Origin: Chloroflexota bacterium | GTDB lineage: Bacteria; Chloroflexota; Anaerolineae; UBA4142; SHND01 | Assembly: GCA_029778615.1 (NCBI GenBank) | Contig: JAKOPZ010000029.1 | Location: 1-64,000 of the forward strand | Reading direction: 5' to 3' | DNA: 64,000 nt | In this document: positions 1-64,000 of the stretch, piece after piece | Layout: every line of letters starts with the position of its first letter | How positions within the stretch are numbered: position 1 is the stretch's first letter | Made by a program: the position numbers and the translations under genes | The notes under the pieces: model-generated | What the model was told of the DNA's origin: nothing | Databases searched by the model: none | Seen by the model: the letters and a program-made list of their open reading frames with translations, nothing else

Positions 1-561
1 GCGCGCGGACACATTGTGCTTTTTTCCGATGCCGACCTCTCGACGCCGATTCAAGATTTGGAAAAATTATTGCCGTGGTTCGAACGCGGCTACGACATTG
101 TCATCGGTTCGCGTGAAGGCGCGGGCGCGCAGCGGATTCAAGAACCGTTCTATCGTCACATCATGGGACGCGTGTTTAATTTGGTGGTGCAAATGCTGAC
201 GGTGCGCGGCATCGAGGACACGCAGTGCGGCTTTAAAGCGTTCCGCGATGAAGTGGCGCAGGATATTTTTTCGCGCATGTTGTTGTACGGCGCGGACACA
301 CAAAAAATTCGCGGCGGCATGGTCACCGCGTTCGATGTCGAAGTATTGTTTATTGGTTACAAATCAGGATACCGCATCAAAGAAGTTCCCGTGCAGTGGC
401 GTTATGGCACCGAGACCAAAGTGAATCCGCTCAAAGATTCGTATCGCAATTTTCGCGATGTGCTGCTCGTGCGGTGGAATGATATGCGCGGATTGTATGA
501 ACCCGCGCGCGTGTCGTCGCCTGCGCCCGCCACATCGCAGTCCGGCATGAAATCCGAGTAA
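1..561 (+). CDS. Family 2 glycosyltransferase, 5'-truncated (polyprenyl-phosphate sugar transferase type)
   Basis: The frame is open from base 1, so the gene begins before the window; a GTG at 16 is internal. The visible 186 residues are the C-terminal half of a GT-A fold: FSDADLSTP (the metal/nucleotide-sugar acidic motif), then GSREGAG, RHIMGR and DTQCGFKAF, the set seen in dolichyl-phosphate glucosyl/mannosyl transferases (ALG5/DPM1 family). Such enzymes move a sugar from a nucleotide donor to a polyprenyl phosphate at the cytoplasmic membrane. No membrane segment is seen in the part present. The next gene starts 28 bases downstream on the same strand, so co-transcription is possible. The exact donor sugar cannot be told. 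Confidence 0.85.
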   Translation, partial: ARGHIVLFSDADLSTPIQDLEKLLPWFERGYDIVIGSREGAGAQRIQEPFYRHIMGRVFNLVVQMLTVRGIEDTQCGFKAFRDEVAQDIFSRMLLYGADTQKIRGGMVTAFDVEVLFIGYKSGYRIKEVPVQWRYGTETKVNPLKDSYRNFRDVLLVRWNDMRGLYEPARVSSPAPATSQSGMKSE

Positions 562-589
562 CCCCCCGTTTGCAATTTTTCGGCGCACC

Positions 590-3500
590 ATGAGCGATTC
601 GATTCTGTTGCGCCCACGTCTCTTGCGGCGCATTCAAGCAGCTCTTTACACGCAATCCGTTCTGGTGACCGCGCCCGGCGGTTACGGCAAGACGACGCTC
701 TTGCGCGCGTTGACGCGCGAAATTCCCCACTCCAGTTATTTTCGTTTGACTTCTGCCGATGCCGATGTGGCGTGGCTGCAAACGCGGCTCGGCGACCTCG
801 ACGCGCAAGCCGAAAACATTCTCATTCTCGACGACGCGCATGTTTTGAATGACGCGCCCGAGACCTTGTTGTGGCTCGCGCAAAGATTGGATGACGCGCC
901 GGCGCGTTTTGTATTGGGCGCGCGGCATCTCGCGTTGCCTGTCACGAAACATGCGCTGCTCAACCTCGACGCGAATGATTTGGCATTCACTGAACAAGAA
1001 AGCCGCGCGCTGGGTATTGCGGACGAATGGCAAAGCGCCGCGCGCGGCTGGGCGCTCGCGTTGGATTTGGCGCGGCGCACAAAGGTTGCGCCGCGCGCAG
1101 TGTCAGACGATGCCGCCGCGCGCACACAGTTGTTTGAATTGCTGTCGCGCGCGGTCTTTAATGATTTACCGCCCGCGTTGTATCAATTTCTCCAACGCAC
1201 CGCCTTGCCGCGTTCGTTTAATGTGGAACTCGCCGCGTTGGTGTGCGAAACCGATGCTGCAACCGCGCGCGCGTTTTTGGAAAACGCGCAGCAGCGTGCG
1301 TTATTTATCCAGGAAAGCGACAAGCCCGGTTGGTATCAGTATCACGAGTTGGTGCGCGCGTTTTTATTGGCACAGCAAACGGATGCAACCTTGCACTATG
1401 AACGCATCGCGCGTTGGTTTGTGGCGCACAATGATTTGGAAACGGCGCTCGAGCACGCGTTGGATTGGCATTTGGACGCGTTGGCAGCGGATTGGTTAAA
1501 TGAAATCCCGCCCGAATTTATTTGGAGCGCGAACCGGTATCGCACGTTTCGGCGTTGGGTGAATGCGCTGTCGGCGGACGCGCGCGCGGCGCATCCCGAA
1601 CTGCTGATGCGTTTGGGACGCGATTTGCATTATCTCGGCTTAACGCAAGAGGGCTGGCAATATCTTGAACAAGGATTGGCATTGACGCAAGCCCAAACCG
1701 CGCGCAGCGGCAACCGCGAACCGTTGCAGCAGGCACAGCTCATCGTTGCCACTGCACAGCGCCGCGATGGCGAACCGGAAGCCGCATTGCAAACGTATCG
1801 CGCCATCGCCAGCGACGCGACGCTTGCGCCGGAATTACGCATGAAAACATTGCTCGGCATCGCGGGAACGCTCGATTCGTTAGCGCGTTTGAAGGAGGCG
1901 CGGCGCGCGTGCGCGGACGCACTTGTGTTGGCGGAACAATTGCGCGATGAATTGCAGGCGTTTCAAATCCGCATCAATCTGGCGACGGTATTAACTTCGC
2001 TGGGCGAATTTGACGCAGCGCGTCATGAATTGGAAACGAACGCGCTGTATTGCGCGGAACGTCCCGGTTTGAACATCACAAATCTCGCATATTGGTGCGA
2101 GTTGGATTACGAAGCGGGCGATTGGGATTCCTTGCGTGAACATTTAATGCAAGCCGGCGCGCTGCAGCGCGCCCTCGAAGACGCGGGACACATGGCGATT
2201 TGGTTTGAATATACGCGCGCGTTATTTCACATCGGCAACGGCGAATTGGATGCGGCGCAAGCGGTGTTGGACAAGGCGCAGCCGTACAGTTATGAACAGC
2301 GTTTGTATGCCGCGTATTATCGTTTGTGGCTGCTGCGGCGGCAGGGCAGCGCGCGTGCGGTGGTGACGCGCGCCGATGAATTGTTACGGCAAGAACTCAA
2401 AGCGCGGCGCATTCGCGCGTTGACGGCGTTGGAACGCGAAATCGCGATGTTGGATGTTGTTGAGGCGCAACCGTCCACGGAAATTTCCGACGCGCTCGCG
2501 CTCGTGCCGGCGTTGTGTTTGCGCGCGGACATGGTGCGCTTGCGCGCGCTGCTCGCACTGCGTTGTCAGCGCGCACATGACGCGCGATGGAAGCATCACG
2601 CGCAGGCGGTTTTGCGCGCGTTGGATAAGCGCGCGTACGCGCAATTGTTGATTCAACGCGACCCCGATTTGGGCGCGCGCTTTTGGACATTGCTCTTGCA
2701 GGAAAATATCGCGCTGGAAAAAACATTTGCGGCACTGCGCGCGTTGGGCGCGGTAAATTTTGTTGCGCCGTTGTTGTTGCACCAGGACGCGGCGGTGCGA
2801 ACGCGCGCGGCGAATGCGCTCCAAGATATCGAGCGCGAAGATGTGTTGCCCGCGCTGCACGCGCAATTGGAAACGGAAACGGATGCGGACGCGCGGCGCG
2901 CGCTGCAAGCTGCGCGCGATACATTGGAAGCACTCCCGCCGCCGCGCTTGGAAATTCACTTGATGGGCGAATTTCGCGTGGCGCGCGACGGCGTTTTGAT
3001 TTCTGATGACGCGTGGCATCGCCCCATCGTGCAGCGCTTGTGTCAATTTTTCGCGCTGCATCGCGGCGAACGTTTGGCGCGCGACCAGATTCTCGACGCG
3101 TTATGGAGTGATACGGAACCGGAAAACGCGGCCGTCACGTTTCGCACGGTGTACAGCCGCTTGCGGAATGTGTTGGAGCCGCATCTGCGCGCCAAAGCGC
3201 CGTCGCGTTATTTCGCGGTGGAAGGCGATGTGTATCGCTTTGACCCGCACGACCGCGCGCGCGTGGACGCGGAACAATTCACCAAAATCTTGCGCGCGGT
3301 GTTGAACGAACGCGCGCAGTACGATATTCCGCTGCTGTCGCAAGAATTCTTGCACGCGCTGGAAAATTTCAAACCACTGCTTCCGCAGCTGCCCTTGGAA
3401 GAATGGCTGCTCGAACCGCGCGAACGTTTGAATGCGTTGTATGTCGAAGGATGTTTATACGCCGCGCAGGCGCAATTGAGCTACAGTCGTTTTGAAGACG

Positions 3501-3715
3501 CGCTGCGATGGGCGCAGAAAACTATTGACGCCGCGCCGTGGTCGGAAGAAGCATACCAAGCCCTCATGCGCGCGCACGCGCGCTTGGGCAACCGCACGCT
3601 CGCGCTCAATGCATACAACGACGCGGCAAACGCCCTCCGCCGCGAACTCGACCTCGAACCTTCTCCTCTCACGAATTGGCTCGCGCAGAAACTGCGCGCG
3701 GGACAAGAGATCTAA
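590..3715 (+). CDS. Large MalT/SARP-type transcriptional regulator (ATPase + helical repeats + winged HTH + BTAD)
   Basis: 1041 residues. An N-terminal STAND-type ATPase has Walker A TAPGGYGKTT (about 27-36) and Walker B ILILDD (about 77-82), as in MalT-like regulators. A long TPR-like helical region follows (about 330-700), then a HEAT-like stretch (about 720-780, two repeats containing AAVRTRAANAL and DADARRALQAA). The C-terminus is not LuxR-type but SARP-type: a winged helix (LEIHLMGEFRV...RDQILDALWSD, about 785-890) followed by a BTAD helical domain to the end. Known relatives sense a ligand through the helical region and bind direct-repeat DNA; the ligand here is unknown. ATG 590 lacks a clear ribosome-binding site. 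A strong terminator follows. Confidence 0.9.
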   Translation: MSDSILLRPRLLRRIQAALYTQSVLVTAPGGYGKTTLLRALTREIPHSSYFRLTSADADVAWLQTRLGDLDAQAENILILDDAHVLNDAPETLLWLAQRLDDAPARFVLGARHLALPVTKHALLNLDANDLAFTEQESRALGIADEWQSAARGWALALDLARRTKVAPRAVSDDAAARTQLFELLSRAVFNDLPPALYQFLQRTALPRSFNVELAALVCETDAATARAFLENAQQRALFIQESDKPGWYQYHELVRAFLLAQQTDATLHYERIARWFVAHNDLETALEHALDWHLDALAADWLNEIPPEFIWSANRYRTFRRWVNALSADARAAHPELLMRLGRDLHYLGLTQEGWQYLEQGLALTQAQTARSGNREPLQQAQLIVATAQRRDGEPEAALQTYRAIASDATLAPELRMKTLLGIAGTLDSLARLKEARRACADALVLAEQLRDELQAFQIRINLATVLTSLGEFDAARHELETNALYCAERPGLNITNLAYWCELDYEAGDWDSLREHLMQAGALQRALEDAGHMAIWFEYTRALFHIGNGELDAAQAVLDKAQPYSYEQRLYAAYYRLWLLRRQGSARAVVTRADELLRQELKARRIRALTALEREIAMLDVVEAQPSTEISDALALVPALCLRADMVRLRALLALRCQRAHDARWKHHAQAVLRALDKRAYAQLLIQRDPDLGARFWTLLLQENIALEKTFAALRALGAVNFVAPLLLHQDAAVRTRAANALQDIEREDVLPALHAQLETETDADARRALQAARDTLEALPPPRLEIHLMGEFRVARDGVLISDDAWHRPIVQRLCQFFALHRGERLARDQILDALWSDTEPENAAVTFRTVYSRLRNVLEPHLRAKAPSRYFAVEGDVYRFDPHDRARVDAEQFTKILRAVLNERAQYDIPLLSQEFLHALENFKPLLPQLPLEEWLLEPRERLNALYVEGCLYAAQAQLSYSRFEDALRWAQKTIDAAPWSEEAYQALMRAHARLGNRTLALNAYNDAANALRRELDLEPSPLTNWLAQKLRAGQEI

Positions 3716-3721
3716 TCGTGC

Positions 3722-3757
3722 AAAAAATTGCGATGCGGCGCATCGCAATTTTTTTTT
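3722..3757 (+). terminator. Intrinsic terminator after the SARP regulator
   Basis: Stem ATTGCGATGC / GCATCGCAAT with a 3-base loop, flanked by A-run and T-run (eight or more T on the plus strand). The A-rich left flank could make it work in both directions. Confidence 0.85.
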
Positions 3758-3811
3758 GCACTTGCCCTTTTTGTTCACTCGCTGTCAACATCCGTTTGCT
3801 ATAACATTCGC

Positions 3812-4045
3812 ATGAAACAGCGGACGATGATTTTGCGCGTGTGGCGCGATGCGGCGGGCAATTTGCACGTGCGTGTGCAGGACCCGATTCGCGAACTCGA
3901 TGCACGTTTGGCGGCGGCGGACGCGTTATGGGAAACCTTGCAAGGTTGGGTCAAGCCACTGCCCGGTGAGTTGGATGACAACACAGAGGGCGAGCCACGC
4001 ACGCTATCGAATTACGAGAGTGGAGAGATAGGAGCAAGCGGATGA
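3812..4045 (+). CDS. Small hypothetical protein, first gene of RCC1 operon
   Basis: 77 residues, starting MKQRTMILRVWRDAAGN. No family recognised; it looks soluble, with a beta-like N-terminus and a Gly/Glu-rich tail. A TATAAC hexamer (3800-3805) lies 6 bases before the ATG, which would place transcription start at the ATG itself; a leaderless mRNA is possible, since no ribosome-binding site is visible, but the -35 region is poor. Its stop overlaps the next start (ATGA at 4042), so it is translationally coupled to the two genes downstream. Confidence 0.6.
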   Translation: MKQRTMILRVWRDAAGNLHVRVQDPIRELDARLAAADALWETLQGWVKPLPGELDDNTEGEPRTLSNYESGEIGASG

Positions 4046-4266
4046 ACCAAGATTCATTTTTAGCCCTGTTTCCCGGCATTGTAGGCGCGATAGCATTCGC
4101 TGCGATTGTATGGTTTGTTTGGCGGAGATGGCGCACGCGGCAAAAAGTAGAGACGATAAAAAAGGAACTGCCATTGGGCGCGACCGGAGCAAACGCCGTG
4201 AAGGAACGCGAGCATAGTTACATTGTCGGCGGTGTGGTAGTGAAAAAGAGGGAGGAGCCCAAATGA
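4042..4266 (+). CDS. Small single-pass membrane protein
   Basis: 74 residues with one N-terminal hydrophobic helix (about 8-28, FPGIVGAIAFAAIVWFVW) followed by Arg-rich WRRWRTRQK, so the C-terminal tail should be cytoplasmic. ATGA overlaps at both ends tie it to its neighbours. No family recognised. The setting suggests a membrane partner for the exported RCC1-repeat protein, which is inference only. Confidence 0.65.
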   Translation: MNQDSFLALFPGIVGAIAFAAIVWFVWRRWRTRQKVETIKKELPLGATGANAVKEREHSYIVGGVVVKKREEPK

Positions 4267-6992
4267 AGTGCCCGAAAGATATTGCAGCGAAACGCGCGGC
4301 AGGAGTGACCGTTTTCGTTGTCAGCGTGTGTGTTTTACTTTTGAGTATCGCCTCATTCGGCGGCGAAAGTGTGTCGCGCACTCACGCCTCCGGTGAGGTG
4401 TGGGCAACACAACTCGCCGTCGGCAGCCAGCATTCCTGCGCCATCACCGGCACCGGCAGCGTCAAGTGTTGGGGCAAAAATAACTACGGACAACTGGGTG
4501 ACAACTCGACAACGAATCGCACCACGCCCGTTGACGTTTGTGCGGATGCGTCGTGTGCAACGTCATTGAATGGCATCACCGCTCTCACGGCAGGACTTGA
4601 TTTTACGTGTGCGTTGACCAACGCGGGGCGCGTCAAATGTTGGGGCAAGAATTCGTTTGGCGCATTGGGCAACAATACCCAGACGGAGCAACATACGCCG
4701 GTGGACGTTTGTGCGGATGCGGATTGCAATAGCGCCTTGAACGGCGTGACGGCGATTTCGGCGGGGGCAAACTTTACATGTGCGTTGATGTCGAGCGGCG
4801 GAGTCAAATGTTGGGGACACAATACGCGAGGGCAGTTGGGGGACAATACAAATACAACGCGCTTGACGCCGGTGGATGTGAGCGGCTTGTTCGGCGTGCA
4901 AAGTATTGCGGCAGGTTATGTGCATGTGTGCGCGGTGCAGTTCAGTTTGATGCAGTGTTGGGGCGGCAATAGTCAAGGCGAACTCGGCGATGGGACGACT
5001 ACAGACCACAATTTGCCGCAACCTGTTTGCGCGGATGCCGGTTGCACGGCGGGACTGAGCAACATTGTCGCTATCGAAGGCGGTGAAACGTACACCTGCG
5101 CGTTGACCTTTGGCGGGGGCGTCAAATGCTGGGGCAACAATGCCTTTGGACAATTGGGCGATGGGACGCAAACGGTCCGACTCACACCGGTTGATGTTTG
5201 CGCAGATAGTGCCTGCGCGACGCGCTTGACGAGCGGTGTCGCCCAAATTGGCGCCAAGTGGAAGCACACGTGCGCGGTGATGAACAGCGGCGGCGCGAAA
5301 TGTTGGGGACACAATCAAAATGGGAAATTGGGCGACGGGACGACGACGAATCGGTACATCCCGGTTGATGTAAGTAACTTGGCAAGTGGGGTTGGAGAAA
5401 TCGAGCCGGGACAACAGCATACCTGCGCGCGCATGAGCAAAGGCGCGGTGAAATGTTGGGGCGACAATGCGTATGGACAATTGGGCAATGGGACGACAAC
5501 AGACAGCCGCGCGCCTGTAAATGTATCCGGTTTTGCGAATGTTCCTACAACGCCCACACCAACGTCAGTTACACCACCACCCACTCCAATTCCTGCGGGC
5601 GCAATGCAAATTGACGCGGGCTATCTACACACCTGCGCGGTGACGACAAGCGGCGCAGCGTGGTGCTGGGGCAGAAACGAATCGGGACAACTGGGTGATG
5701 GAACAACAACGGACCGTTTGATACCCGTCACTGTGGATGGCTTGTCAAGCGGCATCGCTGCGATTTCCGCAGGGCGGACGCATACTTGCGCGCTGACCAC
5801 AGGCGGCGGGGTCAAGTGTTGGGGTCTCAATCGTTATGGCGCGTTAGGAGATGGCACAGCGACAGACCGCTTGACGCCGGTGAATGTGACTGGCTTGTCC
5901 AGCGGGATTGCTGCCATCTCTGCGGGATATAACCACACTTGCGCGCTGACGACGGGCGGTGGGGTCAAATGCTGGGGCTGGAATGAATTTGGGACACTTG
6001 GAGATGGTTCAACGACCGACCGCTTGACACCGGTGGATGTAGTTGGATTATCGAGTGGCATCGCGGCAATTTCGGCAGCCGGGAGACATACTTGCGCTTT
6101 GACAACAGGGGGCGGTATCAAATGCTGGGGCTCGAATGCCGATGGCGCTTTGGGGAATCCCACGATTGATTTGCAAAGCAGTGTACCGGTTGATGTGTGT
6201 TTAGACTCGGACTGCACTGCACACTTGACAAGCGGTGTCACATCACTTTCCGGAGATTCATTCCACACGTGTGCAGCGACCACGGGCAATGTGAAATGTT
6301 GGGGTCTCAATATCTCAGGTGAGATTGGCAATACGTGTTGGAAACTTTGTCGGTTTTTTCTCCCTGTAGATGTTCCCAACTCAGCCGGACTCTCGCCGGT
6401 CGGCGCGGGCTTTTTCCTCAGCGCGGCATTGACGCCGAGTGGGGGAGTAAAGTATTGGGGCAACTTTCATTTTACGCCGACGGATATCAGCAATTGGACG
6501 AGTGGCATTACTGTGTCTGCGGTGGGCGGCGGGCATATCTGCGCGCTCGCAACGAACGGAGCTGTGAGCTGTTTCGGAGACAATTACTATGGACAACTCG
6601 GGGATGGCAAGAGTGGCAATCAATGGGTTGACACTCCCGTACAAGTGGTTGGATTGAACGGAGGCAGCAGCCCGCCCACCCCGACCCCATCGCCCACGCC
6701 TGATTGCTCCGCTGCACCCGCGAAACCCGTACTCTCTGCTCCCGCGAACAACAGCAGCACAAGCAATCTTCACCCAACCTTGCGCTGGAACGCGGCGAAC
6801 TGCGCCGAGACGTACAAAGTGACCGTCAAAGATACGGCGACGGGAAATACAGTGGACAAGGCAACGGGTTTGACGAGACTGCGTTACCGCACCGACACCT
6901 TGACGGCGAACAAAACGTACAAATGGTTCGTACATGCGTGCCACACGCACGGCTGTACGAAATCGGCGGTGTGGACCTTCACCGAACAATAA
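4263..6992 (+). CDS. Secreted RCC1-repeat beta-propeller protein with C-terminal Fn3-like domain
   Basis: 909 residues. An N-terminal hydrophobic segment (about 15-32, VFVVSVCVLLLSIASF) serves as signal peptide or anchor. It is followed by at least 14 repeats of the pattern CALTTGGGVKCWGxN..GxLGDGTTTxRLTPVDV, the bacterial RCC1/BNR-type blade, in two blocks separated by a Thr/Pro linker (TPTPTSVTPPPTPIP). Cysteines recur at fixed places in each blade and may form disulfides outside the cell. After a second Pro/Thr linker, residues about 815-909 (PVLSAPANNSSTSN...RWNAANC...YKVTVKD) resemble a fibronectin type III-like domain. An extracellular binding role is likely; the ligand is unknown. The start overlaps the previous stop (ATGA). 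Confidence 0.88.
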   Translation: MKCPKDIAAKRAAGVTVFVVSVCVLLLSIASFGGESVSRTHASGEVWATQLAVGSQHSCAITGTGSVKCWGKNNYGQLGDNSTTNRTTPVDVCADASCATSLNGITALTAGLDFTCALTNAGRVKCWGKNSFGALGNNTQTEQHTPVDVCADADCNSALNGVTAISAGANFTCALMSSGGVKCWGHNTRGQLGDNTNTTRLTPVDVSGLFGVQSIAAGYVHVCAVQFSLMQCWGGNSQGELGDGTTTDHNLPQPVCADAGCTAGLSNIVAIEGGETYTCALTFGGGVKCWGNNAFGQLGDGTQTVRLTPVDVCADSACATRLTSGVAQIGAKWKHTCAVMNSGGAKCWGHNQNGKLGDGTTTNRYIPVDVSNLASGVGEIEPGQQHTCARMSKGAVKCWGDNAYGQLGNGTTTDSRAPVNVSGFANVPTTPTPTSVTPPPTPIPAGAMQIDAGYLHTCAVTTSGAAWCWGRNESGQLGDGTTTDRLIPVTVDGLSSGIAAISAGRTHTCALTTGGGVKCWGLNRYGALGDGTATDRLTPVNVTGLSSGIAAISAGYNHTCALTTGGGVKCWGWNEFGTLGDGSTTDRLTPVDVVGLSSGIAAISAAGRHTCALTTGGGIKCWGSNADGALGNPTIDLQSSVPVDVCLDSDCTAHLTSGVTSLSGDSFHTCAATTGNVKCWGLNISGEIGNTCWKLCRFFLPVDVPNSAGLSPVGAGFFLSAALTPSGGVKYWGNFHFTPTDISNWTSGITVSAVGGGHICALATNGAVSCFGDNYYGQLGDGKSGNQWVDTPVQVVGLNGGSSPPTPTPSPTPDCSAAPAKPVLSAPANNSSTSNLHPTLRWNAANCAETYKVTVKDTATGNTVDKATGLTRLRYRTDTLTANKTYKWFVHACHTHGCTKSAVWTFTEQ

Positions 6993-7015
6993 GTTTCCAA
7001 AAAGTCATTCACACG

Positions 7016-7050
7016 CGCGGGGGCGAATTTGATTCGTCCCCGCGTTTTTT
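7016..7050 (+). terminator. Intrinsic terminator of the RCC1 operon
   Basis: Stem CGCGGGGGCGAAT / ATTCGTCCCCGCG (one wobble), loop TTG, followed by six T. It lies between convergent genes. Confidence 0.85.
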
Positions 7051-7558
7051 ATATTCCGGCCGCACGCACGCGTTCAATCATTTCATCAATTTGTTTGTGA
7101 TGAAATTTTTCGTGTCCCGCGTAACCCATCAACCATTCCGCACCATTGGATGCCTCGTCGAATCCGCCGAAATGCCGTAATTCAAAATTCCAATGCTCGC
7201 TTTCGTTTTCAATCATTCGGCACGTCATTGTTCGCGCGCGTTGAAACCAAAACCGAATCGCGTCTTTCGGCAAACCGTACTGCGGTGGTGGCGGCAAAAA
7301 TAAAATCGAGTCCGGCGGCTTGACGCCTTCGAGCAGTGGACGCGCAATCTGTTCGCGCAAATAATGTTCGTCCAACGCGAGATGCAAAAAAATTTCGCCG
7401 AGCGACCAATGTTCTTCTTCCGAATCGTTTTCGGGCGGTCCCTCGACTGCGCTCGGCATCAACTTCCAATCGAGCTGCGCTTGCGTCAATGGTTCAAAGC
7501 GTTTGACCGTTTCGGCGCGGACAGATTCCATGAACGCGAGAATTTCTTGGGGATTCAT
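7049..7558 (-). CDS. DinB-superfamily protein
   Basis: 169 residues, the usual size for DinB/YfiT-like four-helix-bundle proteins. The putative metal ligands are present: HLALDEHYLR in the second helix and GHEKFHHKQI near the C-terminus. Family members are thiol-dependent transferases or hydrolases or of unknown role. The ribosome-binding site GGAGG stands 7 bases before ATG. It is transcribed divergently from metG. A second, distant DinB-like gene lies at 48432-48905. Confidence 0.85.
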   Translation of the reverse strand: MNPQEILAFMESVRAETVKRFEPLTQAQLDWKLMPSAVEGPPENDSEEEHWSLGEIFLHLALDEHYLREQIARPLLEGVKPPDSILFLPPPPQYGLPKDAIRFWFQRARTMTCRMIENESEHWNFELRHFGGFDEASNGAEWLMGYAGHEKFHHKQIDEMIERVRAAGI

Positions 7559-7615
7559 TTTTCAACCTCCTGCAAATACGACGAATGACCGAAATTGATT
7601 TCGACATGCTCGCGT

Positions 7616-7643
7616 TTGTCATTCCCGCGTATCTGCGTATAAT
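7616..7643 (+). promoter_or_regulatory. Sigma-70-type promoter for the metG leader
   Basis: TTGTCA (7616-7621), 16-bp spacer, perfect TATAAT (7638-7643). Expected start about 7650, giving a 5' leader of about 255 nt before metG. Confidence 0.75.
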
Positions 7644-7649
7644 AGCACC

Positions 7650-7806
7650 CACTTGAGGTTATTGATGTTCAATCGTTTTTCGTTCTCGATGTTGATGCCG
7701 ATGGCGTGCCGTAGTAGAGGCGACGCTTAGTTATTTGCGTCAGTCAACGGTGCGCCCTTTACCGCTTGTTCGTGCGAACACTGTTCGCCTCCGACAGCGG
7801 TTTTTT
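7650..7806 (+). promoter_or_regulatory. Structured 5' leader with intrinsic terminator upstream of metG
   Basis: The leader contains nested pairing GGCG..CCG (7698 region) with CGG..CGCC (7747 region), enclosing hairpin GACGC/GCGTC with a TTAGTTATTT loop. It ends in a terminator: ACCGCT / AGCGGT closing a branched stem (7761-7800), followed by TTTTTT (7801-7806). A promoter, folded leader and terminator before an aminoacyl-tRNA synthetase suggest transcription attenuation. It does not contain the standard T-box sequence, so the class is unknown. Confidence 0.5.
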
Positions 7807-7818
7807 GTTTCTCTTTTA

Positions 7819-7890
7819 GGGTATCAGGTGACAGGTAGCAAGTAGCATGTAGATTCCCTGATACCTAACGCCTGATACCTGATACCTACT
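7819..7890. repeat. Degenerate heptamer inverted repeat (site 1, GGTAGCA/GGTATCA type)
   Basis: Units such as GGTATCA, GGTGACA, GGTAGCA, AGTAGCA are followed by their complements (CTGATAC, CTAACGC, CTGATAC). The repeat lies between the leader terminator and the metG ribosome-binding site. Confidence 0.7.
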
Positions 7891-7905
7891 ATTTGGAGTT
7901 TGACC

Positions 7906-9696
7906 ATGACCAACAAAATTAGCAGCTATCCCGCCTGGCCCTATGTGAACGGACCACTGCATCTCGGACACGTTGCGGGAACGTTTGTCCCGAATGATAT
8001 TTTTGTGCGCTATCAACGCTTGCGCGGCAATGACGTTTTATCTGTTACAGGTTCGGACACACACGGCACACCCGTCACCGTTACCGCCGAAGAGGAAGGA
8101 CGCACGCCGCGCGAGGTGGCGGAAGAATATCACGCGCTCGCCGTCGCATCGCTCAAGCAGCTCGGCATCTCGTTGAATCTGTACACGCACACCGACACCG
8201 AAAACCATTATCGCATCACGCAGCAATTCTTTTTAAAGCTGTTTCGCGACGGTTACATTTTCCAACAGAGTGACCCGCAGTTGTACGACGTGGATGCCGC
8301 GCGTTTTCTGCCCGACCGTTACGTGGAAGGCGAATGTCCCATTTGCCATTACCCGCGCGCGCGCGGCGACCAATGCGAAAACTGCGGCAACTTGCTCGAC
8401 CCGTTACAGCTCATCAATCCGCGTTCGCGTTTTGCAAAACCGGGCGAGACACACAAACTTGAAGTGCGCGAGACCTCGCATTTTTATCTTGACCTGCCCA
8501 AATTCAACAAGCCCTTGTATGAATGGGCGAAACAACAAACGCATTGGAAACCGAACGTGTTGTCGTTCACGCTCAATTATTTGCGCGGCGAGGGCGCGGA
8601 CGAAAATCCGACGGGGCTGAAACCGCGCGCCATCACGCGCGATTTGGAATGGGGTGTGCCGATTCCGCCCGAAGTGGGAAATTATCCCGACAAACGCATC
8701 TATGTTTGGTTCGACGCAGTGATTGGCTATTACAGCGCGTCGGTGGAATGGGCACAAGATTTTGATTTAGGTGACGCGTGGAAAAAATGGTGGACTGTCG
8801 CGCCGGACGTCCAGAGTTTTCAATTCATCGGCAAGGACAACATTGTTTTTCACACGGTGATTTGGCCCGCGCTGCTGCTCGGATTCGGCGATGGGAAATT
8901 GCCGCTACCGTCCAATGTTCCTGCGAACGAATTTCTAAATCTCGAAGGGCGCAAGTTTTCCAAGTCCGCGCATTGGGCGGTGTGGGTGCATGAATTTCTC
9001 GCCACCTACGATGCTGACCCCTTGCGTTATCTGCTCGCGGCGAATCTGCCCGAATATGCGGACACGGATTTCAAATGGAGTGAATTTGTGCGCCGCAACA
9101 ATGATGAACTCGTCGCGACGTGGGGGAATTTGGCGAATCGAACGCTGACGTTCACGTACAAAAATTTCGACAAGCGCGTGCCGACGCCGGGCGCGTTGAA
9201 TGACGATGACCGGGCACTGCTCGAAAAATCGGAACGCGCGCTGCAAGTGGTCGGTGAGGCAATCCACGCGTGCCGTTTCCGCGATGGCTTGCAGCACGCG
9301 TTCGAAATTGCGCGTGAAGCGAACGCCTATCTTAATCAAACAGAACCGTGGAAAACAATCAAAGTGGACCGTGAACGCGCGGGGACGAGTTTGTACGTGG
9401 TGCTGCGCGTGCTCGACAATCTCAAAACCGCGTTGTATCCGTACTTGCCATTCTCTTCAAACGAATTGCATCATCAACTCGGCTATACGGACGATTTGGC
9501 GGGAACGTTCGAGACGCGAACGATTGCGGAAGAAACGCGCGACCATCTCGTACTCGCCTACATTCCGCCCAAAACGAACGCGGGTTGGAAACCGAGCGCG
9601 CTGCGCGGCGGCGAACCATTAGGCGAACCCAAAGCGTTGTTCAAAAAATTGGACGAGAGTGTGATTGAAATCGAGACATCGAAATTGGGCAAGTAA
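7906..9696 (+). CDS. metG: Methionyl-tRNA synthetase
   Basis: 596 residues. Class I synthetase charging tRNA-Met. HIGH-type motif LHLGH at 18-22; zinc-knuckle insertion CPIC...CENCG in the connective peptide; KMSKS-type loop read as KFSKS (GRKFSKSAHW, about 350). The anticodon-binding helical domain contains NAYLNQTEPW. No C-terminal tRNA-binding (EMAP-like) domain is present, so this is the short form. ATG 7906 is chosen over the in-frame TTG at 7900 because GGAG (7895-7898) is 7 bases before it. Expression is probably controlled by the leader upstream. Confidence 0.96.
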   Translation: MTNKISSYPAWPYVNGPLHLGHVAGTFVPNDIFVRYQRLRGNDVLSVTGSDTHGTPVTVTAEEEGRTPREVAEEYHALAVASLKQLGISLNLYTHTDTENHYRITQQFFLKLFRDGYIFQQSDPQLYDVDAARFLPDRYVEGECPICHYPRARGDQCENCGNLLDPLQLINPRSRFAKPGETHKLEVRETSHFYLDLPKFNKPLYEWAKQQTHWKPNVLSFTLNYLRGEGADENPTGLKPRAITRDLEWGVPIPPEVGNYPDKRIYVWFDAVIGYYSASVEWAQDFDLGDAWKKWWTVAPDVQSFQFIGKDNIVFHTVIWPALLLGFGDGKLPLPSNVPANEFLNLEGRKFSKSAHWAVWVHEFLATYDADPLRYLLAANLPEYADTDFKWSEFVRRNNDELVATWGNLANRTLTFTYKNFDKRVPTPGALNDDDRALLEKSERALQVVGEAIHACRFRDGLQHAFEIAREANAYLNQTEPWKTIKVDRERAGTSLYVVLRVLDNLKTALYPYLPFSSNELHHQLGYTDDLAGTFETRTIAEETRDHLVLAYIPPKTNAGWKPSALRGGEPLGEPKALFKKLDESVIEIETSKLGK

Positions 9697-9737
9697 AAAA
9701 ATGTGGGGACGTTCAATTAAACGTCCCCACATTTTTT
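9694..9737. terminator. Bidirectional intrinsic terminator between metG and the DksA-like gene
   Basis: Near-perfect stem ATGTGGGGACGTT / AACGTCCCCACAT flanked by an A-run and a T-run, serving both convergent genes. Confidence 0.9.
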
Positions 9738-9740
9738 TGA

Positions 9741-10277
9741 TTACATTCGCAATCGTCGCTGTTCTTTTTCCACCTCGTTCTTGCAGTTCACACACAAACG
9801 CGTTTCGGGAAAAATTTCCAGGCGTTCGGGTGGAATCGGATTGCCGCAGCGTTCGCAAATGCCGTACTTGCCTTGCGCGGCGACCTTGAGCGTCGCGTCA
9901 ATTTCTTCCAGGCGTCGTTCGTATGCGGCGACCAAACCCAATGTTTTCTCGCGCTCGTACACATTCAAGTCCACTTCGTCGCCGGTCATTTCAGGCGCTT
10001 GCTGCAACTCGGCGCGCAAATTTGCCAATTCCATTTCCACTTGGGCGCGTTCTTGCGCCAGCAGCTCTTTTTGATTGAGCAGTGAAGGCGCTTTTTTCGC
10101 CGACGCCACTGGGACGTTTGCGCCGGCAGGCAGTTTGCCATTCGGCGATGTTTCACGGCGGCGTGTCCCATTTCCGCCGGAACGCGTTGTCGTTTTGCGC
10201 GCCGACGCTTTTGTCAGCGATGCGCGCCCCGCGCGGGACGCGGTTTTCTTTTTGGTCATTTTTTGTGCTGTAGCCAT
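9741..10277 (-). CDS. TraR/DksA-family zinc-finger protein with basic N-terminal tail
   Basis: 178 residues. The N-terminal ~65 are Lys/Arg/Thr-rich and probably disordered. A coiled-coil follows (about 68-135, heptad-like AQVEMELANLRAELQQ), then a C4 zinc finger CERCGNP...CVNCKNEVE (about 138-165). DksA/TraR proteins insert a coiled coil into the RNA polymerase secondary channel. This one keeps a DxxD-like acidic stretch (GDEVDLNVYE) but I cannot confirm catalytic-tip residues. The basic tail is longer than in classical DksA. Transcribed from its own promoter. Confidence 0.85.
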   Translation of the reverse strand: MATAQKMTKKKTASRAGRASLTKASARKTTTRSGGNGTRRRETSPNGKLPAGANVPVASAKKAPSLLNQKELLAQERAQVEMELANLRAELQQAPEMTGDEVDLNVYEREKTLGLVAAYERRLEEIDATLKVAAQGKYGICERCGNPIPPERLEIFPETRLCVNCKNEVEKEQRRLRM

Positions 10278-10328
10278 ACACCTAACCCCGTCGCCAAGCC
10301 GTCATTGGCTGGCGAAATAAAGTGCGAG

Positions 10329-10357
10329 TGTATAGCACAGAATTACACTGGCGTCAA
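10329..10357 (-). promoter_or_regulatory. Promoter of the DksA-like gene
   Basis: On the minus strand TTGACG (10357-10352), 17-bp spacer, TATACA (10334-10329). Expected start is about 45 bases before the ATG. Confidence 0.75.
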
Positions 10358-10397
10358 GCGTTTTCGAGCGCCGCGTTCGGACTCAGCGCCGAGCCCC

Positions 10398-11735
10398 CTA
10401 TGTTTTCGGCGTTTTTTCGACCTTGAGCGTCAAACCCTCCGCAGAAACGACGCGTACCGCTTCGCCGGGCTGAATGGGCGCGTCTTGCGCCACCGCGCTC
10501 CATTCCTCACTTTTCACCAAAACGGTGCCCTGCGGATTCAGCACCGTTTTCGCGACGCCGTACGCGCCGACGAATGGCGCGAGTCCCGTAATCACGGGCA
10601 AATTGCGCGAACGAATCGCCGCGCCCAAAATCATCGCAAAGAACGCTGCGCTCGCCAGCGCCAAGCCGCCAATCACAATCGGCGAAACGCTCACATCCGG
10701 CGCGGTCGGTTCGGGCGGCGTGAACGGGCGAAACAAAAAGAACGCGCCCAGAACAAACGCGATGATACCGCCAACCGTCAAGGCAAAGCCCGCAACTTTG
10801 ATGTCGAGCACCATCATGCCGATGCCCGCCATAATCAGAATCACCGCCGCCCAGTTCGTCGGCAAGCCAAAGAGTGCCACTGCCGCGAGTGTCAAACAAA
10901 TCACGCCCACAATCGCGGGAATCACCGCGCCGGGATTGTACACTTCGGCAATCAACGCGATGGTGCCGATGTTGAGCAAAATCAACGCGATGTTCGGGTC
11001 GAGCAAGAGATGAAAAAATTGTTCAAAGAAATTCATTTCCACTTGATGCACGTCGGCGTTTAGCGTGTTGAGGGTTACGCTTTTGCCTTGCACCTCCACC
11101 GTGCGCCCGTTCACCTGCGCCAACAAATCGTTCACATCGCGCGCCACAAAATTGATTGCGCCCTTTTGCAATGCTTCTTGCTCTGTGACGGAAACGCTGT
11201 TGCGCACCGCGTCTTCACCCCACGCGGCATTGCGTCCGCGCTGCGTCGCGATGGAGCGAATGAACGCCACCGCGTCGTTGGTGACTTTGGTGCCCATTGT
11301 TCCTTCAATGTCGCCGCCGCTCGAATCCACCGGATGCGCCGCGCCGATGTTGGTGCCCGGCGCCATTGCCGCAAGATGCGCCGCGTAGGTGATAAACACG
11401 CCGGCAGAACCCGCGCGCGCGCCCGATGGCGACACATACACAATAATCGGCACGGGCGAATCAAAAAAGCGTTCCACAATTTTGCGCGTCTCGTCCAAAC
11501 CACCGCCGGGTGTGTCGAGCAAAAACACTATCGCCGTCGTGCCATTGTCGCGCGCGTTATTGATGACGCGTTCGATGTATCCTTCCATGAACGGGTCAAT
11601 GACGCCTTGAATGCGTCCCACATCTATGCGCGGCGCATTCGTCTGCGCGCGCAAAACGTTTGTGTGGGCAAATGAAAACGCGCTGAACAATCCCCAAGCG
11701 ATGCACAGCGCGCCAATGATTCGTGTAATTTTCAT
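10398..11735 (-). CDS. NfeD-family membrane-bound serine protease (ClpP class)
   Basis: 445 residues. Signal peptide (1-30), then a ClpP/crotonase-fold protease domain with catalytic Ser110 in GARAGSAG and Lys150 in GTKVTND, the Ser-Lys dyad of NfeD1b/STOPP proteases. Several membrane helices follow (about 240-395), then a soluble OB-fold (about 400-440, GTVLVKSEEWSAVA). Known relatives act with SPFH/stomatin partners in membrane quality control; a stomatin-like gene lies far away at 38327-39310. Last gene of a TPR-Nudix-NfeD operon; its ATG overlaps the Nudix stop (ATGA). Confidence 0.92.
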   Translation of the reverse strand: MKITRIIGALCIAWGLFSAFSFAHTNVLRAQTNAPRIDVGRIQGVIDPFMEGYIERVINNARDNGTTAIVFLLDTPGGGLDETRKIVERFFDSPVPIIVYVSPSGARAGSAGVFITYAAHLAAMAPGTNIGAAHPVDSSGGDIEGTMGTKVTNDAVAFIRSIATQRGRNAAWGEDAVRNSVSVTEQEALQKGAINFVARDVNDLLAQVNGRTVEVQGKSVTLNTLNADVHQVEMNFFEQFFHLLLDPNIALILLNIGTIALIAEVYNPGAVIPAIVGVICLTLAAVALFGLPTNWAAVILIMAGIGMMVLDIKVAGFALTVGGIIAFVLGAFFLFRPFTPPEPTAPDVSVSPIVIGGLALASAAFFAMILGAAIRSRNLPVITGLAPFVGAYGVAKTVLNPQGTVLVKSEEWSAVAQDAPIQPGEAVRVVSAEGLTLKVEKTPKT

Positions 11736-12169
11736 GTCCGGCTCAATCTTTCTAGGAGACCGTACGGATACAAGGGACGTGTATCACGGCGTATTTCGTT
11801 CAATGATTTCCAATACGCTTCAAATTCATCGTTCGTATCGCGTCCGTACAAAACCTCACGCGCGTATAACGATTCATCTACAAACGCGCCGTCGTGGACC
11901 AAAACGATTTCGTGTCCGCGTTCCCCGTTGAATTCAAAAAGATTTTCGAGGGTAAAGAGATAGCGCACATTCCGAACTGCCGCCCCCAATTCCTCAAACG
12001 TTTCACGCGCCACCGCATCGGACGCGTATTCACCAAATTCAATTCCGCCGCCGACGGGACGAAAAAACTTTTCATTTTTCACCCGGTCAAAATATTCGGC
12101 GACCAGAATCTTGTCCGCGCGCGAAAAAAGACAAATTGCCAGCGGACGAATGCGCGGCACAGAACTCAT
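11732..12169 (-). CDS. Nudix hydrolase
   Basis: 145 residues. A full Nudix box GX5EX7REUXEEXGU is visible at about 41-63 (GGIEFGEYASDAVARETFEE then LG). It hydrolyses a nucleoside diphosphate linked to another group; the substrate is not predictable from the sequence. Four-base overlaps with both neighbours (ATGA) show translational coupling. Confidence 0.93.
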   Translation of the reverse strand: MSSVPRIRPLAICLFSRADKILVAEYFDRVKNEKFFRPVGGGIEFGEYASDAVARETFEELGAAVRNVRYLFTLENLFEFNGERGHEIVLVHDGAFVDESLYAREVLYGRDTNDEFEAYWKSLNEIRRDTRPLYPYGLLERLSRT

Positions 12170-13698
12170 TTAATCCGCGTCCAATTGACAACAATGTGGC
12201 AGCCCTGCACATTGCCTCCGGGATAATCTACGTCCAAGACTGCGCTCGCGTTGCTGCCAAAATCATCCACGATGACGAGGTGGAAAATGCCCTTGTCCGA
12301 GCCCAGCGCGATTTGGTATTCGCCCGCGAGGTCGGTGCGCGCGTACGGCGGTAAATACCCAAAGTCATTATAAATTTTTACGCCCACGTTAGGAATAGGG
12401 TCGCCCGCTTGCGTTTGCACACTGCCTTTGATGTCGCCCGTTCCGTTGCACTGCGCGTTTTGGCGCACGCGCACGCCGGGTGCGTACAAAACGCCGCCCT
12501 GAGAAGGAATCGGAATCGGCGTCGCAAACGGATTGCGTGTGGCAAACGGGTCGGGCGTCGCGGTGATGCCGCCCTCGAACGTCGGCGTCGCGGTGGCGGT
12601 GGGATTCAGAATCGCGTTTTTGCATGCGTCGTTCGCGGAGGATGCTTTCGTCTGCGTTTCCGCGCCCGCGCCCAACGCAAGCGCTGCATCGTACTCGCGC
12701 GCCGCGATGCAGTAGGCGCTTTGCTGACTCGCAAAGTCGCCATAGCCGATGTGGGATTCCCGCAATTTTATTTTCACGTCGCCAAAATTCGGGTCGCGTC
12801 CGTACAATTCCTGAAAGGTTGCCACCGCGCTCGACCAACTGGTGCCCATTTGGGTCACGCCGCTGAAATACAACACCGCGCGTTCGCGCTGGGTGCGCGC
12901 TTCGGCGTTACCCGGGTCGAGCGCCAGTGCGGCTTCAAAACGCCGTCGCGCCAAGTCCACATCATTCGTCGCCAGCGCCTGCATTCCGGCAGCGAGATAT
13001 GCCTTGACCAAGTACGCGTCCACTTCGCTTACGCGGTAATCATTTTTAACGCGGCGTAGTTCTTCAAATAAATCAATGGCGTTACTCCAATCCTCTGTTT
13101 GAATGGCTTGCTCCGCGCTCGCGTACAGCTGTTTGGCAATGGCTACATCTTGCGGCTCTTGGGCTGTGCTCGCAATGTGAATGCTTTTCAGCTGCTGGAG
13201 TTTTGTGCGCGCCGGTTCGTAATCGGGTTTGTACTGGAGCGCCAGTTCCAATTCCGCAATCGCCAGTTGATTGTACGTTTCCGATTCGTACGCGAGCGCG
13301 CGTTGAAAATGTTCTTGCGCCTGCCGCTCCACAAATTGCGCGCGGTCTTGATTGCCAAAATAGACGCCGAGCGTAAACGGGATGGTGAACGCGAGGGCGA
13401 TGCCGACGATGGTCAAGACAATCAGCCACGTGAACATGTGATTGCGAATGAGCGGCGGCGGCGCGGGCAATGCGTACGGCAAATGCAAAACAGAGGCGCC
13501 GCCGTGCGGGATTTCGGGTGGCGCGAATTCGTACGCCGACGCGCCGCTTGCCACCGGCGCGGACATTTCGGGCGCGGGCGGCAGTGGTTTCTTTTTGAGG
13601 TCGGCGGGTGAGGTCGAGAGGGCGCGGTCGCGTCCCCGCGGCGGGAGCGGTTTGGGCGATGGCAATGGCTCGGGCAGCCCGGGGGGAATTGACGACAT
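12166..13698 (-). CDS. Single-pass membrane TPR protein with extracytoplasmic carboxypeptidase-regulatory-like domain
   Basis: 510 residues. A Pro-rich cytoplasmic N-terminus (1-85) precedes one membrane helix (about 89-112, FTWLIVLTIVGIALAFTIPF). TPR-type helices follow (about 120-340, units such as AIAELELALQYKPDYEPA and ARRRFEAALALDPGNAEA). After a Thr/Pro linker there is a C-terminal beta domain (about 415-510, GDIKGSVQTQAGDPIPNVGV) like carboxypeptidase regulatory/Big-type folds. It probably scaffolds an envelope complex; partners are unknown. First gene of the operon with the Nudix and NfeD genes. Confidence 0.8.
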   Translation of the reverse strand: MSSIPPGLPEPLPSPKPLPPRGRDRALSTSPADLKKKPLPPAPEMSAPVASGASAYEFAPPEIPHGGASVLHLPYALPAPPPLIRNHMFTWLIVLTIVGIALAFTIPFTLGVYFGNQDRAQFVERQAQEHFQRALAYESETYNQLAIAELELALQYKPDYEPARTKLQQLKSIHIASTAQEPQDVAIAKQLYASAEQAIQTEDWSNAIDLFEELRRVKNDYRVSEVDAYLVKAYLAAGMQALATNDVDLARRRFEAALALDPGNAEARTQRERAVLYFSGVTQMGTSWSSAVATFQELYGRDPNFGDVKIKLRESHIGYGDFASQQSAYCIAAREYDAALALGAGAETQTKASSANDACKNAILNPTATATPTFEGGITATPDPFATRNPFATPIPIPSQGGVLYAPGVRVRQNAQCNGTGDIKGSVQTQAGDPIPNVGVKIYNDFGYLPPYARTDLAGEYQIALGSDKGIFHLVIVDDFGSNASAVLDVDYPGGNVQGCHIVVNWTRIK

Positions 13699-13814
13699 GA
13701 ATTAGGGAGCTTTCAGAATTAGGACGTTGGCACGCCTGCGCGTGTTTCAAAAGAGGGCAACGCCAAGAAATTATATGCGGAAAGAAAGGGTATCGCAAAC
13801 AGACGCGGGGAAAA

Positions 13815-13860
13815 ATAAAAATCCTTTGGCGGATTTCGCCAAAGGATTTTGGGTGTTTTT
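13815..13860 (-). terminator. Terminator of the 17638-13897 operon
   Basis: Stem AATCCTTTGGCG / CGCCAAAGGATT; on the minus strand it is followed by TTTTTATTTTT. It lies just past the stop of the CSLREA protein. Confidence 0.85.
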
Positions 13861-13896
13861 CGGGCACGACAAGTTGGTTCATGATGCACTAACGCT

Positions 13897-15249
13897 TCAC
13901 TGCACCTCGAACGCGCCAAGGTCACACTTTTTCTTGCCGTTGCCGTCGCCGTCCATCGGGCGCGGTCTGCCGCGTTGGTCAATGAGCAAGGGTTTGTTTT
14001 TGTCGTCCGTGCATTTGGCAACGGGGATGCGGTCAATCGCCGCGCTGCCACTCGGTAACGCGACGGTCGGCGTTGCGCCGCCATTGTTTCCGATACCGCT
14101 GACACCGGAAGCGATGCCAAAAATATTTGTCGGGTCGGCGTTGATGGTGCATCCGCTCGTGCCAAAAACGAGATTGTAACCTTGTGAATTGAACGTGCCT
14201 TCGCAATCGTCGGACAAAACATCTACGCGATTCAAATCGAGCAGCGAGTTTTTGAGATTCACCGTACCGCCCGTGTTCTTGATACCGCCTGCGGTTGCGC
14301 CGCTCGGCGCGTTGTTCTCTGTAATTGTAACGTGAATGAGATTGAGTGTGCCGCCCGCGTTATAAATTCCGCCGCCTTCGACGTACGCGGTATTCGCGTC
14401 AAGCGTACTGTTCAACAATGTAAGCGTTCCCACCGAACGAATCGCGCCGCCTTCGTTTGATTCGTCATGATAAAACGTACTGGCGTTGATGAACGCGGTG
14501 CCGTAATTGTCCAGCCCGCCGCCATAGCCCGCGTTAAAGTTTGACGAATTCCCATAGATGTAACTTTTGACGACGCGCAAGGTCCCCGTGTTGGCAATGC
14601 CGCCGCCGTTCGTGCCCGCGTAATTCGCATCGCCGATGGCGCTGTTCTTGATGATGAGCGTGCCGAAATTTCCCGCGCCCGCGCCCGAATAGGCGGCAGA
14701 GTTATTCGTAACGATACTTTTGTTCAAAATCAATTTCGCGCTGTTCGCGACAAAAATTCCGCCGCCCGAATTCGGCGCGTTCCCATTCGTAATGGTGACG
14801 CCCGAAATTTTTGCTTTGCCGTTGACGACGTGAATTGCGCGGTCGAGCGATTTTGCATCAATCGTGGTCGTTGCCGCGCCCGCGCCTTTCAATGTCACAT
14901 TCGCGGTGAGGTCGAGGTCACCGCTCGCGGCGTTGTCTTCGTTCTGTCCCGCAATCGTGAATTCGTACTTGCTCGCAGGAATGACGATAGTGTTTCCGCC
15001 GAGCGCATTGTTTTCCATGATTGCCGCGCGCAGTGTGCATTTTTTCGACGGCGTACTTTTGCATTTTCCATCGCCGGGCGTTTTGTCAATTTCGTCGAGC
15101 GTGCTGTTGACGGTAAAGGTGAGAGGCGCTTGAACTCGCCGCAACCCATCGCGAATTCGACCTCCGTCGAATGCGGCTTTTGCATTTTGCGCGTTGATCA
15201 AGAAGCATACGGCGAGCGCGACAAAAATCAATCCGCGTATTTGCTTCAT
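13897..15249 (-). CDS. Secreted right-handed beta-helix protein (CSLREA / choice-of-anchor Q type)
   Basis: 450 residues from ATG 15249, chosen for its GGGGGAG ribosome-binding site and because the signal peptide (MKQIRGLIFVALAVCFLIN, cleavage near NAKA/AF) then starts the protein. Near the N-terminus KKCTLRAAIMEN matches the CSLREA motif. Residues about 100-400 are parallel beta-helix repeats rich in N/G/I (SGVTITNGNAPNSGGGI and similar), as in polymorphic outer membrane/pectate-lyase-like proteins. The C-terminus RPRPMDG...CDLGAFE is the choice-of-anchor Q type. It is likely surface-exposed. Last gene of a four-gene operon. Confidence 0.88.
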   Translation of the reverse strand: MKQIRGLIFVALAVCFLINAQNAKAAFDGGRIRDGLRRVQAPLTFTVNSTLDEIDKTPGDGKCKSTPSKKCTLRAAIMENNALGGNTIVIPASKYEFTIAGQNEDNAASGDLDLTANVTLKGAGAATTTIDAKSLDRAIHVVNGKAKISGVTITNGNAPNSGGGIFVANSAKLILNKSIVTNNSAAYSGAGAGNFGTLIIKNSAIGDANYAGTNGGGIANTGTLRVVKSYIYGNSSNFNAGYGGGLDNYGTAFINASTFYHDESNEGGAIRSVGTLTLLNSTLDANTAYVEGGGIYNAGGTLNLIHVTITENNAPSGATAGGIKNTGGTVNLKNSLLDLNRVDVLSDDCEGTFNSQGYNLVFGTSGCTINADPTNIFGIASGVSGIGNNGGATPTVALPSGSAAIDRIPVAKCTDDKNKPLLIDQRGRPRPMDGDGNGKKKCDLGAFEVQ

Positions 15250-15268
15250 TTCTCTTGTGCTCCCCCTT

Positions 15269-16309
15269 TCAATACGGAAACGCTTGCATGAACGCGTCGA
15301 GGTCGGGTTCACTTTTTGCGCTCACGGAAAAATAATAGCCGCCGCGCGTCCACGCCATAAACGCGCCGTCGCCGTTCACTACTTTTAAATAACTCGGCTC
15401 GGTGCCGCGCGAACCGAAACGCGGGTCGCTGGGGAAGACGCCGCCCGCCGCGTCGCCCGCCGCGACATCCAAAATGCTTTGCGCGTTCTCTGCACTGCTG
15501 GTCGCGCTGAACTCGACAAAAATTTCTTTTGCCCCCGAACGATAGCGCGCGTACATGGAATCGCCGTCAATGTCCACACTTGTGGCTTGCGTGCCTTGAT
15601 TCGACGCGCGTTCCACGCTCGCGCGCGTGTACGCGCCCACTTGTTTCGGCAGCAATTGGTCAATGTCGAGTCCGCTCGGCAGCGGACGTTTTTCGATTCC
15701 GTACGGGGCTGCTCCGTTTAACATGGTGATTGCTCCTTTTGTTGGTTTTTGATTTGCGTTCGCGCTCGGCGCGTTTTGCGCGACGGGCGTTGCCGCCGAT
15801 TCGCCACGCAGAAAGATAACGCTTGTCTCTTTGGTTTTCTCATCTTGCGCGGTAATGATGAGCAGACCGATTTGTTTGTCGCCCTGCTGTTTGGTGAACG
15901 CGCAAAAGGTGCCCGCTTGCCCGATGGCTTGCTGTCCGTTCACACAGCCCGACGCGTCGCTCGCCCAATTATACGGCGCGGCTGCCATGCGCGTCGTCGT
16001 ATAAAAATTCGTAATGTCGTCCGCTGATTGATTCGTGGTGAACATGAGCCAGTCCCACGACGGCGCGCCTTCGCCCATTCCTTTCATCACCAAGCTCACG
16101 CCCGTTCGCATGAACAATTTGATGGGCGCGGGCAGTTCCGCGTCAATGGGGTTGCCCAGTCCGTCCATCGCCGGCACATCATTCCACAATGCGCCTGCCT
16201 TTTTGAAATTGTCGTTGTTCGTCAACGGATTCAATTGGTTCACCGCGCCGCACGCGTTGAATACGACGATGAGCGCGAGGAGTGACAGAACAAAGAGAAT
16301 TCTTTTCAT
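15269..16309 (-). CDS. Lipoprotein of unknown function
   Basis: 346 residues. Signal peptide with lipobox (VVFNAC, Cys20) for lipid attachment. The remainder has two domains joined by an Asn/Ala/Pro linker (about 185-200); the second (about 210-346) has an alternating beta/alpha pattern with FVEFSATSSAENAQSILD. No family recognised. It lies 43 bases after the DUF3558-like lipoprotein and 19 before the beta-helix gene, in one operon. Confidence 0.75.
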   Translation of the reverse strand: MKRILFVLSLLALIVVFNACGAVNQLNPLTNNDNFKKAGALWNDVPAMDGLGNPIDAELPAPIKLFMRTGVSLVMKGMGEGAPSWDWLMFTTNQSADDITNFYTTTRMAAAPYNWASDASGCVNGQQAIGQAGTFCAFTKQQGDKQIGLLIITAQDEKTKETSVIFLRGESAATPVAQNAPSANANQKPTKGAITMLNGAAPYGIEKRPLPSGLDIDQLLPKQVGAYTRASVERASNQGTQATSVDIDGDSMYARYRSGAKEIFVEFSATSSAENAQSILDVAAGDAAGGVFPSDPRFGSRGTEPSYLKVVNGDGAFMAWTRGGYYFSVSAKSEPDLDAFMQAFPY

Positions 16310-16352
16310 TTGTTGTTTCCTTCATTGGAGATGACGTTTCACGATTCACGCT

Positions 16353-17411
16353 TCACATCTTTGCCGCGATTTTTTCAGCCAACGCGGGCAGCCATTTTCC
16401 CAAACCCGCTTGCTGCTGTTCCAACGTATCGGCGGCTCCCGTGAGCAGGTCAATCGAAAACCGCACGTACTTGGCGCCCTTGTTCAGCATGAGCGCGCCG
16501 CCCGCCGTATCGTACGCGGTTGTGCCGCCGATGTCGAACGTTTTACCAGTGCCCATCAACTTGCCTTGTTCGAATTGACCGCGCGTCAGATATACGACGC
16601 CGACAATCGCATCGACCTTGAGCGAATCGCTATGTCCGCGAAAGCGACAAATGTTTCCGCCGAACGCCGAAGGTCCCGACTCAGGACCCGTCATTTCAAA
16701 TTCGCTCATTACCGCTTTTACCTCGTCGAGCGTCAACAACCCACATGGGTCGTCTGTAGCGCTTACCTCGCTGACCTCACTCGGCATTTGCGCGCCGCTC
16801 GCGGCGTTGTGCGCGATCGCGCGCGCAATGGCTTCGTATGTTTGCGCGAACGTGATTTTGCTTCCGTCCGCTTTTGTCACGTCGGCAATTTTTTTGTCAG
16901 GGTCGAGCGTAATGGCAGTGCCGCTGATGAGCGTCGTCACTGTATAATCTGGCATCGTAATGATGCTCGTCCAACCTTGGTCGCCGATGCCCGAATTTTT
17001 GACAATCCCTTTCGCGCCGCCTTCGAGGTCGAGCGTTTTTTCGCCGGGCAGCGGAGGCATTACGCCGTGCCCTGCTGAAAGCTGCACGCGAAATTTTGTG
17101 TCGGGCGTTGTAATCGTACACGCAGTTCCATCCGCGCCCATATCTTGACTGTCCGCGAGTCCACCGCCATAGCCCGTGATTTTTTCAACGTCGGCGGCGG
17201 TGAGCAGCGCGCACGCTTTGGGAATGGATGCGTCAGTTGTGGTGGATAGAGACGTTGGGGGAATTTCCGTCGGCGCGACCGAATCGGTTTGCGAGGGGGA
17301 TGTGGGTGACGTCGCCTGCATGGAGGATGGGTTGGACGCGGGCTTTCCGCCGCACGCAGTACATAGCAGCGCGCCCGTCAGCAGAATCAAAATACAAAGG
17401 CGAACTTTCAT
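16353..17411 (-). CDS. Lipoprotein with tandem DUF3558-like domains
   Basis: 352 residues. Lipobox LCTAC (Cys20), then a Ser/Thr/Pro linker (21-62). Two copies of a domain follow, opening PKACALLTAADVEKITG (about 65) and DDPCGLLTLDEVKAVMS (about 218), each with a second Cys in a CTIT/CRFR context. That is the layout of DUF3558 lipoproteins, which are surface-attached and of unknown role. The start overlaps the stop of a small upstream ORF (ATGA). Confidence 0.75.
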   Translation of the reverse strand: MKVRLCILILLTGALLCTACGGKPASNPSSMQATSPTSPSQTDSVAPTEIPPTSLSTTTDASIPKACALLTAADVEKITGYGGGLADSQDMGADGTACTITTPDTKFRVQLSAGHGVMPPLPGEKTLDLEGGAKGIVKNSGIGDQGWTSIITMPDYTVTTLISGTAITLDPDKKIADVTKADGSKITFAQTYEAIARAIAHNAASGAQMPSEVSEVSATDDPCGLLTLDEVKAVMSEFEMTGPESGPSAFGGNICRFRGHSDSLKVDAIVGVVYLTRGQFEQGKLMGTGKTFDIGGTTAYDTAGGALMLNKGAKYVRFSIDLLTGAADTLEQQQAGLGKWLPALAEKIAAKM

Positions 17412-17638
17412 GAAACTTGCTCCTTGCTTGAATCACTCGGCAATGACGCGTCAGTGCGCGGCGCGGGAAAAATTTCCGTGTGTTCGTGAACGACGACGAT
17501 GGGTCCGTGCCGCGCGTCTTGCAGCCACGTCAACGTCCACGTTTCTGTCGTCACAATCGTCACGCGCAAGTTTGTCCGCGCGCGTTTGCGCGGCGTGGTA
17601 CGCGTTTGCCGAGCCGGTTTTCTTTTTCCATCCGACAT
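17408..17638 (-). CDS. Small basic hypothetical protein
   Basis: 76 residues from ATG 17638. A basic N-terminus (KRKPARQTRTTPRKRAR) precedes a short beta-like core (RVTIVTTETWTLTWLQD, GPIVVVHEH). No family recognised. The ATGA overlap with the DUF3558-like lipoprotein start argues that it is translated as the first gene of the operon. An ORF extension upstream to 17728 exists but has no better start signal. Confidence 0.5.
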   Translation of the reverse strand: MSDGKRKPARQTRTTPRKRARTNLRVTIVTTETWTLTWLQDARHGPIVVVHEHTEIFPAPRTDASLPSDSSKEQVS

Positions 17639-17717
17639 CACTTGTGATATAACAGAAACGCCACGCGCAAAGGTGACATCGTGTGACCAGTCCTTTGTGA
17701 TGTTTTTCCTCAATTGA

Positions 17718-17753
17718 GGGGATAGCAACGGAACCGAGTTTCGTTGTCACCCC
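17718..17753. repeat. Family A palindrome, diverged copy A1
   Basis: GGGATAGCAACGGAACCG paired with AGTTTCGTTGTCACCCC: the 'TAGCAACGGAACCGGGTTCC' element in a degenerate form. It lies between divergent genes, upstream of the XRE-TPR regulator. Confidence 0.7.
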
Positions 17754-17803
17754 GAACATGTTCCGTTCCAACGCCGAACATGCCCCGGCTTTTTCAGTAC
17801 GTT

Positions 17804-19666
17804 ATGAGCGCCATGAACGAATCACCATCGTCCGCGCGCCGAGCCGACCCCACCACACTTGAGACGTTCGGCGAATTTCTAAAATATCTGCGCCGCCGCG
17901 CGCGCCTCACGCAAGATGAATTGGGACGCGCGGTGGGCTACAGCCGCGAGCAAATCAACCGCCTCGAACGCAATCAACGCCTCCCCGAAATCGTCACGCT
18001 CGCTTCCCTGTTTGTGCCCGCGCTCGATTTGCGCGATGAACCCCAGCTCGTCGCGCGTTTCTTGCAGCTCGCCGCGCAAGCACGCGGTGAAATCCTGCCC
18101 GACCAATTCCAACTTGCGCGGACTGTCGAACGGCGCGTCACCGTCGAATCGCCGTCCGAACGTGACGCCCATCGCGCCGCCGCCGAATGGGCAGAGCTCG
18201 CGCAAGGCGATGTAATCGAAGCGGCACGGCAGTACGGACTCGCCGGTGATTTTAAACACGCTGCCGACGCGCTCGCCGACCAGGGCGCCTCGTTATTCAA
18301 TCAGGGCAAAGCCGAGCTCGCCGCGCGCGTAATTGACGATTTGCTGAATGCGCTGCGCGCGCACCATCTCACTGCTAAATATCCTGACGTTATGCGCGCG
18401 CTGCTCACCACACGCGGCGATTTGCTCATCAACACAACCCGCGCACAACAAGCCGAAGCAAATTATCAAGAGGCGCTGGGATTGGCGCACGGCGCCGTGC
18501 GCGCGGCGTTGGTGTATCGCTGGGGCAGCGCGCTCGCGCAGCGCGGACGCGCGGCGGAAGCATTGGCGCTCGTTCAAGAAACGCTTCAGCAGCTCGCGCC
18601 GGCGCATCGGCTCTTGCGCGCGCAATTAAAAGTGGTCGAAGGCGGCGCGCACATGGCGCTTGCTCATTTTGACGCGGCAGAACAGGCAAACCGCGAAGCA
18701 TTGGACTTGGCGGAACAACTTGCTCTCGCAATGCCCTTGCCCGCCGCGAGCGTACGCGCCCGCGCGAACAACGTGCTGGGCGCAATCCATGCGATTCGCG
18801 GCAATCGCGCGCAGGCGCTCGCGTATTGGCAAGCTGCCGTCGCGACGGCACAACTCGCGGGCATGCGCGCGCTCGAATATCGCGCGCAAGGCAACATCGC
18901 CAACGTGTTGTACGAACAGGGCGATTTGGACGCCGCCGCACACGCCGCCCAAGCCGCGCTCGCGGGTTTGAAAAGCATGGGCGACATGCAAGCGGCGGCA
19001 AAATTTATTCACCTCCTCGCGAACATGGCGTTTCTGCGCGGCGACCTTTCGGAATCGCTCGCGCTCGCGCGCGAAGCGTGCGAAATCAAAATGCAAACGG
19101 GCGACCGCGCGAGTTTTTTCGCGTCGCTGCATCAACAATTCAAAGCGCTGCTCGTCTTGGGCGATTGGAAACGCGCGCGCGCCATGAACGACGCAAATTT
19201 ACCGGAGATTCAGTCGCTCGGCGACGAACGCACGCTCGGCTATTGGTTGACGACATTGAGTGAACTGGAAATGTTGGAAGGAAATGTGGAACGCGCGTGT
19301 GAGGTGTTGGAACGCGTTTTGCGACTGCACGGCGCAGAGGATGCAAAATTGTCAAGCGATTGCGCGAATCATTTGGCGCTGGCGCAATTGATGCTCGGTC
19401 ACGCGGCAGACGCGGCACAACAGCTTGCCGCCAAGACGGGGAGCGAACTGGAAACGCAGCTCGAACGCGATTTGATTTCGAGTCTCGTATATTGGAAGCA
19501 AAACGAACGCGCGCGCGCGGAGGAAATCGTTCGCCGCGTCGCGCAGCGCGCCCACACAAGCGGTTACGTGCTCCTGGCGCGCCGCGCGGAAAAAGCAGAG
19601 CGCGCGTTCGTCGGCGAGTTGGACGCACGCGCGCTGCCAGAGTTGGTGTATGGGACGCCGCGTTGA
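17804..19666 (+). CDS. XRE-family regulator with C-terminal TPR array
   Basis: 620 residues from ATG 17804; ATG 17813 is an equally weak alternative, and no ribosome-binding site is clear. HTH domain at about 17-75 (FLKYLRRRARLTQDELGRAVGYSREQINRLERN), then about ten TPR-like helical pairs to the end. The layout resembles quorum-peptide or ligand-sensing HTH-TPR regulators (PlcR/Rgg-like architecture) and AfsR-like proteins lacking the ATPase. The ligand and target genes are unknown. A family A palindrome sits in its upstream region. Confidence 0.88.
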   Translation: MSAMNESPSSARRADPTTLETFGEFLKYLRRRARLTQDELGRAVGYSREQINRLERNQRLPEIVTLASLFVPALDLRDEPQLVARFLQLAAQARGEILPDQFQLARTVERRVTVESPSERDAHRAAAEWAELAQGDVIEAARQYGLAGDFKHAADALADQGASLFNQGKAELAARVIDDLLNALRAHHLTAKYPDVMRALLTTRGDLLINTTRAQQAEANYQEALGLAHGAVRAALVYRWGSALAQRGRAAEALALVQETLQQLAPAHRLLRAQLKVVEGGAHMALAHFDAAEQANREALDLAEQLALAMPLPAASVRARANNVLGAIHAIRGNRAQALAYWQAAVATAQLAGMRALEYRAQGNIANVLYEQGDLDAAAHAAQAALAGLKSMGDMQAAAKFIHLLANMAFLRGDLSESLALAREACEIKMQTGDRASFFASLHQQFKALLVLGDWKRARAMNDANLPEIQSLGDERTLGYWLTTLSELEMLEGNVERACEVLERVLRLHGAEDAKLSSDCANHLALAQLMLGHAADAAQQLAAKTGSELETQLERDLISSLVYWKQNERARAEEIVRRVAQRAHTSGYVLLARRAEKAERAFVGELDARALPELVYGTPR

Positions 19667-19674
19667 TGACGCGA

Positions 19675-20268
19675 CTATTTGCCGCCCCGTTTTGGTTTCT
19701 GCTCTTTTTTGTCCCGGTCCAAAATTTCTTGCGCCACTTGCTGCATCGTCACGCGCCTTGAACGACTCGTGCGATGTATTTTGTTGAATGCTTGCTGTTC
19801 ACTCAAATTTTGCTGCTCCATCAAAACGCGTTTCGCATTTTCGACCACCTCGCGCGCGACCAAACTCTTTTGCAAGTCCTGCACTTGCTTTTGTACTTTT
19901 TGCCATTCTTTGAAACGCGTCACCGCGAGGTCGAGGGTCGCGTCCAATAAATCTTCTTTGACCGGTTTCACCAAATAACCAAACACGGACGCCTCGCGCG
20001 CTTCGTTCACTAATTCGCGCTGGCTGTACGCGGTGAGCATCACGACGGGCGTTGGGCGCTCTTGCATAATTTTGCGCGCGGCTTGAATGCCGTCCATCCC
20101 CGGCATTTTAATATCCATCAAAATCACTTCGGGCTTTTCCGTGCGCGTCATTTGAATTGCCGACGCGCCGTCCACCGCCGACGCGACAACCTTGTGCCCT
20201 TTGTCTTCCAGCATCGTTCGCAAACCCATTCGAATTACGGCTTCGTCATCTGCGATAAGTACGCGCAT
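19675..20268 (-). CDS. ANTAR-domain response regulator (AmiR/NasR/PdtaR type)
   Basis: 198 residues. Receiver domain 1-118 with acidic pocket DD7-8, phospho-acceptor Asp52 (LMDIKMPGMDG), Thr79 and Lys101. A coiled linker follows, then an ANTAR RNA-binding domain (about 128-185, AREVVENAKRVLMEQQNLSEQQAFNKIHR). ANTAR regulators bind paired hexaloop hairpins in mRNA leaders and prevent termination, often of nitrogen or ethanolamine genes. It stands next to the cognate kinase gene and on the strand of the ammonium/GOGAT cluster. The ribosome-binding site GGAG is 9 bases before the ATG. Confidence 0.93.
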   Translation of the reverse strand: MRVLIADDEAVIRMGLRTMLEDKGHKVVASAVDGASAIQMTRTEKPEVILMDIKMPGMDGIQAARKIMQERPTPVVMLTAYSQRELVNEAREASVFGYLVKPVKEDLLDATLDLAVTRFKEWQKVQKQVQDLQKSLVAREVVENAKRVLMEQQNLSEQQAFNKIHRTSRSRRVTMQQVAQEILDRDKKEQKPKRGGK

Positions 20269-20290
20269 AAATTTACTCCGGGAGTTGTTT

Positions 20291-20320
20291 GTCGTTAGTC
20301 AAGAGTCAAGAGTCGAGAGT
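20291..20320. repeat. Heptamer repeat site 2 (GAGTCAA type)
   Basis: Consecutive units GTTAGTC, AAGAGTC, AAGAGTC, GAGAGTC in the 85-base gap between the kinase and the response regulator. Confidence 0.65.
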
Positions 20321-20330
20321 CCCGACGCGG

Positions 20331-20354
20331 GTGAACGTTACGGCGAACGTTCAC
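20331..20354. repeat. Family B palindrome, copy B1
   Basis: GTGAACGTT / AACGTTCAC with a 6-base loop. Its outer bases (GTAGTGAACG on the minus strand) supply the TAG stop codon of the histidine kinase. Confidence 0.75.
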
Positions 20355-22021
20355 TACGCATCACCGATTTTCATTTTCGGAATTTTCAACACTGCCACTG
20401 TCCCGCGTTTCTCGCGCCGATTCGTTCGCCGATTGCTTAGCTTGAATTCGCCGCGCAAATCGCGAATCAATTCTTGGACGATGCGCAGCCCCAATGAATC
20501 ATTCGGTTTGAAATTTTTCGGCAAACCTGCGCCGTCGTCTTGCACTTGAATTTCATATTGATTCTTGCGTTCGACGAGTGAAACGGTCACCGTCCCGCGC
20601 GAACGATTGTCGAAACCGTGTTCCAACGCGTTTTGAATCAACTCGTTCACCGCAATGGTGATGGTCGTCGCGGGCTGTGACGGCAAACGAATCTCGGCGC
20701 CCTGCACTTGAATCGAAATTTCTTTTTCAGGATGCACCATCGTCTGGTGCGCCATGAACGCCGCTTGTTGAATCAACTCGCGCACCCCAATCACGCGAAA
20801 CCCGTCTTGCGATAACGCTTCATGCACCGCCGCGATGCCCATGATGCGGTTGATGGTTTGCGTCAACAATTCACTCGCATTCAACTTGTTGGCGTCGCGC
20901 AATTGCATTCGCAAAAGCATCGCCACCGTCTGCAAATTGTTTTTGATGCGATGGTGCATTTCGCGCACCAGCATCGAATTCATCATCAAGTTCGCGTTTT
21001 CCAACGCGACGGCAGTTTGATTTGCCAACGTGGAGAACAATTCGATTTCGCTCGGCGTAAAATCATGTACGCGATTCAAATAACAATTGAACGCGCCAAT
21101 CACTTTGGCGCGCACGCTGACGGGCACCGAAAGGAACGAATGCAATCCTTCACGTTTCGCCAGTGTATGATTTTTGTACGACGGTTCACTTTGCAAATCG
21201 CGCACAATGACAGGTTCGCCGCGTTGAATCGCGCGTCCGGTCAAACTGGTCCCCACGTCAATGGGCGAAATCGCCGCGTGTTCGCGTTCCAGTCCGTACG
21301 TTGCGCGCAGCGCGAGCGCATCATTCTCTTCGTCAAACAGCAAGAGCGCGGTGCCTTTGGCGTTCATAATCTGCGCCGCCATTTCGCAAATGACCGCGAG
21401 CATGTCGTCGAGATAAATCGGTTCGGTGATGGTTTTGCTCACCTGCGCGAGCGTGGACAATTCATTGACTTGGCGCTGCAAACCGTCGAGCAATTCCGCG
21501 CGTTCGAGCGCACCCGCTGCAAGTTCGCCAATCAATTCGAGCAAATCAATTTCGGGGCGCGTCCAATGATGCAGCCGTTTCGTCTGTACATTCATCGCGC
21601 CGATTTTGCTGCCCTGACTAATCAACGGCACTGCCGCAAGGGATTTGAAATTTTCTTCTTCGGTCCCCGGAACGTACACGAATCGCGGGTCATTCACTGC
21701 ATCGCGCACCGCGATGGATTTTCCGCTTTCCAACGCCGCGCCCGTGATGCCTTTGCCCAACGCAAGTTTGCCGATGTTGAATGCTTTGGGTGACAAGCCG
21801 GTGCTGGCTTTCAACACCAACGCGTTTTGTTTTTTGTCCCAAAGATAAATCGAACACGAATCAAGCTGCATTACATCGGCGGTGGTTTCGGTAATCTTAT
21901 GGAGCGTCGTATCCAAATCAAACGCCGCACTCAACGCTTCGCCGATATTGTGCAGTGCTTGCAATTCGGCTCGCGGGTCGGAAATGCGGCGAGGTGTTTT
22001 GTGTTTGGATACGCGCGGCAT
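20354..22021 (-). CDS. GAF-GAF sensor histidine kinase (PdtaS-like)
   Basis: 555 residues, no membrane segment. Two GAF domains (about 25-175 and 190-335) precede a dimerisation/phosphotransfer helix with REMHHRIKNNLQTVA (HisKA_2/HWE-like, about 345) and an ATPase domain with N-box NELIQNALEHGF and G-boxes DDGAGLP, LGLRIVQELI. It is the expected partner of the ANTAR regulator downstream. GAF domains bind small molecules or cyclic nucleotides; the signal is unknown. It starts 1 base after the stop of the PycTM-like gene, so the two are co-transcribed. Confidence 0.92.
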   Translation of the reverse strand: MPRVSKHKTPRRISDPRAELQALHNIGEALSAAFDLDTTLHKITETTADVMQLDSCSIYLWDKKQNALVLKASTGLSPKAFNIGKLALGKGITGAALESGKSIAVRDAVNDPRFVYVPGTEEENFKSLAAVPLISQGSKIGAMNVQTKRLHHWTRPEIDLLELIGELAAGALERAELLDGLQRQVNELSTLAQVSKTITEPIYLDDMLAVICEMAAQIMNAKGTALLLFDEENDALALRATYGLEREHAAISPIDVGTSLTGRAIQRGEPVIVRDLQSEPSYKNHTLAKREGLHSFLSVPVSVRAKVIGAFNCYLNRVHDFTPSEIELFSTLANQTAVALENANLMMNSMLVREMHHRIKNNLQTVAMLLRMQLRDANKLNASELLTQTINRIMGIAAVHEALSQDGFRVIGVRELIQQAAFMAHQTMVHPEKEISIQVQGAEIRLPSQPATTITIAVNELIQNALEHGFDNRSRGTVTVSLVERKNQYEIQVQDDGAGLPKNFKPNDSLGLRIVQELIRDLRGEFKLSNRRTNRREKRGTVAVLKIPKMKIGDA

Positions 22022-22022
22022 G

Positions 22023-22583
22023 TTAATAACTGAGCTCGTTCAGCAGCACAATCAACACCCACAAGAGGAGCGCGAGAATCAAAAAATCAATGCTGTAGCG
22101 CACGCGTTTGAATTTGCCGCTCGCAATGCGCGCCGTGTTATGGACTTCGGTCAACAGCGACGCGCGATGGTCGGCTAACGATTGTTTGGAAAAAATGTCC
22201 AAAAATTCGCCATGTTCGTGCTGCGCAATCCGCCCAAAAAAGAAGAGGGTGCCTCCGCTGCCCGGTTTGGTCAGCGCGGGTCGCGTGGCAAGCAGCCCGT
22301 AAAACATCGAACAAAAGACCGCGCCAAAGACGAGCATATACAAAACGCTTAAAATGCGTTCGACCGGCGGAGCCGCAGAATCGAACACCATCAAGATTGC
22401 GCCGCGCCGCGTCAAAAAGATGCCGAGCGTAATAAAAAATGAATCCGCCGCGACGACCAACCCCGCTTTGGTGTCGGCGCGGGTAATTTGCGCTTCGATA
22501 AGATTAAAGACAAAGGCAGCGAGACTGCGTAATTCCGATTCGTCTTTAATTTCTTCGAGATTGGGAAGTTCAAGTTCGGTCAC
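22023..22583 (-). CDS. PycTM/DUF5706-like membrane protein (Pycsar-effector family)
   Basis: 186 residues from GTG 22583, which overlaps the GNAT stop (GTGA) with GGAG 8 bases upstream; an ATG at 22616 is further inside the neighbour. It has hydrophobic helices at about 40-58, 75-95 and 163-184 (numbered from the GTG). Family-like features are ADTKAGLVVAADSFF in the first helix, FFFGRIAQ after the second, and a long amphipathic stretch (SLLTEVHNTARIASGKFKR) before the third. PycTM proteins are the membrane-damaging effectors of Pycsar anti-phage systems and respond to cyclic pyrimidine nucleotides. No nucleotide cyclase is nearby, so a role linked to the adjacent GAF kinase is an alternative. 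Confidence 0.7.
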   Translation of the reverse strand: MTELELPNLEEIKDESELRSLAAFVFNLIEAQITRADTKAGLVVAADSFFITLGIFLTRRGAILMVFDSAAPPVERILSVLYMLVFGAVFCSMFYGLLATRPALTKPGSGGTLFFFGRIAQHEHGEFLDIFSKQSLADHRASLLTEVHNTARIASGKFKRVRYSIDFLILALLLWVLIVLLNELSY

Positions 22584-23077
22584 AGCAGTTTCTCCATGTA
22601 AATCACGTCGAGCCATTGACCGAATTTGTATATCGTTTCTTTGTAATGTGCAACCTTTTCAAAGCCAAACTGCGCGTGCAATTTCAAACTTGCTTGATTG
22701 TCCCCGCTAATGCCCGCAAGAATCGCGTGCAGACCCATTGCCCGCGCGGCGTCAATCAACGGCGGCATCAATAATTTTCCCACGCCGCGCCCGCGCCACG
22801 CGGGATGAACGTAAATCGAATTTTCCGTGCTGTATTGATACCCGATGCGTTCTTTGTAACGACTCAACGAACTCCAACCGATAACCTCAGCCGCATCATT
22901 CGTTGCCACAAAAATCGGATACCCATCGCGTTCGTGCTCATCAAACCATTCATAGCGCGATTCCAACGAACGCGGTTCGTAATCTGCCGACGCAGTCGTG
23001 TTCAAAACCGCGTCATTATAAATTTCGAGAATGGCGGGAATGTCGGCGCGTGTTGCGCGGCGAATTGTGATGTTCAT
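22580..23077 (-). CDS. GNAT N-acetyltransferase (phosphinothricin/methionine-sulfoximine acetyltransferase type)
   Basis: 165 residues. Acetyl-CoA loop RGRGVGKLL and the family pattern IYNDAV...TTASADYEPRSLESR...GWSSLSRY...STENSIYV, as in PAT/MnaT/YncA enzymes that acetylate amino acid analogues. No ribosome-binding site is seen: the bases just before the ATG belong to heptamer repeat site 3. The 3' end overlaps the PycTM-like gene by 4 bases. Confidence 0.9.
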   Translation of the reverse strand: MNITIRRATRADIPAILEIYNDAVLNTTASADYEPRSLESRYEWFDEHERDGYPIFVATNDAAEVIGWSSLSRYKERIGYQYSTENSIYVHPAWRGRGVGKLLMPPLIDAARAMGLHAILAGISGDNQASLKLHAQFGFEKVAHYKETIYKFGQWLDVIYMEKLL

Positions 23078-23079
23078 TT

Positions 23080-23164
23080 GGGTAGCAGGTAGTAGGTAGT
23101 GGGTTGTAAGTAGCAGGTGATTACTAGCTCCTTGCTACCTGCTACTTGCTACTTGCTACTACTT
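23080..23164. repeat. Heptamer inverted repeat site 3 (GGTAGCA type)
   Basis: One arm reads GGTAGCA GGTAGTA GGTAGTG, then GGTTGTA and AGTAGCA; the other arm reads CTTGCTA CCTGCTA CTTGCTA CTTGCTA. It forms the entire gap between the GXGXG gene and GNAT. On the minus strand it supplies the TAG stop of the former and the 5' leader of the latter. Confidence 0.8.
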
Positions 23165-24031
23165 GGGCACCACTCGCCAAAAATATTTCTGCGTATCGCC
23201 CCAGCGCCAATCCAACACCCACGCGTAACGACTGTCCGTCGCGGCAGCATGACCTTTCACACATTCGCGCAGCCACGCGTCATCCTCTTCGCCGTCGAGC
23301 CGTTCGAGTTTTACCATATCGGGATTCAAACGCGTGGGCAATTTGTTTTCGGGGTCGTACACAAACGCGATGCCGCCGCTCATGCCCGCGCCAAAATTTC
23401 TGCCGAACTCGCCCAACACGACGACGGTGCCGCCCGTCATGTATTCGCACGCGTGGTCGCCGACACCTTCGACCACCGCGACCGCGCCGCTGTTGCGTAC
23501 ACAAAACCGTTCGCCCGCTTGTCCCGCCGCGTACAGCGTGCCGCCCGTCGCGCCGTACAAAACAGTGTTGCCGATAATCGCGTTTTCGTTCGTCGCGTAT
23601 TTTGCACTCTTCGGCGGACGAATGACGATTTCACCCCCCCCCATACTTTTGCCCACATAATCGTTCGCTTCGCCGTACACAACAAGCTGCATTCCATTGA
23701 TGCAAAACGCCCCGAAACTTTGTCCCGCGCTGCCTTCAAACGTCGCGACAATCATTTTTTCGCGTACGCCCGCGTCGCCATATTTTTGTGCGATATAACC
23801 CGCGAGCCGCGCGCCGACGGTTCTATCCGTGTTGCGAATTGCGGCCTTGAACTCGACAGGTTTTTTTTCATCCACCGCGCGTTTGCACGCGGCAAGCAGC
23901 GCGTCGTCGAGCGTTTGTCCTTCGGGACGGTCATTGCGCGGTTGTTCATTTTTGCGCGCTTTTTTTCCCGAAGGGTCAGGGTCGGCAAGAACGCGCGAGA
24001 GGTCGAGGGGAAGAGTTTCGTATTCGGTCAT
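23159..24031 (-). CDS. Detached C-terminal GXGXG domain of glutamate synthase large subunit
   Basis: 290 residues. The first ~20 residues (LPLDLSRVLADPD) match the linker that follows the synthase domain in intact GltB. The rest is the GXGXG beta-helix: IRNTDRTVGARLAGYIA, FEGSAGQSFGAF, GEANDYVGKSMGGGE, NTVLYGATGG, GERFCVRNSGAVAVVEGVGDHACEYMTGG. In normal GltB this domain is the covalent C-terminus. Here it has its own ATG, with no ribosome-binding site, 236 bases after the gltB stop. The stop codon comes from repeat site 3. A run of nine G on the coding strand (23633-23641) encodes GGG. It probably associates non-covalently with the larger part; loss of function cannot be excluded. Confidence 0.88.
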   Translation of the reverse strand: MTEYETLPLDLSRVLADPDPSGKKARKNEQPRNDRPEGQTLDDALLAACKRAVDEKKPVEFKAAIRNTDRTVGARLAGYIAQKYGDAGVREKMIVATFEGSAGQSFGAFCINGMQLVVYGEANDYVGKSMGGGEIVIRPPKSAKYATNENAIIGNTVLYGATGGTLYAAGQAGERFCVRNSGAVAVVEGVGDHACEYMTGGTVVVLGEFGRNFGAGMSGGIAFVYDPENKLPTRLNPDMVKLERLDGEEDDAWLRECVKGHAAATDSRYAWVLDWRWGDTQKYFWRVVPK

Positions 24032-24042
24032 GGTTATTTGGG

Positions 24043-24068
24043 GGACTGGAGACTAGAGATTGGAGATT
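24043..24068. repeat. Heptamer repeat site 4 (GACTGGA type), left arm of gltB-splitting element
   Basis: Units GACTGGA GACTAGA GATTGGA GATTA. The same motif appears inverted at 24239-24271, so the two form the ends of a composite element. Confidence 0.8.
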
Positions 24069-24194
24069 ATGCCCCGTAGTAACGAACTCATTCGTTCTAC
24101 TGGAAAGGCGAATAAATTCGCCATTACAATTATGCCTCGTAGTAACGAATTCATTCGTTCTACAAGGCAGGCGAATAAGTTTGCCACTACAATA
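24069..24194. repeat. Family C: two tandem 63-bp palindromic units
   Basis: Units 24069-24131 and 24132-24194 are both 63 bp, with 53 of 63 positions identical by my count. Each holds two small palindromes, AACGAAnTCATTCGTT and GGCGAATAAnTTnGCC. Confidence 0.85.
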
Positions 24195-24238
24195 CTCATT
24201 CAAAAAGCAAACGACTGCGGATTTTGCGCCACAGCCGT

Positions 24239-24271
24239 TGTAGTCTCCAGTCTCCAATCTCCAGTCTCTAA
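24239..24271. repeat. Heptamer repeat site 5 (GACTGGA type, inverted), right arm of gltB-splitting element
   Basis: Reads TAGTCTC CAGTCTC CAATCTC CAGTCTC TAATTC on plus. On the minus strand its AATTAGAGA end supplies the TAG stop of gltB. Confidence 0.8.
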
Positions 24272-27200
24272 TTCACTACTGCTGTCGGCGCAAAGATATA
24301 TGGCGCAGGAATCGGCGCGATGATGTTTTGCTGGAATTGTTGTGCGCGTTGACGCGGTTGATATTGTAACAAATCAACGCGTCCCACAACTTCATCGAGC
24401 GTGCGCGCGCCGATGGAGGCGAGCCATTCGCGCGTTTCTTCGGCGACGAATAAATAGTACGCCATCACCCATTCTGCCACCTGCGGAAATTTTTTTCGTA
24501 ACTCTTGTTTCTGCGTTGCAATGCCAACGGGACACGTATTGAGATGACACGCGCGCGCCATGATGCAGCCGCTCGCAATCACCGCCGCCGTACCAAAGGA
24601 AAATTCTTCTGCGCCCAACAGCGCGCCGACGACAACATGGCGTCCCGTTTTCAAACCGCCGTCCACACGCAAGCGGACGCGTCCCCGCAGGTCGTTGGCT
24701 ACTAGGACCTGCTGGGTCTCTGCCAGCCCCAATTCCCACGCAATCCCCGCGTGTTTGATCGAGCTCAACGGAGACGCGCCCGTGCCGCCAGAATGTCCCG
24801 ACATGTGAATCACATCGGCGTACGCTTTGGCGACACCTGCGGCAATTGTTCCCACACCATTTTGCGCGACGAGTTTCACGGAAACTTTTGCGCGCGGATT
24901 GATGCGTTTCAAATCGTAAATCAATTGCGCCAAATCTTCAATCGAATAAATGTCGTGATGCGGGGGGGGGGAAATGAGTGTGATGCCCGGCTGCGCGTGG
25001 CGCACGGCGGCAATTTCCAAACTCACCTTTGCCCCGGGCAATTGTCCGCCTTCGCCCGGTTTGGAACCTTGCGCCATCTTGATTTGCAATTCATCCGCGC
25101 TCATCAAGTACGCGGGTGTCACGCCAAAGCGCGCGGACGCGACTTGTTTAATCGCGCTGTTGCGAATTGTGCCGTAACGCGAGGGATGTTCGCCGCCTTC
25201 GCCGCTATTCGCCAATGCACCCAACCGATTCATCGCTTCGCTTAACGTTTGATGCGCTTCGAGCGACAATGCACCATGCGACATTGCCGCGACGGAAAAA
25301 CGTTTCACCAAGACATCGGCGGGTTCCACTTCCGAAAGCGGAATCGGTTCGCGCGGAACGAATTGCAAAAAGTCCGCGAGGTCGGTGGCGGGGCGTTCGT
25401 TCACGAGCGACGCAAATTTCAAATACTTTTCGTACGCCTCGCGATAATTTCCATTCAATGCGCCGGGCGTGCGAACCGCGTCGTGCAGCGCATCAACGAT
25501 ATTCGGATTGAACGCGTGGTATTCGCCGCCTTTTTTGAATTTGAAATAACCGTAGTTATACAGACGACGATTTGTGTCGTCTGTATAACAGCGCGCGTGA
25601 TGATGCAAAACGGTTTCGGCAATTTCGCGCAAACCAATGCCGCCGACGGGCGACGCGGTTCCTGTAAAGTACGGCGCAATCACTGTTTCATTCAAACCGA
25701 TACATTCAAACAATTGCGCGCCGTGATACGCGTCGAGCGTCGCAATGCCCATCTTGGACATGATTTTCAAAATGCCTTTGTTCGACGCGGCGACAAAATT
25801 TTCTTGCGCGTGTGCGGCATCGAGCTGCACGTTGCGGCGAACATGACCGACATCATACAACGCGTGAATGGTCGCCAACGCGAGGTATGGATTAATCGCG
25901 TTCGCGCCATACCCAATCAAACACGCGAATTGATGTACATCGCGCGCATCGCCCGTTTCCGCGATGATGCTCGTCTGCCAGCGCAAACCAACGCGCAATA
26001 AATGATGATGCACCGCGCTCACCGCGAGGAGCATGGGAATCGGCGCGCGTGGTGGGGTAGCAACGGAACCGGGTTCCGTTGCTACCCCACCACTGACATT
26101 TCGGTCAGAAATTATCAAGATGGTTTTGCCGTCACGCGTTTGTTCTTCGGCAAGCGCGCACAATTTTTCTAGAGCGCGTTCGAGTTGGGTAGCAGCGGAA
26201 TGGGTAACAACGGAACCGGGTTCCGTTGTCACCCATTCCCACGTCGCATCGAGCGTGACGTGCGGAAATTCATCATCCAACGCGCGAATTTGCGCGAGCT
26301 GCGCGTCATTCAAAAATGGTGAGGCAAGTTCCAATAAATGCGCGTGCGTGGGCGACTCTTCAAGAATGTTGCCGCGTCCGCCGAGAAAAACGCGCGTAGA
26401 CATGACGAGTTCTTCGCGCAATGGGTCAATCGGCGGATTCGTCACTTCGGCAAAACGTTGACGGAAAAAGTGATACAGCGGGCGGTCAAATTCCGAAAAC
26501 ACCGCGTGCGGCGTATCGTCACCCATCGAGCCGACGGCTTCTTGTTTATTCTCTGCCATCGGTTTGAGAACGACGACAAGCTCTTCATCGGTGTAACCAA
26601 AGAGAGATTGAAGACTGGAGACTGGAGACTGGAGATTACCGTATTCTTGTTTCCCTGTTTCCTTGTCTCCCTCTTTGCCCAGCACTCGAATATACTCACT
26701 CACCCAGTGCGCGTAGGGGCGGCGCGAGGCATAGTGCAATTTAATTTCGTCGTTCTTCCACAATTTGTTGTACTGCAAATCCGCGACAACCATTTGTCCC
26801 GGACCGAGACGCCCTTTTTGCTTTACGCGTTCGGGTTCGATTTCGAGCGCGCCTGATTCGCTCGCGGCGATGACGAAACCATCGTTGGTGACGAGCCACG
26901 TCGCGGGACGCAAACCGTTTCTATCGAGCGTCATTCCTGCGACACGTCCATCGGAAAAACAAATCGCGGCGGGTCCGTCCCACGGTTCCATCAACGTCGC
27001 GTGATAGCGATAGAACGCTTTGATTTGCGGGTCGAGGTCGCGCACATTTTCCCATGCTTCGGGCATGAGCATCATCACCGCGTGCGGCAGTTCGCGTCCG
27101 CCGAGCGCGACGAGTTCGAGCGCGTTGTCCAAAATGCCCGAATCGGAAGAAGAAAGGTCGAGCAAGGGCTGTAGTGAACGCTCGCCGTAGCGTTCATCCG

Positions 27201-28158
27201 CATCGGCGAGAGGGAACGAAGCAGCGGGGAACGAAGCAGCGGGGAACGAAGCAGCGGGGAACGAAGCAGCGGGGAACGAAGCAGCGTTCGTTCCGTACTC
27301 ATCGCGGAATATGGGAGAGTCAAAATATGGTGCGCGCGCGTTCATCCATGCGATATTGCCAGAGAGCGTATTGATTTCGCCATTGTGGCACAAGCGGCGA
27401 AACGGCTGCGCGAGTTCCCACGATGGAAACGTGTTGGTGCTGTAACGTTGATGCACGAGCGCGAGCGCGGTTTCGTACATTGGGTCTTGCAAATCAAAAT
27501 AAAATTTGCCGAGCATCGGCGAGATAAACAGACCTTTGTAAACAATCGTGCGCGATGAAAGCGACGCGGCATACAAGCGCGGAATCTTTTCTTGGATGGC
27601 TTTGCGTTCGATTTCTTTGCGCGCGAAATACAACGCCCGTTCAAAGCCGTCGCCGCTGCCAACATATTTGCCGCGTGAAACAATCGCTTGGGTGATGTAC
27701 GGACGCGTTTTGAACGCGTGCTCGCCCAACGCTTCAAGATTCACCGGCACTTCGCGCCACATCAACAATTGCAAATTGCGCGAGGCGAAAACATTTTCGA
27801 TAATTTGTTTCGCTTGCGCACGCGGCTCTTTGTCGCGCGGAATGAAAAACATGCCCACCGCGAGGTCGCCTTCGTGGGGGGGGGTGATTTTGTTGTTGGT
27901 GAGTTCGCGCGCGAAAAAATTATACGGCAGCTGTGTGAGGATGCCGGAACCGTCGCCCGTTTTGCCGTCCGCCGCGACCGCGCCGCGATGCGAAAGCCGC
28001 GCAATCGTACTCAATGCGTCTTGCAGCAATTTGTGCGAGGCGCGCGCGTGCAAGTCGGCAAGAAAACCGGTGCCGCACGCATCGCGTTCAAAATAGGGGT
28101 CGGTTAAAAATGTTTCGTGATGTCCTCGCTGGGGAGAACAATCGTCTTGGTTCGACAT
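24268..28158 (-). CDS. gltB: Glutamate synthase large subunit, N-terminal through FMN/3Fe-4S domains (GXGXG domain detached)
   Basis: 1296 residues from ATG 28158 (GGAG 8 bases upstream; an in-frame ATG at 28188 is less well placed). Makes glutamate from glutamine and 2-oxoglutarate. Class II amidotransferase nucleophile Cys28 (RDACGTGFLADL, normally exposed by propeptide cleavage), central domain, then FMN-binding synthase domain (GEGGEHPSRYG, KPGEGGQLPGAKV, GHSGGTGASP) and the 3Fe-4S cysteines ACHLNTCPVG. Four segments look foreign and repeat-derived: five AASFP units (about 291-316), NLQSPVSSLQS with flanks (about 490-519), WVTTEPGSVVTH (about 640-657) and GGVATEPGSVATP (about 689-702). 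C runs of ten (24962-24971) and nine (27876-27884) occur in the frame. No gltD is in the window. Confidence 0.93.
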   Translation of the reverse strand: MSNQDDCSPQRGHHETFLTDPYFERDACGTGFLADLHARASHKLLQDALSTIARLSHRGAVAADGKTGDGSGILTQLPYNFFARELTNNKITPPHEGDLAVGMFFIPRDKEPRAQAKQIIENVFASRNLQLLMWREVPVNLEALGEHAFKTRPYITQAIVSRGKYVGSGDGFERALYFARKEIERKAIQEKIPRLYAASLSSRTIVYKGLFISPMLGKFYFDLQDPMYETALALVHQRYSTNTFPSWELAQPFRRLCHNGEINTLSGNIAWMNARAPYFDSPIFRDEYGTNAASFPAASFPAASFPAASFPAASFPLADADERYGERSLQPLLDLSSSDSGILDNALELVALGGRELPHAVMMLMPEAWENVRDLDPQIKAFYRYHATLMEPWDGPAAICFSDGRVAGMTLDRNGLRPATWLVTNDGFVIAASESGALEIEPERVKQKGRLGPGQMVVADLQYNKLWKNDEIKLHYASRRPYAHWVSEYIRVLGKEGDKETGKQEYGNLQSPVSSLQSLFGYTDEELVVVLKPMAENKQEAVGSMGDDTPHAVFSEFDRPLYHFFRQRFAEVTNPPIDPLREELVMSTRVFLGGRGNILEESPTHAHLLELASPFLNDAQLAQIRALDDEFPHVTLDATWEWVTTEPGSVVTHSAATQLERALEKLCALAEEQTRDGKTILIISDRNVSGGVATEPGSVATPPRAPIPMLLAVSAVHHHLLRVGLRWQTSIIAETGDARDVHQFACLIGYGANAINPYLALATIHALYDVGHVRRNVQLDAAHAQENFVAASNKGILKIMSKMGIATLDAYHGAQLFECIGLNETVIAPYFTGTASPVGGIGLREIAETVLHHHARCYTDDTNRRLYNYGYFKFKKGGEYHAFNPNIVDALHDAVRTPGALNGNYREAYEKYLKFASLVNERPATDLADFLQFVPREPIPLSEVEPADVLVKRFSVAAMSHGALSLEAHQTLSEAMNRLGALANSGEGGEHPSRYGTIRNSAIKQVASARFGVTPAYLMSADELQIKMAQGSKPGEGGQLPGAKVSLEIAAVRHAQPGITLISPPPHHDIYSIEDLAQLIYDLKRINPRAKVSVKLVAQNGVGTIAAGVAKAYADVIHMSGHSGGTGASPLSSIKHAGIAWELGLAETQQVLVANDLRGRVRLRVDGGLKTGRHVVVGALLGAEEFSFGTAAVIASGCIMARACHLNTCPVGIATQKQELRKKFPQVAEWVMAYYLFVAEETREWLASIGARTLDEVVGRVDLLQYQPRQRAQQFQQNIIAPIPAPYIFAPTAVVN
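26051..26092. repeat. Family A palindrome copy A2, inside gltB reading frame
   Basis: Left half GGTGGGGTAGCAACGGAACC and right half GGTTCCGTTGCTACCCCACC meet in a 42-bp palindrome. In frame it encodes GGVATEPGSVATPP. Confidence 0.9.
26187..26239. repeat. Family A palindrome copy A3 with partial unit, inside gltB reading frame
   Basis: A partial GGGTAGCAGCGGAA (26187-26200) joins a full palindrome GAATGGGTAACAACGGAACC / GGTTCCGTTGTCACCCATTC. It encodes WVTTEPGSVVTHSAAT. Confidence 0.9.
26605..26673. repeat. Heptamer repeat site 6 (GACTGGA type plus TTTCCCTG octamers), inside gltB reading frame
   Basis: Reads GACTGGA GACTGGA, then a third GACTGGA and GATTACC, followed by TTTCCCTG TTTCCTTG TCTCCCTC. 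Translated on the minus strand it gives EGDKETGKQEYGNLQSPVSS, an insert before FGYTDEEL. Confidence 0.85.
27174..27196. repeat. Family B palindrome copy B2, inside gltB reading frame
   Basis: GTGAACGCT / AGCGTTCAT around CGCCGT. It encodes ADERYGERSLQ next to the AASFP repeats. Confidence 0.8.
27212..27294. repeat. Five perfect 15-bp tandem repeats inside gltB
   Basis: Unit GGGAACGAAGCAGCG repeated five times (27212-27286), ending in the palindrome GGAACGAA-GCAGCG-TTCGTTCC. It encodes AASFP five times. Copy number should vary between strains because the units are identical. Confidence 0.92.
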
Positions 28159-28268
28159 CGCAGTTGCTCCAAAAGGGCGCGTGAACATATGGTCGGCGAG
28201 AGGACGGCGATGTCGGTTCTCATCAGGGGGACCGAAAAAATTTTGGCGTCATTGCCAAAGCGGAATTC

Positions 28269-28298
28269 ATTGTAGGCGCGTTCGCGGGAGAATTACAA
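28269..28298 (-). promoter_or_regulatory. Probable promoter of gltB
   Basis: On minus: TTGTAA (28298-28293), 18-bp spacer, TACAAT (28274-28269), about 110 bases before the gltB ATG. No terminator-like hairpin is seen between it and gltB. Confidence 0.6.
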
Positions 28299-28343
28299 CG
28301 CGCAGTTTGCACAATGTTTGAGGAAAGCGTTTGTGCAAAAAAT

Positions 28344-28559
28344 TTACGCGCCGCGATGCACAAACAGGTTCGGCAAGCGCAAGGATTCGTCATTCGCGTT
28401 GTGCGCCATGCCTTGTACATAGCGGCGCGCACCTTCGATGAAAATGACCTTGTTGCAAATCACGCAATTTTTTTCGTCGAGCGCATACGCGAACGCGGTT
28501 TCTTTATTAAACACGTTCGCCACTTCCCGCAGATGTTTTTTACAGAGACAGGGTTGCAT
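28344..28559 (-). CDS. Small Cys-rich protein (CxC and CxxC, possibly metal-binding)
   Basis: 71 residues, MQPCLCKKHLREV... with a CLC pair at 4-6 and NCVICNKV at about 31-36, which could bind zinc with the nearby His. The ribosome-binding site AAGGAG is 8 bases before the ATG. It lies between the second ammonium transporter gene and gltB, so a role in the nitrogen cluster is possible. No family recognised with confidence. Confidence 0.6.
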   Translation of the reverse strand: MQPCLCKKHLREVANVFNKETAFAYALDEKNCVICNKVIFIEGARRYVQGMAHNANDESLRLPNLFVHRGA

Positions 28560-28577
28560 ATCGAAACTCCTTATATG

Positions 28578-28647
28578 GTTGTTAGTTATGCGTCGTTAGT
28601 CATTAGAAGGACACCTAATGACTAACGACCAGTACTAATGACTATTG
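28578..28647. repeat. Heptamer inverted repeat site 7 (GTCATTA/GTTAGTC type)
   Basis: GTTAGTTATGCGTC GTTAGTC ATTAG faces CTAATGACTAACGAC...ACTAATGACTATTG around a short centre. It fills the gap between the ammonium transporter stop and the small Cys protein start. Confidence 0.75.
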
Positions 28648-28653
28648 CCGAGA

Positions 28654-30234
28654 TTATTCCGCAGGCATCGCCGCGCCTTGCGGAATGGGACGCGGACCTT
28701 CATGAACGGGATGGTCGGTCCAGATGTAACCGGGTGCGCCCATTTCGGGCAAGTCCAAACCGGCGAGTTCGTCGGCGCGCGCGGACCGCAGCAGCTTGAA
28801 TTGATGCAGCACGCGGAAAAATACATACGTCAAGCCGCCGACGGCGACAATAATTGCGCCAACCTCAAAAAGTTGCGCAAAGATTTGCGTGGTGCCCCCG
28901 TACAACAATCCGGTAACGGGTGTTGCGACACCATTCCATGCAGCGGTATCGGAATTGCCCATCGCGAAAATGCCCACCGCGAGAACGCCCCAAATACCAT
29001 TCGCAAAATGCACTGGCACCGCGCCAACGGGGTCATCAATTTTGGCTTTCTCGAGCGCGAACGAGACGAGACATACAATCACGCCCGCGACAATGCCAAT
29101 GACGACAGCAGCCCACGAATCCACGAACGCGCAGGGCGCCGTAATCGCGACCAACCCGGCGAGAATGCCATTCACGGACATTCCCGGGTCCGGTTTCTTG
29201 CTGGGACCAACAAGCCACATGAACGTCATCGCCGCGACCCCGCCGGCTGCGCCCGCCATCAAGGTATTCACGGCAGCGAGGACGGCGAGATTGCGAAAGG
29301 CGCCGGTGAAACCGAGCGCGGAACCCGGATTGAACCCGAACCATCCAAAAAAGAGAATGATGGTCCCCAGCACGCCCATCGGGATATTGTGACCCGGAAT
29401 CGTATTCGCGGTGCCATCCTTGTTAAAGCGTCCAATACGCGGACCGATGACAATCGCGCCGACGAGCGCAATCGTACCGCCAATCATGTGCACGACACCC
29501 GAACCCGCAAAGTCCACCGCACCGTTGCCAAAGCCCATTGTGCGTCCAAGATTGGCGAGCCACCCGCCGCCCCAGACCCAACCGCCGACGAGCGGATAGA
29601 TGAACATGCTGACCCACAAGCCCATCAACACAAAGCCGATGAACTTGAAACGTTCCGCCATCGAACCGGTGGGAATCGTCGCGGCGGTGTCCATGAACAC
29701 CATCTGGAACAGGAAAAAAGTAAAGACGCCGAAATTTGCGGTGAGTCCGGCGAGCATGAATCCGCTCAAACCGAGTATGCCGTGCTGACCGCCGAGAATC
29801 AATTCATTGCCCAACAATGAATTGCCCGCCGCGTCTGCCCACGTGCCAAGCGTGACCGGCGAAAAATTCCACGCGTCCAAATTGCCGATTGCGGGATATG
29901 TCGCATTGATGCCGCCGAATTGAAAGGCGAAACCGGTAAAGTAATAACCGAGCGCGCCGATGCAAAACACCATCATGTTCATCATCATGGTGTGCGAAAC
30001 ATTTTTCGCGCGGGTGAAACCCGTCTCGACGAGCGCAAAACCTGCCTGCATGAAAAAGACGAGAAAACCCGCAAGCAAGACCCACAGTGCATTGAGACTC
30101 ACGGTTGCATCCGCAACCTGTTCTGCGGGGTCAGGTCCTTGCGCGAAAATGGATTTGGTCGTCAACACTACGAGGATGACGGCGAGCAGCACCGCAAAGA
30201 TGCGTGTGCCTTTGATTAAATTGTTAAATTTCAT
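28654..30234 (-). CDS. amt: Ammonium transporter (Amt/MEP/Rh family), copy 1
   Basis: 526 residues from ATG 30234, preceded by GGAGG. Signal-peptide-like N-terminus (to about residue 30, SIFAQG), then 11 membrane helices. The pore histidine pair is visible in GVVHMIGGTIALVGA and PVHFANGIWGVLA. The cytoplasmic C-terminus is long. It imports ammonium/ammonia and is normally gated by a PII protein; no glnK is in the window. A 45-base 5' sequence, including a hairpin that pairs with the ribosome-binding site, is shared with copy 2. Confidence 0.95.
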   Translation of the reverse strand: MKFNNLIKGTRIFAVLLAVILVVLTTKSIFAQGPDPAEQVADATVSLNALWVLLAGFLVFFMQAGFALVETGFTRAKNVSHTMMMNMMVFCIGALGYYFTGFAFQFGGINATYPAIGNLDAWNFSPVTLGTWADAAGNSLLGNELILGGQHGILGLSGFMLAGLTANFGVFTFFLFQMVFMDTAATIPTGSMAERFKFIGFVLMGLWVSMFIYPLVGGWVWGGGWLANLGRTMGFGNGAVDFAGSGVVHMIGGTIALVGAIVIGPRIGRFNKDGTANTIPGHNIPMGVLGTIILFFGWFGFNPGSALGFTGAFRNLAVLAAVNTLMAGAAGGVAAMTFMWLVGPSKKPDPGMSVNGILAGLVAITAPCAFVDSWAAVVIGIVAGVIVCLVSFALEKAKIDDPVGAVPVHFANGIWGVLAVGIFAMGNSDTAAWNGVATPVTGLLYGGTTQIFAQLFEVGAIIVAVGGLTYVFFRVLHQFKLLRSARADELAGLDLPEMGAPGYIWTDHPVHEGPRPIPQGAAMPAE

Positions 30235-30239
30235 TGTCT

Positions 30240-30271
30240 GCCTCCAGAGAATTTTTGAATGTCTTGGAGGC
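30240..30271 (-). promoter_or_regulatory. Ribosome-binding-site-sequestering hairpin before amt copy 1
   Basis: On minus GCCTCC (30271-30266) can pair with GGAGGC (30245-30240), which is the ribosome-binding site of the downstream ATG. The loop is AAGACATTCAAAAATTCTCT. Nearly identical to 32064-32095. Confidence 0.65.
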
Positions 30272-30445
30272 GTCAGGGCCCGATAGGCGACAATACGTAG
30301 CCGAGTGTTCAATGCTTGGCTCAACGGAATGAGCTGTTTCTCTCTTGCGATTGTCGTCGCGCGTCGCTACCCCGCGACAAGGGTGAGGACATTGTGGTCG
30401 GCAGCAGGTGAAAATTTCTGACGACACACTTAATCCAACCTGTGT

Positions 30446-30471
30446 CATGCGGGGCGCTTGCGCCCCGCATG
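30446..30471. other. Perfect 26-nt hairpin between the 33-aa ORF and amt copy 1
   Basis: CATGCGGGGCGC / GCGCCCCGCATG around a 2-base centre, with no T-run on either strand. It could be an RNA-stabilising or processing hairpin. The remainder of 30272-30445 holds no ORF I can support; a GTCGC-GGGGTA-GCGAC hairpin is the only other visible structure. Confidence 0.5.
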
Positions 30472-30484
30472 AGAATTCCCATGT

Positions 30485-30586
30485 TTATTCTTTTTCAGCT
30501 TCAGTGCCGCGATGCAAACGTCCGGGCAAGATGACAAACAGTGCGAACAAAACGACGAATGCAACTGCGCCTAATGCCATTTCCAT
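30485..30586 (-). CDS. 33-residue single-pass membrane peptide between the two amt genes
   Basis: ATG 30586 with ribosome-binding site AGGAGG 8-9 bases upstream, and TAA at 30487-30485. The peptide opens MEMALGAVAFVVLFALF, continues VILPGRL and ends HRGTEAEKE: one hydrophobic helix and a charged tail. It is preceded by a small GCTCG-TAA-CGAGC hairpin. Position between two ammonium transporters suggests a small regulator or subunit of Amt, which is inference. I do not recognise a family. Confidence 0.65.
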   Translation of the reverse strand: MEMALGAVAFVVLFALFVILPGRLHRGTEAEKE

Positions 30587-30671
30587 GAGCTGATTCCTCC
30601 TGCTCGTTACGAGCTGAACGTCGCGTAAAGGGCGAAAACAAACTCGCGCTTTACGCACCAATTTGTTTTCG

Positions 30672-32057
30672 TTATGCCGTCACGACATCGCCACTGTATG
30701 CTTCCATACCGTGTTCGGTCGTATCGAGCCCCTTGAGTTCTTCTTGTTCGGATGCGCGCAAGCCCATCGTTTTCTTGAGAATATAGAAAATGACGAACCC
30801 TGCGCCGACGGACCAAACAATCACCGTCACGCTGCTGATGACTTGGGCAATCAGTTGTCCAAAATCGCCATACAGCGCGCCCGAAACGCCGCCATACGTT
30901 CCATCGGCAAAAATGCCGAGCGCCAAGAGACCAAAGACGCCGCCCGCGCCATGCACCGAAATCGCGCCAACCGGGTCATCAATCTTGAGTTTGTTTTCGA
31001 CAAAGCTCAAGGAAGCGAGCATGATGAACGCGGCGAGAATTCCGATGACCACCGCTGCCCACGGCGCAACATACGCGCACGGAGCGGTGATGCCGACGAG
31101 TCCCGCCAACGCGCCGTTGCACGCCAGCGTAATGTCGCCTTTGCCCGTTTTCGCCAGCGAATAATACATGGCGACGACCGCGCCCGCGACACCGGCGAGG
31201 AACGTATTGACCGCGATGACGGATATTCGCAGGTCGGTTGCCGCGAGCGTCGAGCCGGGATTGAACCCGAACCAGCCAAAGAACAGCACCATCGTCCCAA
31301 TCACTACAAAACTCACGTTGTGACCGGGAATCACGCGCGGCTTGCCCGTTTTATCGAACTTGCCGATACGCGGACCGACGAGATACGCGCCTGCGAGAGC
31401 GACGAAACCGCCGACGGCATGAACCACACCGCTGCCTGCGAAATCACGCGCGCCCGAACCAAACGGCAGAGTCCAGAGCCAACCACCGCCCCAAACCCAA
31501 TGACCGTAAATCGGATACACGATGGCGGAAATCAAAAAACTGTACGCCATGTACGACGTTGTCTTGGTGCGTTCTGCCATCGCACCGGAAACAATCGTCG
31601 CGGCAGTTGCGGCAAACACCATTTGGAAAAACCACAAGAGCATGGTGTTGACATCGTTCGCGTCACCCGACAGGAAAAAGCCCGACATGCCGATAAACGG
31701 ATTGCCGTCTGCCAATCCCGAAGCGAGCGCCGAACCGCCAAACATGAGCGCAAAGCCGAACGCCCAAAACGCGAGTCCGCCGATACAAAAGTCCATAAAA
31801 TTTTTGGACATGACCGCGACGGCGTTTTTGGAACGCGTCAAGCCGGTTTCCACCAGCGCGAATCCTGCCTGCATAAAGAACACGAGGAACGCTGTAACCA
31901 ACACCCAAACAAAATTGACCGGCGAGTTTGGATTGGCTTCCAGAGTCGCCGTGCCAACGGGGTCGGGTCCTTGCGCGAATGCGGTCTTGACGGTGACGGA
32001 CACCGCCAGAACGACGAGCAGGAGAGTTATAACTTGTAAGGTACGAGCTAATTTCAT
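30672..32057 (-). CDS. amt: Ammonium transporter (Amt/MEP/Rh family), copy 2
   Basis: 461 residues. Signal-peptide-like N-terminus ending near TAFAQG, then 11 helices. Pore histidines are in GVVHAVGGFVALAGAYL and SVHGAGGVFGLLALG. It has a shorter C-terminus than copy 1 (ends TTEHGMEAYSGDVVTA). The ribosome-binding site GGAGG is 7 bases before the ATG and lies inside the conserved hairpin. First gene of the amt-sORF-amt run, driven by the perfect promoter at 32437-32464 through a long leader. Confidence 0.95.
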   Translation of the reverse strand: MKLARTLQVITLLLVVLAVSVTVKTAFAQGPDPVGTATLEANPNSPVNFVWVLVTAFLVFFMQAGFALVETGLTRSKNAVAVMSKNFMDFCIGGLAFWAFGFALMFGGSALASGLADGNPFIGMSGFFLSGDANDVNTMLLWFFQMVFAATAATIVSGAMAERTKTTSYMAYSFLISAIVYPIYGHWVWGGGWLWTLPFGSGARDFAGSGVVHAVGGFVALAGAYLVGPRIGKFDKTGKPRVIPGHNVSFVVIGTMVLFFGWFGFNPGSTLAATDLRISVIAVNTFLAGVAGAVVAMYYSLAKTGKGDITLACNGALAGLVGITAPCAYVAPWAAVVIGILAAFIMLASLSFVENKLKIDDPVGAISVHGAGGVFGLLALGIFADGTYGGVSGALYGDFGQLIAQVISSVTVIVWSVGAGFVIFYILKKTMGLRASEQEELKGLDTTEHGMEAYSGDVVTA

Positions 32058-32063
32058 TGGATT

Positions 32064-32095
32064 GCCTCCGAGAATTTTTTGAATGTCTTGGAGGC
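32064..32095 (-). promoter_or_regulatory. Ribosome-binding-site-sequestering hairpin before amt copy 2
   Basis: GCCTCC (32095-32090) pairs with the ribosome-binding GGAGGC (32069-32064). It is embedded in a conserved block beginning GGGCCCTGACGCCTCCAAGA that is shared with copy 1, although the sequence further upstream differs. Confidence 0.65.
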
Positions 32096-32127
32096 GTCAG
32101 GGCCCCTGCAACTCGAGTGCAGTGTTT

Positions 32128-32143
32128 GTCGCATCTATGCGAC
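32128..32143 (-). promoter_or_regulatory. Hexaloop hairpin matching the ANTAR target loop pattern
   Basis: On minus GTCGC-ATAGAT-GCGAC: a 5-bp stem with a six-base loop having A at 1 and G at 4, the known ANTAR-binding loop pattern. The required second hexaloop hairpin was not found; the next hairpin (CTGCA/TGCAG) has seven loop bases. Confidence 0.3.
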
Positions 32144-32305
32144 GGTAGAACTGGAAAATTAGTGCTGGAATAATTCCGTACGCCACCTCCTGGTGGGTCG
32201 CCTCTCGCGAATCGCATTTTGCGTTTCGTTCTCTGCGTCAGACAAAATGCAATTCGTAAGCGGCGACAATGTAGACACGCGCCGTGCGCAGCAAGTTCCG
32301 CAAAC

Positions 32306-32430
32306 AAAAAAAGCCCTTGGACATATTTTCGCTGCGCGCGAACTCATGTCCAAGGGCTGCTGGGCCCCAATAAAAATTGGGCGGCGTCAATGGCGCCTGT
32401 TTTGCATATTCGATTTATTGAACAATTACG
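32306..32430 (-). ncRNA. Structured RNA with own promoter and terminator, copy 1 (upstream of amt)
   Basis: The 51-base core (32347-32397) contains hairpin GGCG/CGCC, hairpin CCCAAT-TTTT-ATTGGG and GGGCCCAGCAGCCC. It runs into a terminator stem AGCCCTTGGACAT / ATGTCCAAGGGCT followed by seven T (32306-32358). It differs from copy 2 at 3 of 51 core bases. It could be an attenuating riboswitch for amt or an independent small RNA of about 125 nt. Confidence 0.7.
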
Positions 32431-32436
32431 GTTGCC

Positions 32437-32464
32437 ATTATAGGCACTGCGCCAAGATTGTCAA
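32437..32464 (-). promoter_or_regulatory. Consensus sigma-70 promoter for structured RNA copy 1 / amt
   Basis: On minus TTGACA (32464-32459), 16-bp spacer, TATAAT (32442-32437); both hexamers are perfect. Confidence 0.9.
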
Positions 32465-32483
32465 AACGCGCCGCGCGCGAAAA

Positions 32484-33179
32484 TTAAAGCGCCTGCGCGT
32501 CACAATTTGTATACACGCCGTCCAAATGCTGGCAATCATTTAACGATGCGAGACGAAACCCGTAACGTTTAGCAACGGAACCCGGTTCCGTTGCTATCCC
32601 TTCCGTTGCTACCCCTTCCGTTGCTACCCTTTCGAGAACGCTCACCGACGCGTTATCAAAACGCCAACGCCAAAAAAATTCCAGACCCATCAACAAGGTT
32701 TGCAAAATAATCACGCGCAGCACCGCGTCATGTGTGACAATTAAAATGTTTCCCTCGTGATGTTCCGCCAGCAAGTCTTGCAAAAAATTTTGCACGCGCA
32801 GCGAAACATCTTGCAACGATTCACCGTCGGGCATCTTGACGCGATGCGGCTGCGTGCGCCACGCGCGATATTCGTCCGCGTACTGCTCTTGAATCACCGC
32901 CGCCGGATTGCCTTCCCACGCGCCGTGATGAATCTCCGCGAGCCGCGCATCCAAACGCAGTGGCATGTTTTTCAACTGCGCCGTGGGTTTCGCCGTATCC
33001 TGCGCGCGTTTCAACGGACTCGCGTAAATTGCTTCCAATTCGCGCGCGGCAAATTTTTCTGCCACGCGTTCCGCTTGCAATTCGCCCAACGCGCTCAATG
33101 GAACATCCTGCTGTCCCGTGTAAAGATGTTTTACATTCCACGCGCTTTCGCCGTGACGTACCAAAAATAATCGCAACAT
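32484..33179 (-). CDS. Histidine phosphatase / phosphoglycerate mutase-like protein
   Basis: 231 residues from ATG 33179, which starts MLRLFLVRHGESAWN directly at the RHG phospho-histidine motif. The second catalytic His is in IVTHDAVLRV and the acidic partner near HHGAWEG. Relatives include alpha-ribazole phosphatase, broad-specificity phosphatases and PspA-type phosphoserine phosphatases; the adjacent serA makes the last attractive, but this is inference. Residues about 182-203 (VATEGVATEGIATEPGSVAK) come from a family A repeat inserted in frame near the C-terminus. Confidence 0.88.
   Translation of the reverse strand: MLRLFLVRHGESAWNVKHLYTGQQDVPLSALGELQAERVAEKFAARELEAIYASPLKRAQDTAKPTAQLKNMPLRLDARLAEIHHGAWEGNPAAVIQEQYADEYRAWRTQPHRVKMPDGESLQDVSLRVQNFLQDLLAEHHEGNILIVTHDAVLRVIILQTLLMGLEFFWRWRFDNASVSVLERVATEGVATEGIATEPGSVAKRYGFRLASLNDCQHLDGVYTNCDAQAL
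32571..32634. repeat. Family A palindrome copy A4 with two extra half-units, inside the phosphatase frame
   Basis: AGCAACGGAACCCGGTTCCG continues TTGCTATCCC, followed by two more TTCCGTTGCTACCC half-units. Confidence 0.88.
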
Positions 33180-33186
33180 GCGCAAA

Positions 33187-33254
33187 GGACGGAAAATGGA
33201 AGACGGAAGACGGATATGCTGTTGCATTCGTCATTCGTCATTCGTCGTCCGTCA
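33187..33254. repeat. Heptamer repeat site 8 (GGAAGAC and TCGTCAT types)
   Basis: GGAAGAC GGAAGAC near the phosphatase start and TCGTCAT TCGTCAT TCGTCGT next to serA. On minus the latter supplies the serA TGA stop. Confidence 0.7.
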
Positions 33255-34829
33255 CAAATCCAAAACTTTACTCCACTGAATATCCAGCTCTTTATAAATC
33301 GTCGCCATCACATCACTTGGCACGGGGTCATCGAGCGTGAGAACCATAATCGCTTCGCCGCGCGGACCGTCGCGCGCAACCTGCATCGAAGCAATGTTCA
33401 CGTCCGCCGCGCCGAGCAGTGTGCCAACTTTGCCAATCATGCCCGGACGGTCACGATGCCGCGTGAGCATCACGTAACCGCTCGGCACAAAATCTACCCA
33501 ATTGCCGTCGAGTTGAACAATGTGCGGCTCGTCATGCAGCAGCGTTCCCGACACGCGCCGCTCGCCGACAATCGTCAGCATGTTTTCATAGCGCGCGGCT
33601 TGACGCGTTTTGCGTTCCGAAATGTCGAGTCCGTGCGTTTGCGCGAGCATCGCCGCGTTCACCAAATTCACGCGCGTTTCCACAATCGGTTCGAGCAGCC
33701 CTTTGATAATCGCAGCCGTGAGAACGCCCGTATCTTCTGCCGCAATTTTTCCTTCGTACTCGACCTGAATTTTGCCGAGCGGTCCGCCGACCCATTTCGT
33801 ATAAAAACGTCCGAGCCGTTCCGCCAAATCCATGTACGGGTGCAAAACTTGGGCGAGCGCGGGCGAAACCATCGGCGCGTTCACGGCAAATTTCGCGGGG
33901 CGTCCTTGCAGCACTGCCAAAACCTCTTCGGCAATTTCCAATGACACGCGCGTTGCCGCTTCCGCCGTGCTTCCGCCAATGTGCGGGGTGAGCACGACGC
34001 GCGGATGTTTTAACAAGCGTTCGTTTTTCGTCGGCTCGTGTTCAAAGACATCGAGCGCCGCGCCCGCGAGTTGTCCCGACTCCAACGCGTCGAGCAAAGC
34101 ATTTTCGTCGAGCAATGCGCCGCGCGCCGCATTCACCAAACGCGCGCCTTTTTTGAATTTTGCAAATTCGTCCGCGCCCAATAATTTTTTTGTTTCTTTG
34201 GTCACGGGCGCGTGAAGGGAAACAAAATCGCTCGTCGCCAACACGTCGTCGAACGAAACCATTTTCACTTGCATCTGCGCCGCGCGTTCGGGCGAAACAT
34301 ACGGGTCAAACGCGACCACTTCCATTCCCAAACCTACCGCGCGCCGCGCGACTTCACTGCCCACGCGTCCGAGACCGACAAGTCCCAAACGCTTGCCCAC
34401 AAGTTCGACGCCGGAAAATTGTTCGCGTTTCCATTCGCCGCGCCGCATACTCGCGTCCGCTTGCGGAATGTTGCGCGCGAGTGCCCAGAGAATCGCGACC
34501 GCGTGTTCCGCCGCCGCGACGATGTTGGTGGTCGGCGCATTGACGACGGTGATGCCGCGTTGTGTGGCTGCCGCGACATCTATATTGTCCACACCCACGC
34601 CCGCGCGTCCGACGACAATTAAATTTTTTCCGCACTCCAAGAGTGCCTCATTCACCTGCGTCGCGCTGCGAACAATCAACGCATGATAATTGGGCAATAT
34701 CTTTATCAATTCATCAACGGGCAATTTCAAACAAATATCTACGTTGGCATGTTGCTGTAATAGTTCGAGCCCTTCTTTGCCGAGTGGTTCGGCGACCAAG
34801 ACCTTTTGATTCACGTCACGGTGAGGCAT
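33252..34829 (-). CDS. serA: D-3-phosphoglycerate dehydrogenase
   Basis: 525 residues, the usual length for the long (type I) enzyme. First step of serine synthesis: 3-phosphoglycerate to phosphohydroxypyruvate with NAD. ATG 34829 starts at the conserved KVLVAEPLG; upstream extension is unlikely. NAD-binding GLGRVGSEVA, catalytic Arg in NAARGALLDE, Glu in FEHEPT and His in TPHIGGSTAEA. Then an allosteric substrate-binding domain and a C-terminal ACT domain (LTRHRDRPGMIGKVGTLLG) for serine feedback. A structured RNA with its own promoter lies upstream. Confidence 0.96.
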   Translation of the reverse strand: MPHRDVNQKVLVAEPLGKEGLELLQQHANVDICLKLPVDELIKILPNYHALIVRSATQVNEALLECGKNLIVVGRAGVGVDNIDVAAATQRGITVVNAPTTNIVAAAEHAVAILWALARNIPQADASMRRGEWKREQFSGVELVGKRLGLVGLGRVGSEVARRAVGLGMEVVAFDPYVSPERAAQMQVKMVSFDDVLATSDFVSLHAPVTKETKKLLGADEFAKFKKGARLVNAARGALLDENALLDALESGQLAGAALDVFEHEPTKNERLLKHPRVVLTPHIGGSTAEAATRVSLEIAEEVLAVLQGRPAKFAVNAPMVSPALAQVLHPYMDLAERLGRFYTKWVGGPLGKIQVEYEGKIAAEDTGVLTAAIIKGLLEPIVETRVNLVNAAMLAQTHGLDISERKTRQAARYENMLTIVGERRVSGTLLHDEPHIVQLDGNWVDFVPSGYVMLTRHRDRPGMIGKVGTLLGAADVNIASMQVARDGPRGEAIMVLTLDDPVPSDVMATIYKELDIQWSKVLDL

Positions 34830-34914
34830 TTCGATTTCCGGTCCTTTTTGCGTTGAGGACAAGTTGCTGATTTTTTGATTTGACCTTACGCCATTGGAAT
34901 GAGCCAATCAGATA

Positions 34915-35030
34915 CAAAAAGCCCTTGGGCAATTTGCATCGCGCAAACGTGAACACGAAAATTGTCCAAGGGCTGCTGAGCCCCAATAAAAATTGGGCGG
35001 CGACTATGGCGCCTGATTGCTATGGAATTG
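34915..35030 (-). ncRNA. Structured RNA with own promoter and terminator, copy 2 (upstream of serA)
   Basis: Core 34963-35013 with hairpins GGCG/CGCC and CCCAAT-TTTT-ATTGGG. The terminator stem AGCCCTTGGaCAAT / ATTGcCCAAGGGCT is followed by five T (34915-34973). The T-run ends 85 bases before the serA ATG. Same promoter geometry and 48 of 51 core bases identical to copy 1. Confidence 0.7.
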
Positions 35031-35036
35031 GCGGTT

Positions 35037-35064
35037 ATTATAAAAGAACTGAATGCGTTGTCAA
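35037..35064 (-). promoter_or_regulatory. Consensus sigma-70 promoter for structured RNA copy 2 / serA
   Basis: On minus TTGACA (35064-35059), 16-bp spacer, TATAAT (35042-35037). The preceding GCGCGTT is shared with copy 1. Confidence 0.9.
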
Positions 35065-35080
35065 AACGCGCATCAAATTT

Positions 35081-35443
35081 TTATTCTGCCAAATCCGGAC
35101 GCAAGCGTCGTGTTTCTCTCAAATAGACGTGTTTGATTTCGTTTGCGGCGCGTTCGGTTTCGCAGTGAATCAAAACGCGAAGGCAACGCGGCAAATCCCC
35201 TTTTACTTTGGGTTGCTGCGCGTCGAGCAGGGGAATGTCCGTCCAGCCAAGTTCGCGCGCGGCGCGCGTCGGATATGCCGCGTCGAGGTCGGCGGTGAGC
35301 GTGAACAAAATCGAAATGAGCTGTGCGGGCGCGAGCGCGTTGGCAACGAGAATCGCGCGCAACAATTCGCTCGCGGCGTCGAGAATGGCGGATTCGGAAT
35401 TTTCGGCGGCGGTGGTCGCGCCGCGAATGGCACGGGTTGGCAT
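35081..35443 (-). CDS. aroH: Chorismate mutase, AroH class
   Basis: 120 residues, the normal size for the trimeric AroH fold. Converts chorismate to prephenate for Phe/Tyr. It begins RAIRGATTAAENS, the conserved Arg-x-x-x-GA-T-T pattern, and carries LTADLDAAYPTRAARELG and the RVLIHC strand with the active-site Arg. It lies upstream of serA but is separated by the structured RNA's own promoter. Confidence 0.92.
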   Translation of the reverse strand: MPTRAIRGATTAAENSESAILDAASELLRAILVANALAPAQLISILFTLTADLDAAYPTRAARELGWTDIPLLDAQQPKVKGDLPRCLRVLIHCETERAANEIKHVYLRETRRLRPDLAE

Positions 35444-35450
35444 GAGAGAA

Positions 35451-35490
35451 TGGGTGATTAAAGAGTGGAGATGAAAGATTGGATTTTGGA
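35451..35490. repeat. Degenerate heptamer repeat site 9 (GATTGGA-like)
   Basis: AGAGTGG AGATGAA AGATTGG ATTTTGG, a loose 7-bp period in the 5' region of aroH. Weaker than the other sites. Confidence 0.45.
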
Positions 35491-35557
35491 ATGCGCGCTA
35501 TTGTACACAGACGCGCGGTTCATGTCTAAAAGCGCTTGGGGTCCATTTGGTTTGCCA

Positions 35558-35586
35558 TTGTTTTACGGACAATGGACAAGTATAAT
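35558..35586 (+). promoter_or_regulatory. Promoter of the membrane protein at 35616
   Basis: TTGTTT (35558-35563), 17-bp spacer, perfect TATAAT (35581-35586). Confidence 0.7.
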
Positions 35587-35615
35587 GCGCGTGAGTTTTT
35601 TTGGAGGAGCACAGG

Positions 35616-36080
35616 ATGAATCTCGACGAGCCATTTGGCATGTTGGTCTTTTTTTCCATTTTTGAAGTCTTGGGCGGCGGGGCGTTGGGGATTGGGCTGC
35701 GCGGTTTGCTCAAGCGCGATTTTTCGGGCGTCTTTTTCCTGATTTGGGGCGGGGGCTTTGCAGGCATTCCGCTGGTGATTGGCGGCGCCGCGTTTTTGGC
35801 GGAAGGCGCGCCTGCGTTTATTGTCGCGCAGCTTTTTGTTTTTTTAACTGCCGTTGTAACGGTGGCGCTGCTGCCCGACGATTTGTTGAAAGGCGCTCAA
35901 GTGCAAGGCGCGGAAGCCGGCGCGATTTTTGGCGCGCTCGTGTGCATGGTCGGCGGCATTGTGGTCGCGTTGAATTTGCGTTACGGCATTGGCATCGGTC
36001 TCGTGATTGGCGGCGTGATTGCATTTTTCGGTCTGTTTGTTTTGCTGCGCGCCGCGCTTTCGATTGTGCGTTCGCTCTAA
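35616..36080 (+). CDS. Four-helix hypothetical membrane protein
   Basis: 154 residues from ATG 35616 (GGAGGA 9 bases upstream). Four hydrophobic helices (about 8-28, 40-62, 66-86, 103-150 in two passes), Gly-rich, with a short charged loop LLPDDLLKGAQ. No recognised family. Single-gene transcript: own promoter and own terminator. Confidence 0.75.
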   Translation: MNLDEPFGMLVFFSIFEVLGGGALGIGLRGLLKRDFSGVFFLIWGGGFAGIPLVIGGAAFLAEGAPAFIVAQLFVFLTAVVTVALLPDDLLKGAQVQGAEAGAIFGALVCMVGGIVVALNLRYGIGIGLVIGGVIAFFGLFVLLRAALSIVRSL

Positions 36081-36093
36081 TTCTTGTACAAGA

Positions 36094-36132
36094 AAAAACG
36101 CGCGCAGAGTTCGACCCTGCGCGCGTTTTTTT
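36094..36132. terminator. Bidirectional intrinsic terminator
   Basis: Stem AACGCGCGCAG / CTGCGCGCGTT with an A-run on the left and seven T on the right, between convergent genes. Confidence 0.9.
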
Positions 36133-36141
36133 GTTGGTCCC

Positions 36142-36708
36142 TCATGTGGTTGCCATGTTTCCGCCACCCATTTGCTCTTTCATGCCGCGCAGCTTCCACG
36201 CCAGCACGAGCAGCAAAATGCCAAACAGCAGCGCGTACGCGCCAATGATATACGCGCCGACAATCGCGCCCGTGCCCGGATAGACAAAAAGCAGAATACC
36301 CGCGACCACAGACAGGATGCCGCTGAGAATCAGCCACAGCTCACCTTGAATTTCTTGACGCAGACGAATCGCCGCGATGACTTCGAGAACACCCGTGACA
36401 ACGAGCCATGCGCCAATGAAAAACACGAACGCCGCCAGAGTTACGCCCGGTTGAATAAAGGTCAGGACGCCGACGACAATTCCCAAAAGCCCTTCGAGCA
36501 GCATGACCCACCAACGTTCATTCTTGGCGCGGTTTGTGAACGCGGCAATGATTGTAAAAATCCCGTCCACGAATACGTACGCGCCAAACCAAATCACCGA
36601 AACCAAAAGCACAAGGTCGGGCAAGGCAAACGCGACAATCCCGAATAGGATTGCCAGCACGCCGCGCAGTGCGACCCACATCCAATTGTTTGCCATTTGC
36701 GCTAACAT
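36142..36708 (-). CDS. HdeD-family (DUF308) membrane protein
   Basis: 188 residues with six helices in three repeats of the DUF308 pattern (WVALRGVLAILFGIVAFALP, LLEGLLGIVVGVLTFIQPG, LSGILSVVAGILLFVYPG). HdeD in enterobacteria is linked to acid resistance; function here is unproven. GGAGG stands 6 bases before the ATG. Confidence 0.92.
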   Translation of the reverse strand: MLAQMANNWMWVALRGVLAILFGIVAFALPDLVLLVSVIWFGAYVFVDGIFTIIAAFTNRAKNERWWVMLLEGLLGIVVGVLTFIQPGVTLAAFVFFIGAWLVVTGVLEVIAAIRLRQEIQGELWLILSGILSVVAGILLFVYPGTGAIVGAYIIGAYALLFGILLLVLAWKLRGMKEQMGGGNMATT

Positions 36709-36814
36709 CGGAGACCTCCTGAAAAGAATTTGGGATGAACCGGAGATTTTAGCCGCGTCGCGAGTGACGCAGGTGTACGATTAAAACACTCGCCGCCCGC
36801 AAAGGTTTCCGCGC

Positions 36815-36848
36815 ACAAAAAAAGCGCGGCATTAATTTGCCGCGCTCG
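36815..36848 (-). terminator. Terminator overlapping the end of the M20 peptidase gene
   Basis: Stem AGCGCGGCA / TGCCGCGCT, followed on minus by seven T. The stop codon TAA lies in the loop. Confidence 0.85.
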
Positions 36849-38214
36849 CTACATTTTCAAAAAAGCGGATGAAGGTTTCAATGCCGCGATAATAATTCGG
36901 CAGATGCAGTTTTTCGTTTGGTCCGTGAATCTTGTCGTCGGGCAGACCGAAACCGAGCAGCACCGAATCGAGTTTCAATTTTTGCTGTAACAGCGTCACA
37001 ATCGGCACGCTACCGCCTTCGGCAACAAAGATGGGTTCCGCCCCAAACGTATCACGCAATGCGGCGCTCGCCGCGCGCGCGCCCTGGCTTGCGCGGTCAA
37101 GCAAAACACCGGGCGCGCTCGCGGTGACTTTTTTCACTTCCCAACGCACCGTGTCGGGCGCATGTTCGTCCACATATTTTTTCAACATGCCCTCGATTGC
37201 GGTATCGTCTTGGTACGGCACGAGACGCATAGAAATTTTTGCCATCGCTTTGGCAGGCAAAACAGTTTTCGCGCCTTCGCCCGTAAAGCCCGCGAGCAAG
37301 CCGTTGATTTCGAGCGTCGGACGCGCGCCGGTGCGTTCTTTGGTAGAAAAGCCCGCTTCGCCCGTGACTTGCGGCGAACCTGTCATCGCCAACCACATTT
37401 CGTCGGTGACCGGCAGGCGCGCATAATCCGCGCGTTCTTGTTCCGTCAACGCGCGCACATTTTCATAATAGCCGGGCAAGGTGACGCGTCCATTCGCATC
37501 ATGCATTCCGGCGACGAGTTCGCACAATACTTGGGCGGGATTGGCAATCGAGCCGCCAAAGAGTCCCGAATGTAAATCTTGCGCGGGTCCGTACACCCAT
37601 AATTCAAAATACGCCAGCCCGCGCAAACCGTACACGATGCTCGGCATGTCGGGCGCAAGAATGCCCGAATCGGCATTGAGGCAAAGGTCGGCGCGCAGCA
37701 GGTCTTGATGCTTGTCAATGAACCCACCCAAATTTCGGGAACCGACTTCTTCTTCGCCTTCAATCAAAAATTTGACGTTGAGTGGAATGCCGCCATTCCG
37801 GCGCAGCGCTTCCAATGCTTTGAGCGTGCCGTGCACATTGCCCTTCATGTCCGACGCGCCGCGCCCGTACATCGTATCGCCCAGCACGGTTGCGCGAAAG
37901 GGGGGGGTGAGCCATTCGTCGAGCGGGTCGGCGGGCTGGACATCGTAATGTCCGTACACCAAAACGGTGGGCTTGCCGGGTGCGTGCAACCACTCACCGT
38001 ACACAACGGGATGTCCTGCCGTCGGGAGAATGGAAACATTTTCCAAACCCACCGCGTGCATTTGCGCGGCAACCCATTCGGCGGCATGTTCCATGTCGCC
38101 TTTGTGCTCGGACAGCGTAGATACGCTGGGAATGGAAACAAACTCTTGCAGTTCACTTAGAAAACGTTCGTGATGCTCACGGGCATACGCAATCGCGGGG
38201 TCGGTGCCACTCAT
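36832..38214 (-). CDS. M20-family metallopeptidase (dipeptidase)
   Basis: 460 residues from ATG 38214 (GAGGAG upstream). Zinc ligands and catalytic residues visible: VYGHYDVQPADP, the bridging Asp in YGRGASDMKGN, catalytic Glu in LIEGEEEVGS, Asp in LCLNADSGI, and a C-terminal His in IHGPNEKLHL. A dimerisation lid domain occupies the middle. It cleaves dipeptides (CNDP-like/PepV-type). No signal peptide, so cytoplasmic. A coding-strand C run of eight (37900-37907) encodes part of LTPPF. Confidence 0.94.
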   Translation of the reverse strand: MSGTDPAIAYAREHHERFLSELQEFVSIPSVSTLSEHKGDMEHAAEWVAAQMHAVGLENVSILPTAGHPVVYGEWLHAPGKPTVLVYGHYDVQPADPLDEWLTPPFRATVLGDTMYGRGASDMKGNVHGTLKALEALRRNGGIPLNVKFLIEGEEEVGSRNLGGFIDKHQDLLRADLCLNADSGILAPDMPSIVYGLRGLAYFELWVYGPAQDLHSGLFGGSIANPAQVLCELVAGMHDANGRVTLPGYYENVRALTEQERADYARLPVTDEMWLAMTGSPQVTGEAGFSTKERTGARPTLEINGLLAGFTGEGAKTVLPAKAMAKISMRLVPYQDDTAIEGMLKKYVDEHAPDTVRWEVKKVTASAPGVLLDRASQGARAASAALRDTFGAEPIFVAEGGSVPIVTLLQQKLKLDSVLLGFGLPDDKIHGPNEKLHLPNYYRGIETFIRFFENVASAAN

Positions 38215-38294
38215 GACGGGCTCCTCGAAAAGCTGAATAGATTTGAACAAGGTACGATTTTAACATTGCGTGTGTTATGGGTCAACCGCTGTGA

Positions 38295-38300
38295 TATAAT
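38295..38300 (+). promoter_or_regulatory. Probable -10 element of the SPFH gene
   Basis: Perfect TATAAT 26 bases before the ATG, with an extended TG (TGATATAAT). The -35 region is weak. Confidence 0.45.
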
Positions 38301-38326
38301 AAAAAAGTTTCCAAAGGAGGCAGCGT

Positions 38327-39310
38327 ATGAACGGTCTTGTCGCAGTTGTGTGTCTTGCCGCAGTTTTGATTGTGCTGGTCGCCGTTGTCTTGAGCGCGAT
38401 TCGCGTCGTGCGCGAGTACGAGCGGTTGGTCGTTTTTCGTCTCGGTAAAGCCATCGGCAGTCGCGGTCCGGGGGTGGTCTTTTTGATTCCGATTGCCGAC
38501 CAGGCAGTCAAGGTGGACTTGCGCGAACAATTTCAAGAGATTCCGCATCAAACGTGTATCACCAAAGATAACGTCACCATCAGCGTTGACTTTTTGATTT
38601 ATTCCAAAGTCATTGACGCCGTTTCTTCTGTGGTGCAGGTCGGAAATTTTTCGGGCGCGTCGCAAGGTATCGCGACGACGACGCTGCGCGCAGTCGTCGG
38701 CGATATTATTCTCGACGACGTGCTGGCGCAGCGCGAACACATCAATACAGTGCTGCGAACAAAATTGGACGAAGTGACGGAGCGGTGGGGCGTCAAAGTC
38801 ACCGCCGTCGAAATCCGTGAAATTATTCCGCCGCGCGATATTCAAGAAGCCATGACGCGGCAAATGTCCGCCGAACGCACGCGCCGCGCGGTGGTCACCG
38901 AAGCGGACGGCAAACGCCAAGCCGCCATCACGGTCGCGGACGGCGACAAGCAAGCCGTGATTCTCCGCAGCGAAGGCGAACGCCAAGCGCGCATTTTGCA
39001 AGCGGAAGGGTACTCCCTCGCGCTGCAAACCATCTTTAACGTGGCGCGCGGGATTGACTCCAAAACCATGTCCTTGCAATATATGGACACGTTAAAGCAG
39101 CTCGGCGCGAGCCCTTCGACGAAATATATTTTCCCGATGGAGTTTACGAATCTCGTGCAAGGGTTGACGCAGTTTATTCAAAACGCCAGTAACGAGACCA
39201 GCTCTGAAGCGAGCATGGTCGTCGTACCCGATTCGACTGCGCCGCCGCGTTCGGCATCCACCGATGCGCCAAGCGGTTCGGGAACGGGGACAGCGCAAAC
39301 CGGCACATAG
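38327..39310 (+). CDS. SPFH/band 7 (stomatin-like) membrane protein
   Basis: 327 residues. One N-terminal membrane helix (about 4-26) is followed by the SPFH domain (VREYERLVVFRLGKAIG...GVVFLIPIADQAVKVDLRE). A long charged coiled coil comes next (MSAERTRRAVVTEADGKRQA, then AGYSLALQ-like region, about 185-245), then a Ser/Thr-rich tail. Stomatin-like proteins oligomerise in the membrane and usually pair with NfeD proteases; an NfeD gene is at 10398-11735, not adjacent. The ribosome-binding site AAAGGAGG is well placed. Confidence 0.93.
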   Translation: MNGLVAVVCLAAVLIVLVAVVLSAIRVVREYERLVVFRLGKAIGSRGPGVVFLIPIADQAVKVDLREQFQEIPHQTCITKDNVTISVDFLIYSKVIDAVSSVVQVGNFSGASQGIATTTLRAVVGDIILDDVLAQREHINTVLRTKLDEVTERWGVKVTAVEIREIIPPRDIQEAMTRQMSAERTRRAVVTEADGKRQAAITVADGDKQAVILRSEGERQARILQAEGYSLALQTIFNVARGIDSKTMSLQYMDTLKQLGASPSTKYIFPMEFTNLVQGLTQFIQNASNETSSEASMVVVPDSTAPPRSASTDAPSGSGTGTAQTGT

Positions 39311-39340
39311 AAAATACAAAAAAAGTAAGGGGCGCTTGAT

Positions 39341-39390
39341 TTCAAAATTCCCATCTTTTTGCCCCGCCGGGCAAAGATGGGAATTTTGAA
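39341..39390. repeat. Long perfect inverted repeat just before ftsY
   Basis: 18-bp arms TTCAAAATTCCCATCTTT / AAAGATGGGAATTTTGAA plus an inner GCCC/GGGC. There is no T-run after it on plus. It ends 11 bases before the ftsY TTG start and leaves little room for a ribosome-binding site. Confidence 0.8.
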
Positions 39391-39401
39391 CTTGATTTCT
39401 C

Positions 39402-40340
39402 TTGTTCAACTTTCTCAAACGCGACAAAGAAAAAACCAAAGAAGGACTGACCAAAACACGCGAGTCCTTTAAAACAAAATTACAGAATCTCATCTGGCTC
39501 GATAACGACATCACCGAAGAATTTTGGACGGGGCTGGAAGATACACTCGTGCAAGCTGACCTCGGCGGTCAAGTGACGATGCAAGTCGTTGATAACTTGC
39601 GTCTACGCGCCGACGCGGAACGCATCGTCAGTCCGAGAAAAGCCGAGAGCTTGTTAAAGGATGAACTCATCAAGGTGCTGCAAGACGCGGGGCAAACTGC
39701 ATCGCACAACGGCGCGTACACTGCCAAGCCGCATGTGATTCTCATGGTCGGCGTGAACGGCGCGGGCAAAACGACGAGCATCGGCAAACTGGCGCACTAC
39801 TTGCGCCAACAAAACAAACGCGTCATTCTCGCGGCGGGCGACACATTTCGCGCGGCGGCAATTGAGCAATTGCAAATTTGGGGCGAACGCGTCAAAGTAA
39901 ATGTCGTCGCACATCAACAAGGCGCGGACCCCGGCGCGGTGGCGTTCGATGCGTACCAATCCGCGAAATCCAACAACGCGGATGTGTTGATTGTGGACAC
40001 AGCAGGACGTTTGCAATCGAAAACGAATTTGATGAAAGAGTTGGAAAAAATTTCGCGCGTGTTGCAAAAAAATGACCCGACGGCGCCCCACGAAACATTA
40101 CTTGTTCTCGACGCAGTGACCGGACAAAACGGTTTGAATCAAGCGCGCGAATTTAAAAAAACCGTGCCACTCACCGGAATTGTTTTGGCGAAACTCGACG
40201 GCACCGCCAAAGGCGGCATCGTGTTTGCGATTGCGCAAGAATTAAAATTACCGATAAAGTACATCGGCACCGGTGAAAAGATTGACGACTTTGCGGAATT
40301 TGACGCACAAGAATTTGTAGAAGATTTGTTTGAAGGATAA
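39402..40340 (+). CDS. ftsY: Signal recognition particle receptor FtsY
   Basis: 312 residues with TTG start at 39402; an in-frame stop lies just upstream, so the start is bounded. Docks SRP-ribosome complexes at the membrane. Short basic N-terminus instead of the long acidic A domain, then the N domain and SRP GTPase: G1 GVNGAGKTTSIGKLA, DTFRAAAIEQL, DTAGRLQSK (G3), DAVTGQNG, TKLD-type G4 as AKLDGTAKGG, and GTGEKIDDFAEF closing. No ribosome-binding site; a large hairpin sits right upstream. Confidence 0.95.
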   Translation: MFNFLKRDKEKTKEGLTKTRESFKTKLQNLIWLDNDITEEFWTGLEDTLVQADLGGQVTMQVVDNLRLRADAERIVSPRKAESLLKDELIKVLQDAGQTASHNGAYTAKPHVILMVGVNGAGKTTSIGKLAHYLRQQNKRVILAAGDTFRAAAIEQLQIWGERVKVNVVAHQQGADPGAVAFDAYQSAKSNNADVLIVDTAGRLQSKTNLMKELEKISRVLQKNDPTAPHETLLVLDAVTGQNGLNQAREFKKTVPLTGIVLAKLDGTAKGGIVFAIAQELKLPIKYIGTGEKIDDFAEFDAQEFVEDLFEG

Positions 40341-40345
40341 TTCTT

Positions 40346-40594
40346 GTGGCTGACATTGTATTCACAACGCACGCGCATGCGACTATGATGGAACGCAAGA
40401 TTAAAGAAGAATGGGTATGGCGAACAATCGGTTCACCCGACCGCCAAGAAGTGGGTGAAGACGCCAACACTCATTTTCTCAAAACGATCCCGGAATTCGA
40501 TGAACGAATTTTGCGCGTAGTGGTGAATAAGAATGTAGAACCCAATCGTATCGTTACCATGTTTTTCGATCGCCGTTTGAGGAGGAAACGATGA
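40346..40594 (+). CDS. DUF4258-type toxin candidate
   Basis: 82 residues from GTG 40346, six bases after ftsY. It has the fold pattern of DUF4258/RelE-like small proteins: FTTHAHATMMERKIKEEWVWRTI, then a strand RILRVVVNKN, ending RIVTMFFDRRLRRK. The stop overlaps the start of the DUF2283 gene (ATGA). Paired DUF4258-DUF2283 genes are a known candidate toxin-antitoxin arrangement. Functional toxicity is not shown. Confidence 0.8.
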   Translation: MADIVFTTHAHATMMERKIKEEWVWRTIGSPDRQEVGEDANTHFLKTIPEFDERILRVVVNKNVEPNRIVTMFFDRRLRRKR

Positions 40595-40791
40595 GACTGC
40601 GAATTGATCGAGAAAGTGATGCATTGTATTTACGTCTCGACGAGACGGCGATTGTCGAATCGGAAGAAGTACAACCCGGTGTGATTCTTGATTTTGACAA
40701 AGAAGGACGCGTAGTGGGCATTGAGATTCTATCGCTGAGTACGCGTATGGAACCCGAAAAATTAAAGATGTTTCAACTCGAAACAGCATAA
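40591..40791 (+). CDS. DUF2283-family antitoxin candidate
   Basis: 66 residues. Classic DUF2283 pattern: DRESDALYLRLDE, ESEEVQPGVILDFDKEGRVVGIEILSLS. Coupled to the DUF4258 gene by ATGA overlap and 14 bases before prfB, so the module sits inside a housekeeping ftsY-prfB run. Confidence 0.88.
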   Translation: MRLRIDRESDALYLRLDETAIVESEEVQPGVILDFDKEGRVVGIEILSLSTRMEPEKLKMFQLETA

Positions 40792-40805
40792 GAAGGAATA
40801 ATGAT

Positions 40806-41907
40806 ATGGAAGACCTAAAATCACGTCTTACCGAAATGAATGCTCGCCTCGCTACGCTGTTGGAGCGTCTTTGACCTGCCGGGCAAAGAAAAACAAATCG
40901 CAGACCTCGAACAGAAATCGAGTGCGCCCGATTTTTGGAGTGATACGCAGAACGCGCAAAAGGTGATGAAAGACCTCACCGCGCGCCAAGCCGATGTGAC
41001 GCATTGGAAAGATTTGCAAATGCGTTTGGGCGACGCATTGGGTATGCTCGAACTCGCTGCCGAAGAAAATGACGCGGACGCGATGCAGCAAGTGGCGCAG
41101 GAGACGATTGTCCTCGAAAAAGAATTGAATGAATTGGAATTCAATTTGTTGTTTGCGGGACAATATGACCACAACAACGCGGCGTTTTCGATTCACGCGG
41201 GCGCGGGCGGCACCGAAGCGCAAGATTGGGCAATGATGCTCTTGCGCATGTATTTGCGTTGGGCGGAAAAGCGCGGTTACAAAACAGAGATTCTCGAAGA
41301 AACCGAAGGCGAAGAAGCGGGCATCAAAAGCGTTACGGTACAGGTGACGGGCGATTTGGCGTACGGACGCCTGAAAGCGGAACGCGGTGTGCATCGTCTC
41401 GTGCGTCTTTCGCCGTTTGATGCCAACAATCGTCGGCACACTTCCTTCGCATTGGTCGAAGTGGTACCCGAGCTCGAAGACGATACCGAAATCGAAATCA
41501 ATCCCGACGAGGTGCGCGTGGACATTTATCACGCGTCGGGACACGGCGGACAGAATGTGCAAAAAGTGGCAACGGCAGTACGCTTGACGCACATTCCCAC
41601 CGGCATCGTCGTCACATGTCAAAACGAACGTTCGCAATTGCAAAACAAAGAGAACGCGTGGAAGGTTTTACGCGGGCGTTTGGCGGAAAAGAAAATCGAG
41701 GAACAAGAAGCCGAACGCGCCCGCATCAAAGGCAAGCACGTTGAAGCGGGTTGGGGCAACGCGATTCGTTCGTACGTGTTACATCCGTACCAAATGGTCA
41801 AAGACAATCGCAGCGAGTACGAGACCGCAAGAACGGACTTGGTGCTCGATGGCGAACTGGATGCGTTAATGGAAGCATATCTAAAAAGTGAATTGTCGGC
41901 AGCATAA
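40806..41907 (+). CDS. prfB: Peptide chain release factor 2 with programmed +1 frameshift
   Basis: The frame from ATG 40806 runs 22 codons to a TGA at 40872-40874 in the context CTT TGA C. Reading resumes in +1 at 40873 (DLPGKEKQ), giving 366 residues, the normal RF2 length. The upstream TTGGAGCG provides a Shine-Dalgarno-like stimulator. This is the classical autoregulatory frameshift: RF2 shortage favours slippage. SPF recognition loop (RLSPFDANNRRH) and catalytic GGQ (GHGGQNVQK, about residue 247) are present. Recognises UGA and UAA. Confidence 0.97.
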
Positions 41908-41911
41908 AGAG

Positions 41912-41949
41912 ACAGGATACGCAGAGTGCGTATCCTGTTTTTTTTTTTC
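41912..41949 (+). terminator. Intrinsic terminator after prfB
   Basis: Stem ACAGGATACGCA / TGCGTATCCTGT followed by at least ten T. Confidence 0.92.
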
Positions 41950-41965
41950 AAGAGAGGAACTAACG

Positions 41966-43321
41966 ATGTTACACAATGATGTGTTCACATTCGTGGCAAG
42001 AAATATAGGGCGCGCGTTGGGTTTGTTGATTGTTGTTTTGCTCATTTCGACGAATCCCATGACGGCGCGCGCGAATTCCAATGTACCATATTTGGTTAAG
42101 GATATTCGCGCGCATCAAGGCGCGAATCCCGCACAGTTGACTGCATTACAGGACCAACTGCTCTTTACCGTGTCCAAAGGGACAAAGAGTCAATTGTGGC
42201 GTAGTGACGGAACGGCGAATGGCACGGTTCGAGTGCAAACGTTCGCGCGTATAGATTCGGGAGGACCATTCATCGTCGCCGGGAGAGGCGCCTATTTTAT
42301 TGCCGACGACGGTATTCACGGCGGCGAGCCGTGGCGGAGTAATGGCAAAGCGCTCGGAACAAAAATGATTGGTGATTACAAACCCGGCAAAAAAGGTTCG
42401 GGGGCGATTTTTGTAAATAGCGCGGGGAGATACGCGTATTTTATGCTTTTTCCCCATTATTCGCAGGTGCTTTTGTTATCGGTCTCGAACAAATCCGTCA
42501 ACTCTCTCGGCGGAATCGGCGCAATGCCCGGCGGCGTGGCGATTCAGAAAACATTGTATTTTGCTGGCGGATACGGTTCTGACACCCATTTGTGGAAAAG
42601 CGACGGGACGCAGAATGGCACAAGCATCGTCAAAGAAATCAATTCATCCGGCGGTTCGAACCCGAACAGTTTTACGGCGAATGAGAATCTGTTTTGGTTT
42701 TTTGCCACGGACGACACCGGACAGCGCGGCTTGTGGCAAAGCGACGGAACCGGTGACGGTACGCAGTTGATAAAGGAGCTCGGTGACCCGGGCCAATTGG
42801 GCATCGTCGCCACCGCAAACGTACAAGCCAAACTCTTTTTCGTGATTCGCAATAACACAACACAACAGTTCGAGTTGTGGACGAGTGACAGCAGTGAGGG
42901 AGGCACGAATAAAATTCAAGACATTGGACCGATTGCCCAAAACGCGAACGCGCCCCAAGTGACCGCATTCGGTGCGCTGCTCGCGTTTGTGATTGATGAT
43001 GGGGTACATGGCAGACAGCTGTGGACCAGCGACGGCACTGCGGACGGAACCGACATGCTTACTACGCTCGGCACATCGCCAAACGGTGTCACGAGCAAGC
43101 CGATTGTGGTAAATAACACGCTGTTGTTTGCGGCGAACGATGGAGTTCACGGTTCCGAGTTGTGGCAAAGTGATGGCACGCCCGAAGGAACGCAAATGGT
43201 GGCGGACATCAATCCGCAAAACAGCGCAGACCCGCAATGGCTCACGCGCGTCAACGAGACACTATTCTTTACCGCCGACGACGGCACGCACGGCAGAGAA
43301 TTGTGGGCATACCAACCGTAA
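41966..43321 (+). CDS. Secreted ELWxxDGT-repeat protein
   Basis: 451 residues from ATG 41966 (GAGGAA upstream). Signal peptide (about 15-40, ALGLLIVVLLISTNPMTARA). It then carries about eight repeats of the form LWRSDGTANGTVRVQ / ELWTSDGTADGTDML, each followed by LFFxxDDGxHGxELW, the ELWxxDGT family of predicted beta-propeller blades. The last repeat ends the protein (GRELWAYQP). Likely extracellular; function unknown. Flanked by terminators, so a single transcript. Confidence 0.9.
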   Translation: MLHNDVFTFVARNIGRALGLLIVVLLISTNPMTARANSNVPYLVKDIRAHQGANPAQLTALQDQLLFTVSKGTKSQLWRSDGTANGTVRVQTFARIDSGGPFIVAGRGAYFIADDGIHGGEPWRSNGKALGTKMIGDYKPGKKGSGAIFVNSAGRYAYFMLFPHYSQVLLLSVSNKSVNSLGGIGAMPGGVAIQKTLYFAGGYGSDTHLWKSDGTQNGTSIVKEINSSGGSNPNSFTANENLFWFFATDDTGQRGLWQSDGTGDGTQLIKELGDPGQLGIVATANVQAKLFFVIRNNTTQQFELWTSDSSEGGTNKIQDIGPIAQNANAPQVTAFGALLAFVIDDGVHGRQLWTSDGTADGTDMLTTLGTSPNGVTSKPIVVNNTLLFAANDGVHGSELWQSDGTPEGTQMVADINPQNSADPQWLTRVNETLFFTADDGTHGRELWAYQP

Positions 43322-43327
43322 CCGAAT

Positions 43328-43365
43328 AAAAAAAATCCGCTCCGAATGGGACGGATTTTTTTTAT
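43328..43365. terminator. Bidirectional terminator after the ELWxxDGT gene
   Basis: AAAAAATCCG ... CGGATTTTTT stem with flanking A and T runs, between convergent genes. Confidence 0.85.
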
Positions 43366-43865
43366 TCCGAACACGCGCACACCAACACATTCAACCATTT
43401 TTGCATTTCGTCCGGCGACATCAATTCCAACGCGTTCGCCGCATGCGAAATCACCAACGGCGCGCAGTACACATCGAGCAAGACAAAAAGTGCGTGCGAC
43501 GAGTTGATTTCAAAATACTCGAAATATCTGTTGCGGACATGTGCGTCTATATCCATCAGGACAGAATACCGTCTGGCGTTTTCGTCCGCCCACGCGCGCG
43601 CGGCAGTTTCATCCCCTTGCACAATCGGCAAAAACACCGCGTCGCTTTCATTCAATTCGTCGCGCAGCGCGGCGACATTGCGCGCAAAGAATTTTGACGC
43701 TTCATCTTGGAGCGAAACGGGAAAATACAACAGTGCGCGTTTACGTCCTGCGAGTTTGTACAACGTCACATCAAGACCGTTCGTCGCGCGCAATGTAAAA
43801 TTTGGCGCGCGTTGATTGCGGCGTTCATCGGTAATTTCTTGTACGTGCGGATGTACCATGTTCAT
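43362..43865 (-). CDS. Peroxiredoxin-fold protein lacking catalytic cysteine
   Basis: 167 residues with the AhpC/TSA pattern APNFTLRATNGLDVTLYKLAGRKRALLYF and later ALRDELNESDAVFLPI. The peroxidatic Cys motif (PxxxT/SxxC) is absent: the equivalent loop reads PVSLQDEASKF. The only cysteines are near the C-terminus (VYCAPL, CACSE). Peroxidase chemistry is therefore unlikely. It resembles the C-terminal half of the next gene upstream. Confidence 0.75.
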   Translation of the reverse strand: MNMVHPHVQEITDERRNQRAPNFTLRATNGLDVTLYKLAGRKRALLYFPVSLQDEASKFFARNVAALRDELNESDAVFLPIVQGDETAARAWADENARRYSVLMDIDAHVRNRYFEYFEINSSHALFVLLDVYCAPLVISHAANALELMSPDEMQKWLNVLVCACSE

Positions 43866-43904
43866 TCCTTCATATGGTCACACGGACCATTCCACTTCGA
43901 TGCC

Positions 43905-44660
43905 TCATTCATCGCATTCGGAATCGAGCAAGCGCAGCCAACTCAAAATTTCATCTGGCGTAATCAGACCGCCCGCGTCCCGCGCACTGGAATATGCGCG
44001 CGGCGCATAATAGGAATCGAGGATGAGTACCAACGCCTCCTGCGCGTCCACGCCCAACAGCGCGCTGTATTGTTGTTTCACCTTTCCGTGCGGGTCAGAC
44101 AATGTCATCTGTCCGCGCGCAAACTCGTGCGCCCATGCTTGCGTCGTTTCCAAATCCGCGCGCACAATCGGCAGCGGCAGCGCGTTGAAATCGTCAAACG
44201 CGCCGGGGCGATTGGTGAATTGGCGCGCGTAACCCTGATTCGCGCGCGCATTCGCATCGTCCACAAAAAACAACACCGCGCGTTTGTGTCCGCGCAAATT
44301 GTACAACCTGAACGCGTCGCCTCTCGTTGCCGTCAGCGTAAAATTCGGCACGCGCTGATTTTTCAATTCGCCGCGGACTTCGGTGGCGCGCGGTGCGGTG
44401 AAAATGTGACCCGCCTCGGCGAGGCGCTCCTGTAAAGTTTCGAGTGTCGGTTCTGCGAAAACAATTTCCTCATTGCCCAGCACCACCGTCGGCGTGACGC
44501 GATTGCCGTGATTGTATTTTTCCAAAAGCGTGTTGACGTTCGCGTCCTCTTCACGATTGTGCAGCGCGAACGGGATGTTCAAAGCGCGCAAGCGCGCGGT
44601 TGTGATGGCGGTATCCTCGCACGTCAGACTGCCGTACACAAAAACAGGCAACGGATTCAT
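43905..44660 (-). CDS. Glutaredoxin-like / redoxin fusion protein
   Basis: 251 residues. The N-terminal thioredoxin-fold domain (1-85) has a glutaredoxin layout with active site LTCEDTAI (a single Cys, CxxT) and cis-Pro in RVTPTVVLG. The C-terminal half (about 100-251) is a peroxiredoxin-like domain (VPNFTLTATRGDAFRLYNLRG) without the peroxidatic Cys. The latter is homologous to the downstream gene. A role in redox sensing or binding is possible; no substrate can be named. Confidence 0.75.
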   Translation of the reverse strand: MNPLPVFVYGSLTCEDTAITTARLRALNIPFALHNREEDANVNTLLEKYNHGNRVTPTVVLGNEEIVFAEPTLETLQERLAEAGHIFTAPRATEVRGELKNQRVPNFTLTATRGDAFRLYNLRGHKRAVLFFVDDANARANQGYARQFTNRPGAFDDFNALPLPIVRADLETTQAWAHEFARGQMTLSDPHGKVKQQYSALLGVDAQEALVLILDSYYAPRAYSSARDAGGLITPDEILSWLRLLDSECDE

Positions 44661-44710
44661 ACGCTAGCTGTAATAACGACTCGAGTCATTTTATCTGACG
44701 GCGAAAGCCG

Positions 44711-45535
44711 TTACGATGCGGGCAAGCGCAGGCGTCGTATCGCGCGCGAATAGAGCCACGGGAAAAATTTGCGAATGGGCACCACCCATTTTTCAATGCC
44801 GCCGTAATCATATTCCTCTTTGCCCGTCCGAATCGCGTACAGGATATGTTTGGCGCTCTCGTCAATCGTCATCGAACGACGATGTTCTTTGTGGGTTTTT
44901 GGTCCGCGCGTCGTTCCATCCGCTAACAATGAATTTTCCGAAATGTGCGTTTGCACAAAACCGGGACAAACAATCGTCACTTGAATGCCGTACGGATGCA
45001 CTTCGCCGCGCAGCGCGTCAAAAAATCCGTGCAGTGCGTGTTTCGACGCGCAGTATGCGGAACGTCCCGGCACCGGCAATTTTCCGGTGAGCGAACCGAT
45101 GACGACAACGTGCCCACTCTTTTGCTCCATCATGTACGGCAGCACGGCTTTGGTCAACGCGATAGGTCCAAAATAATTTACCTGCATCACACGCTGCTGC
45201 ACCGCAATCTCCATGTCCACCACATAGCCGCGTGAACCAACGCCCGCGTTGTTTACAAGAATATCAATGCGCCCAAAAATCTCGCGCGCCGCATTCGCTT
45301 TTTGCGGCAATGATTCCAAATCGGCAACGTCGAGCGGCAAAATGTATGGAACGTTCGCCGCAACGTTCGCTTGCGCGGAATCCCCCGCGCAATTTTTTTT
45401 CACGCGTTCCAATTCCTCCACACGCCGCGCGGACAAAATCAATTTCGCGTTTTGCTGCGCGAGCGTGTACGCGAGTCCTTCGCCGATGCCGGATGACGCG
45501 CCCGTAATCCAAACCACTTGATCTTGAAAATACAT
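44711..45535 (-). CDS. Short-chain dehydrogenase/reductase
   Basis: 274 residues from ATG 45535 (AGAGG upstream). Rossmann motif TGASSGIG, NNAG, and catalytic Ser-Tyr-Lys (IGSLTGK ... YCASKHALHGF), of the DltE/DHRS7-like classical subgroup. The C-terminal basic tail (SRAIRRLRLPAS) may associate with membrane. It oxidises or reduces an unknown alcohol/ketone with NAD(P). Confidence 0.92.
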   Translation of the reverse strand: MYFQDQVVWITGASSGIGEGLAYTLAQQNAKLILSARRVEELERVKKNCAGDSAQANVAANVPYILPLDVADLESLPQKANAAREIFGRIDILVNNAGVGSRGYVVDMEIAVQQRVMQVNYFGPIALTKAVLPYMMEQKSGHVVVIGSLTGKLPVPGRSAYCASKHALHGFFDALRGEVHPYGIQVTIVCPGFVQTHISENSLLADGTTRGPKTHKEHRRSMTIDESAKHILYAIRTGKEEYDYGGIEKWVVPIRKFFPWLYSRAIRRLRLPAS

Positions 45536-45711
45536 GTGTGCCTCTTGTACTGTCTTGCCCCGTGTTCCCGCGCGCGATTCAAAAATCAGAACAAATTTTC
45601 TCAAATTTAGCGGTCTTGCTGTAAGATTTATGTCAAAACCGATACTCAAAGGCGTCGGACAACACATTAATTTACAGGTAACGCTGTAAGGGTTTAGAAA
45701 AGGAGACAAGC

Positions 45712-46158
45712 ATGACGGAAAAGCGTTACGAACAACTGGTCCATCTCATGGCGATTGTGGTCGCCATTGTGCTTTGGTTTATCTCGGTCCAATTCTCGGC
45801 AGATGGTTTCAAATTCGCATTGCCGCGGTATGCGTGGGTGGGTTATGTGCTCGCCATTGCAGTCACGGTGATTGAACTTGTATTCAATGAAGAAGGCATG
45901 AATCACTCGCTGACCATCGTGGCGGTCGGACTGCTTTCCTATGCATATGGTATTGTGACCAACATTGTCGGCATTTGGGCAGCGCAAGGTTCGCCTGACG
46001 TAGCCGCAAATCCTGTCGCAATCGTGTTTCCCGCGCTGCTCGGGCTCTTTCTCGAAATTGCGCCCGAACCACTTTTGCTGTGGGGCTTGATGGGAACCGG
46101 CGCGCGCGATTTTCTCGGACAACTACTCAATAGCAACAAACCGAATAAAGCATATTAA
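45712..46158 (+). CDS. Hypothetical four-helix membrane protein
   Basis: 148 residues; ribosome-binding site AAAAGGAG 8 bases before ATG. Helices at about 8-26, 40-60, 65-90, 100-125; ends with a short polar tail. No family recognised. Terminated by the hairpin at 46192. Confidence 0.7.
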   Translation: MTEKRYEQLVHLMAIVVAIVLWFISVQFSADGFKFALPRYAWVGYVLAIAVTVIELVFNEEGMNHSLTIVAVGLLSYAYGIVTNIVGIWAAQGSPDVAANPVAIVFPALLGLFLEIAPEPLLLWGLMGTGARDFLGQLLNSNKPNKAY

Positions 46159-46191
46159 CAGTGTCGTCGTTGGGATGAATCAGTGAAAATG

Positions 46192-46230
46192 TTGAACCGC
46201 GCGGAAAGCTCGCGCGGTTCAATTTGTTTG
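46192..46230 (+). terminator. Intrinsic terminator
   Basis: TTGAACCGCGCG / CGCGCGGTTCAA stem followed by TTTGTTTG. Confidence 0.75.
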
Positions 46231-46266
46231 GGTAGGAACGGAACCGGGTTCCGTTCCTACCCAAAC
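46226..46266. repeat. Family A palindrome copy A5 (intergenic)
   Basis: Perfect arms GTTTGGGTAGGAACGGAACC / GGTTCCGTTCCTACCCAAAC. It ends 2 bases before the stop of the EamA gene. Confidence 0.9.
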
Positions 46267-46268
46267 CT

Positions 46269-47231
46269 CTATATCAACACCAACCAAACCCCCACCACCG
46301 CCAACGCGGTTCCAACCCAAACGCGCCGCGTCAATTTCTCTTTCAAGAACAACCACGAAAAGAGAACCCCGAGCAATGGCGACGCGGCATTCAACAATGA
46401 TGCGCGCGCCGCGCCCGCGAGCGCGACACCCAACACAAAAAACAAACTCCCAATTCCCGTACTGTAAATTCCCAATGCAATCAATTTTGGCAATTCGCGT
46501 GTGCGATAAATTTCCCACACGCGCGAACCTTTCAACACTTGCGTAATCGGTAACAGCACGAGCGCCGCCATCGTCAACCGAAACGTGCCGAGCAAAACAC
46601 TTTGCTGTATGTTGTCGTACAACGTCACAGGCGCTTGCATTTGAATTCCCAAACGCAACAACGTCGTCGCGCACGCCCATGTGAACGCTGCAAATACGGC
46701 AGCCGCCACCGCAATATAACGCGTCCGTTGCGCAACGCCGCGCGGTTCCACGTCATCGTCCGGTGATGTAATCAACATGTCGTTCGCTTCCGCTGCTTCG
46801 GTCGGATGTTCGCGTCCCAACAAATACAATGCGACGATAACCAACGCTGTACCGACAAGCGCTTCCCACGTAATCGCTTCGCCCAACAACGGTACAGCAA
46901 GCAGCCATGTGAAAACGGGATACACTCCCGAAATCGGCATGGCGCGCGACGCGCCGATTTTCGTCATGCTCCAAAAATAAATCGAATCGCCGATGCAAAA
47001 ACCGAGAATGACGGAAACGCTCAATGCGAGCATCGCCATCGGCGTTAATTGCGCGAGCAGCGACGCGCCGCCAAAAAACGGCAGCAGTACATAAAAAAAC
47101 AACGCGCCGATGACGACGCGAAACGCGTTGAACGCAAGCGTATCTACACGCGCCGCGTTATGCTTGACCAACAAACTTGTCGTCGCCCAAATGAACGCGG
47201 CGGTGAGACCGAATAAAATTCCGAGAGGCAT
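46269..47231 (-). CDS. EamA/DMT-family transporter
   Basis: 320 residues from ATG 47231, ten predicted helices in two EamA repeats (LGILFGLTAAFIWATTSLLV... and AAAVFAAFTWACATTLL...) with a polar loop around 170-195. Exports or imports small metabolites, often amino acids; adjacency to ilvE fits an amino acid role but does not prove it. No ribosome-binding site; the leader is heptamer repeat site 10. Confidence 0.9.
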   Translation of the reverse strand: MPLGILFGLTAAFIWATTSLLVKHNAARVDTLAFNAFRVVIGALFFYVLLPFFGGASLLAQLTPMAMLALSVSVILGFCIGDSIYFWSMTKIGASRAMPISGVYPVFTWLLAVPLLGEAITWEALVGTALVIVALYLLGREHPTEAAEANDMLITSPDDDVEPRGVAQRTRYIAVAAAVFAAFTWACATTLLRLGIQMQAPVTLYDNIQQSVLLGTFRLTMAALVLLPITQVLKGSRVWEIYRTRELPKLIALGIYSTGIGSLFFVLGVALAGAARASLLNAASPLLGVLFSWLFLKEKLTRRVWVGTALAVVGVWLVLI

Positions 47232-47239
47232 CCAATCAC

Positions 47240-47294
47240 GAGACTGGAGACTGGAGACTAAAACGTAATCTCTAGTCTCTAGTCTCCAATCTTT
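47240..47294. repeat. Heptamer inverted repeat site 10 (GACTGGA type)
   Basis: GAGACTG GAGACTG GAGACTA faces TAATCTC TAGTCTC TAGTCTC CAATCTT. On minus, its GATTGGAGACTAG forms the last codons and TAG stop of ilvE. Confidence 0.85.
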
Positions 47295-48208
47295 GTCCTC
47301 CACTCCCCGTACCGCGTCTCGATTCCGCGCACGACATCGTGATAACAGCTCTGCATTTTTTTGGAAATTTCGCCGGGGTTGCCGTCGCCGAGTTTCAAGC
47401 GGTCAATCGTCACAATCGGTACGACTTCGATACCCGTCCCGCAGAAGAATGCTTCGTCCGCCGCATACAATTCCGTGCGGTCCACTTCGCGTTCGATAAC
47501 TTGTACGCCCAATGCTTCGCGCGCGAGCTGCATCACCGTTTCGCGCGTGATGCTTTCCAAAATTCCGCTCGTTACCGAAGGCGTAATAATTTTCCCATCG
47601 CGCACGAGCATCAAACACATGCCCGGTCCTTCCGCCACTTTGCCTTGCGGTGTCAACAAAATCGCGTGGTCATAGCCGTTGCGTTTTGCCTCTTCGTTCG
47701 CGTATCTCGAATTGAGATAATTCGCGCTCGCCTTGACGCGCGGCGCCATTTGGTTGTCCGTGAGCCGCGTCCATGACGAAACGCACGAATGACTCACCGT
47801 GTCCGTTTTCAATTTCGAATCCCAATCGGTGACGTGAATAATCACATGCGCGAGCGTACTCGTCGCCGCGCCGAACGTGCGCGATTCCGCATACGCGAAC
47901 GGACGAATGTACACGTCGCGGTCGGGGTCATTGTCGCGCACGAGCGAAACTACCGCGTCGTGCAAATCCTGTAACGAGTAATCACATTCCAAACGCACGA
48001 GCCGAATGGATTGCAAAAATCGTTTCAGGTGCGCGTCGAGTTGAAACACATTCAATTCGTTCGTGTTTGGATTCAAGTACGCGCGAATTCCTTCAAACAC
48101 CGACGACACGCTCGCCGTGCCAATTTGGGTAACGTGAATGGTGGCATCTTCCCAAGGCGTAATTTTGCCGTCCCACCACACCGACGCCAAGTTCATAGAT
48201 TCAGCCAT
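47279..48208 (-). CDS. ilvE: Branched-chain amino acid aminotransferase
   Basis: 309 residues, fold-type IV PLP enzyme. PLP lysine in RVKASANYLNSRYA, substrate-loop FEGIRAY near residue 38, phosphate-binding SGILESITRETV and CGTGIEVVPI. Transaminates Val, Ile and Leu with 2-oxoglutarate. The C-terminus (TKIGD) and the stop come from repeat site 10, so the original tail may have been replaced. Confidence 0.95.
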   Translation of the reverse strand: MAESMNLASVWWDGKITPWEDATIHVTQIGTASVSSVFEGIRAYLNPNTNELNVFQLDAHLKRFLQSIRLVRLECDYSLQDLHDAVVSLVRDNDPDRDVYIRPFAYAESRTFGAATSTLAHVIIHVTDWDSKLKTDTVSHSCVSSWTRLTDNQMAPRVKASANYLNSRYANEEAKRNGYDHAILLTPQGKVAEGPGMCLMLVRDGKIITPSVTSGILESITRETVMQLAREALGVQVIEREVDRTELYAADEAFFCGTGIEVVPIVTIDRLKLGDGNPGEISKKMQSCYHDVVRGIETRYGEWRTKIGD

Positions 48209-48218
48209 GTTGCTCCTT

Positions 48219-48323
48219 TTACCTGCGAAACAAGCGCGGAAACAATAGCACAGTCAAGGCAAAGGCAATGCCCGAGACTGCCACGCCGACGATGACGCCT
48301 AAAATAAAACTTGCTGTATCCAT
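48219..48323 (-). CDS. Possible 34-residue membrane peptide
   Basis: MDTASFILGVIVGVAVSGIA followed by FALTVLLFPRLFRR: a single helix with a basic end, ending 10 bases before the ilvE start. There is no ribosome-binding site, and the leader is a family B palindrome, so expression is uncertain. Confidence 0.4.
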   Translation of the reverse strand: MDTASFILGVIVGVAVSGIAFALTVLLFPRLFRR

Positions 48324-48330
48324 TTTGTAC

Positions 48331-48352
48331 GGAACGCTCGCCGCAGCGTTCC
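48331..48352. repeat. Family B palindrome copy B3
   Basis: GGAACGCT / AGCGTTCC around CGCCGC. A looser related copy follows at about 48405-48423 (ACCTCGCTGCAGCGTTCC). Confidence 0.75.
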
Positions 48353-48431
48353 CCCCGCGCGCAACGGAACGAAACAGCGTTTGTTCCCTACGCCGCACCA
48401 TCCGTACCTCGCTGCAGCGTTCCCTTTCTCC

Positions 48432-48905
48432 TCAAATCAAATCCAAATCTCCGGGTGAATAACCGCACACGGTAAAATACCGCGCGAGCTCGCTGCGATG
48501 CTGCGTGCCGTGATTCACGACATGCGCGAGAATTTGCCAGACGCGCGCGCGTTCCCCTTTTTCCGCGTTGATAACAATTTCATTTTGCAGCGCTGCATCG
48601 TCCATCGTTTGCGCGTACGCCAACAATTCCGCGCGGTCGCGTTCCCACGCCGCGCGCGTCTCTTGAAAATTCGTCATCGGCACGATGTCCCATAAATACG
48701 TTTTGCCGACATCGTTTCCCAAGCAGAATTGCCGCCAACTCCAATCCACATCCACAATGTGACGCAACGTCTCAAACGCGGAATCGCGGTCAAATTCGTT
48801 CGCGCGCATCAATTGTTCATCCGTCAACAACGCGGCGGTTTCAAAAATTTTCGCGTTCGCGCGATTGTGATATGCAATCAAATACAAAATGTCGTCGCGG
48901 TTCAT
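48432..48905 (-). CDS. DinB-family protein
   Basis: 157 residues from ATG 48905 (GGAG 5 bases upstream). DinB metal ligands: LRHIVDVDWSW and VNHGTQHRSELARYF. Conserved YNRWAN-like start reads YHNRANAKI. Possibly a bacillithiol/mycothiol-type transferase; function unproven. Confidence 0.92.
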   Translation of the reverse strand: MNRDDILYLIAYHNRANAKIFETAALLTDEQLMRANEFDRDSAFETLRHIVDVDWSWRQFCLGNDVGKTYLWDIVPMTNFQETRAAWERDRAELLAYAQTMDDAALQNEIVINAEKGERARVWQILAHVVNHGTQHRSELARYFTVCGYSPGDLDLI

Positions 48906-48918
48906 CTTTTCTCCGTAC

Positions 48919-48940
48919 CGAACGCTCACCGCATCGTTCG
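48919..48940. repeat. Family B palindrome copy B4
   Basis: CGAACGCT / TCGTTCG-type arms around CACCGCA, immediately upstream of the DinB gene and downstream of the CinA-like gene. Confidence 0.6.
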
Positions 48941-48944
48941 CGCC

Positions 48945-50120
48945 CTACAGCAACGCGCGCCTCAAAATATCCAACGCGCGCACTGCCGTCCAATTTTGCG
49001 CCATCTCGCCCATGCCGCCAACGGGATAGCTGTAACTGCGCGTTTTCGCATCGGACGCAATCGCAATCGCCGTTTTGCCCGTGTCCGCTTTGTACATATC
49101 CTGCTCGCCCATCGTACTCACAACCGCAATCGCAATGTCCGCGCCGCTCGACGCACGCAACATGCCCGCAATCTGTTCCGCATTTTTTTCATTCACGTCA
49201 TCATCGTTCACACGAATCAAATTGTCGGTGACGTTCAACCCTTCAGGCGTCGAACGCAAGCGTTCGGCGATTTTTCCCAACGTATTCGATTCTGCAATGG
49301 CAACCGTTTTGTTCTGCGCGGTCAACATCCGCGCAATCACTTGCTCCACCGTTTCGTTCCCTTCACCGTAAATCCAATCGCCCAAACGTTCGCGCACGCG
49401 CGCTTCCATATCCGCAATCAATTTTTCCGCGTCTGCGCGCGTGTTTGCTTTTGCCGTAATGCGAACGTCCGTTTGTCCGGGATGCGCGGCGAGTCCGACA
49501 GTGGGATTGCTTTCCGTTTCCAAGTCCGCGATTTTTTCGTCAATCAAACTTTCGCCCACCGCGCACGTTCGCAATGTTTTCGAGAGGATGATGGCCTCAT
49601 CGCCCATTTTTTCGCGCAGCCATGGCAGCACGCGCGTTTCGGTGAGATGTTTCATTTCGCGCGGCACGCCGGGCAAAACAAAAATGGAATGTCCCTCATG
49701 TTCGACGATGAAACACGGCGCGGTGCCGACGGGATTTTCAACGGGCGTCGCACCATGCGGAATGTACGCCTGTCGCACATTGTTGTCGCTCATCGCGCGT
49801 CCCCATTTTGCAAAACGCACGCGAATTTGTTCGACAAGTTCGTGATTCAATTCAAGTGAAACCCCAACCGCTTGCGCGATTCCTTCGCGCGTCATGTCGT
49901 CCACCGTCGGTCCCAAACCGCCGGTGGTAATAATGACATCGGCGCGGCTCATTGCGATTTGAATTGTCGAAGCGATGCGTGATACATTGTCGCCAACGGT
50001 CGTCCGAAAATAAACGTCCACGCCTATCGCCGCGAGCTGCTGCGCGAGCCACGCCGCGTTGGTGTCAATGATTTCACCGAGTAATAATTCTGTGCCGATA
50101 GAGATGATTTCTGCGCGCAT
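48945..50120 (-). CDS. CinA-like protein with degenerate C-terminal domain
   Basis: 391 residues. The N-terminal MoCF/COG1058 domain is complete (ISIGTELLLGEIIDTNAAWLA, TTGGLGPTVDDMTREGIA, LPGVPREMKHL). The C-terminal half aligns with CinA/PncC deamidase but the usual AESCTGG active-site stretch reads AESNTLGKIAERL, so NMN deamidase activity is doubtful. Pyrophosphatase activity of the first domain on ADP-ribose/FAD-like compounds may remain. Repeat site 11 lies directly upstream. Confidence 0.88.
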   Translation of the reverse strand: MRAEIISIGTELLLGEIIDTNAAWLAQQLAAIGVDVYFRTTVGDNVSRIASTIQIAMSRADVIITTGGLGPTVDDMTREGIAQAVGVSLELNHELVEQIRVRFAKWGRAMSDNNVRQAYIPHGATPVENPVGTAPCFIVEHEGHSIFVLPGVPREMKHLTETRVLPWLREKMGDEAIILSKTLRTCAVGESLIDEKIADLETESNPTVGLAAHPGQTDVRITAKANTRADAEKLIADMEARVRERLGDWIYGEGNETVEQVIARMLTAQNKTVAIAESNTLGKIAERLRSTPEGLNVTDNLIRVNDDDVNEKNAEQIAGMLRASSGADIAIAVVSTMGEQDMYKADTGKTAIAIASDAKTRSYSYPVGGMGEMAQNWTAVRALDILRRALL

Positions 50121-50136
50121 GATGGATGAGGCGATA

Positions 50137-50211
50137 ACAGGGTGAACGGGTGACAGGGTGACAAATTATCTTGTCACCCTGTCACCCTGTCACCCTGTCA
50201 CCTTGTCATTT
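50137..50211. repeat. Octamer inverted repeat site 11 (CACCCTGT type)
   Basis: GGTGAACG GGTGACAG GGTGACAA faces TTGTCACC CTGTCACC CTGTCACC and further CTGTCACC units. On minus it supplies the TGA stop of the proline dehydrogenase. Confidence 0.85.
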
Positions 50212-51135
50212 GAACAAGTTGCTTAACAAAAACACCACATTCGCCGGACGTTCCGCGAGACGACGCATAAAGTATGGATACCACTGCGAACCGTAAGGGA
50301 CGTACACGCGCATCGTGTATCCTTCTTGCACGAGCTGCCGCTGCAAATCGGAACGAATGCCGTACAACATTTGAAATTCAAAGCGGTCGTATGGCACATT
50401 GTGTTCCTTGATGTACTGTTTCGCCCAATCAATAATTTTCGCGTCGTGCGTTGCCAACGCGAGATGCGCGCCCGTGTGGTTGCCGTTTGCGCCGAGAAAA
50501 ATTTCCGACAGTTTCAAATAATTTGCGTCGGTGTCTTTTTTCGCTGCAAACGAAATGTCGGGCGGTTCTTTGTACGCGCCTTTGCACAAACGCACCCGCG
50601 CGCCCATCGCGTACAATTCCTGCATGTCCGCTTCACTTCGAAACAGGTACGCTTGAATCACGATGCCGACGTTATCAAATTCTTCGCGCAGCGTTTTGAA
50701 AATGTTGAGCGTGATTTGCGTGCGCGCGGAATCTTCCATGTCAATACGCGTTTTCGTGCCGATGGCTTGCGCCTTGCCGACGATTTGGCGCATGTTGTCG
50801 AGACATAATTCGGGGTCAATGTCCAAACCCATGTGCGTCAATTTCACCGACACGTGCGACTGCAAATTGTGCTGCTGAATCGCGTCAAGCGCGACGAGAT
50901 AATCGTCTTTGGCGCGCCGCGCGTCGTCGGCGCTGACCACACTTTCGCCCAAATGGTCGAGCGTGGCGAGCAGACCTTCGCTGTTTAATTGTTTCACCGC
51001 GCGAATGGCATCGTCCAACGTTTCGCCCGCGACAAACCGACGCGTCGCTTTGCGCGAAAGCGGAAAGCCGACGACGAAATTGCGCGCGGCGGGGTTGGTG
51101 GAAAGGGCGAGAAAAGTATCACGGAGAATGGGCAT
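50206..51135 (-). CDS. Proline dehydrogenase
   Basis: 309 residues, the stand-alone TIM-barrel PRODH. FAD/substrate residues visible: KLTHMGLD, DMEDSART, IQAYLFRSEADM, VRLCKGAYKEP, LATHD, EFQMLYGIR, and the closing YFMRRLAERPANV signature with two Arg that bind proline carboxylate. Oxidises proline to pyrroline-5-carboxylate. A separate P5C dehydrogenase is not in the window. Confidence 0.95.
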   Translation of the reverse strand: MPILRDTFLALSTNPAARNFVVGFPLSRKATRRFVAGETLDDAIRAVKQLNSEGLLATLDHLGESVVSADDARRAKDDYLVALDAIQQHNLQSHVSVKLTHMGLDIDPELCLDNMRQIVGKAQAIGTKTRIDMEDSARTQITLNIFKTLREEFDNVGIVIQAYLFRSEADMQELYAMGARVRLCKGAYKEPPDISFAAKKDTDANYLKLSEIFLGANGNHTGAHLALATHDAKIIDWAKQYIKEHNVPYDRFEFQMLYGIRSDLQRQLVQEGYTMRVYVPYGSQWYPYFMRRLAERPANVVFLLSNLFK

Positions 51136-51137
51136 GA

Positions 51138-51203
51138 GATAGTAGCAGGTAACAGGTAGTAGGGAACAGGAATATCCTTGCTACCTACTACCTGCTACCT
51201 CAC
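51138..51203. repeat. Heptamer inverted repeat site 12 (GGTAGCA type)
   Basis: AGTAGCA GGTAACA GGTAGTA faces CTTGCTA CCTACTA CCTGCTA. It fills the gap between the FAD oxidase and the proline dehydrogenase, overlapping the stop of the first. Confidence 0.85.
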
Positions 51204-52372
51204 ACAACATTCTGTTCCATTATCGCGCGTCCTTCGCGGAAGCGTTCCAAGTCCAACATCGAAACATCAATCGTTTTTGACGCGTCATCCAAAATCATTT
51301 CGCTCATCACCTTGCCCGCGCCCGGAGAATGTTGAAAGCCGTGCCCTGAAAAGCCCGCGCAAATAAAAAAACCTTGCACATCGCGCGACTCGCCGAGAAT
51401 CGGATGCGCGTCGGGGGTCGCTTCGTACAAACCCGCGAGTTGTCTGACGATGCGCGCGTTTTCCAAAAGCGGCAAACGATACAACGCGCGTTCCAATGTT
51501 TCGAGATGAAATGCTTGGTCAATGGCGTAAGGATTCGGAGAATCCAATTCGCTCGGCGTTTCGTGATGATTCGACATGCCCACAATCAAACCCGTCGCTT
51601 CGGGATGAAAATACAGCGAGGTGGCGAATTCGATGACGAACGGATGATGGCGCGGAATTTCAGGAATTTCGTCCGTGTTGAAAAATTGGCGGCGGAGCGG
51701 AACAATCGGGATGTCGAGTCCGACGAACGCGCCAATTTTCGCTGCCCACGGTCCCGCGCAATTTACCACCAAGCGTGTGGCAATGTCGCCGCGATTTGTT
51801 TTCACGCGCGCGACGCGTCCATTCTCGGTTTCGATGCCGACAACGTTCGTTTCGGTTTCGATTTGCGCGCCGCGTTTTCTTGCTTCACTCGCAAATGTTT
51901 GCGTGATGGTGTACGGGTCAGCAGTGCCGTCGCGCGGACAAATGCTGCCGCCGAGTACGCCTTCGAGATTCACATGCGGGGCGAGTTGCACGATTTCGTC
52001 AACGTTGAGGAACCGAACATCATACACGCCGAGCGATTGTTGGAGCGCGATATTTTTTTTAAACAATTCGATTTCGTCGGGCGTGGTGAGGAGAAATAAA
52101 TAGCCGAGCGGATGATAATCGGCGGACACGCCAAAAATTTCCGGAAAGCGTTGAATGATGTCGAGCGAATAGTTGGAGAGTTGAATGTTGACGGGAGTGG
52201 AGAATTGATAGCGCACGCCGCCCGCGTTGCGTCCCGTCGAACCCATCGCTAAAAATTTTTCGCGTTCGAGTAAAACGATGTTTCGTGCATTGCGTTCGGC
52301 GAGATGATACGCGATGCTCGCGCCCATACATCCGCCGCCAATAATTACAATGTCCGCCGTCGTTGGCAACAT
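51200..52372 (-). CDS. FAD-dependent amine/amino acid oxidoreductase (DAO family)
   Basis: 390 residues from ATG 52372 (AAGGAA upstream). Dinucleotide motif IIGGGCMGASIAYHLAE, FAD-contact RNAGGVRYQFST, then the DAO barrel and the closing CAGFSGHGFQHSPGAGKVMSEMI. It resembles sarcosine-oxidase beta/hydroxyproline-type dehydrogenases. Its place upstream of proline dehydrogenase suggests imino-acid or amino-acid catabolism. Confidence 0.92.
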   Translation of the reverse strand: MLPTTADIVIIGGGCMGASIAYHLAERNARNIVLLEREKFLAMGSTGRNAGGVRYQFSTPVNIQLSNYSLDIIQRFPEIFGVSADYHPLGYLFLLTTPDEIELFKKNIALQQSLGVYDVRFLNVDEIVQLAPHVNLEGVLGGSICPRDGTADPYTITQTFASEARKRGAQIETETNVVGIETENGRVARVKTNRGDIATRLVVNCAGPWAAKIGAFVGLDIPIVPLRRQFFNTDEIPEIPRHHPFVIEFATSLYFHPEATGLIVGMSNHHETPSELDSPNPYAIDQAFHLETLERALYRLPLLENARIVRQLAGLYEATPDAHPILGESRDVQGFFICAGFSGHGFQHSPGAGKVMSEMILDDASKTIDVSMLDLERFREGRAIMEQNVV

Positions 52373-52519
52373 GTGCGATTTCCTTGAGCAGTTTGAAAAG
52401 CGAACGGAATTGTACTCGTAAACGCGCACGCGCGCAAAGCGTTTCGCTCCGTAGGGTGCAATTCACTTTTGAGGCGTGTTTCACAAGCAATGTCCCCAAC
52501 GTGTTTGGGCGAAATCGCG

Positions 52520-52580
52520 GCAACGGCGTAACGTCCGCAGGGACGTTTCGCGCACGGGTTGGCGCGAATTCTATTCGCCC
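52520..52580. repeat. Family D dispersed repeat, copy D1
   Basis: A 61-bp core (minus orientation) matching copy D2 at 53 of 61 positions by my count, with an internal AACGTCC...GGACGTT hairpin and a flanking GAATAGAATTC palindrome. It lies in the 230-base gap between the phosphoesterase and the FAD oxidase; nothing else is seen there. Confidence 0.85.
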
Positions 52581-52602
52581 GCACGGAAAATAAAGAGCGA
52601 AC

Positions 52603-54213
52603 TCATTCGAGCTCGCCCTGTGTTGAATCCATCGCCGCGTCTTGCGACTCGACACCTTCGTACTGAAACGTCAAGTCCAAACGCTCTTTCATAAATTTCC
52701 ATGCCTGCCCAATATTTTTCAAACGCACCACCTGATATTCATTCTCCAACAGCAGCACCAACTGGCGCACTTTGGCGGTGAGCTGCTGTTGGTCGTCAAT
52801 GCGATTCGTCGAGGTGATGCCTGTCACAATGGCGAGCAGTCCTTTTTGAAAATCATTCAGTGGTTCGTCTTCGGGACGCGGCATTCGTTGAAACGGACGC
52901 GGCGTAATCACGGGGTCGTCGTCGCGCGGGGTGTCGAGCGTCAACACCTCACTCAAATCGGTTGCCGCCTTGTCGCGTTCGGTGAGCGGCGGCAGGTTCC
53001 AACGGTTGCACACTGTTTTGATAATCGAAGTGTGGTCAAAGACGGTGTGCACAATTTTGCCGGGCTCGATGTACGGCGACATGAGCACCACCGGCAAGCG
53101 CACGCCGAGACGGTCAAATTGGAAATCGTACTGTCCCGGCGGACGACTCGCTTCAGGCGGCACGGCGGCGGGCGGCGCGATATGGTCAAAACAACCGCCG
53201 TGTTCGTCGTACGTGAGAATAAACAGTGTGCGCTCCCAATTTTTTCCATGACGCAGTGCGTCATACACGTCAAACAACAACTGCTCGCCCGCGAGCTCGG
53301 CGTGCGTGAACAAAAAATCGTCTACAGGCGGATGCTGGTCATTGTGATTGACGACGAGACGCGGCTCGATGAACGAATAGCTGGGCAGCGTTCCTTCCCG
53401 CGCGTCCTTGAAAAATTCGTCCATGTGAAAAAAGCGCGTGCGGCGGTACGGGCGCAGCGCGGGTTGTAACAGCCACGTCACCGAAATCAAATTCAATTCG
53501 TCATAATACACTTTCCATGTTACATCGGGACGCCGCGCCTCTTCGATGCGATTGAAAAGGGTTGGCGCGTGATGAAACAACCAATTGACGTACGGCGCGT
53601 TGACGACGAGTCCGTTCGAGGTGGCGGAATGGACAAATGAGCGATTGCAAAACGTTTGGCTCGGCACCGACGCGTGATAATGGTCGCACACCGCGTAATG
53701 ATGCGCGAGCGCGCTAATGACGGGCATGTCCTGCGGCGTGAAACATTCCATAATCACCTTGTACTCGTCATATACGGGCTCGCGTTTGCGCCACGTGGGA
53801 AACGTGTTGATAAAGTCGGTGACGAAACCATTCATCGGCGCAACTTGCGGCAGCGGCGACGGCAAATTGTACGGTTTGCGATTGAACGGTTCGTGCCGAT
53901 TTGCGTCAGGCAACACGGTACCAAACAGCTGCGTGTTGACATGAAAATATTCTTCGCCGGGGTCGGGGTTGGGATTGGTAATGCGGGTGGCTTTGCCGAC
54001 GGGCACACTGCCGCGCTGAGCGTCACGCGCGTACGGCGGAATCGGGTTCGATAAATTTTTTCCGCTCACGCCTTCAAAGGTTTGCCCGCGCGGCGGTTTA
54101 TCGAACGGCGGCGGATTGGCGGGGTCATACAGCCAACCCAACATGTTGTCAAACGAACGATTTTCGAGCATCAAAACGACAATGTGGTCAATTTTGTCGA
54201 GGTTCCAAGACAT
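52603..54213 (-). CDS. Phosphoesterase / phospholipase C family protein
   Basis: 536 residues of the phosphoesterase (Pfam PF04185-like) alkaline-phosphatase fold: DHIVVLMLENRSFDNMLG at the start with the nucleophile-region Thr/Asn, HHYAVCDHYHASVPSQTFCNR, and the metal site FILTYDEHGGCFDHI. Bacterial members include phospholipase C and acid phosphatases. No signal peptide or Tat motif is seen at the N-terminus (MSWNLDKIDH), unlike secreted members, so a cytoplasmic location or a non-standard export is implied. GGGAG stands before the ATG. Confidence 0.9.
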   Translation of the reverse strand: MSWNLDKIDHIVVLMLENRSFDNMLGWLYDPANPPPFDKPPRGQTFEGVSGKNLSNPIPPYARDAQRGSVPVGKATRITNPNPDPGEEYFHVNTQLFGTVLPDANRHEPFNRKPYNLPSPLPQVAPMNGFVTDFINTFPTWRKREPVYDEYKVIMECFTPQDMPVISALAHHYAVCDHYHASVPSQTFCNRSFVHSATSNGLVVNAPYVNWLFHHAPTLFNRIEEARRPDVTWKVYYDELNLISVTWLLQPALRPYRRTRFFHMDEFFKDAREGTLPSYSFIEPRLVVNHNDQHPPVDDFLFTHAELAGEQLLFDVYDALRHGKNWERTLFILTYDEHGGCFDHIAPPAAVPPEASRPPGQYDFQFDRLGVRLPVVLMSPYIEPGKIVHTVFDHTSIIKTVCNRWNLPPLTERDKAATDLSEVLTLDTPRDDDPVITPRPFQRMPRPEDEPLNDFQKGLLAIVTGITSTNRIDDQQQLTAKVRQLVLLLENEYQVVRLKNIGQAWKFMKERLDLTFQYEGVESQDAAMDSTQGELE

Positions 54214-54243
54214 GAACTCTCCCTCATGCTTTAGCGCAAACTG

Positions 54244-54286
54244 AAATGGGCGCGCTCGATTTTACATCGGGCGCGCCCATTCATTT
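54244..54286 (-). terminator. Hairpin after the ABC sugar operon
   Basis: AAATGGGCGCGC / GCGCGCCCATT stem with weak T content on minus (TTTCAGTTT). Confidence 0.6.
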
Positions 54287-54293
54287 CCGCTTG

Positions 54294-55871
54294 CTATTTT
54301 CCAAATTCGCTCAACGCTTTGTTGACGCGCTCGACGCCTTCTTTGGCAGCGGCGGCGGGGTCGGTGGCAGTAAAGTCTGCGCCGGATTTTCCGGTAAAGA
54401 CCGCCGTCATCATGTTGGCGACAATGTTGCGAACGCTTTGCCACGCAGCGGCAGTCGGTTCCCGTTTGCCGTCGGGCAAGAACGTGACGGCGAGTTTGTA
54501 CTTGTCAATCACGCCCGCGAACGCTTTGTTCGTGACGGAAGAGGGGTCCATCGCGCCCACCGCTGTTGCGGCGGAACGATTCGCCGGAAAGTACGTGGTC
54601 ACTTGCGCCCACTCTTCTTCCACTTCTTTGCTCAACAAAAATTTGAGGAACAGCCACGCGCCTTTTTGTTTTTCGGGCGTGGATTGTACCAGTCCGATGC
54701 TCGGTCCAAACAGGTCCACATAATTTTTACCGTTCGCGTCGCGCGGCAGCGGCGCAATGCTCCACGCGAACGGTTTGGTGCTGCCCTGCACGGCTGTTTG
54801 ATAAAACGGCAGACCCGCCGTCGAACCAACCGTGAACGCCACTTTGCCGTTGCCGAAATCGGTCTGGTCGCCGAACGCGGCAGCGGGAATGTACGACCAT
54901 TGCTTGTCCGCGAGTTTCTTGAGCCATTCGAGCGTGGCGACACCGGCAGCTTCGTCGAACACAGCTTTGGTCTCGTCCGCGCTCGCGTACGCACCCCCGC
55001 GATTCCAATCCAGATTCGCAAAGGTAGATGCGCCCGGCACCAACGCGTAACAGTACGTGTCCGGCGGTTTGCTTACCGCTTCGCATACTTTATCAAATTC
55101 GTCGAACGTGGCAGGCGGCTTGTCGAACCCTGCCGCTTTGAGCATGTCCACGTTATAGTACATTACTTGAATCGAGCGTCCGTTCGAGATACCGATAGTT
55201 CGATTGTCGAAGGTATCAAAGTACAACGCGGGGTCAATCTGCGCCGCGAGGTCGCCCAAACCATCGGTCGGGTCCTTGATGTAATCATCGAGCGGAACCA
55301 TCACGCCCGCCGCGTCATAGGTCCCCAAATCGCCGGGGTTTCCCAAAATCATATCGGGCAAGCTGTTTGCCGTAATCGCCGCGTTCATTTTTTGCAGCGT
55401 CTCGGCATAATTGCCTTGCAGAATCGGCTGCACGTAATATTGCGGATTCGCCGCGTTGAATTGGTCCGCCAATTTTTGTAATTCGGCGACTTGGCTTGCG
55501 CCCGTGAGCGCGTGCCAGAATTGAATTTGGACGGCGCCGGGTGCGGCAGTCACTTGCGGCGGCGGCGGGGTCGGCGTCGGACGCGGCGTGTTGGTCGCGC
55601 CTGCGGGCGGAGCCGTCGTTGGCGCAACCGTCGGCGCGGTCGTCGGCGCTTCGGTATTGGCAGGCGCGCTCGTCGGTGGCACGGTGGTGGGCTGCGGCGC
55701 GCTTGTCGGCGGTACGGCTGTCGGTTGGGGCGCAGTGGTCGGCGGCGCCGCAGTGGGCTGTGGTGCGCTCGTCGGCGGCGCGGCAGTCGGTTGCGCTGCC
55801 GGCGCACACGCCATCACGCCGACCAATGCACCAACACATAGAACAAGCAAGAACGTACGAATCGTTTTCAT
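54294..55871 (-). CDS. ABC transporter substrate-binding lipoprotein (sugar type)
   Basis: 525 residues. Lipobox GVMAC (Cys22). A long linker of repeated QPTAAPPTSAP/APTTAP units (23-110) precedes a family 1 solute-binding protein (VQIQFWHALTGASQ, LPDMILGNPGDL, MYYNVDMLKAAGFDKPP). The UgpB/MalE-like fold binds an oligosaccharide or glycerol-3-phosphate-like ligand at the cell surface. Third gene of the permease-permease-SBP operon; the ATPase (MsmX/UgpC type) is not in the window and may be shared. Confidence 0.93.
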   Translation of the reverse strand: MKTIRTFLLVLCVGALVGVMACAPAAQPTAAPPTSAPQPTAAPPTTAPQPTAVPPTSAPQPTTVPPTSAPANTEAPTTAPTVAPTTAPPAGATNTPRPTPTPPPPQVTAAPGAVQIQFWHALTGASQVAELQKLADQFNAANPQYYVQPILQGNYAETLQKMNAAITANSLPDMILGNPGDLGTYDAAGVMVPLDDYIKDPTDGLGDLAAQIDPALYFDTFDNRTIGISNGRSIQVMYYNVDMLKAAGFDKPPATFDEFDKVCEAVSKPPDTYCYALVPGASTFANLDWNRGGAYASADETKAVFDEAAGVATLEWLKKLADKQWSYIPAAAFGDQTDFGNGKVAFTVGSTAGLPFYQTAVQGSTKPFAWSIAPLPRDANGKNYVDLFGPSIGLVQSTPEKQKGAWLFLKFLLSKEVEEEWAQVTTYFPANRSAATAVGAMDPSSVTNKAFAGVIDKYKLAVTFLPDGKREPTAAAWQSVRNIVANMMTAVFTGKSGADFTATDPAAAAKEGVERVNKALSEFGK

Positions 55872-55934
55872 CTTCTCCTCCTGTCGAGATGAAACAACCG
55901 GTGAAGCGGATTTTTGAAAACTCGAACCAAACTC

Positions 55935-56882
55935 TTAACCACGAATTCCGGCGGAAGAAATTCCTTCCACGAACCAACGCTGTAAAATCAAATACAAAAT
56001 CATAATCGGCAGTACGGTGAGCGTCGCGCCCGCCATCAAGAGCTGCACCTGCGTTCCCGCTTCGCCAATGAATTGTGCCAAGCCCACTTGAATCGGGCGC
56101 ATCTGCGGCGCGTTCGTTACGAGCAGGGGCCACATCAACGCGTTCCACGTGCCAAGAAACGTAAGCAGCGCGCTCGTAACCAATGCCGGTTTCGATAAGG
56201 GCAGCACGACGCTCCATAAAAATTGCGAATGCGTCGCGCCGTCGAGCAGCGCGGCGTCAAACAACTCGTTCGGAATCCCGCGAAAAAATTGGCGAAACAA
56301 AAAGATGCTGAACACGGATGCGGTGAACGGGACAATCAACGCATAGTACGTGTTGATCCAATTATGCAGCCCTTCCTTTGACAAACCAAATGTGGTGGCA
56401 AGCCACGACTCGGGCGTAGAGAACCACGTCATAAATACGAAATTGGGCACGAGGGTGAGCTCGAACGGAATCATCAGCGTCATCAACAAAATGCCAAATA
56501 ACAGATTCCGTCCCGGAAAATTCAAGCGCGCAAACGCATACCCCGCGAGCACACTCGTCGTCAGCACGCCCAAGACGACAAACAAGCCCACAAAAACCGT
56601 GTTGAAAAAGTAACGCAGTAACAAACATTGATTCAAGATGGCGAGCGGGTTCGCCGCGTCGAATTGGCAGGGCACCGAACCATTCATTACGGTCACCGCG
56701 TCGAGATAATTGGACCAAAGCCATTCGCGCGGAATAAAGCCCGCCGTCGTCGCTTCGTTGTACGATTTGACCGAACCCAGCAGCATCCATACGAACGGAA
56801 AGAGCACCAGCGCCGCGCCCGCAGCGAGAACGGCGTGAATGAGCAGTGTGCCAATTTGTTTGCGTAAACGATCGCGGTTCAT
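55935..56882 (-). CDS. ABC sugar transporter permease (MalG/UgpE type)
   Basis: 315 residues, six helices. The EAA loop reads NELFDAALLDGATHSQFLWSV followed by VLPLSKPAL, which contacts the ATPase. Extra periplasmic loop around 55-75 (NGSVPCQFDAANP). It lies between the partner permease (12 bases upstream) and the binding protein. Confidence 0.94.
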   Translation of the reverse strand: MNRDRLRKQIGTLLIHAVLAAGAALVLFPFVWMLLGSVKSYNEATTAGFIPREWLWSNYLDAVTVMNGSVPCQFDAANPLAILNQCLLLRYFFNTVFVGLFVVLGVLTTSVLAGYAFARLNFPGRNLLFGILLMTLMIPFELTLVPNFVFMTWFSTPESWLATTFGLSKEGLHNWINTYYALIVPFTASVFSIFLFRQFFRGIPNELFDAALLDGATHSQFLWSVVLPLSKPALVTSALLTFLGTWNALMWPLLVTNAPQMRPIQVGLAQFIGEAGTQVQLLMAGATLTVLPIMILYLILQRWFVEGISSAGIRG

Positions 56883-56894
56883 TTTTGAAAAAGG

Positions 56895-57917
56895 TCAGCC
56901 GTTTTCACTGCGCCTGCCGAGAAAACGAAACTGGACGAGTGTCAGCCCCAATATCATTAACGATAGTAACACCGCAATCGCACTGGCATACCCCGCGCGG
57001 TTTTGTTCATACAATGCCTGAAACATGAAAATAGATAATGTGCGCGTGGTGCCGAGCGGTCCGCCGAGCTGCTGCGCGGCAGAACGATTCATCGCGTAAA
57101 TATGATTGAATGCTTGGAGTGAAAAAATGAGCGAGACGACCAAAATAAAAAACGTCGTCGGCGCGAGCAGAGGAATGGTGATGTAACGAAACAATTGCCA
57201 GCCCGTCGCGCCGTCAATGCGCGCGGCTTCGTACAATTCGCTGTTGATATTGCCGAGCCCCGCCAGAAAAATGACGACATCGAAACCGAGCACCTGCCAT
57301 ACGGCAAAAATCATAATGCCCACGAGCGCGAGACTGGGACCCTCCGCCCAGCTCGGCACGCTCACTTGCAGCCCGTCGCCAATCAATTTGAAAACGCCCG
57401 TCGGTTCAATCAACCATTGTTGCGCGGGAATGCCAAACAGCGCGAGAGCGTGATTCGCCAAGCCGTTGCGCGGGTCAAACACCCACGCCCACACAATCGC
57501 CGATGCGACGGTGGAAATAATGTACGGCATGAAATAGATGGTGCGATAAATGCCGCGCCCGCGAATTTTTTGAAACAACAAATACGCGATGCCCAAACCA
57601 AGCACCATCGTCATCGGCACCGTGCCGAGCGTGTAAAACAATGTCGTTTGCAGCGCGCTCCAAAATTCGGGCGCGTTCAACGCGCGGATGTAATTGTCGA
57701 GACCGGTGAATTGAAAGCGCCGCACCGCGCCGGACTGCAAACTAATCCAAATGGCGTAACCAACGGGGAGGATATGAAAAACGCCGATAACCAAAAATGC
57801 GGGGAGGATGTAGAGATAGGCGAACCATTGGACGCGCGGGCGTTTCGTCGCAGTGGGGGCAGCGCCAGCCGCTTGCTGGGGCAAGGAAGCGGAATGCGAT
57901 TCATCTTGTGTCGTCAA
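56895..57917 (-). CDS. ABC sugar transporter permease (MalF/UgpA type)
   Basis: 340 residues using TTG 57917, chosen because GGAGG is 6 bases upstream; an in-frame ATG at 57986 is possible but has no such site. N-terminal polar tail (about 1-30), six helices, EAA loop NSELYEAARIDGATGWQLFRYITIPLL. First gene of the operon, served by the promoter at 58033-58061. Confidence 0.9.
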   Translation of the reverse strand: MTTQDESHSASLPQQAAGAAPTATKRPRVQWFAYLYILPAFLVIGVFHILPVGYAIWISLQSGAVRRFQFTGLDNYIRALNAPEFWSALQTTLFYTLGTVPMTMVLGLGIAYLLFQKIRGRGIYRTIYFMPYIISTVASAIVWAWVFDPRNGLANHALALFGIPAQQWLIEPTGVFKLIGDGLQVSVPSWAEGPSLALVGIMIFAVWQVLGFDVVIFLAGLGNINSELYEAARIDGATGWQLFRYITIPLLAPTTFFILVVSLIFSLQAFNHIYAMNRSAAQQLGGPLGTTRTLSIFMFQALYEQNRAGYASAIAVLLSLMILGLTLVQFRFLGRRSENG

Positions 57918-58032
57918 GCCATGCCTCCAAGTCGCGCGGTTCCGGCGCGCAATGCGTTCTATGCGGAGAACAAGATACGAGGGCAAACTTTAGAGCGGCG
58001 CGATGCAAAAGTGGAAAAGATTTGCCGCAAAT

Positions 58033-58061
58033 AATCTACACTCTCGCCAACCTGCTGTCAA
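58033..58061 (-). promoter_or_regulatory. Promoter of the ABC sugar operon
   Basis: On minus TTGACA (58061-58056), 17-bp spacer, TAGATT (58038-58033). Confidence 0.75.
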
Positions 58062-58210
58062 GGCGCGCGTTTGCGGACGATTTGAAATCGCAGCAACCCC
58101 AAGCCAAGTCAACCTGCGTTGACTGGCGCGTTTCGTTTCGACGCGGTCCAATTTGCCACGCGCTGCTGCGAACCATGTTTGCAACGAATTACCATTCGCC
58201 CGCTGCAGTT
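58062..58210. other. Non-coding stretch, possible remote copy of family D
   Basis: Contains GCGGGCGAATGG on minus and several short palindromes such as TCAACCTGCGTTGA, but only loose similarity to D1/D2. With the promoter and terminator nearby this accounts for the gap 57918-58259; no ORF is supported. Confidence 0.35.
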
Positions 58211-58219
58211 TTGTACATA

Positions 58220-58250
58220 AAAAAATCGCGCTGCCCACCGCGCGCGATTC
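58220..58250 (-). terminator. Terminator of the HEAT-repeat gene
   Basis: On minus AATCGCGC ... GCGCGATT followed by seven T. Confidence 0.85.
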
Positions 58251-58259
58251 CACTTCCCC

Positions 58260-58973
58260 TTATGCCACGGCGCGATGCCGCTGGCGAATTTCTTGGAGCG
58301 CGTCGCGGCACGCCTCGCGAATCACCTGCGCGATTTCTTCGGCTTGCAAACGCGTCAATAATTTTTCCACACGCGCGTCGCCCAATTGCCCCAACGCGAC
58401 GATACAGTCCCATTTCACAAAAATATTTTCTTCCGCTTCCAACACGCGCACAATTTCTTCCATCGTCTGCGGCAGCCCCAAATTGCCCAACGCGATGGCG
58501 CACGCTTGCCGCACCGCCTGGTCGGGGTCGTGATTCAACGCCTGTACGAGCGGCGCAATCACCAACGGCGTTCCGATTTTGCCCAACGCGACCGCGCATT
58601 GCTGCCGCACGAAACGCGTATCATCTTTCAGCAGCGTGTCCCATAACGGTTCAATGGCTTCGGGCGCGCGCCGTTTCCGCAAAACAAATGCTGCCATCCA
58701 GCGCACCATCGAATCCGAATGCGTCTGTAAATGTTCAATTACTTGGGCGGTCGGCGCGTCGTTCAACCATTTGGGCACGTCATATTTTCCGCCGTCGGCA
58801 ATGGGCGCATAGAGCGTGCCGCGCAGACGCGCCAGAAATCCGCCGAGACGCGTCGGCGCCGACGCCACAGACGGGGAGGTCATCTCACTCGCGTGAAGCG
58901 CGCAGTAGCGGGTGGCGGCGAGCGCCTCATTTGGACAGCGATTCTTTTCAGACGTGAGCGCGTGGCACTGCAT
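58260..58973 (-). CDS. HEAT-repeat protein with N-terminal Cys/His cluster
   Basis: 237 residues. Residues 3-27 carry CHALTSEKNRC and YCALH, a likely zinc site. Residues about 70-230 are HEAT repeats of the PBS-lyase type (VRQQCAVALGKIGTPLVIAP, AVRQACAIALGNLG, KWDCIVALGQLGD). Probably a protein-interaction scaffold. No operon link to the ABC genes, since a terminator and a promoter separate them. Confidence 0.88.
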   Translation of the reverse strand: MQCHALTSEKNRCPNEALAATRYCALHASEMTSPSVASAPTRLGGFLARLRGTLYAPIADGGKYDVPKWLNDAPTAQVIEHLQTHSDSMVRWMAAFVLRKRRAPEAIEPLWDTLLKDDTRFVRQQCAVALGKIGTPLVIAPLVQALNHDPDQAVRQACAIALGNLGLPQTMEEIVRVLEAEENIFVKWDCIVALGQLGDARVEKLLTRLQAEEIAQVIREACRDALQEIRQRHRAVA

Positions 58974-59041
58974 GAAATTTTCCGAATCAAAATTTTGTCA
59001 ATTATACAAGAAGCTGCGCCAAAATCTAAGCGTCAGTTTGC

Positions 59042-59102
59042 GGGCGAACGGAATTCGCGCCAACCCATACGCGCAACGTCTCTGCGGACGTTGCGACGTT
59101 GC
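59042..59102. repeat. Family D dispersed repeat, copy D2
   Basis: 61-bp core on plus matching D1; contains GAACGGAATTC and AACGTCT...GGACGTT. It lies in the non-coding gap 58974-59251. Confidence 0.85.
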
Positions 59103-59176
59103 AGCACGTCTTGGGGTTTGCGTTGCCGCGAACTGTGTCTGCAATAAATTACGCTGCGCGCGGAAATTTGGTACCC

Positions 59177-59234
59177 AAAAAAAAGTGAGCTTGGCGACGC
59201 GTTCATCCGCGCAATGTGCGAACGCCAAGCTCAC
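59177..59234 (-). terminator. Terminator of the GH8-GH3 operon
   Basis: 12-bp stem GTGAGCTTGGCG / CGCCAAGCTCAC, followed on minus by eight T. Confidence 0.9.
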
Positions 59235-59251
59235 CGGAGGAGAGAGAATTG

Positions 59252-59635
59252 TCAACCCAATTCGATGCGGAAAAAGTACGGCTGGGTATGCCCGACCGCC
59301 GCAAGATAGCTCAACTTGTTTTCCGCCTGCGCCAATCCTTCAAACGTCGCGCGGTCACACAACAGCGCCGCCGTCGGTTTGTGCGGCGCGAGCGCAATCC
59401 ATAACCGTTCAAACGATTCGGCAGAAAGCGTGAGGGGCGCGTCGAGGCAGAGAGAATCAAACGCGGCGAGTTCGCGCACCACTCCGCTTTGCCACTGCAA
59501 AACCAATCCGAGCACCACGCGTTTGCCGTCCAACACCACGAGCGCGGCGGTCATTAACGCGCGCGCGCTGCCGGCACTTTCGGCAAGCAGCTGAAAAATG
59601 ATGTGGGACGACAGGTCGAGCGCGGGCAATCTCAT
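59252..59635 (-). CDS. Hypothetical protein, last gene of the GH operon
   Basis: 127 residues with an alternating beta/alpha pattern (ALMTAALVVLDGKRVVLGLVL, LWIALAPHKPTAALLCDR). No recognised family. The ATG overlaps the GH3 stop (ATGA), so it is translationally coupled to the glycosidase. Confidence 0.65.
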   Translation of the reverse strand: MRLPALDLSSHIIFQLLAESAGSARALMTAALVVLDGKRVVLGLVLQWQSGVVRELAAFDSLCLDAPLTLSAESFERLWIALAPHKPTAALLCDRATFEGLAQAENKLSYLAAVGHTQPYFFRIELG

Positions 59636-62007
59636 GCTTCAAGCACGCGCGTTGCGCTGCGAAACACGCGGCGCGGCACAAGGCGCGGTTCGCGTCCAAC
59701 AATGGTAAAAACATCGCGCAAACGAATGTCTCGCGCGGAGCTCCCGACCATCACTTGAATCGTGCCGGGTTCGACGACGAGTTGCATCGCCTCGTCATAG
59801 AACGCGAGTTGTTCCACCGGCATGACAAATTCAACTGTGCGCGCTTGACCGGGTGCGAGGGTAACGCGTTGGAACGCTTTTAATTCTCGCAGCGGACGCG
59901 GAATTAAAGCGACCTCATCGCACACATACAGCTGCACGACTTCATCTCCCGCGCGCGTGCCCACATTTTTGATTTCAACGCGCAGTGTGACAGTGCCATT
60001 CGGCTGCACTTGGCGCGGCTCGATGCACAGATTACTATATTCAAACTGTGTGTAACTCAAGCCATGCCCGAATGGAAAAAGCGGCGAGCTGGGGAGCTCA
60101 ACATAATCGCCGTGCCAATGCGAACGCCCGCCGGAAGGTTTGTGATTGTAAAAAATGGGAATCTGTCCCACACTGCGCGGAAAAGTGATAGGCAATTTGC
60201 CGCCGGGATTCGCGTCGCCAAACAACACATCCGCAATCGCCGCGCCGCCTTCTTCGCCCGGCAGCCACGCTTCGAGAATCGCGGGAATGTTTTCCGCAAT
60301 CCACGTAATCGAAAGCGGACGCCCGTTAATGAGCACGACGACCGTTGGTTTGCCCACTGCCGCAATCGCTTGCACCAATTCTTGCTGCACACCGGGCAAG
60401 TCCAAATCCGCGCGGTCGCGCGTTTCGCCCGACGTGCAATCGGGCGTCAGTCCCGCTTTGTCGCCGACGACAAGCACCACTGCATCCGCCTCGCGCGCGA
60501 TTTGGATTGCTTCGGCAAAACCGGAACGGTCTGTGTCTAGTACGTTGCAGCCCTTGGCATACAAAACGCGCGTGGCGGGGGAAACCTGTGCGCGGATTGC
60601 ATCGAGAACTGTCGGCGCGCGCACGGAACCTTCTACTAAACCGTTCGCGTCGGCATCGGCATTCAGCAGCGCGCTGACCTGCGGCGCGAGCATGAGCAGA
60701 CTTTCAACGTGCGCGGGATGGGAATAGTCCGAGAACAAATTGCGCGCCGAATGCGCGTTGGGTCCAATGACCGCGAGCGTTTTGATTTCTTTGGACAGCG
60801 GCAGAACCTTGTCGTCATTTTTCAACAGCACAATGCTCTGGGTGGCGATTTGGCGCGCGAGCGCGCGCTGCGCGTCCGTGTCATACACCCCAAGTACGTT
60901 TTCGACATCCACGTAGGGTTGTTCAAAAATGCCGAGTTCGAACTTTTTGCGCAAGATGCGCGCAACAGCGCGGTCGAGCGTTTTTTCTGAAACGAGACCA
61001 TTCTCGATGGCTTGACGGAGCGGCGCGCCATAACATTCCGTGAACGGCAATTCCACATCAATGCCCGCATTCAAACCGCGCGCGGCGGCGGTTGCCATAT
61101 CGGGCGCGACGTGATGAAAATCGTACAACATGCGGACGGCAAAGTAATCCGAGACGACGAGTCCCTCAAAGCCCAGTTCGTCGCGCAGCATTTCGGTCAT
61201 CATTTTGCGCGACGCCGCCACCACCGCGCCGTCCACTTCGCAGTACGCGTTCATCACCGAACCGACGTGCGCTTCGCGAATCGCCGCCTCAAACGGCATG
61301 AACAGTACATCGCGCAATTCGCGTTCGCCCATGTGCATCGGCGTACAATTCATTCCCCCTTCGGAAATCCCGTGTCCGGGAAAATGTTTTGCCGTAGCGA
61401 TGACTCCCTCGCGCAAATTATCGCTTTGCAGACCGCGCACGTACGCGACGCCCATTTGGGCGATGAGTGTTGGGTCTTCGCCGAATGTTTCTTCGACGCG
61501 TCCCCAACGCGCATCGCGCGCGATATCCAATACGGGCGAAAGTCCTTGCCGTCCGCCGACCGCAAGTAATTGCGCGCGCACGACTTGCATCATTTGTTCC
61601 ACGAGTTCGGGCTGCCACGTGCTCGCGACGCCAATCATTTGCGGAAAACTGGTGGCGCCGCGCGCGAGATAACCGTTGCAGCATTCTTCATGCAGAATGG
61701 CGGGAATACCGAGCCGCGTGTTTTCGACGAGAAATTTTTGAATCGCGTTGCCCATGCGCGCAATGTCGCGCGGCGCGTACGTGCTCGCGCCGCCGACGCG
61801 CGTGATTTGTCCGATACCTTGACCAATCAGCAGCGCGGCTTTTTCTTGCGCCAGACCCTGTTCGTCCTGCAGTTCGTACACCCAATGCGAACCGAGCTGC
61901 GCGATTTTTTCGTCGAGCGTCATGCGCGCCATCAAGTCCTGTACGCGTTCGTCAATCGAATAGGCAGGGTCTTTATACAATTTGGTGTCAGGTAATGTTG
62001 CTATCAA
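59632..62007 (-). CDS. Family 3 glycoside hydrolase (beta-glucosidase/beta-xylosidase)
   Basis: 791 residues from TTG 62007 (AGGAG 8 bases upstream); an open extension to ATG 62076 runs through repeat site 13 and is not favoured. (alpha/beta)8 barrel with KHFPGHGISEGGMN and nucleophile Asp in GLVVSDYFAVRM. The second alpha/beta domain has ESLLMLAPQVSALL and a likely acid/base Glu region, and the C-terminal Fn3-like domain is LRVEIKNVGTRAGDEVVQLYV. No signal peptide, so it probably cleaves imported oligosaccharides. With GH8 and the ABC permease it forms a hemicellulose/oligosaccharide set. Confidence 0.93.
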   Translation of the reverse strand: MIATLPDTKLYKDPAYSIDERVQDLMARMTLDEKIAQLGSHWVYELQDEQGLAQEKAALLIGQGIGQITRVGGASTYAPRDIARMGNAIQKFLVENTRLGIPAILHEECCNGYLARGATSFPQMIGVASTWQPELVEQMMQVVRAQLLAVGGRQGLSPVLDIARDARWGRVEETFGEDPTLIAQMGVAYVRGLQSDNLREGVIATAKHFPGHGISEGGMNCTPMHMGERELRDVLFMPFEAAIREAHVGSVMNAYCEVDGAVVAASRKMMTEMLRDELGFEGLVVSDYFAVRMLYDFHHVAPDMATAAARGLNAGIDVELPFTECYGAPLRQAIENGLVSEKTLDRAVARILRKKFELGIFEQPYVDVENVLGVYDTDAQRALARQIATQSIVLLKNDDKVLPLSKEIKTLAVIGPNAHSARNLFSDYSHPAHVESLLMLAPQVSALLNADADANGLVEGSVRAPTVLDAIRAQVSPATRVLYAKGCNVLDTDRSGFAEAIQIAREADAVVLVVGDKAGLTPDCTSGETRDRADLDLPGVQQELVQAIAAVGKPTVVVLINGRPLSITWIAENIPAILEAWLPGEEGGAAIADVLFGDANPGGKLPITFPRSVGQIPIFYNHKPSGGRSHWHGDYVELPSSPLFPFGHGLSYTQFEYSNLCIEPRQVQPNGTVTLRVEIKNVGTRAGDEVVQLYVCDEVALIPRPLRELKAFQRVTLAPGQARTVEFVMPVEQLAFYDEAMQLVVEPGTIQVMVGSSARDIRLRDVFTIVGREPRLVPRRVFRSATRVLEA

Positions 62008-62026
62008 CAGAGGGACTCCTTGAAAA

Positions 62027-62090
62027 GGGGTAAGGTGACGGAGGACGGGGCGACAAGTGCAAGCAATCATGGTCACTCGTCACCTGTCAC
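62027..62090. repeat. Heptamer/octamer inverted repeat site 13 (GGTGACG type)
   Basis: AAGGTGACGGAGGACGGGGC faces GTCACTCGTCACCTGTCAC. It occupies the gap between GH8 and GH3. Confidence 0.75.
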
Positions 62091-62096
62091 TTTTTT

Positions 62097-63374
62097 TTAA
62101 TTCGGCGCGTAGATTTGAAAGTTGCCGCTGACGTGCAAGAGCGCGAGAAAATACAACAGTCCATCGTAATAACGCCATTTGCCCGTCGGAATTTTGGTGT
62201 CCCACAATGCTTGGACAAATTCGGGCGCGTGTTCGTTCGTCGCGGCGAGCGCGGCGACCGCGTTCATCGCGACGAGTCCAGGCGAATGGTCGGACGAAAG
62301 GGGTTTGCCGTCCAGCGTGTACTGATTCCCATATTGGTCAATGCCTTGCGTGTAAAAAAATTCCAACTGCCGATTGCTCTGTTCGATTTCCCAAGCGTCG
62401 GCGGCGAACCACGCGTAATCTACGGCGACGTTGGAGGCGGTGCGAAACGCGTCGAACCGAAAATCTTCATGCCCACCGGTGACATAGGGTGTGCCGTCAA
62501 AATTTGCGTAATCGGGCATCAAACCTGTTTGCGGATGCGCGGCAGTTTTCCAAAACGCGCGACTCGCTTTTGCCGCGTCGTTCCAAAATTCATTGTCGCG
62601 TTTCGCCCACCGCGCCCACAATTCGTAATACGCGGGCAAATGGTACGAAGGGTCGGTGAAACCGGAATCGCGTCCAATCGTTGGGACAAAGACCACTTGA
62701 CGATTCTGCGCGTTAAACAAGTTCGTCGCCAGCGGACTGTTGCGTTCCGCCTGGTGCAGCATCGTGTCAAGAATTTCTTGCGCTTGCGCCGAATAATTGA
62801 AAATGCCTGTGCCATCACCCCAACGATGCGACGCGAACCACAGCGCCATCACAAACCATTCTTCGCCGTCGGACGCGGGATTGTTGTCAATTTTATCGCC
62901 ATTCGTTTTGGTGTGCCACGCGAAATATCCTTTGTAGGGACCGTCGTCGTGATACATGTACGTTTTGGTCCATTTCCACAAGCGATTGAATTCCGCTTGC
63001 TTGTTCCTTTGCACGGCGAGCATCATCCCATACGACATGCCTTCAGTGCGTACATCTTGATTGCCAATGTCCTCGACATATGCCATATCATCGCCAACGG
63101 GATAATAGACGCGCTCGTACGTATCATCACCGTAAAACAGCTGCTGCCACGCCGCATCAATTTTTTGCTCAATCTCGGCGTCGCTTTTGCCCAACATTTC
63201 TCGAAACAGATTGCGATACGTGCCCGATGCAAACGCGCCGACGCGCGGCACAGCAATTCCTTTTGGCGTTGGCGATGCAGTTGGCGCAACGGTTGGCGTC
63301 GTCGTCGGTGTCGCGTTATTCACACCACAACTCGCAAGCATCAAGAATAAAATTGCAGAGAAAAATTTTTTCAC
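62097..63374 (-). CDS. Family 8 glycoside hydrolase lipoprotein (reducing-end xylanase-like)
   Basis: 425 residues from GTG 63374. Signal peptide with lipobox MLASC (Cys16) and a Thr/Pro linker (20-38). GH8 (alpha/alpha)6 barrel: general acid Glu in VRTEGMSYGMMLAV, Asp in ASDGEEWFVMAL, and RFDAFRTASNVAVDYAWFA. The pattern is closest to reducing-end xylose-releasing exo-oligoxylanases, although cellulase/chitosanase activity also occurs in GH8. Surface-anchored. The GTG start and an AGGTGA ribosome-binding-like stretch both lie in repeat site 14. Confidence 0.9.
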   Translation of the reverse strand: MKKFFSAILFLMLASCGVNNATPTTTPTVAPTASPTPKGIAVPRVGAFASGTYRNLFREMLGKSDAEIEQKIDAAWQQLFYGDDTYERVYYPVGDDMAYVEDIGNQDVRTEGMSYGMMLAVQRNKQAEFNRLWKWTKTYMYHDDGPYKGYFAWHTKTNGDKIDNNPASDGEEWFVMALWFASHRWGDGTGIFNYSAQAQEILDTMLHQAERNSPLATNLFNAQNRQVVFVPTIGRDSGFTDPSYHLPAYYELWARWAKRDNEFWNDAAKASRAFWKTAAHPQTGLMPDYANFDGTPYVTGGHEDFRFDAFRTASNVAVDYAWFAADAWEIEQSNRQLEFFYTQGIDQYGNQYTLDGKPLSSDHSPGLVAMNAVAALAATNEHAPEFVQALWDTKIPTGKWRYYDGLLYFLALLHVSGNFQIYAPN

Positions 63375-63402
63375 CCGTTCACCTTGTCACCCGTTCACCC
63401 CT
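63371..63402. repeat. Octamer repeat site 14 (GGGTGAAC type)
   Basis: On minus GGGTGAAC GGGTGACA AGGTGAAC GGGTGAAA. Its first TGA is the stop of the upstream permease and its last GTG is the GH8 start. Confidence 0.85.
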
Positions 63403-64000
63403 TCACTGCCCCTGCTGTGAGTCCTGCAATAATCTGTCGTTCGGCGAGCAGATAAAAAATGATTGTCGGAATGAGCGCAAGCGAAATGAACGCCATGATT
63501 TTTGCCCAATCGGTACTGTACTGTCCTTGAAACTGCATGATGCCGAGCGGAATCGTATAGAGCGAATCGCTGTTCAGGACGAGCAGCGGCAAGAAAAAAT
63601 TATTCCAACTGCTCACCATCGTCAAAACGACGACTGCCGCGAGCGCAGGACGTACGAGCGGCAAAAGAATTCGCAAAAAGAAACCGATGCTCCCGCAGCC
63701 ATCAATTGCCGCCGCTTCTTCCAATTCAAGCGGCACCTGAGAGAAAAAGCCGCGTAGAATCAAAATGTTGAGCGGCAGTCCGAATGCGATTTGCGGCAAG
63801 ATAATGCCCCACAAAGTATCTATCAATCCCGCTTGGCGCAGCGTGATGTACAGCGGCAGAATGGCGACGGCAATCGGAAACAACAGACCCAGTGTCATGA
63901 AACTAAACAACAGCTCGCGCCCGCGAAATTTGATGCGCGAGAAAACAAATGCTGCCATGCTCGCCAAAATCACAATGCCCACCGCCGTTCCCAACATCAC
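63395..64000 (-). CDS. ABC sugar transporter permease (MalG type), truncated at window end
   Basis: At least 201 residues; the N-terminus lies beyond the window. The remaining helices and EAA loop LELEEAAAIDGCGSIGFFLR followed by ILLPLVRPAL are clear, as is ILRGFFSQVP. The gene ends inside repeat site 14 just before GH8, so this second ABC system and the two glycosidases probably form one uptake-and-degradation operon. Confidence 0.93.
   Translation of the reverse strand: MMLGTAVGIVILASMAAFVFSRIKFRGRELLFSFMTLGLLFPIAVAILPLYITLRQAGLIDTLWGIILPQIAFGLPLNILILRGFFSQVPLELEEAAAIDGCGSIGFFLRILLPLVRPALAAVVVLTMVSSWNNFFLPLLVLNSDSLYTIPLGIMQFQGQYSTDWAKIMAFISLALIPTIIFYLLAERQIIAGLTAGAVKG

Follow-up and report, generated by a model that had tools for sequence, protein, structure and literature searches.

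The window analyzed here (64 kb of DNA) carries on its minus strand serA, a histidine phosphatase gene, the ammonium transporter genes amt2 and amt1, gltB, and genes for a sensor kinase and a REC-ANTAR response regulator (Table 1). The serA open reading frame is counted from its first possible start, and the real start is probably the ATG near 34830. Between amt1 and gltB, at about 28270-28560 (minus strand), lies a gene for a 71-residue protein with CxC/CxxC motifs that is kept in G001, G003 and G004; an ANTAR-like leader stands ahead of this gene in G001 and G004. The gltB product contains a tandem AASFPAASFP that looks like an in-frame expansion. A short dispersed repeat, TTCCGTTGCTACC, matches the window 10 times where 0.09 matches would be expected; it occurs at 26056-26215 (in gltB), 32586-32628 (in the histidine phosphatase gene), 17721 and 46231-46261, and some copies fall within coding frames and introduce repeated residues (VATEG, for instance) into the protein.

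Two units, each composed of a promoter, a conserved core and a terminator, are found on the minus strand, one ahead of amt2 and the other ahead of serA. Read 5' to 3', each consists of TTGACA-16-TATAAT, a hairpin (P1), a 12-nt linker, another hairpin (P2) and a strong terminator, with amt2 or serA downstream. Of the 51 bases of the core (32347-32397 and 34963-35013), 48 are identical in the two units. Such duplicated units had been reported in the initial annotation, and their coordinates, promoters and core identity were all reproduced. Both have strong hairpins and U-runs, with fold z values of -5.5 and -3.7 against shuffled sequences, and in the window core P1, the linker hairpin and P2 adjoin one another, leaving no unpaired base in between. 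In both units P1 has the form 6+6+6 and P2 the form 4+6+4, that is the dual hexaloop of ANTAR targets, and the linker falls within the range of 2-25 nt described for such targets (PMC8164766). As had also been claimed, the terminator stem begins in the conserved core: in both units this stem opens with GCCC, the 3' arm of P2. P2 and the terminator are therefore mutually exclusive, which, like the anatomy of the units, is directly established.

The window was scanned mechanically for dual G4-hexaloops in which a terminator begins inside P2 (G4 being a G at loop position 4), and exactly these two places were retrieved in the 64 kb, against a mean of 0.05 in shuffled windows; the rules were fixed after the motif was known, and the scan is still a fairer check than the G4 counts given below. 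Searching the DNA of the same genome gave no further copies of the unit. Rfam gave no match in the window at the gathering score, in agreement with the earlier failure to match the core to a known riboswitch, and at E values up to 10 there were only chance-level matches, of which just trpB touches the terminator (E 3.1; 24 bits, the family's gathering score being 59).

Table 1 Genes and leader elements of the nitrogen gene cluster in the window.
Feature	Position	Strand	Remark
REC-ANTAR response regulator	19675..20268	-	Pfam; predicted hexaloop binder
GAF-GAF-HisKA_2-HATPase sensor kinase	20354..22021	-	Pfam
gltB	24268..28188	-	glutamate synthase large subunit
amt1	28654..30234	-	ammonium transporter (PF00909); start set at ATG after GGAGGC, about 30234
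amt1 Shine-Dalgarno and ATG	30232..30247	-	GGAGGC
amt1 P2'/anti-Shine-Dalgarno	30266..30282	-	CGGGCCCTGACGCCTCC
amt1 P1'	30363..30378	-	GTCGC[GGGGTA]GCGAC
amt2	30672..32057	-	ammonium transporter (PF00909)
amt2 Shine-Dalgarno and ATG	32055..32071	-	GGAGGC
amt2 P2'	32090..32106	-	GGGGC[CCTGAC]GCCTC(C); GCCTCC doubles as anti-Shine-Dalgarno
amt2 P1'	32128..32143	-	GTCGC[ATAGAT]GCGAC
amt2 leader unit	32306-32464	-	precedes amt start 32057
amt2-leader intrinsic terminator	32306..32357	-	GCCCTTGGACA...TGTCCAAGGGC-U7
amt2-leader P2 antiterminator	32354..32367	-	GGGC[CCAGCA]GCCC; hexaloop G4; 3' arm = terminator 5' arm
amt2-leader linker	32368..32379	-	CAATTTTTATTG; small hairpin by itself; insert absent in G002
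amt2-leader P1	32380..32397	-	GGCGCC[ATTGAC]GCCGCC; hexaloop A1 G4; one C.C mismatch
amt2-leader promoter	32437..32464	-	TTGACA-N16-TATAAT; sequence match; geometry shared with genus relatives
Histidine phosphatase gene	32484..33227	-	PF00300; between serA and amt2 leader
serA	33252..34907	-	phosphoglycerate dehydrogenase (PF02826, PF00389, PGDH_inter, ACT)
serA leader unit	34913-35064	-	precedes serA
serA-leader intrinsic terminator	34916..34973	-	
serA-leader P2 antiterminator	34970..34983	-	GGGC[TCAGCA]GCCC; hexaloop G4
serA-leader linker	34984..34995	-	CAATTTTTATTG
serA-leader P1	34996..35013	-	GGCGCC[ATAGTC]GCCGCC; hexaloop A1 G4
serA-leader promoter	35037..35064	-	TTGACA-N16-TATAAT; sequence match; geometry shared with genus relatives

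In relatives, BLASTN detected full copies only within the same genus, ahead of serA or amt. A first covariance model (R1) was built from six copies on the two hairpins proposed in the initial annotation, including an AT-rich one, and matched the genus, G002 (before serA) and, weakly, another family of the order. The AT-rich hairpin was ruled out as the functional second hairpin because G002 lacks it; it is a linker insert, and we consequently adopted the reading in which the functional second hairpin is P2, GGGC[..G..]GCCC, overlapping the terminator. The earlier proposal of two hairpins in the core was thus right as to the strong hairpins and wrong as to the second one; P2, the regulator genes and the translational elements before both amt genes described below had been missed. 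In these relatives two hairpins with loops of six bases are readily recognized, as in L049 before glnA (GAGTGC[CGTGAC]GCACTC and TGGC[CCAGAA]GCCC), and the P1 C.C mismatch of the window genus recurs in G019, from the order's other family. The orthologous serA leader of G004 has a classical P2, GGGC[ATTGAA]GCCC.

A second model, made from five copies devoid of the linker insert, was run on 249 genomes of the class and led to matches in 34 of them, strong in the order's two families and present in a few other families. Clear elements are followed by nitrogen assimilation genes, namely serA, amt, glnA, LysE-glnA, gltB (including gltB genes of 1,438-1,529 aa in three f16 family genomes) and those for amino-acid transporters; these names were derived from translated sequences, and the serA cluster was also recognized by tblastn with the window proteins. 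The overlap between P2 and terminator seen in the window recurs in those relatives that are clearly of the terminator type. Several model matches are weak and have no clear P1, and such matches were left out of the P1 comparison; L095, L096, L101 and L115 (weak, with no clear P1 or chance-like) were not counted as support, and from L102 only the P2 hairpin was used. Scanning the genome contigs with P1 strings was too unspecific and returned mostly random GC-rich matches. Locus L091 carries two tandem ANTAR-like elements (5712-5789 and 5823-5910, minus strand) ahead of one glnA. Matches to the T-box leader and to 6S RNA occur in relatives' loci as well (L091 1924-2233 and 8133-8310, both minus strand; L105 872-1049).

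The covariance search through relatives suggested by the initial annotation thus provided further copies, and it also provided covariation. Across the compared loci P1 keeps its 6+6+6 form; among 26 distinct sequences 89.7% of the cells are paired and five of the six pairs change on both sides. P1 has a covariation value of 0.741, compared with 0.168 after shuffling; in slid versions the value does not exceed 0.221 and pairing drops to 19-55%. Conservation and P1 covariation are directly observed. P2 is 90.3% paired, with small variation and weak covariation (3 cells), its variation being partly fixed because the terminator constrains the arm as well. All P1 (26/26) and P2 (31/31) hexaloops compared have G4, a count that is biased since some sequences came in through a pattern containing G4, and for which the register was set by eye with G4 in mind. 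At loop position 1, C, G and A occur 9, 8 and 9 times in P1 (A in 9/26), and C, T and A 23, 5 and 3 times in P2 (A in 3/31). The A at position 1 (A1) that serves as a criterion for ANTAR targets is found in both P1 loops of the window, the P2 loops having C and U; in actinobacterial targets A1 is merely the majority letter (PMC8164766). Because A1 was looked for in each loop and is lacking in most P2 loops, we rank the leaders as a variant of ANTAR-target RNA, which, judging from sequence, would work like that kind of RNA and not as a riboswitch.

The REC-ANTAR and kinase genes lie 12-15 kb from the leaders in the same gene cluster (Pfam E-values of 5.8e-16 for REC-ANTAR and 4.6e-17 for GAF-HisKA_2). 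This linkage is directly observed: the regulator-kinase pair is present in the gltB cluster, on the element-bearing contig, in all six genus genomes. Solved relatives of the window REC-ANTAR protein are 1s8n ('putative antiterminator') and EutV (6wsh/6ww6). Compared with EutV, the window protein keeps the phosphorylation site D54 and the G4-coordinating residues R142, K149 and E160, and the genus proteins carry the changes Y164F, R168H, M172R, N173S/A and R177T (N173S in the window); the roles of these residues are those described for EutV, in which M172 is essential for RNA binding (PMC8934654). The two other ANTAR proteins of the window genome carry M172 and Q172 and belong to other types. 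An ANTAR protein is present in 20/20 genomes of the order and in 169/249 of the class, so that co-occurrence within the order is uninformative; the genomes with element matches at E <= 1e-4 are listed with an ANTAR protein, which is weak as support given their relatedness. A simple link between R172 and C at loop position 1 fails, the R172 protein of family f2 being a GAF-ANTAR protein beside an iron-permease-like gene. In L120, L121 and L125, from the order's second family, a GAF-ANTAR gene with R at EutV position 172 adjoins an FTR1 iron permease-like gene.

Both amt genes of the window are directly preceded by another pair of hairpins. The layout GTCGC[NNNGNN]GCGAC (P1'), spacer, P2-like hairpin (P2'), GGAGG(C) and ATG is shared by amt2, amt1 and the amt genes of G001, G003 and G005, and the P2-like hairpin has a loop NNNGAN and a stem reaching GCCTCC. 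When the amt2 RNA was folded, the full RNA paired GCCUCC with GGAGGC and a shorter transcript formed P2'; the fold z values of the translational elements are modest (-1.2 to -2.5). Position 4 of P1' is G in 5/5 sequences, P1' being outside the search pattern, which imposed the G4 of P2'. The same switch design appears to act on translation at both amt genes, sequestering or freeing the Shine-Dalgarno sequence.

Taken together, these observations make it highly probable that the two units are 5' leaders under ANTAR-type transcription antitermination, opened by the cluster-encoded REC-ANTAR protein, their predicted binder. RNA polymerase would initiate at the strong promoter and, by default, the nascent RNA would form the terminator and transcription would stop ahead of amt or serA. 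Once activated by the local kinase, REC-ANTAR would bind the G4 hexaloops of P1 and P2. Bound P2, GGGC[NNNGNN]GCCC, would then persist and, since its 3' arm is the lower terminator stem, the terminator could not form and the genes would be read. At the second dual hexaloop, ahead of each amt start, the P2 design would capture the anti-Shine-Dalgarno GCCUCC and free GGAGGC; as both types of element are carried by the amt2 mRNA, amt2 would be controlled at transcription and at translation. We infer protein binding and the direction of the switch by analogy with EutV (PMC3369931, PMC8934654). The GAF kinase probably responds to nitrogen status as the triggering signal.

The initial annotation had proposed either a new attenuating riboswitch or leader class or a duplicated small RNA. 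The cis-acting attenuating leader before nitrogen and amino-acid genes stands and is conserved in relatives; the new riboswitch class and the small RNA give way to the anatomy of an ANTAR dual-hexaloop antiterminator, with an ANTAR regulator and a kinase in the cluster. A small-molecule riboswitch, in which the core would be an aptamer for a nitrogen or amino-acid metabolite governing the terminator, is very unlikely. The conserved core, the terminator overlap and the metabolic genes suit it, and a new class would be in keeping with the absence of Rfam matches. However, apart from the hexaloops and short stems, the leaders conserve no unpaired core from which a pocket could be built, the stems change freely, the linker varies in length and sequence, and a protein binder encoded in the cluster accounts for the presence of two similar G4 hexaloops. 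We regard as still less likely a duplicated small RNA whose terminated transcript has a role in trans, such as that of a decoy for the ANTAR protein like EutX/Rli55: a strong promoter and a strong terminator would indeed yield a short RNA, with EutX as precedent (PMC8934654), but the order promoter, element, gene directly before orthologous nitrogen genes points to a role in cis, and a strong copy standing alone was not detected anywhere else in the six genomes of the genus. Least likely is a plain terminator next to neutral sequence duplicated by recombination between neighbouring leaders. Conversion is conceivable for the two window copies, which are 2.6 kb apart and very similar, but in other genera, copies that have diverged retain both G4 and a paired P1, the stem having undergone many compensatory changes.

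ANTAR-type antitermination, the reading that we prefer, has close counterparts. As in EutV/EutW and the eutP-type antiterminators of Enterococcus faecalis (PMC3369931, PMC8934654), there are two hexaloop hairpins with G4, the P2 3' arm lies in an intrinsic terminator, and REC-ANTAR and sensor kinase genes are near the target genes. In contrast to that system, P2 position 1 is not A, the 12-nt linker contains a hairpin, the targets are ammonium, serine and glutamate genes, and the window regulator carries the substitutions listed above. Published ANTAR targets are of the same design and favour nitrogen genes, including those for ammonium transporters and glutamate and glutamine synthases, and both the terminator-overlapping P2 and nitrogen-gene targets are already established (PMC3369931). 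Like the predicted nitrogen ANTAR regulons of Desulfotomaculum and Pelobacter (PMC3369931), this one repeats its elements ahead of several nitrogen genes, among them those for ammonium transporters and glutamate synthase; it differs from them by serA as a target and by a relaxed loop position 1. The elements before the amt starts resemble the translational ANTAR targets of actinobacteria (PMC8164766) in having two stem-loops that overlap or control the ribosome binding site and in their relaxed loop letters. Binding is thought to hide the ribosome site there, whereas here P2' would take the anti-Shine-Dalgarno and free the site, and here the translational element lies downstream of a transcriptional one on the same mRNA. 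Chloroflexi are not mentioned in the text of PMC3369931 (no match to 'chlorofle'), and no report of ANTAR targets in Chloroflexota was found in the literature searched, which is not proof of absence.

Beyond this, we tentatively put forward, as a plausible possibility that we stop short of favouring, a separate ANTAR subfamily whose loop code has changed, with G4 retained, position 1 unconstrained or a pyrimidine, and the protein altered at loop-contacting residues (M172R, R168H and R177T), in which one regulator would control amt2 twice on one mRNA, by antitermination and then by Shine-Dalgarno release. Such double control of amt would be a compact design. The natural set, with A1 lost, G4 invariant and the regulator changed at other loop contacts, would test directly how ANTAR proteins select their RNA, because G4 is the sole base-specific contact in the EutV structure. 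If true, the finding would extend ANTAR targets to loops without A1 and would give this Chloroflexota lineage, which belongs to a group with little genetics, a concrete nitrogen-control circuit.
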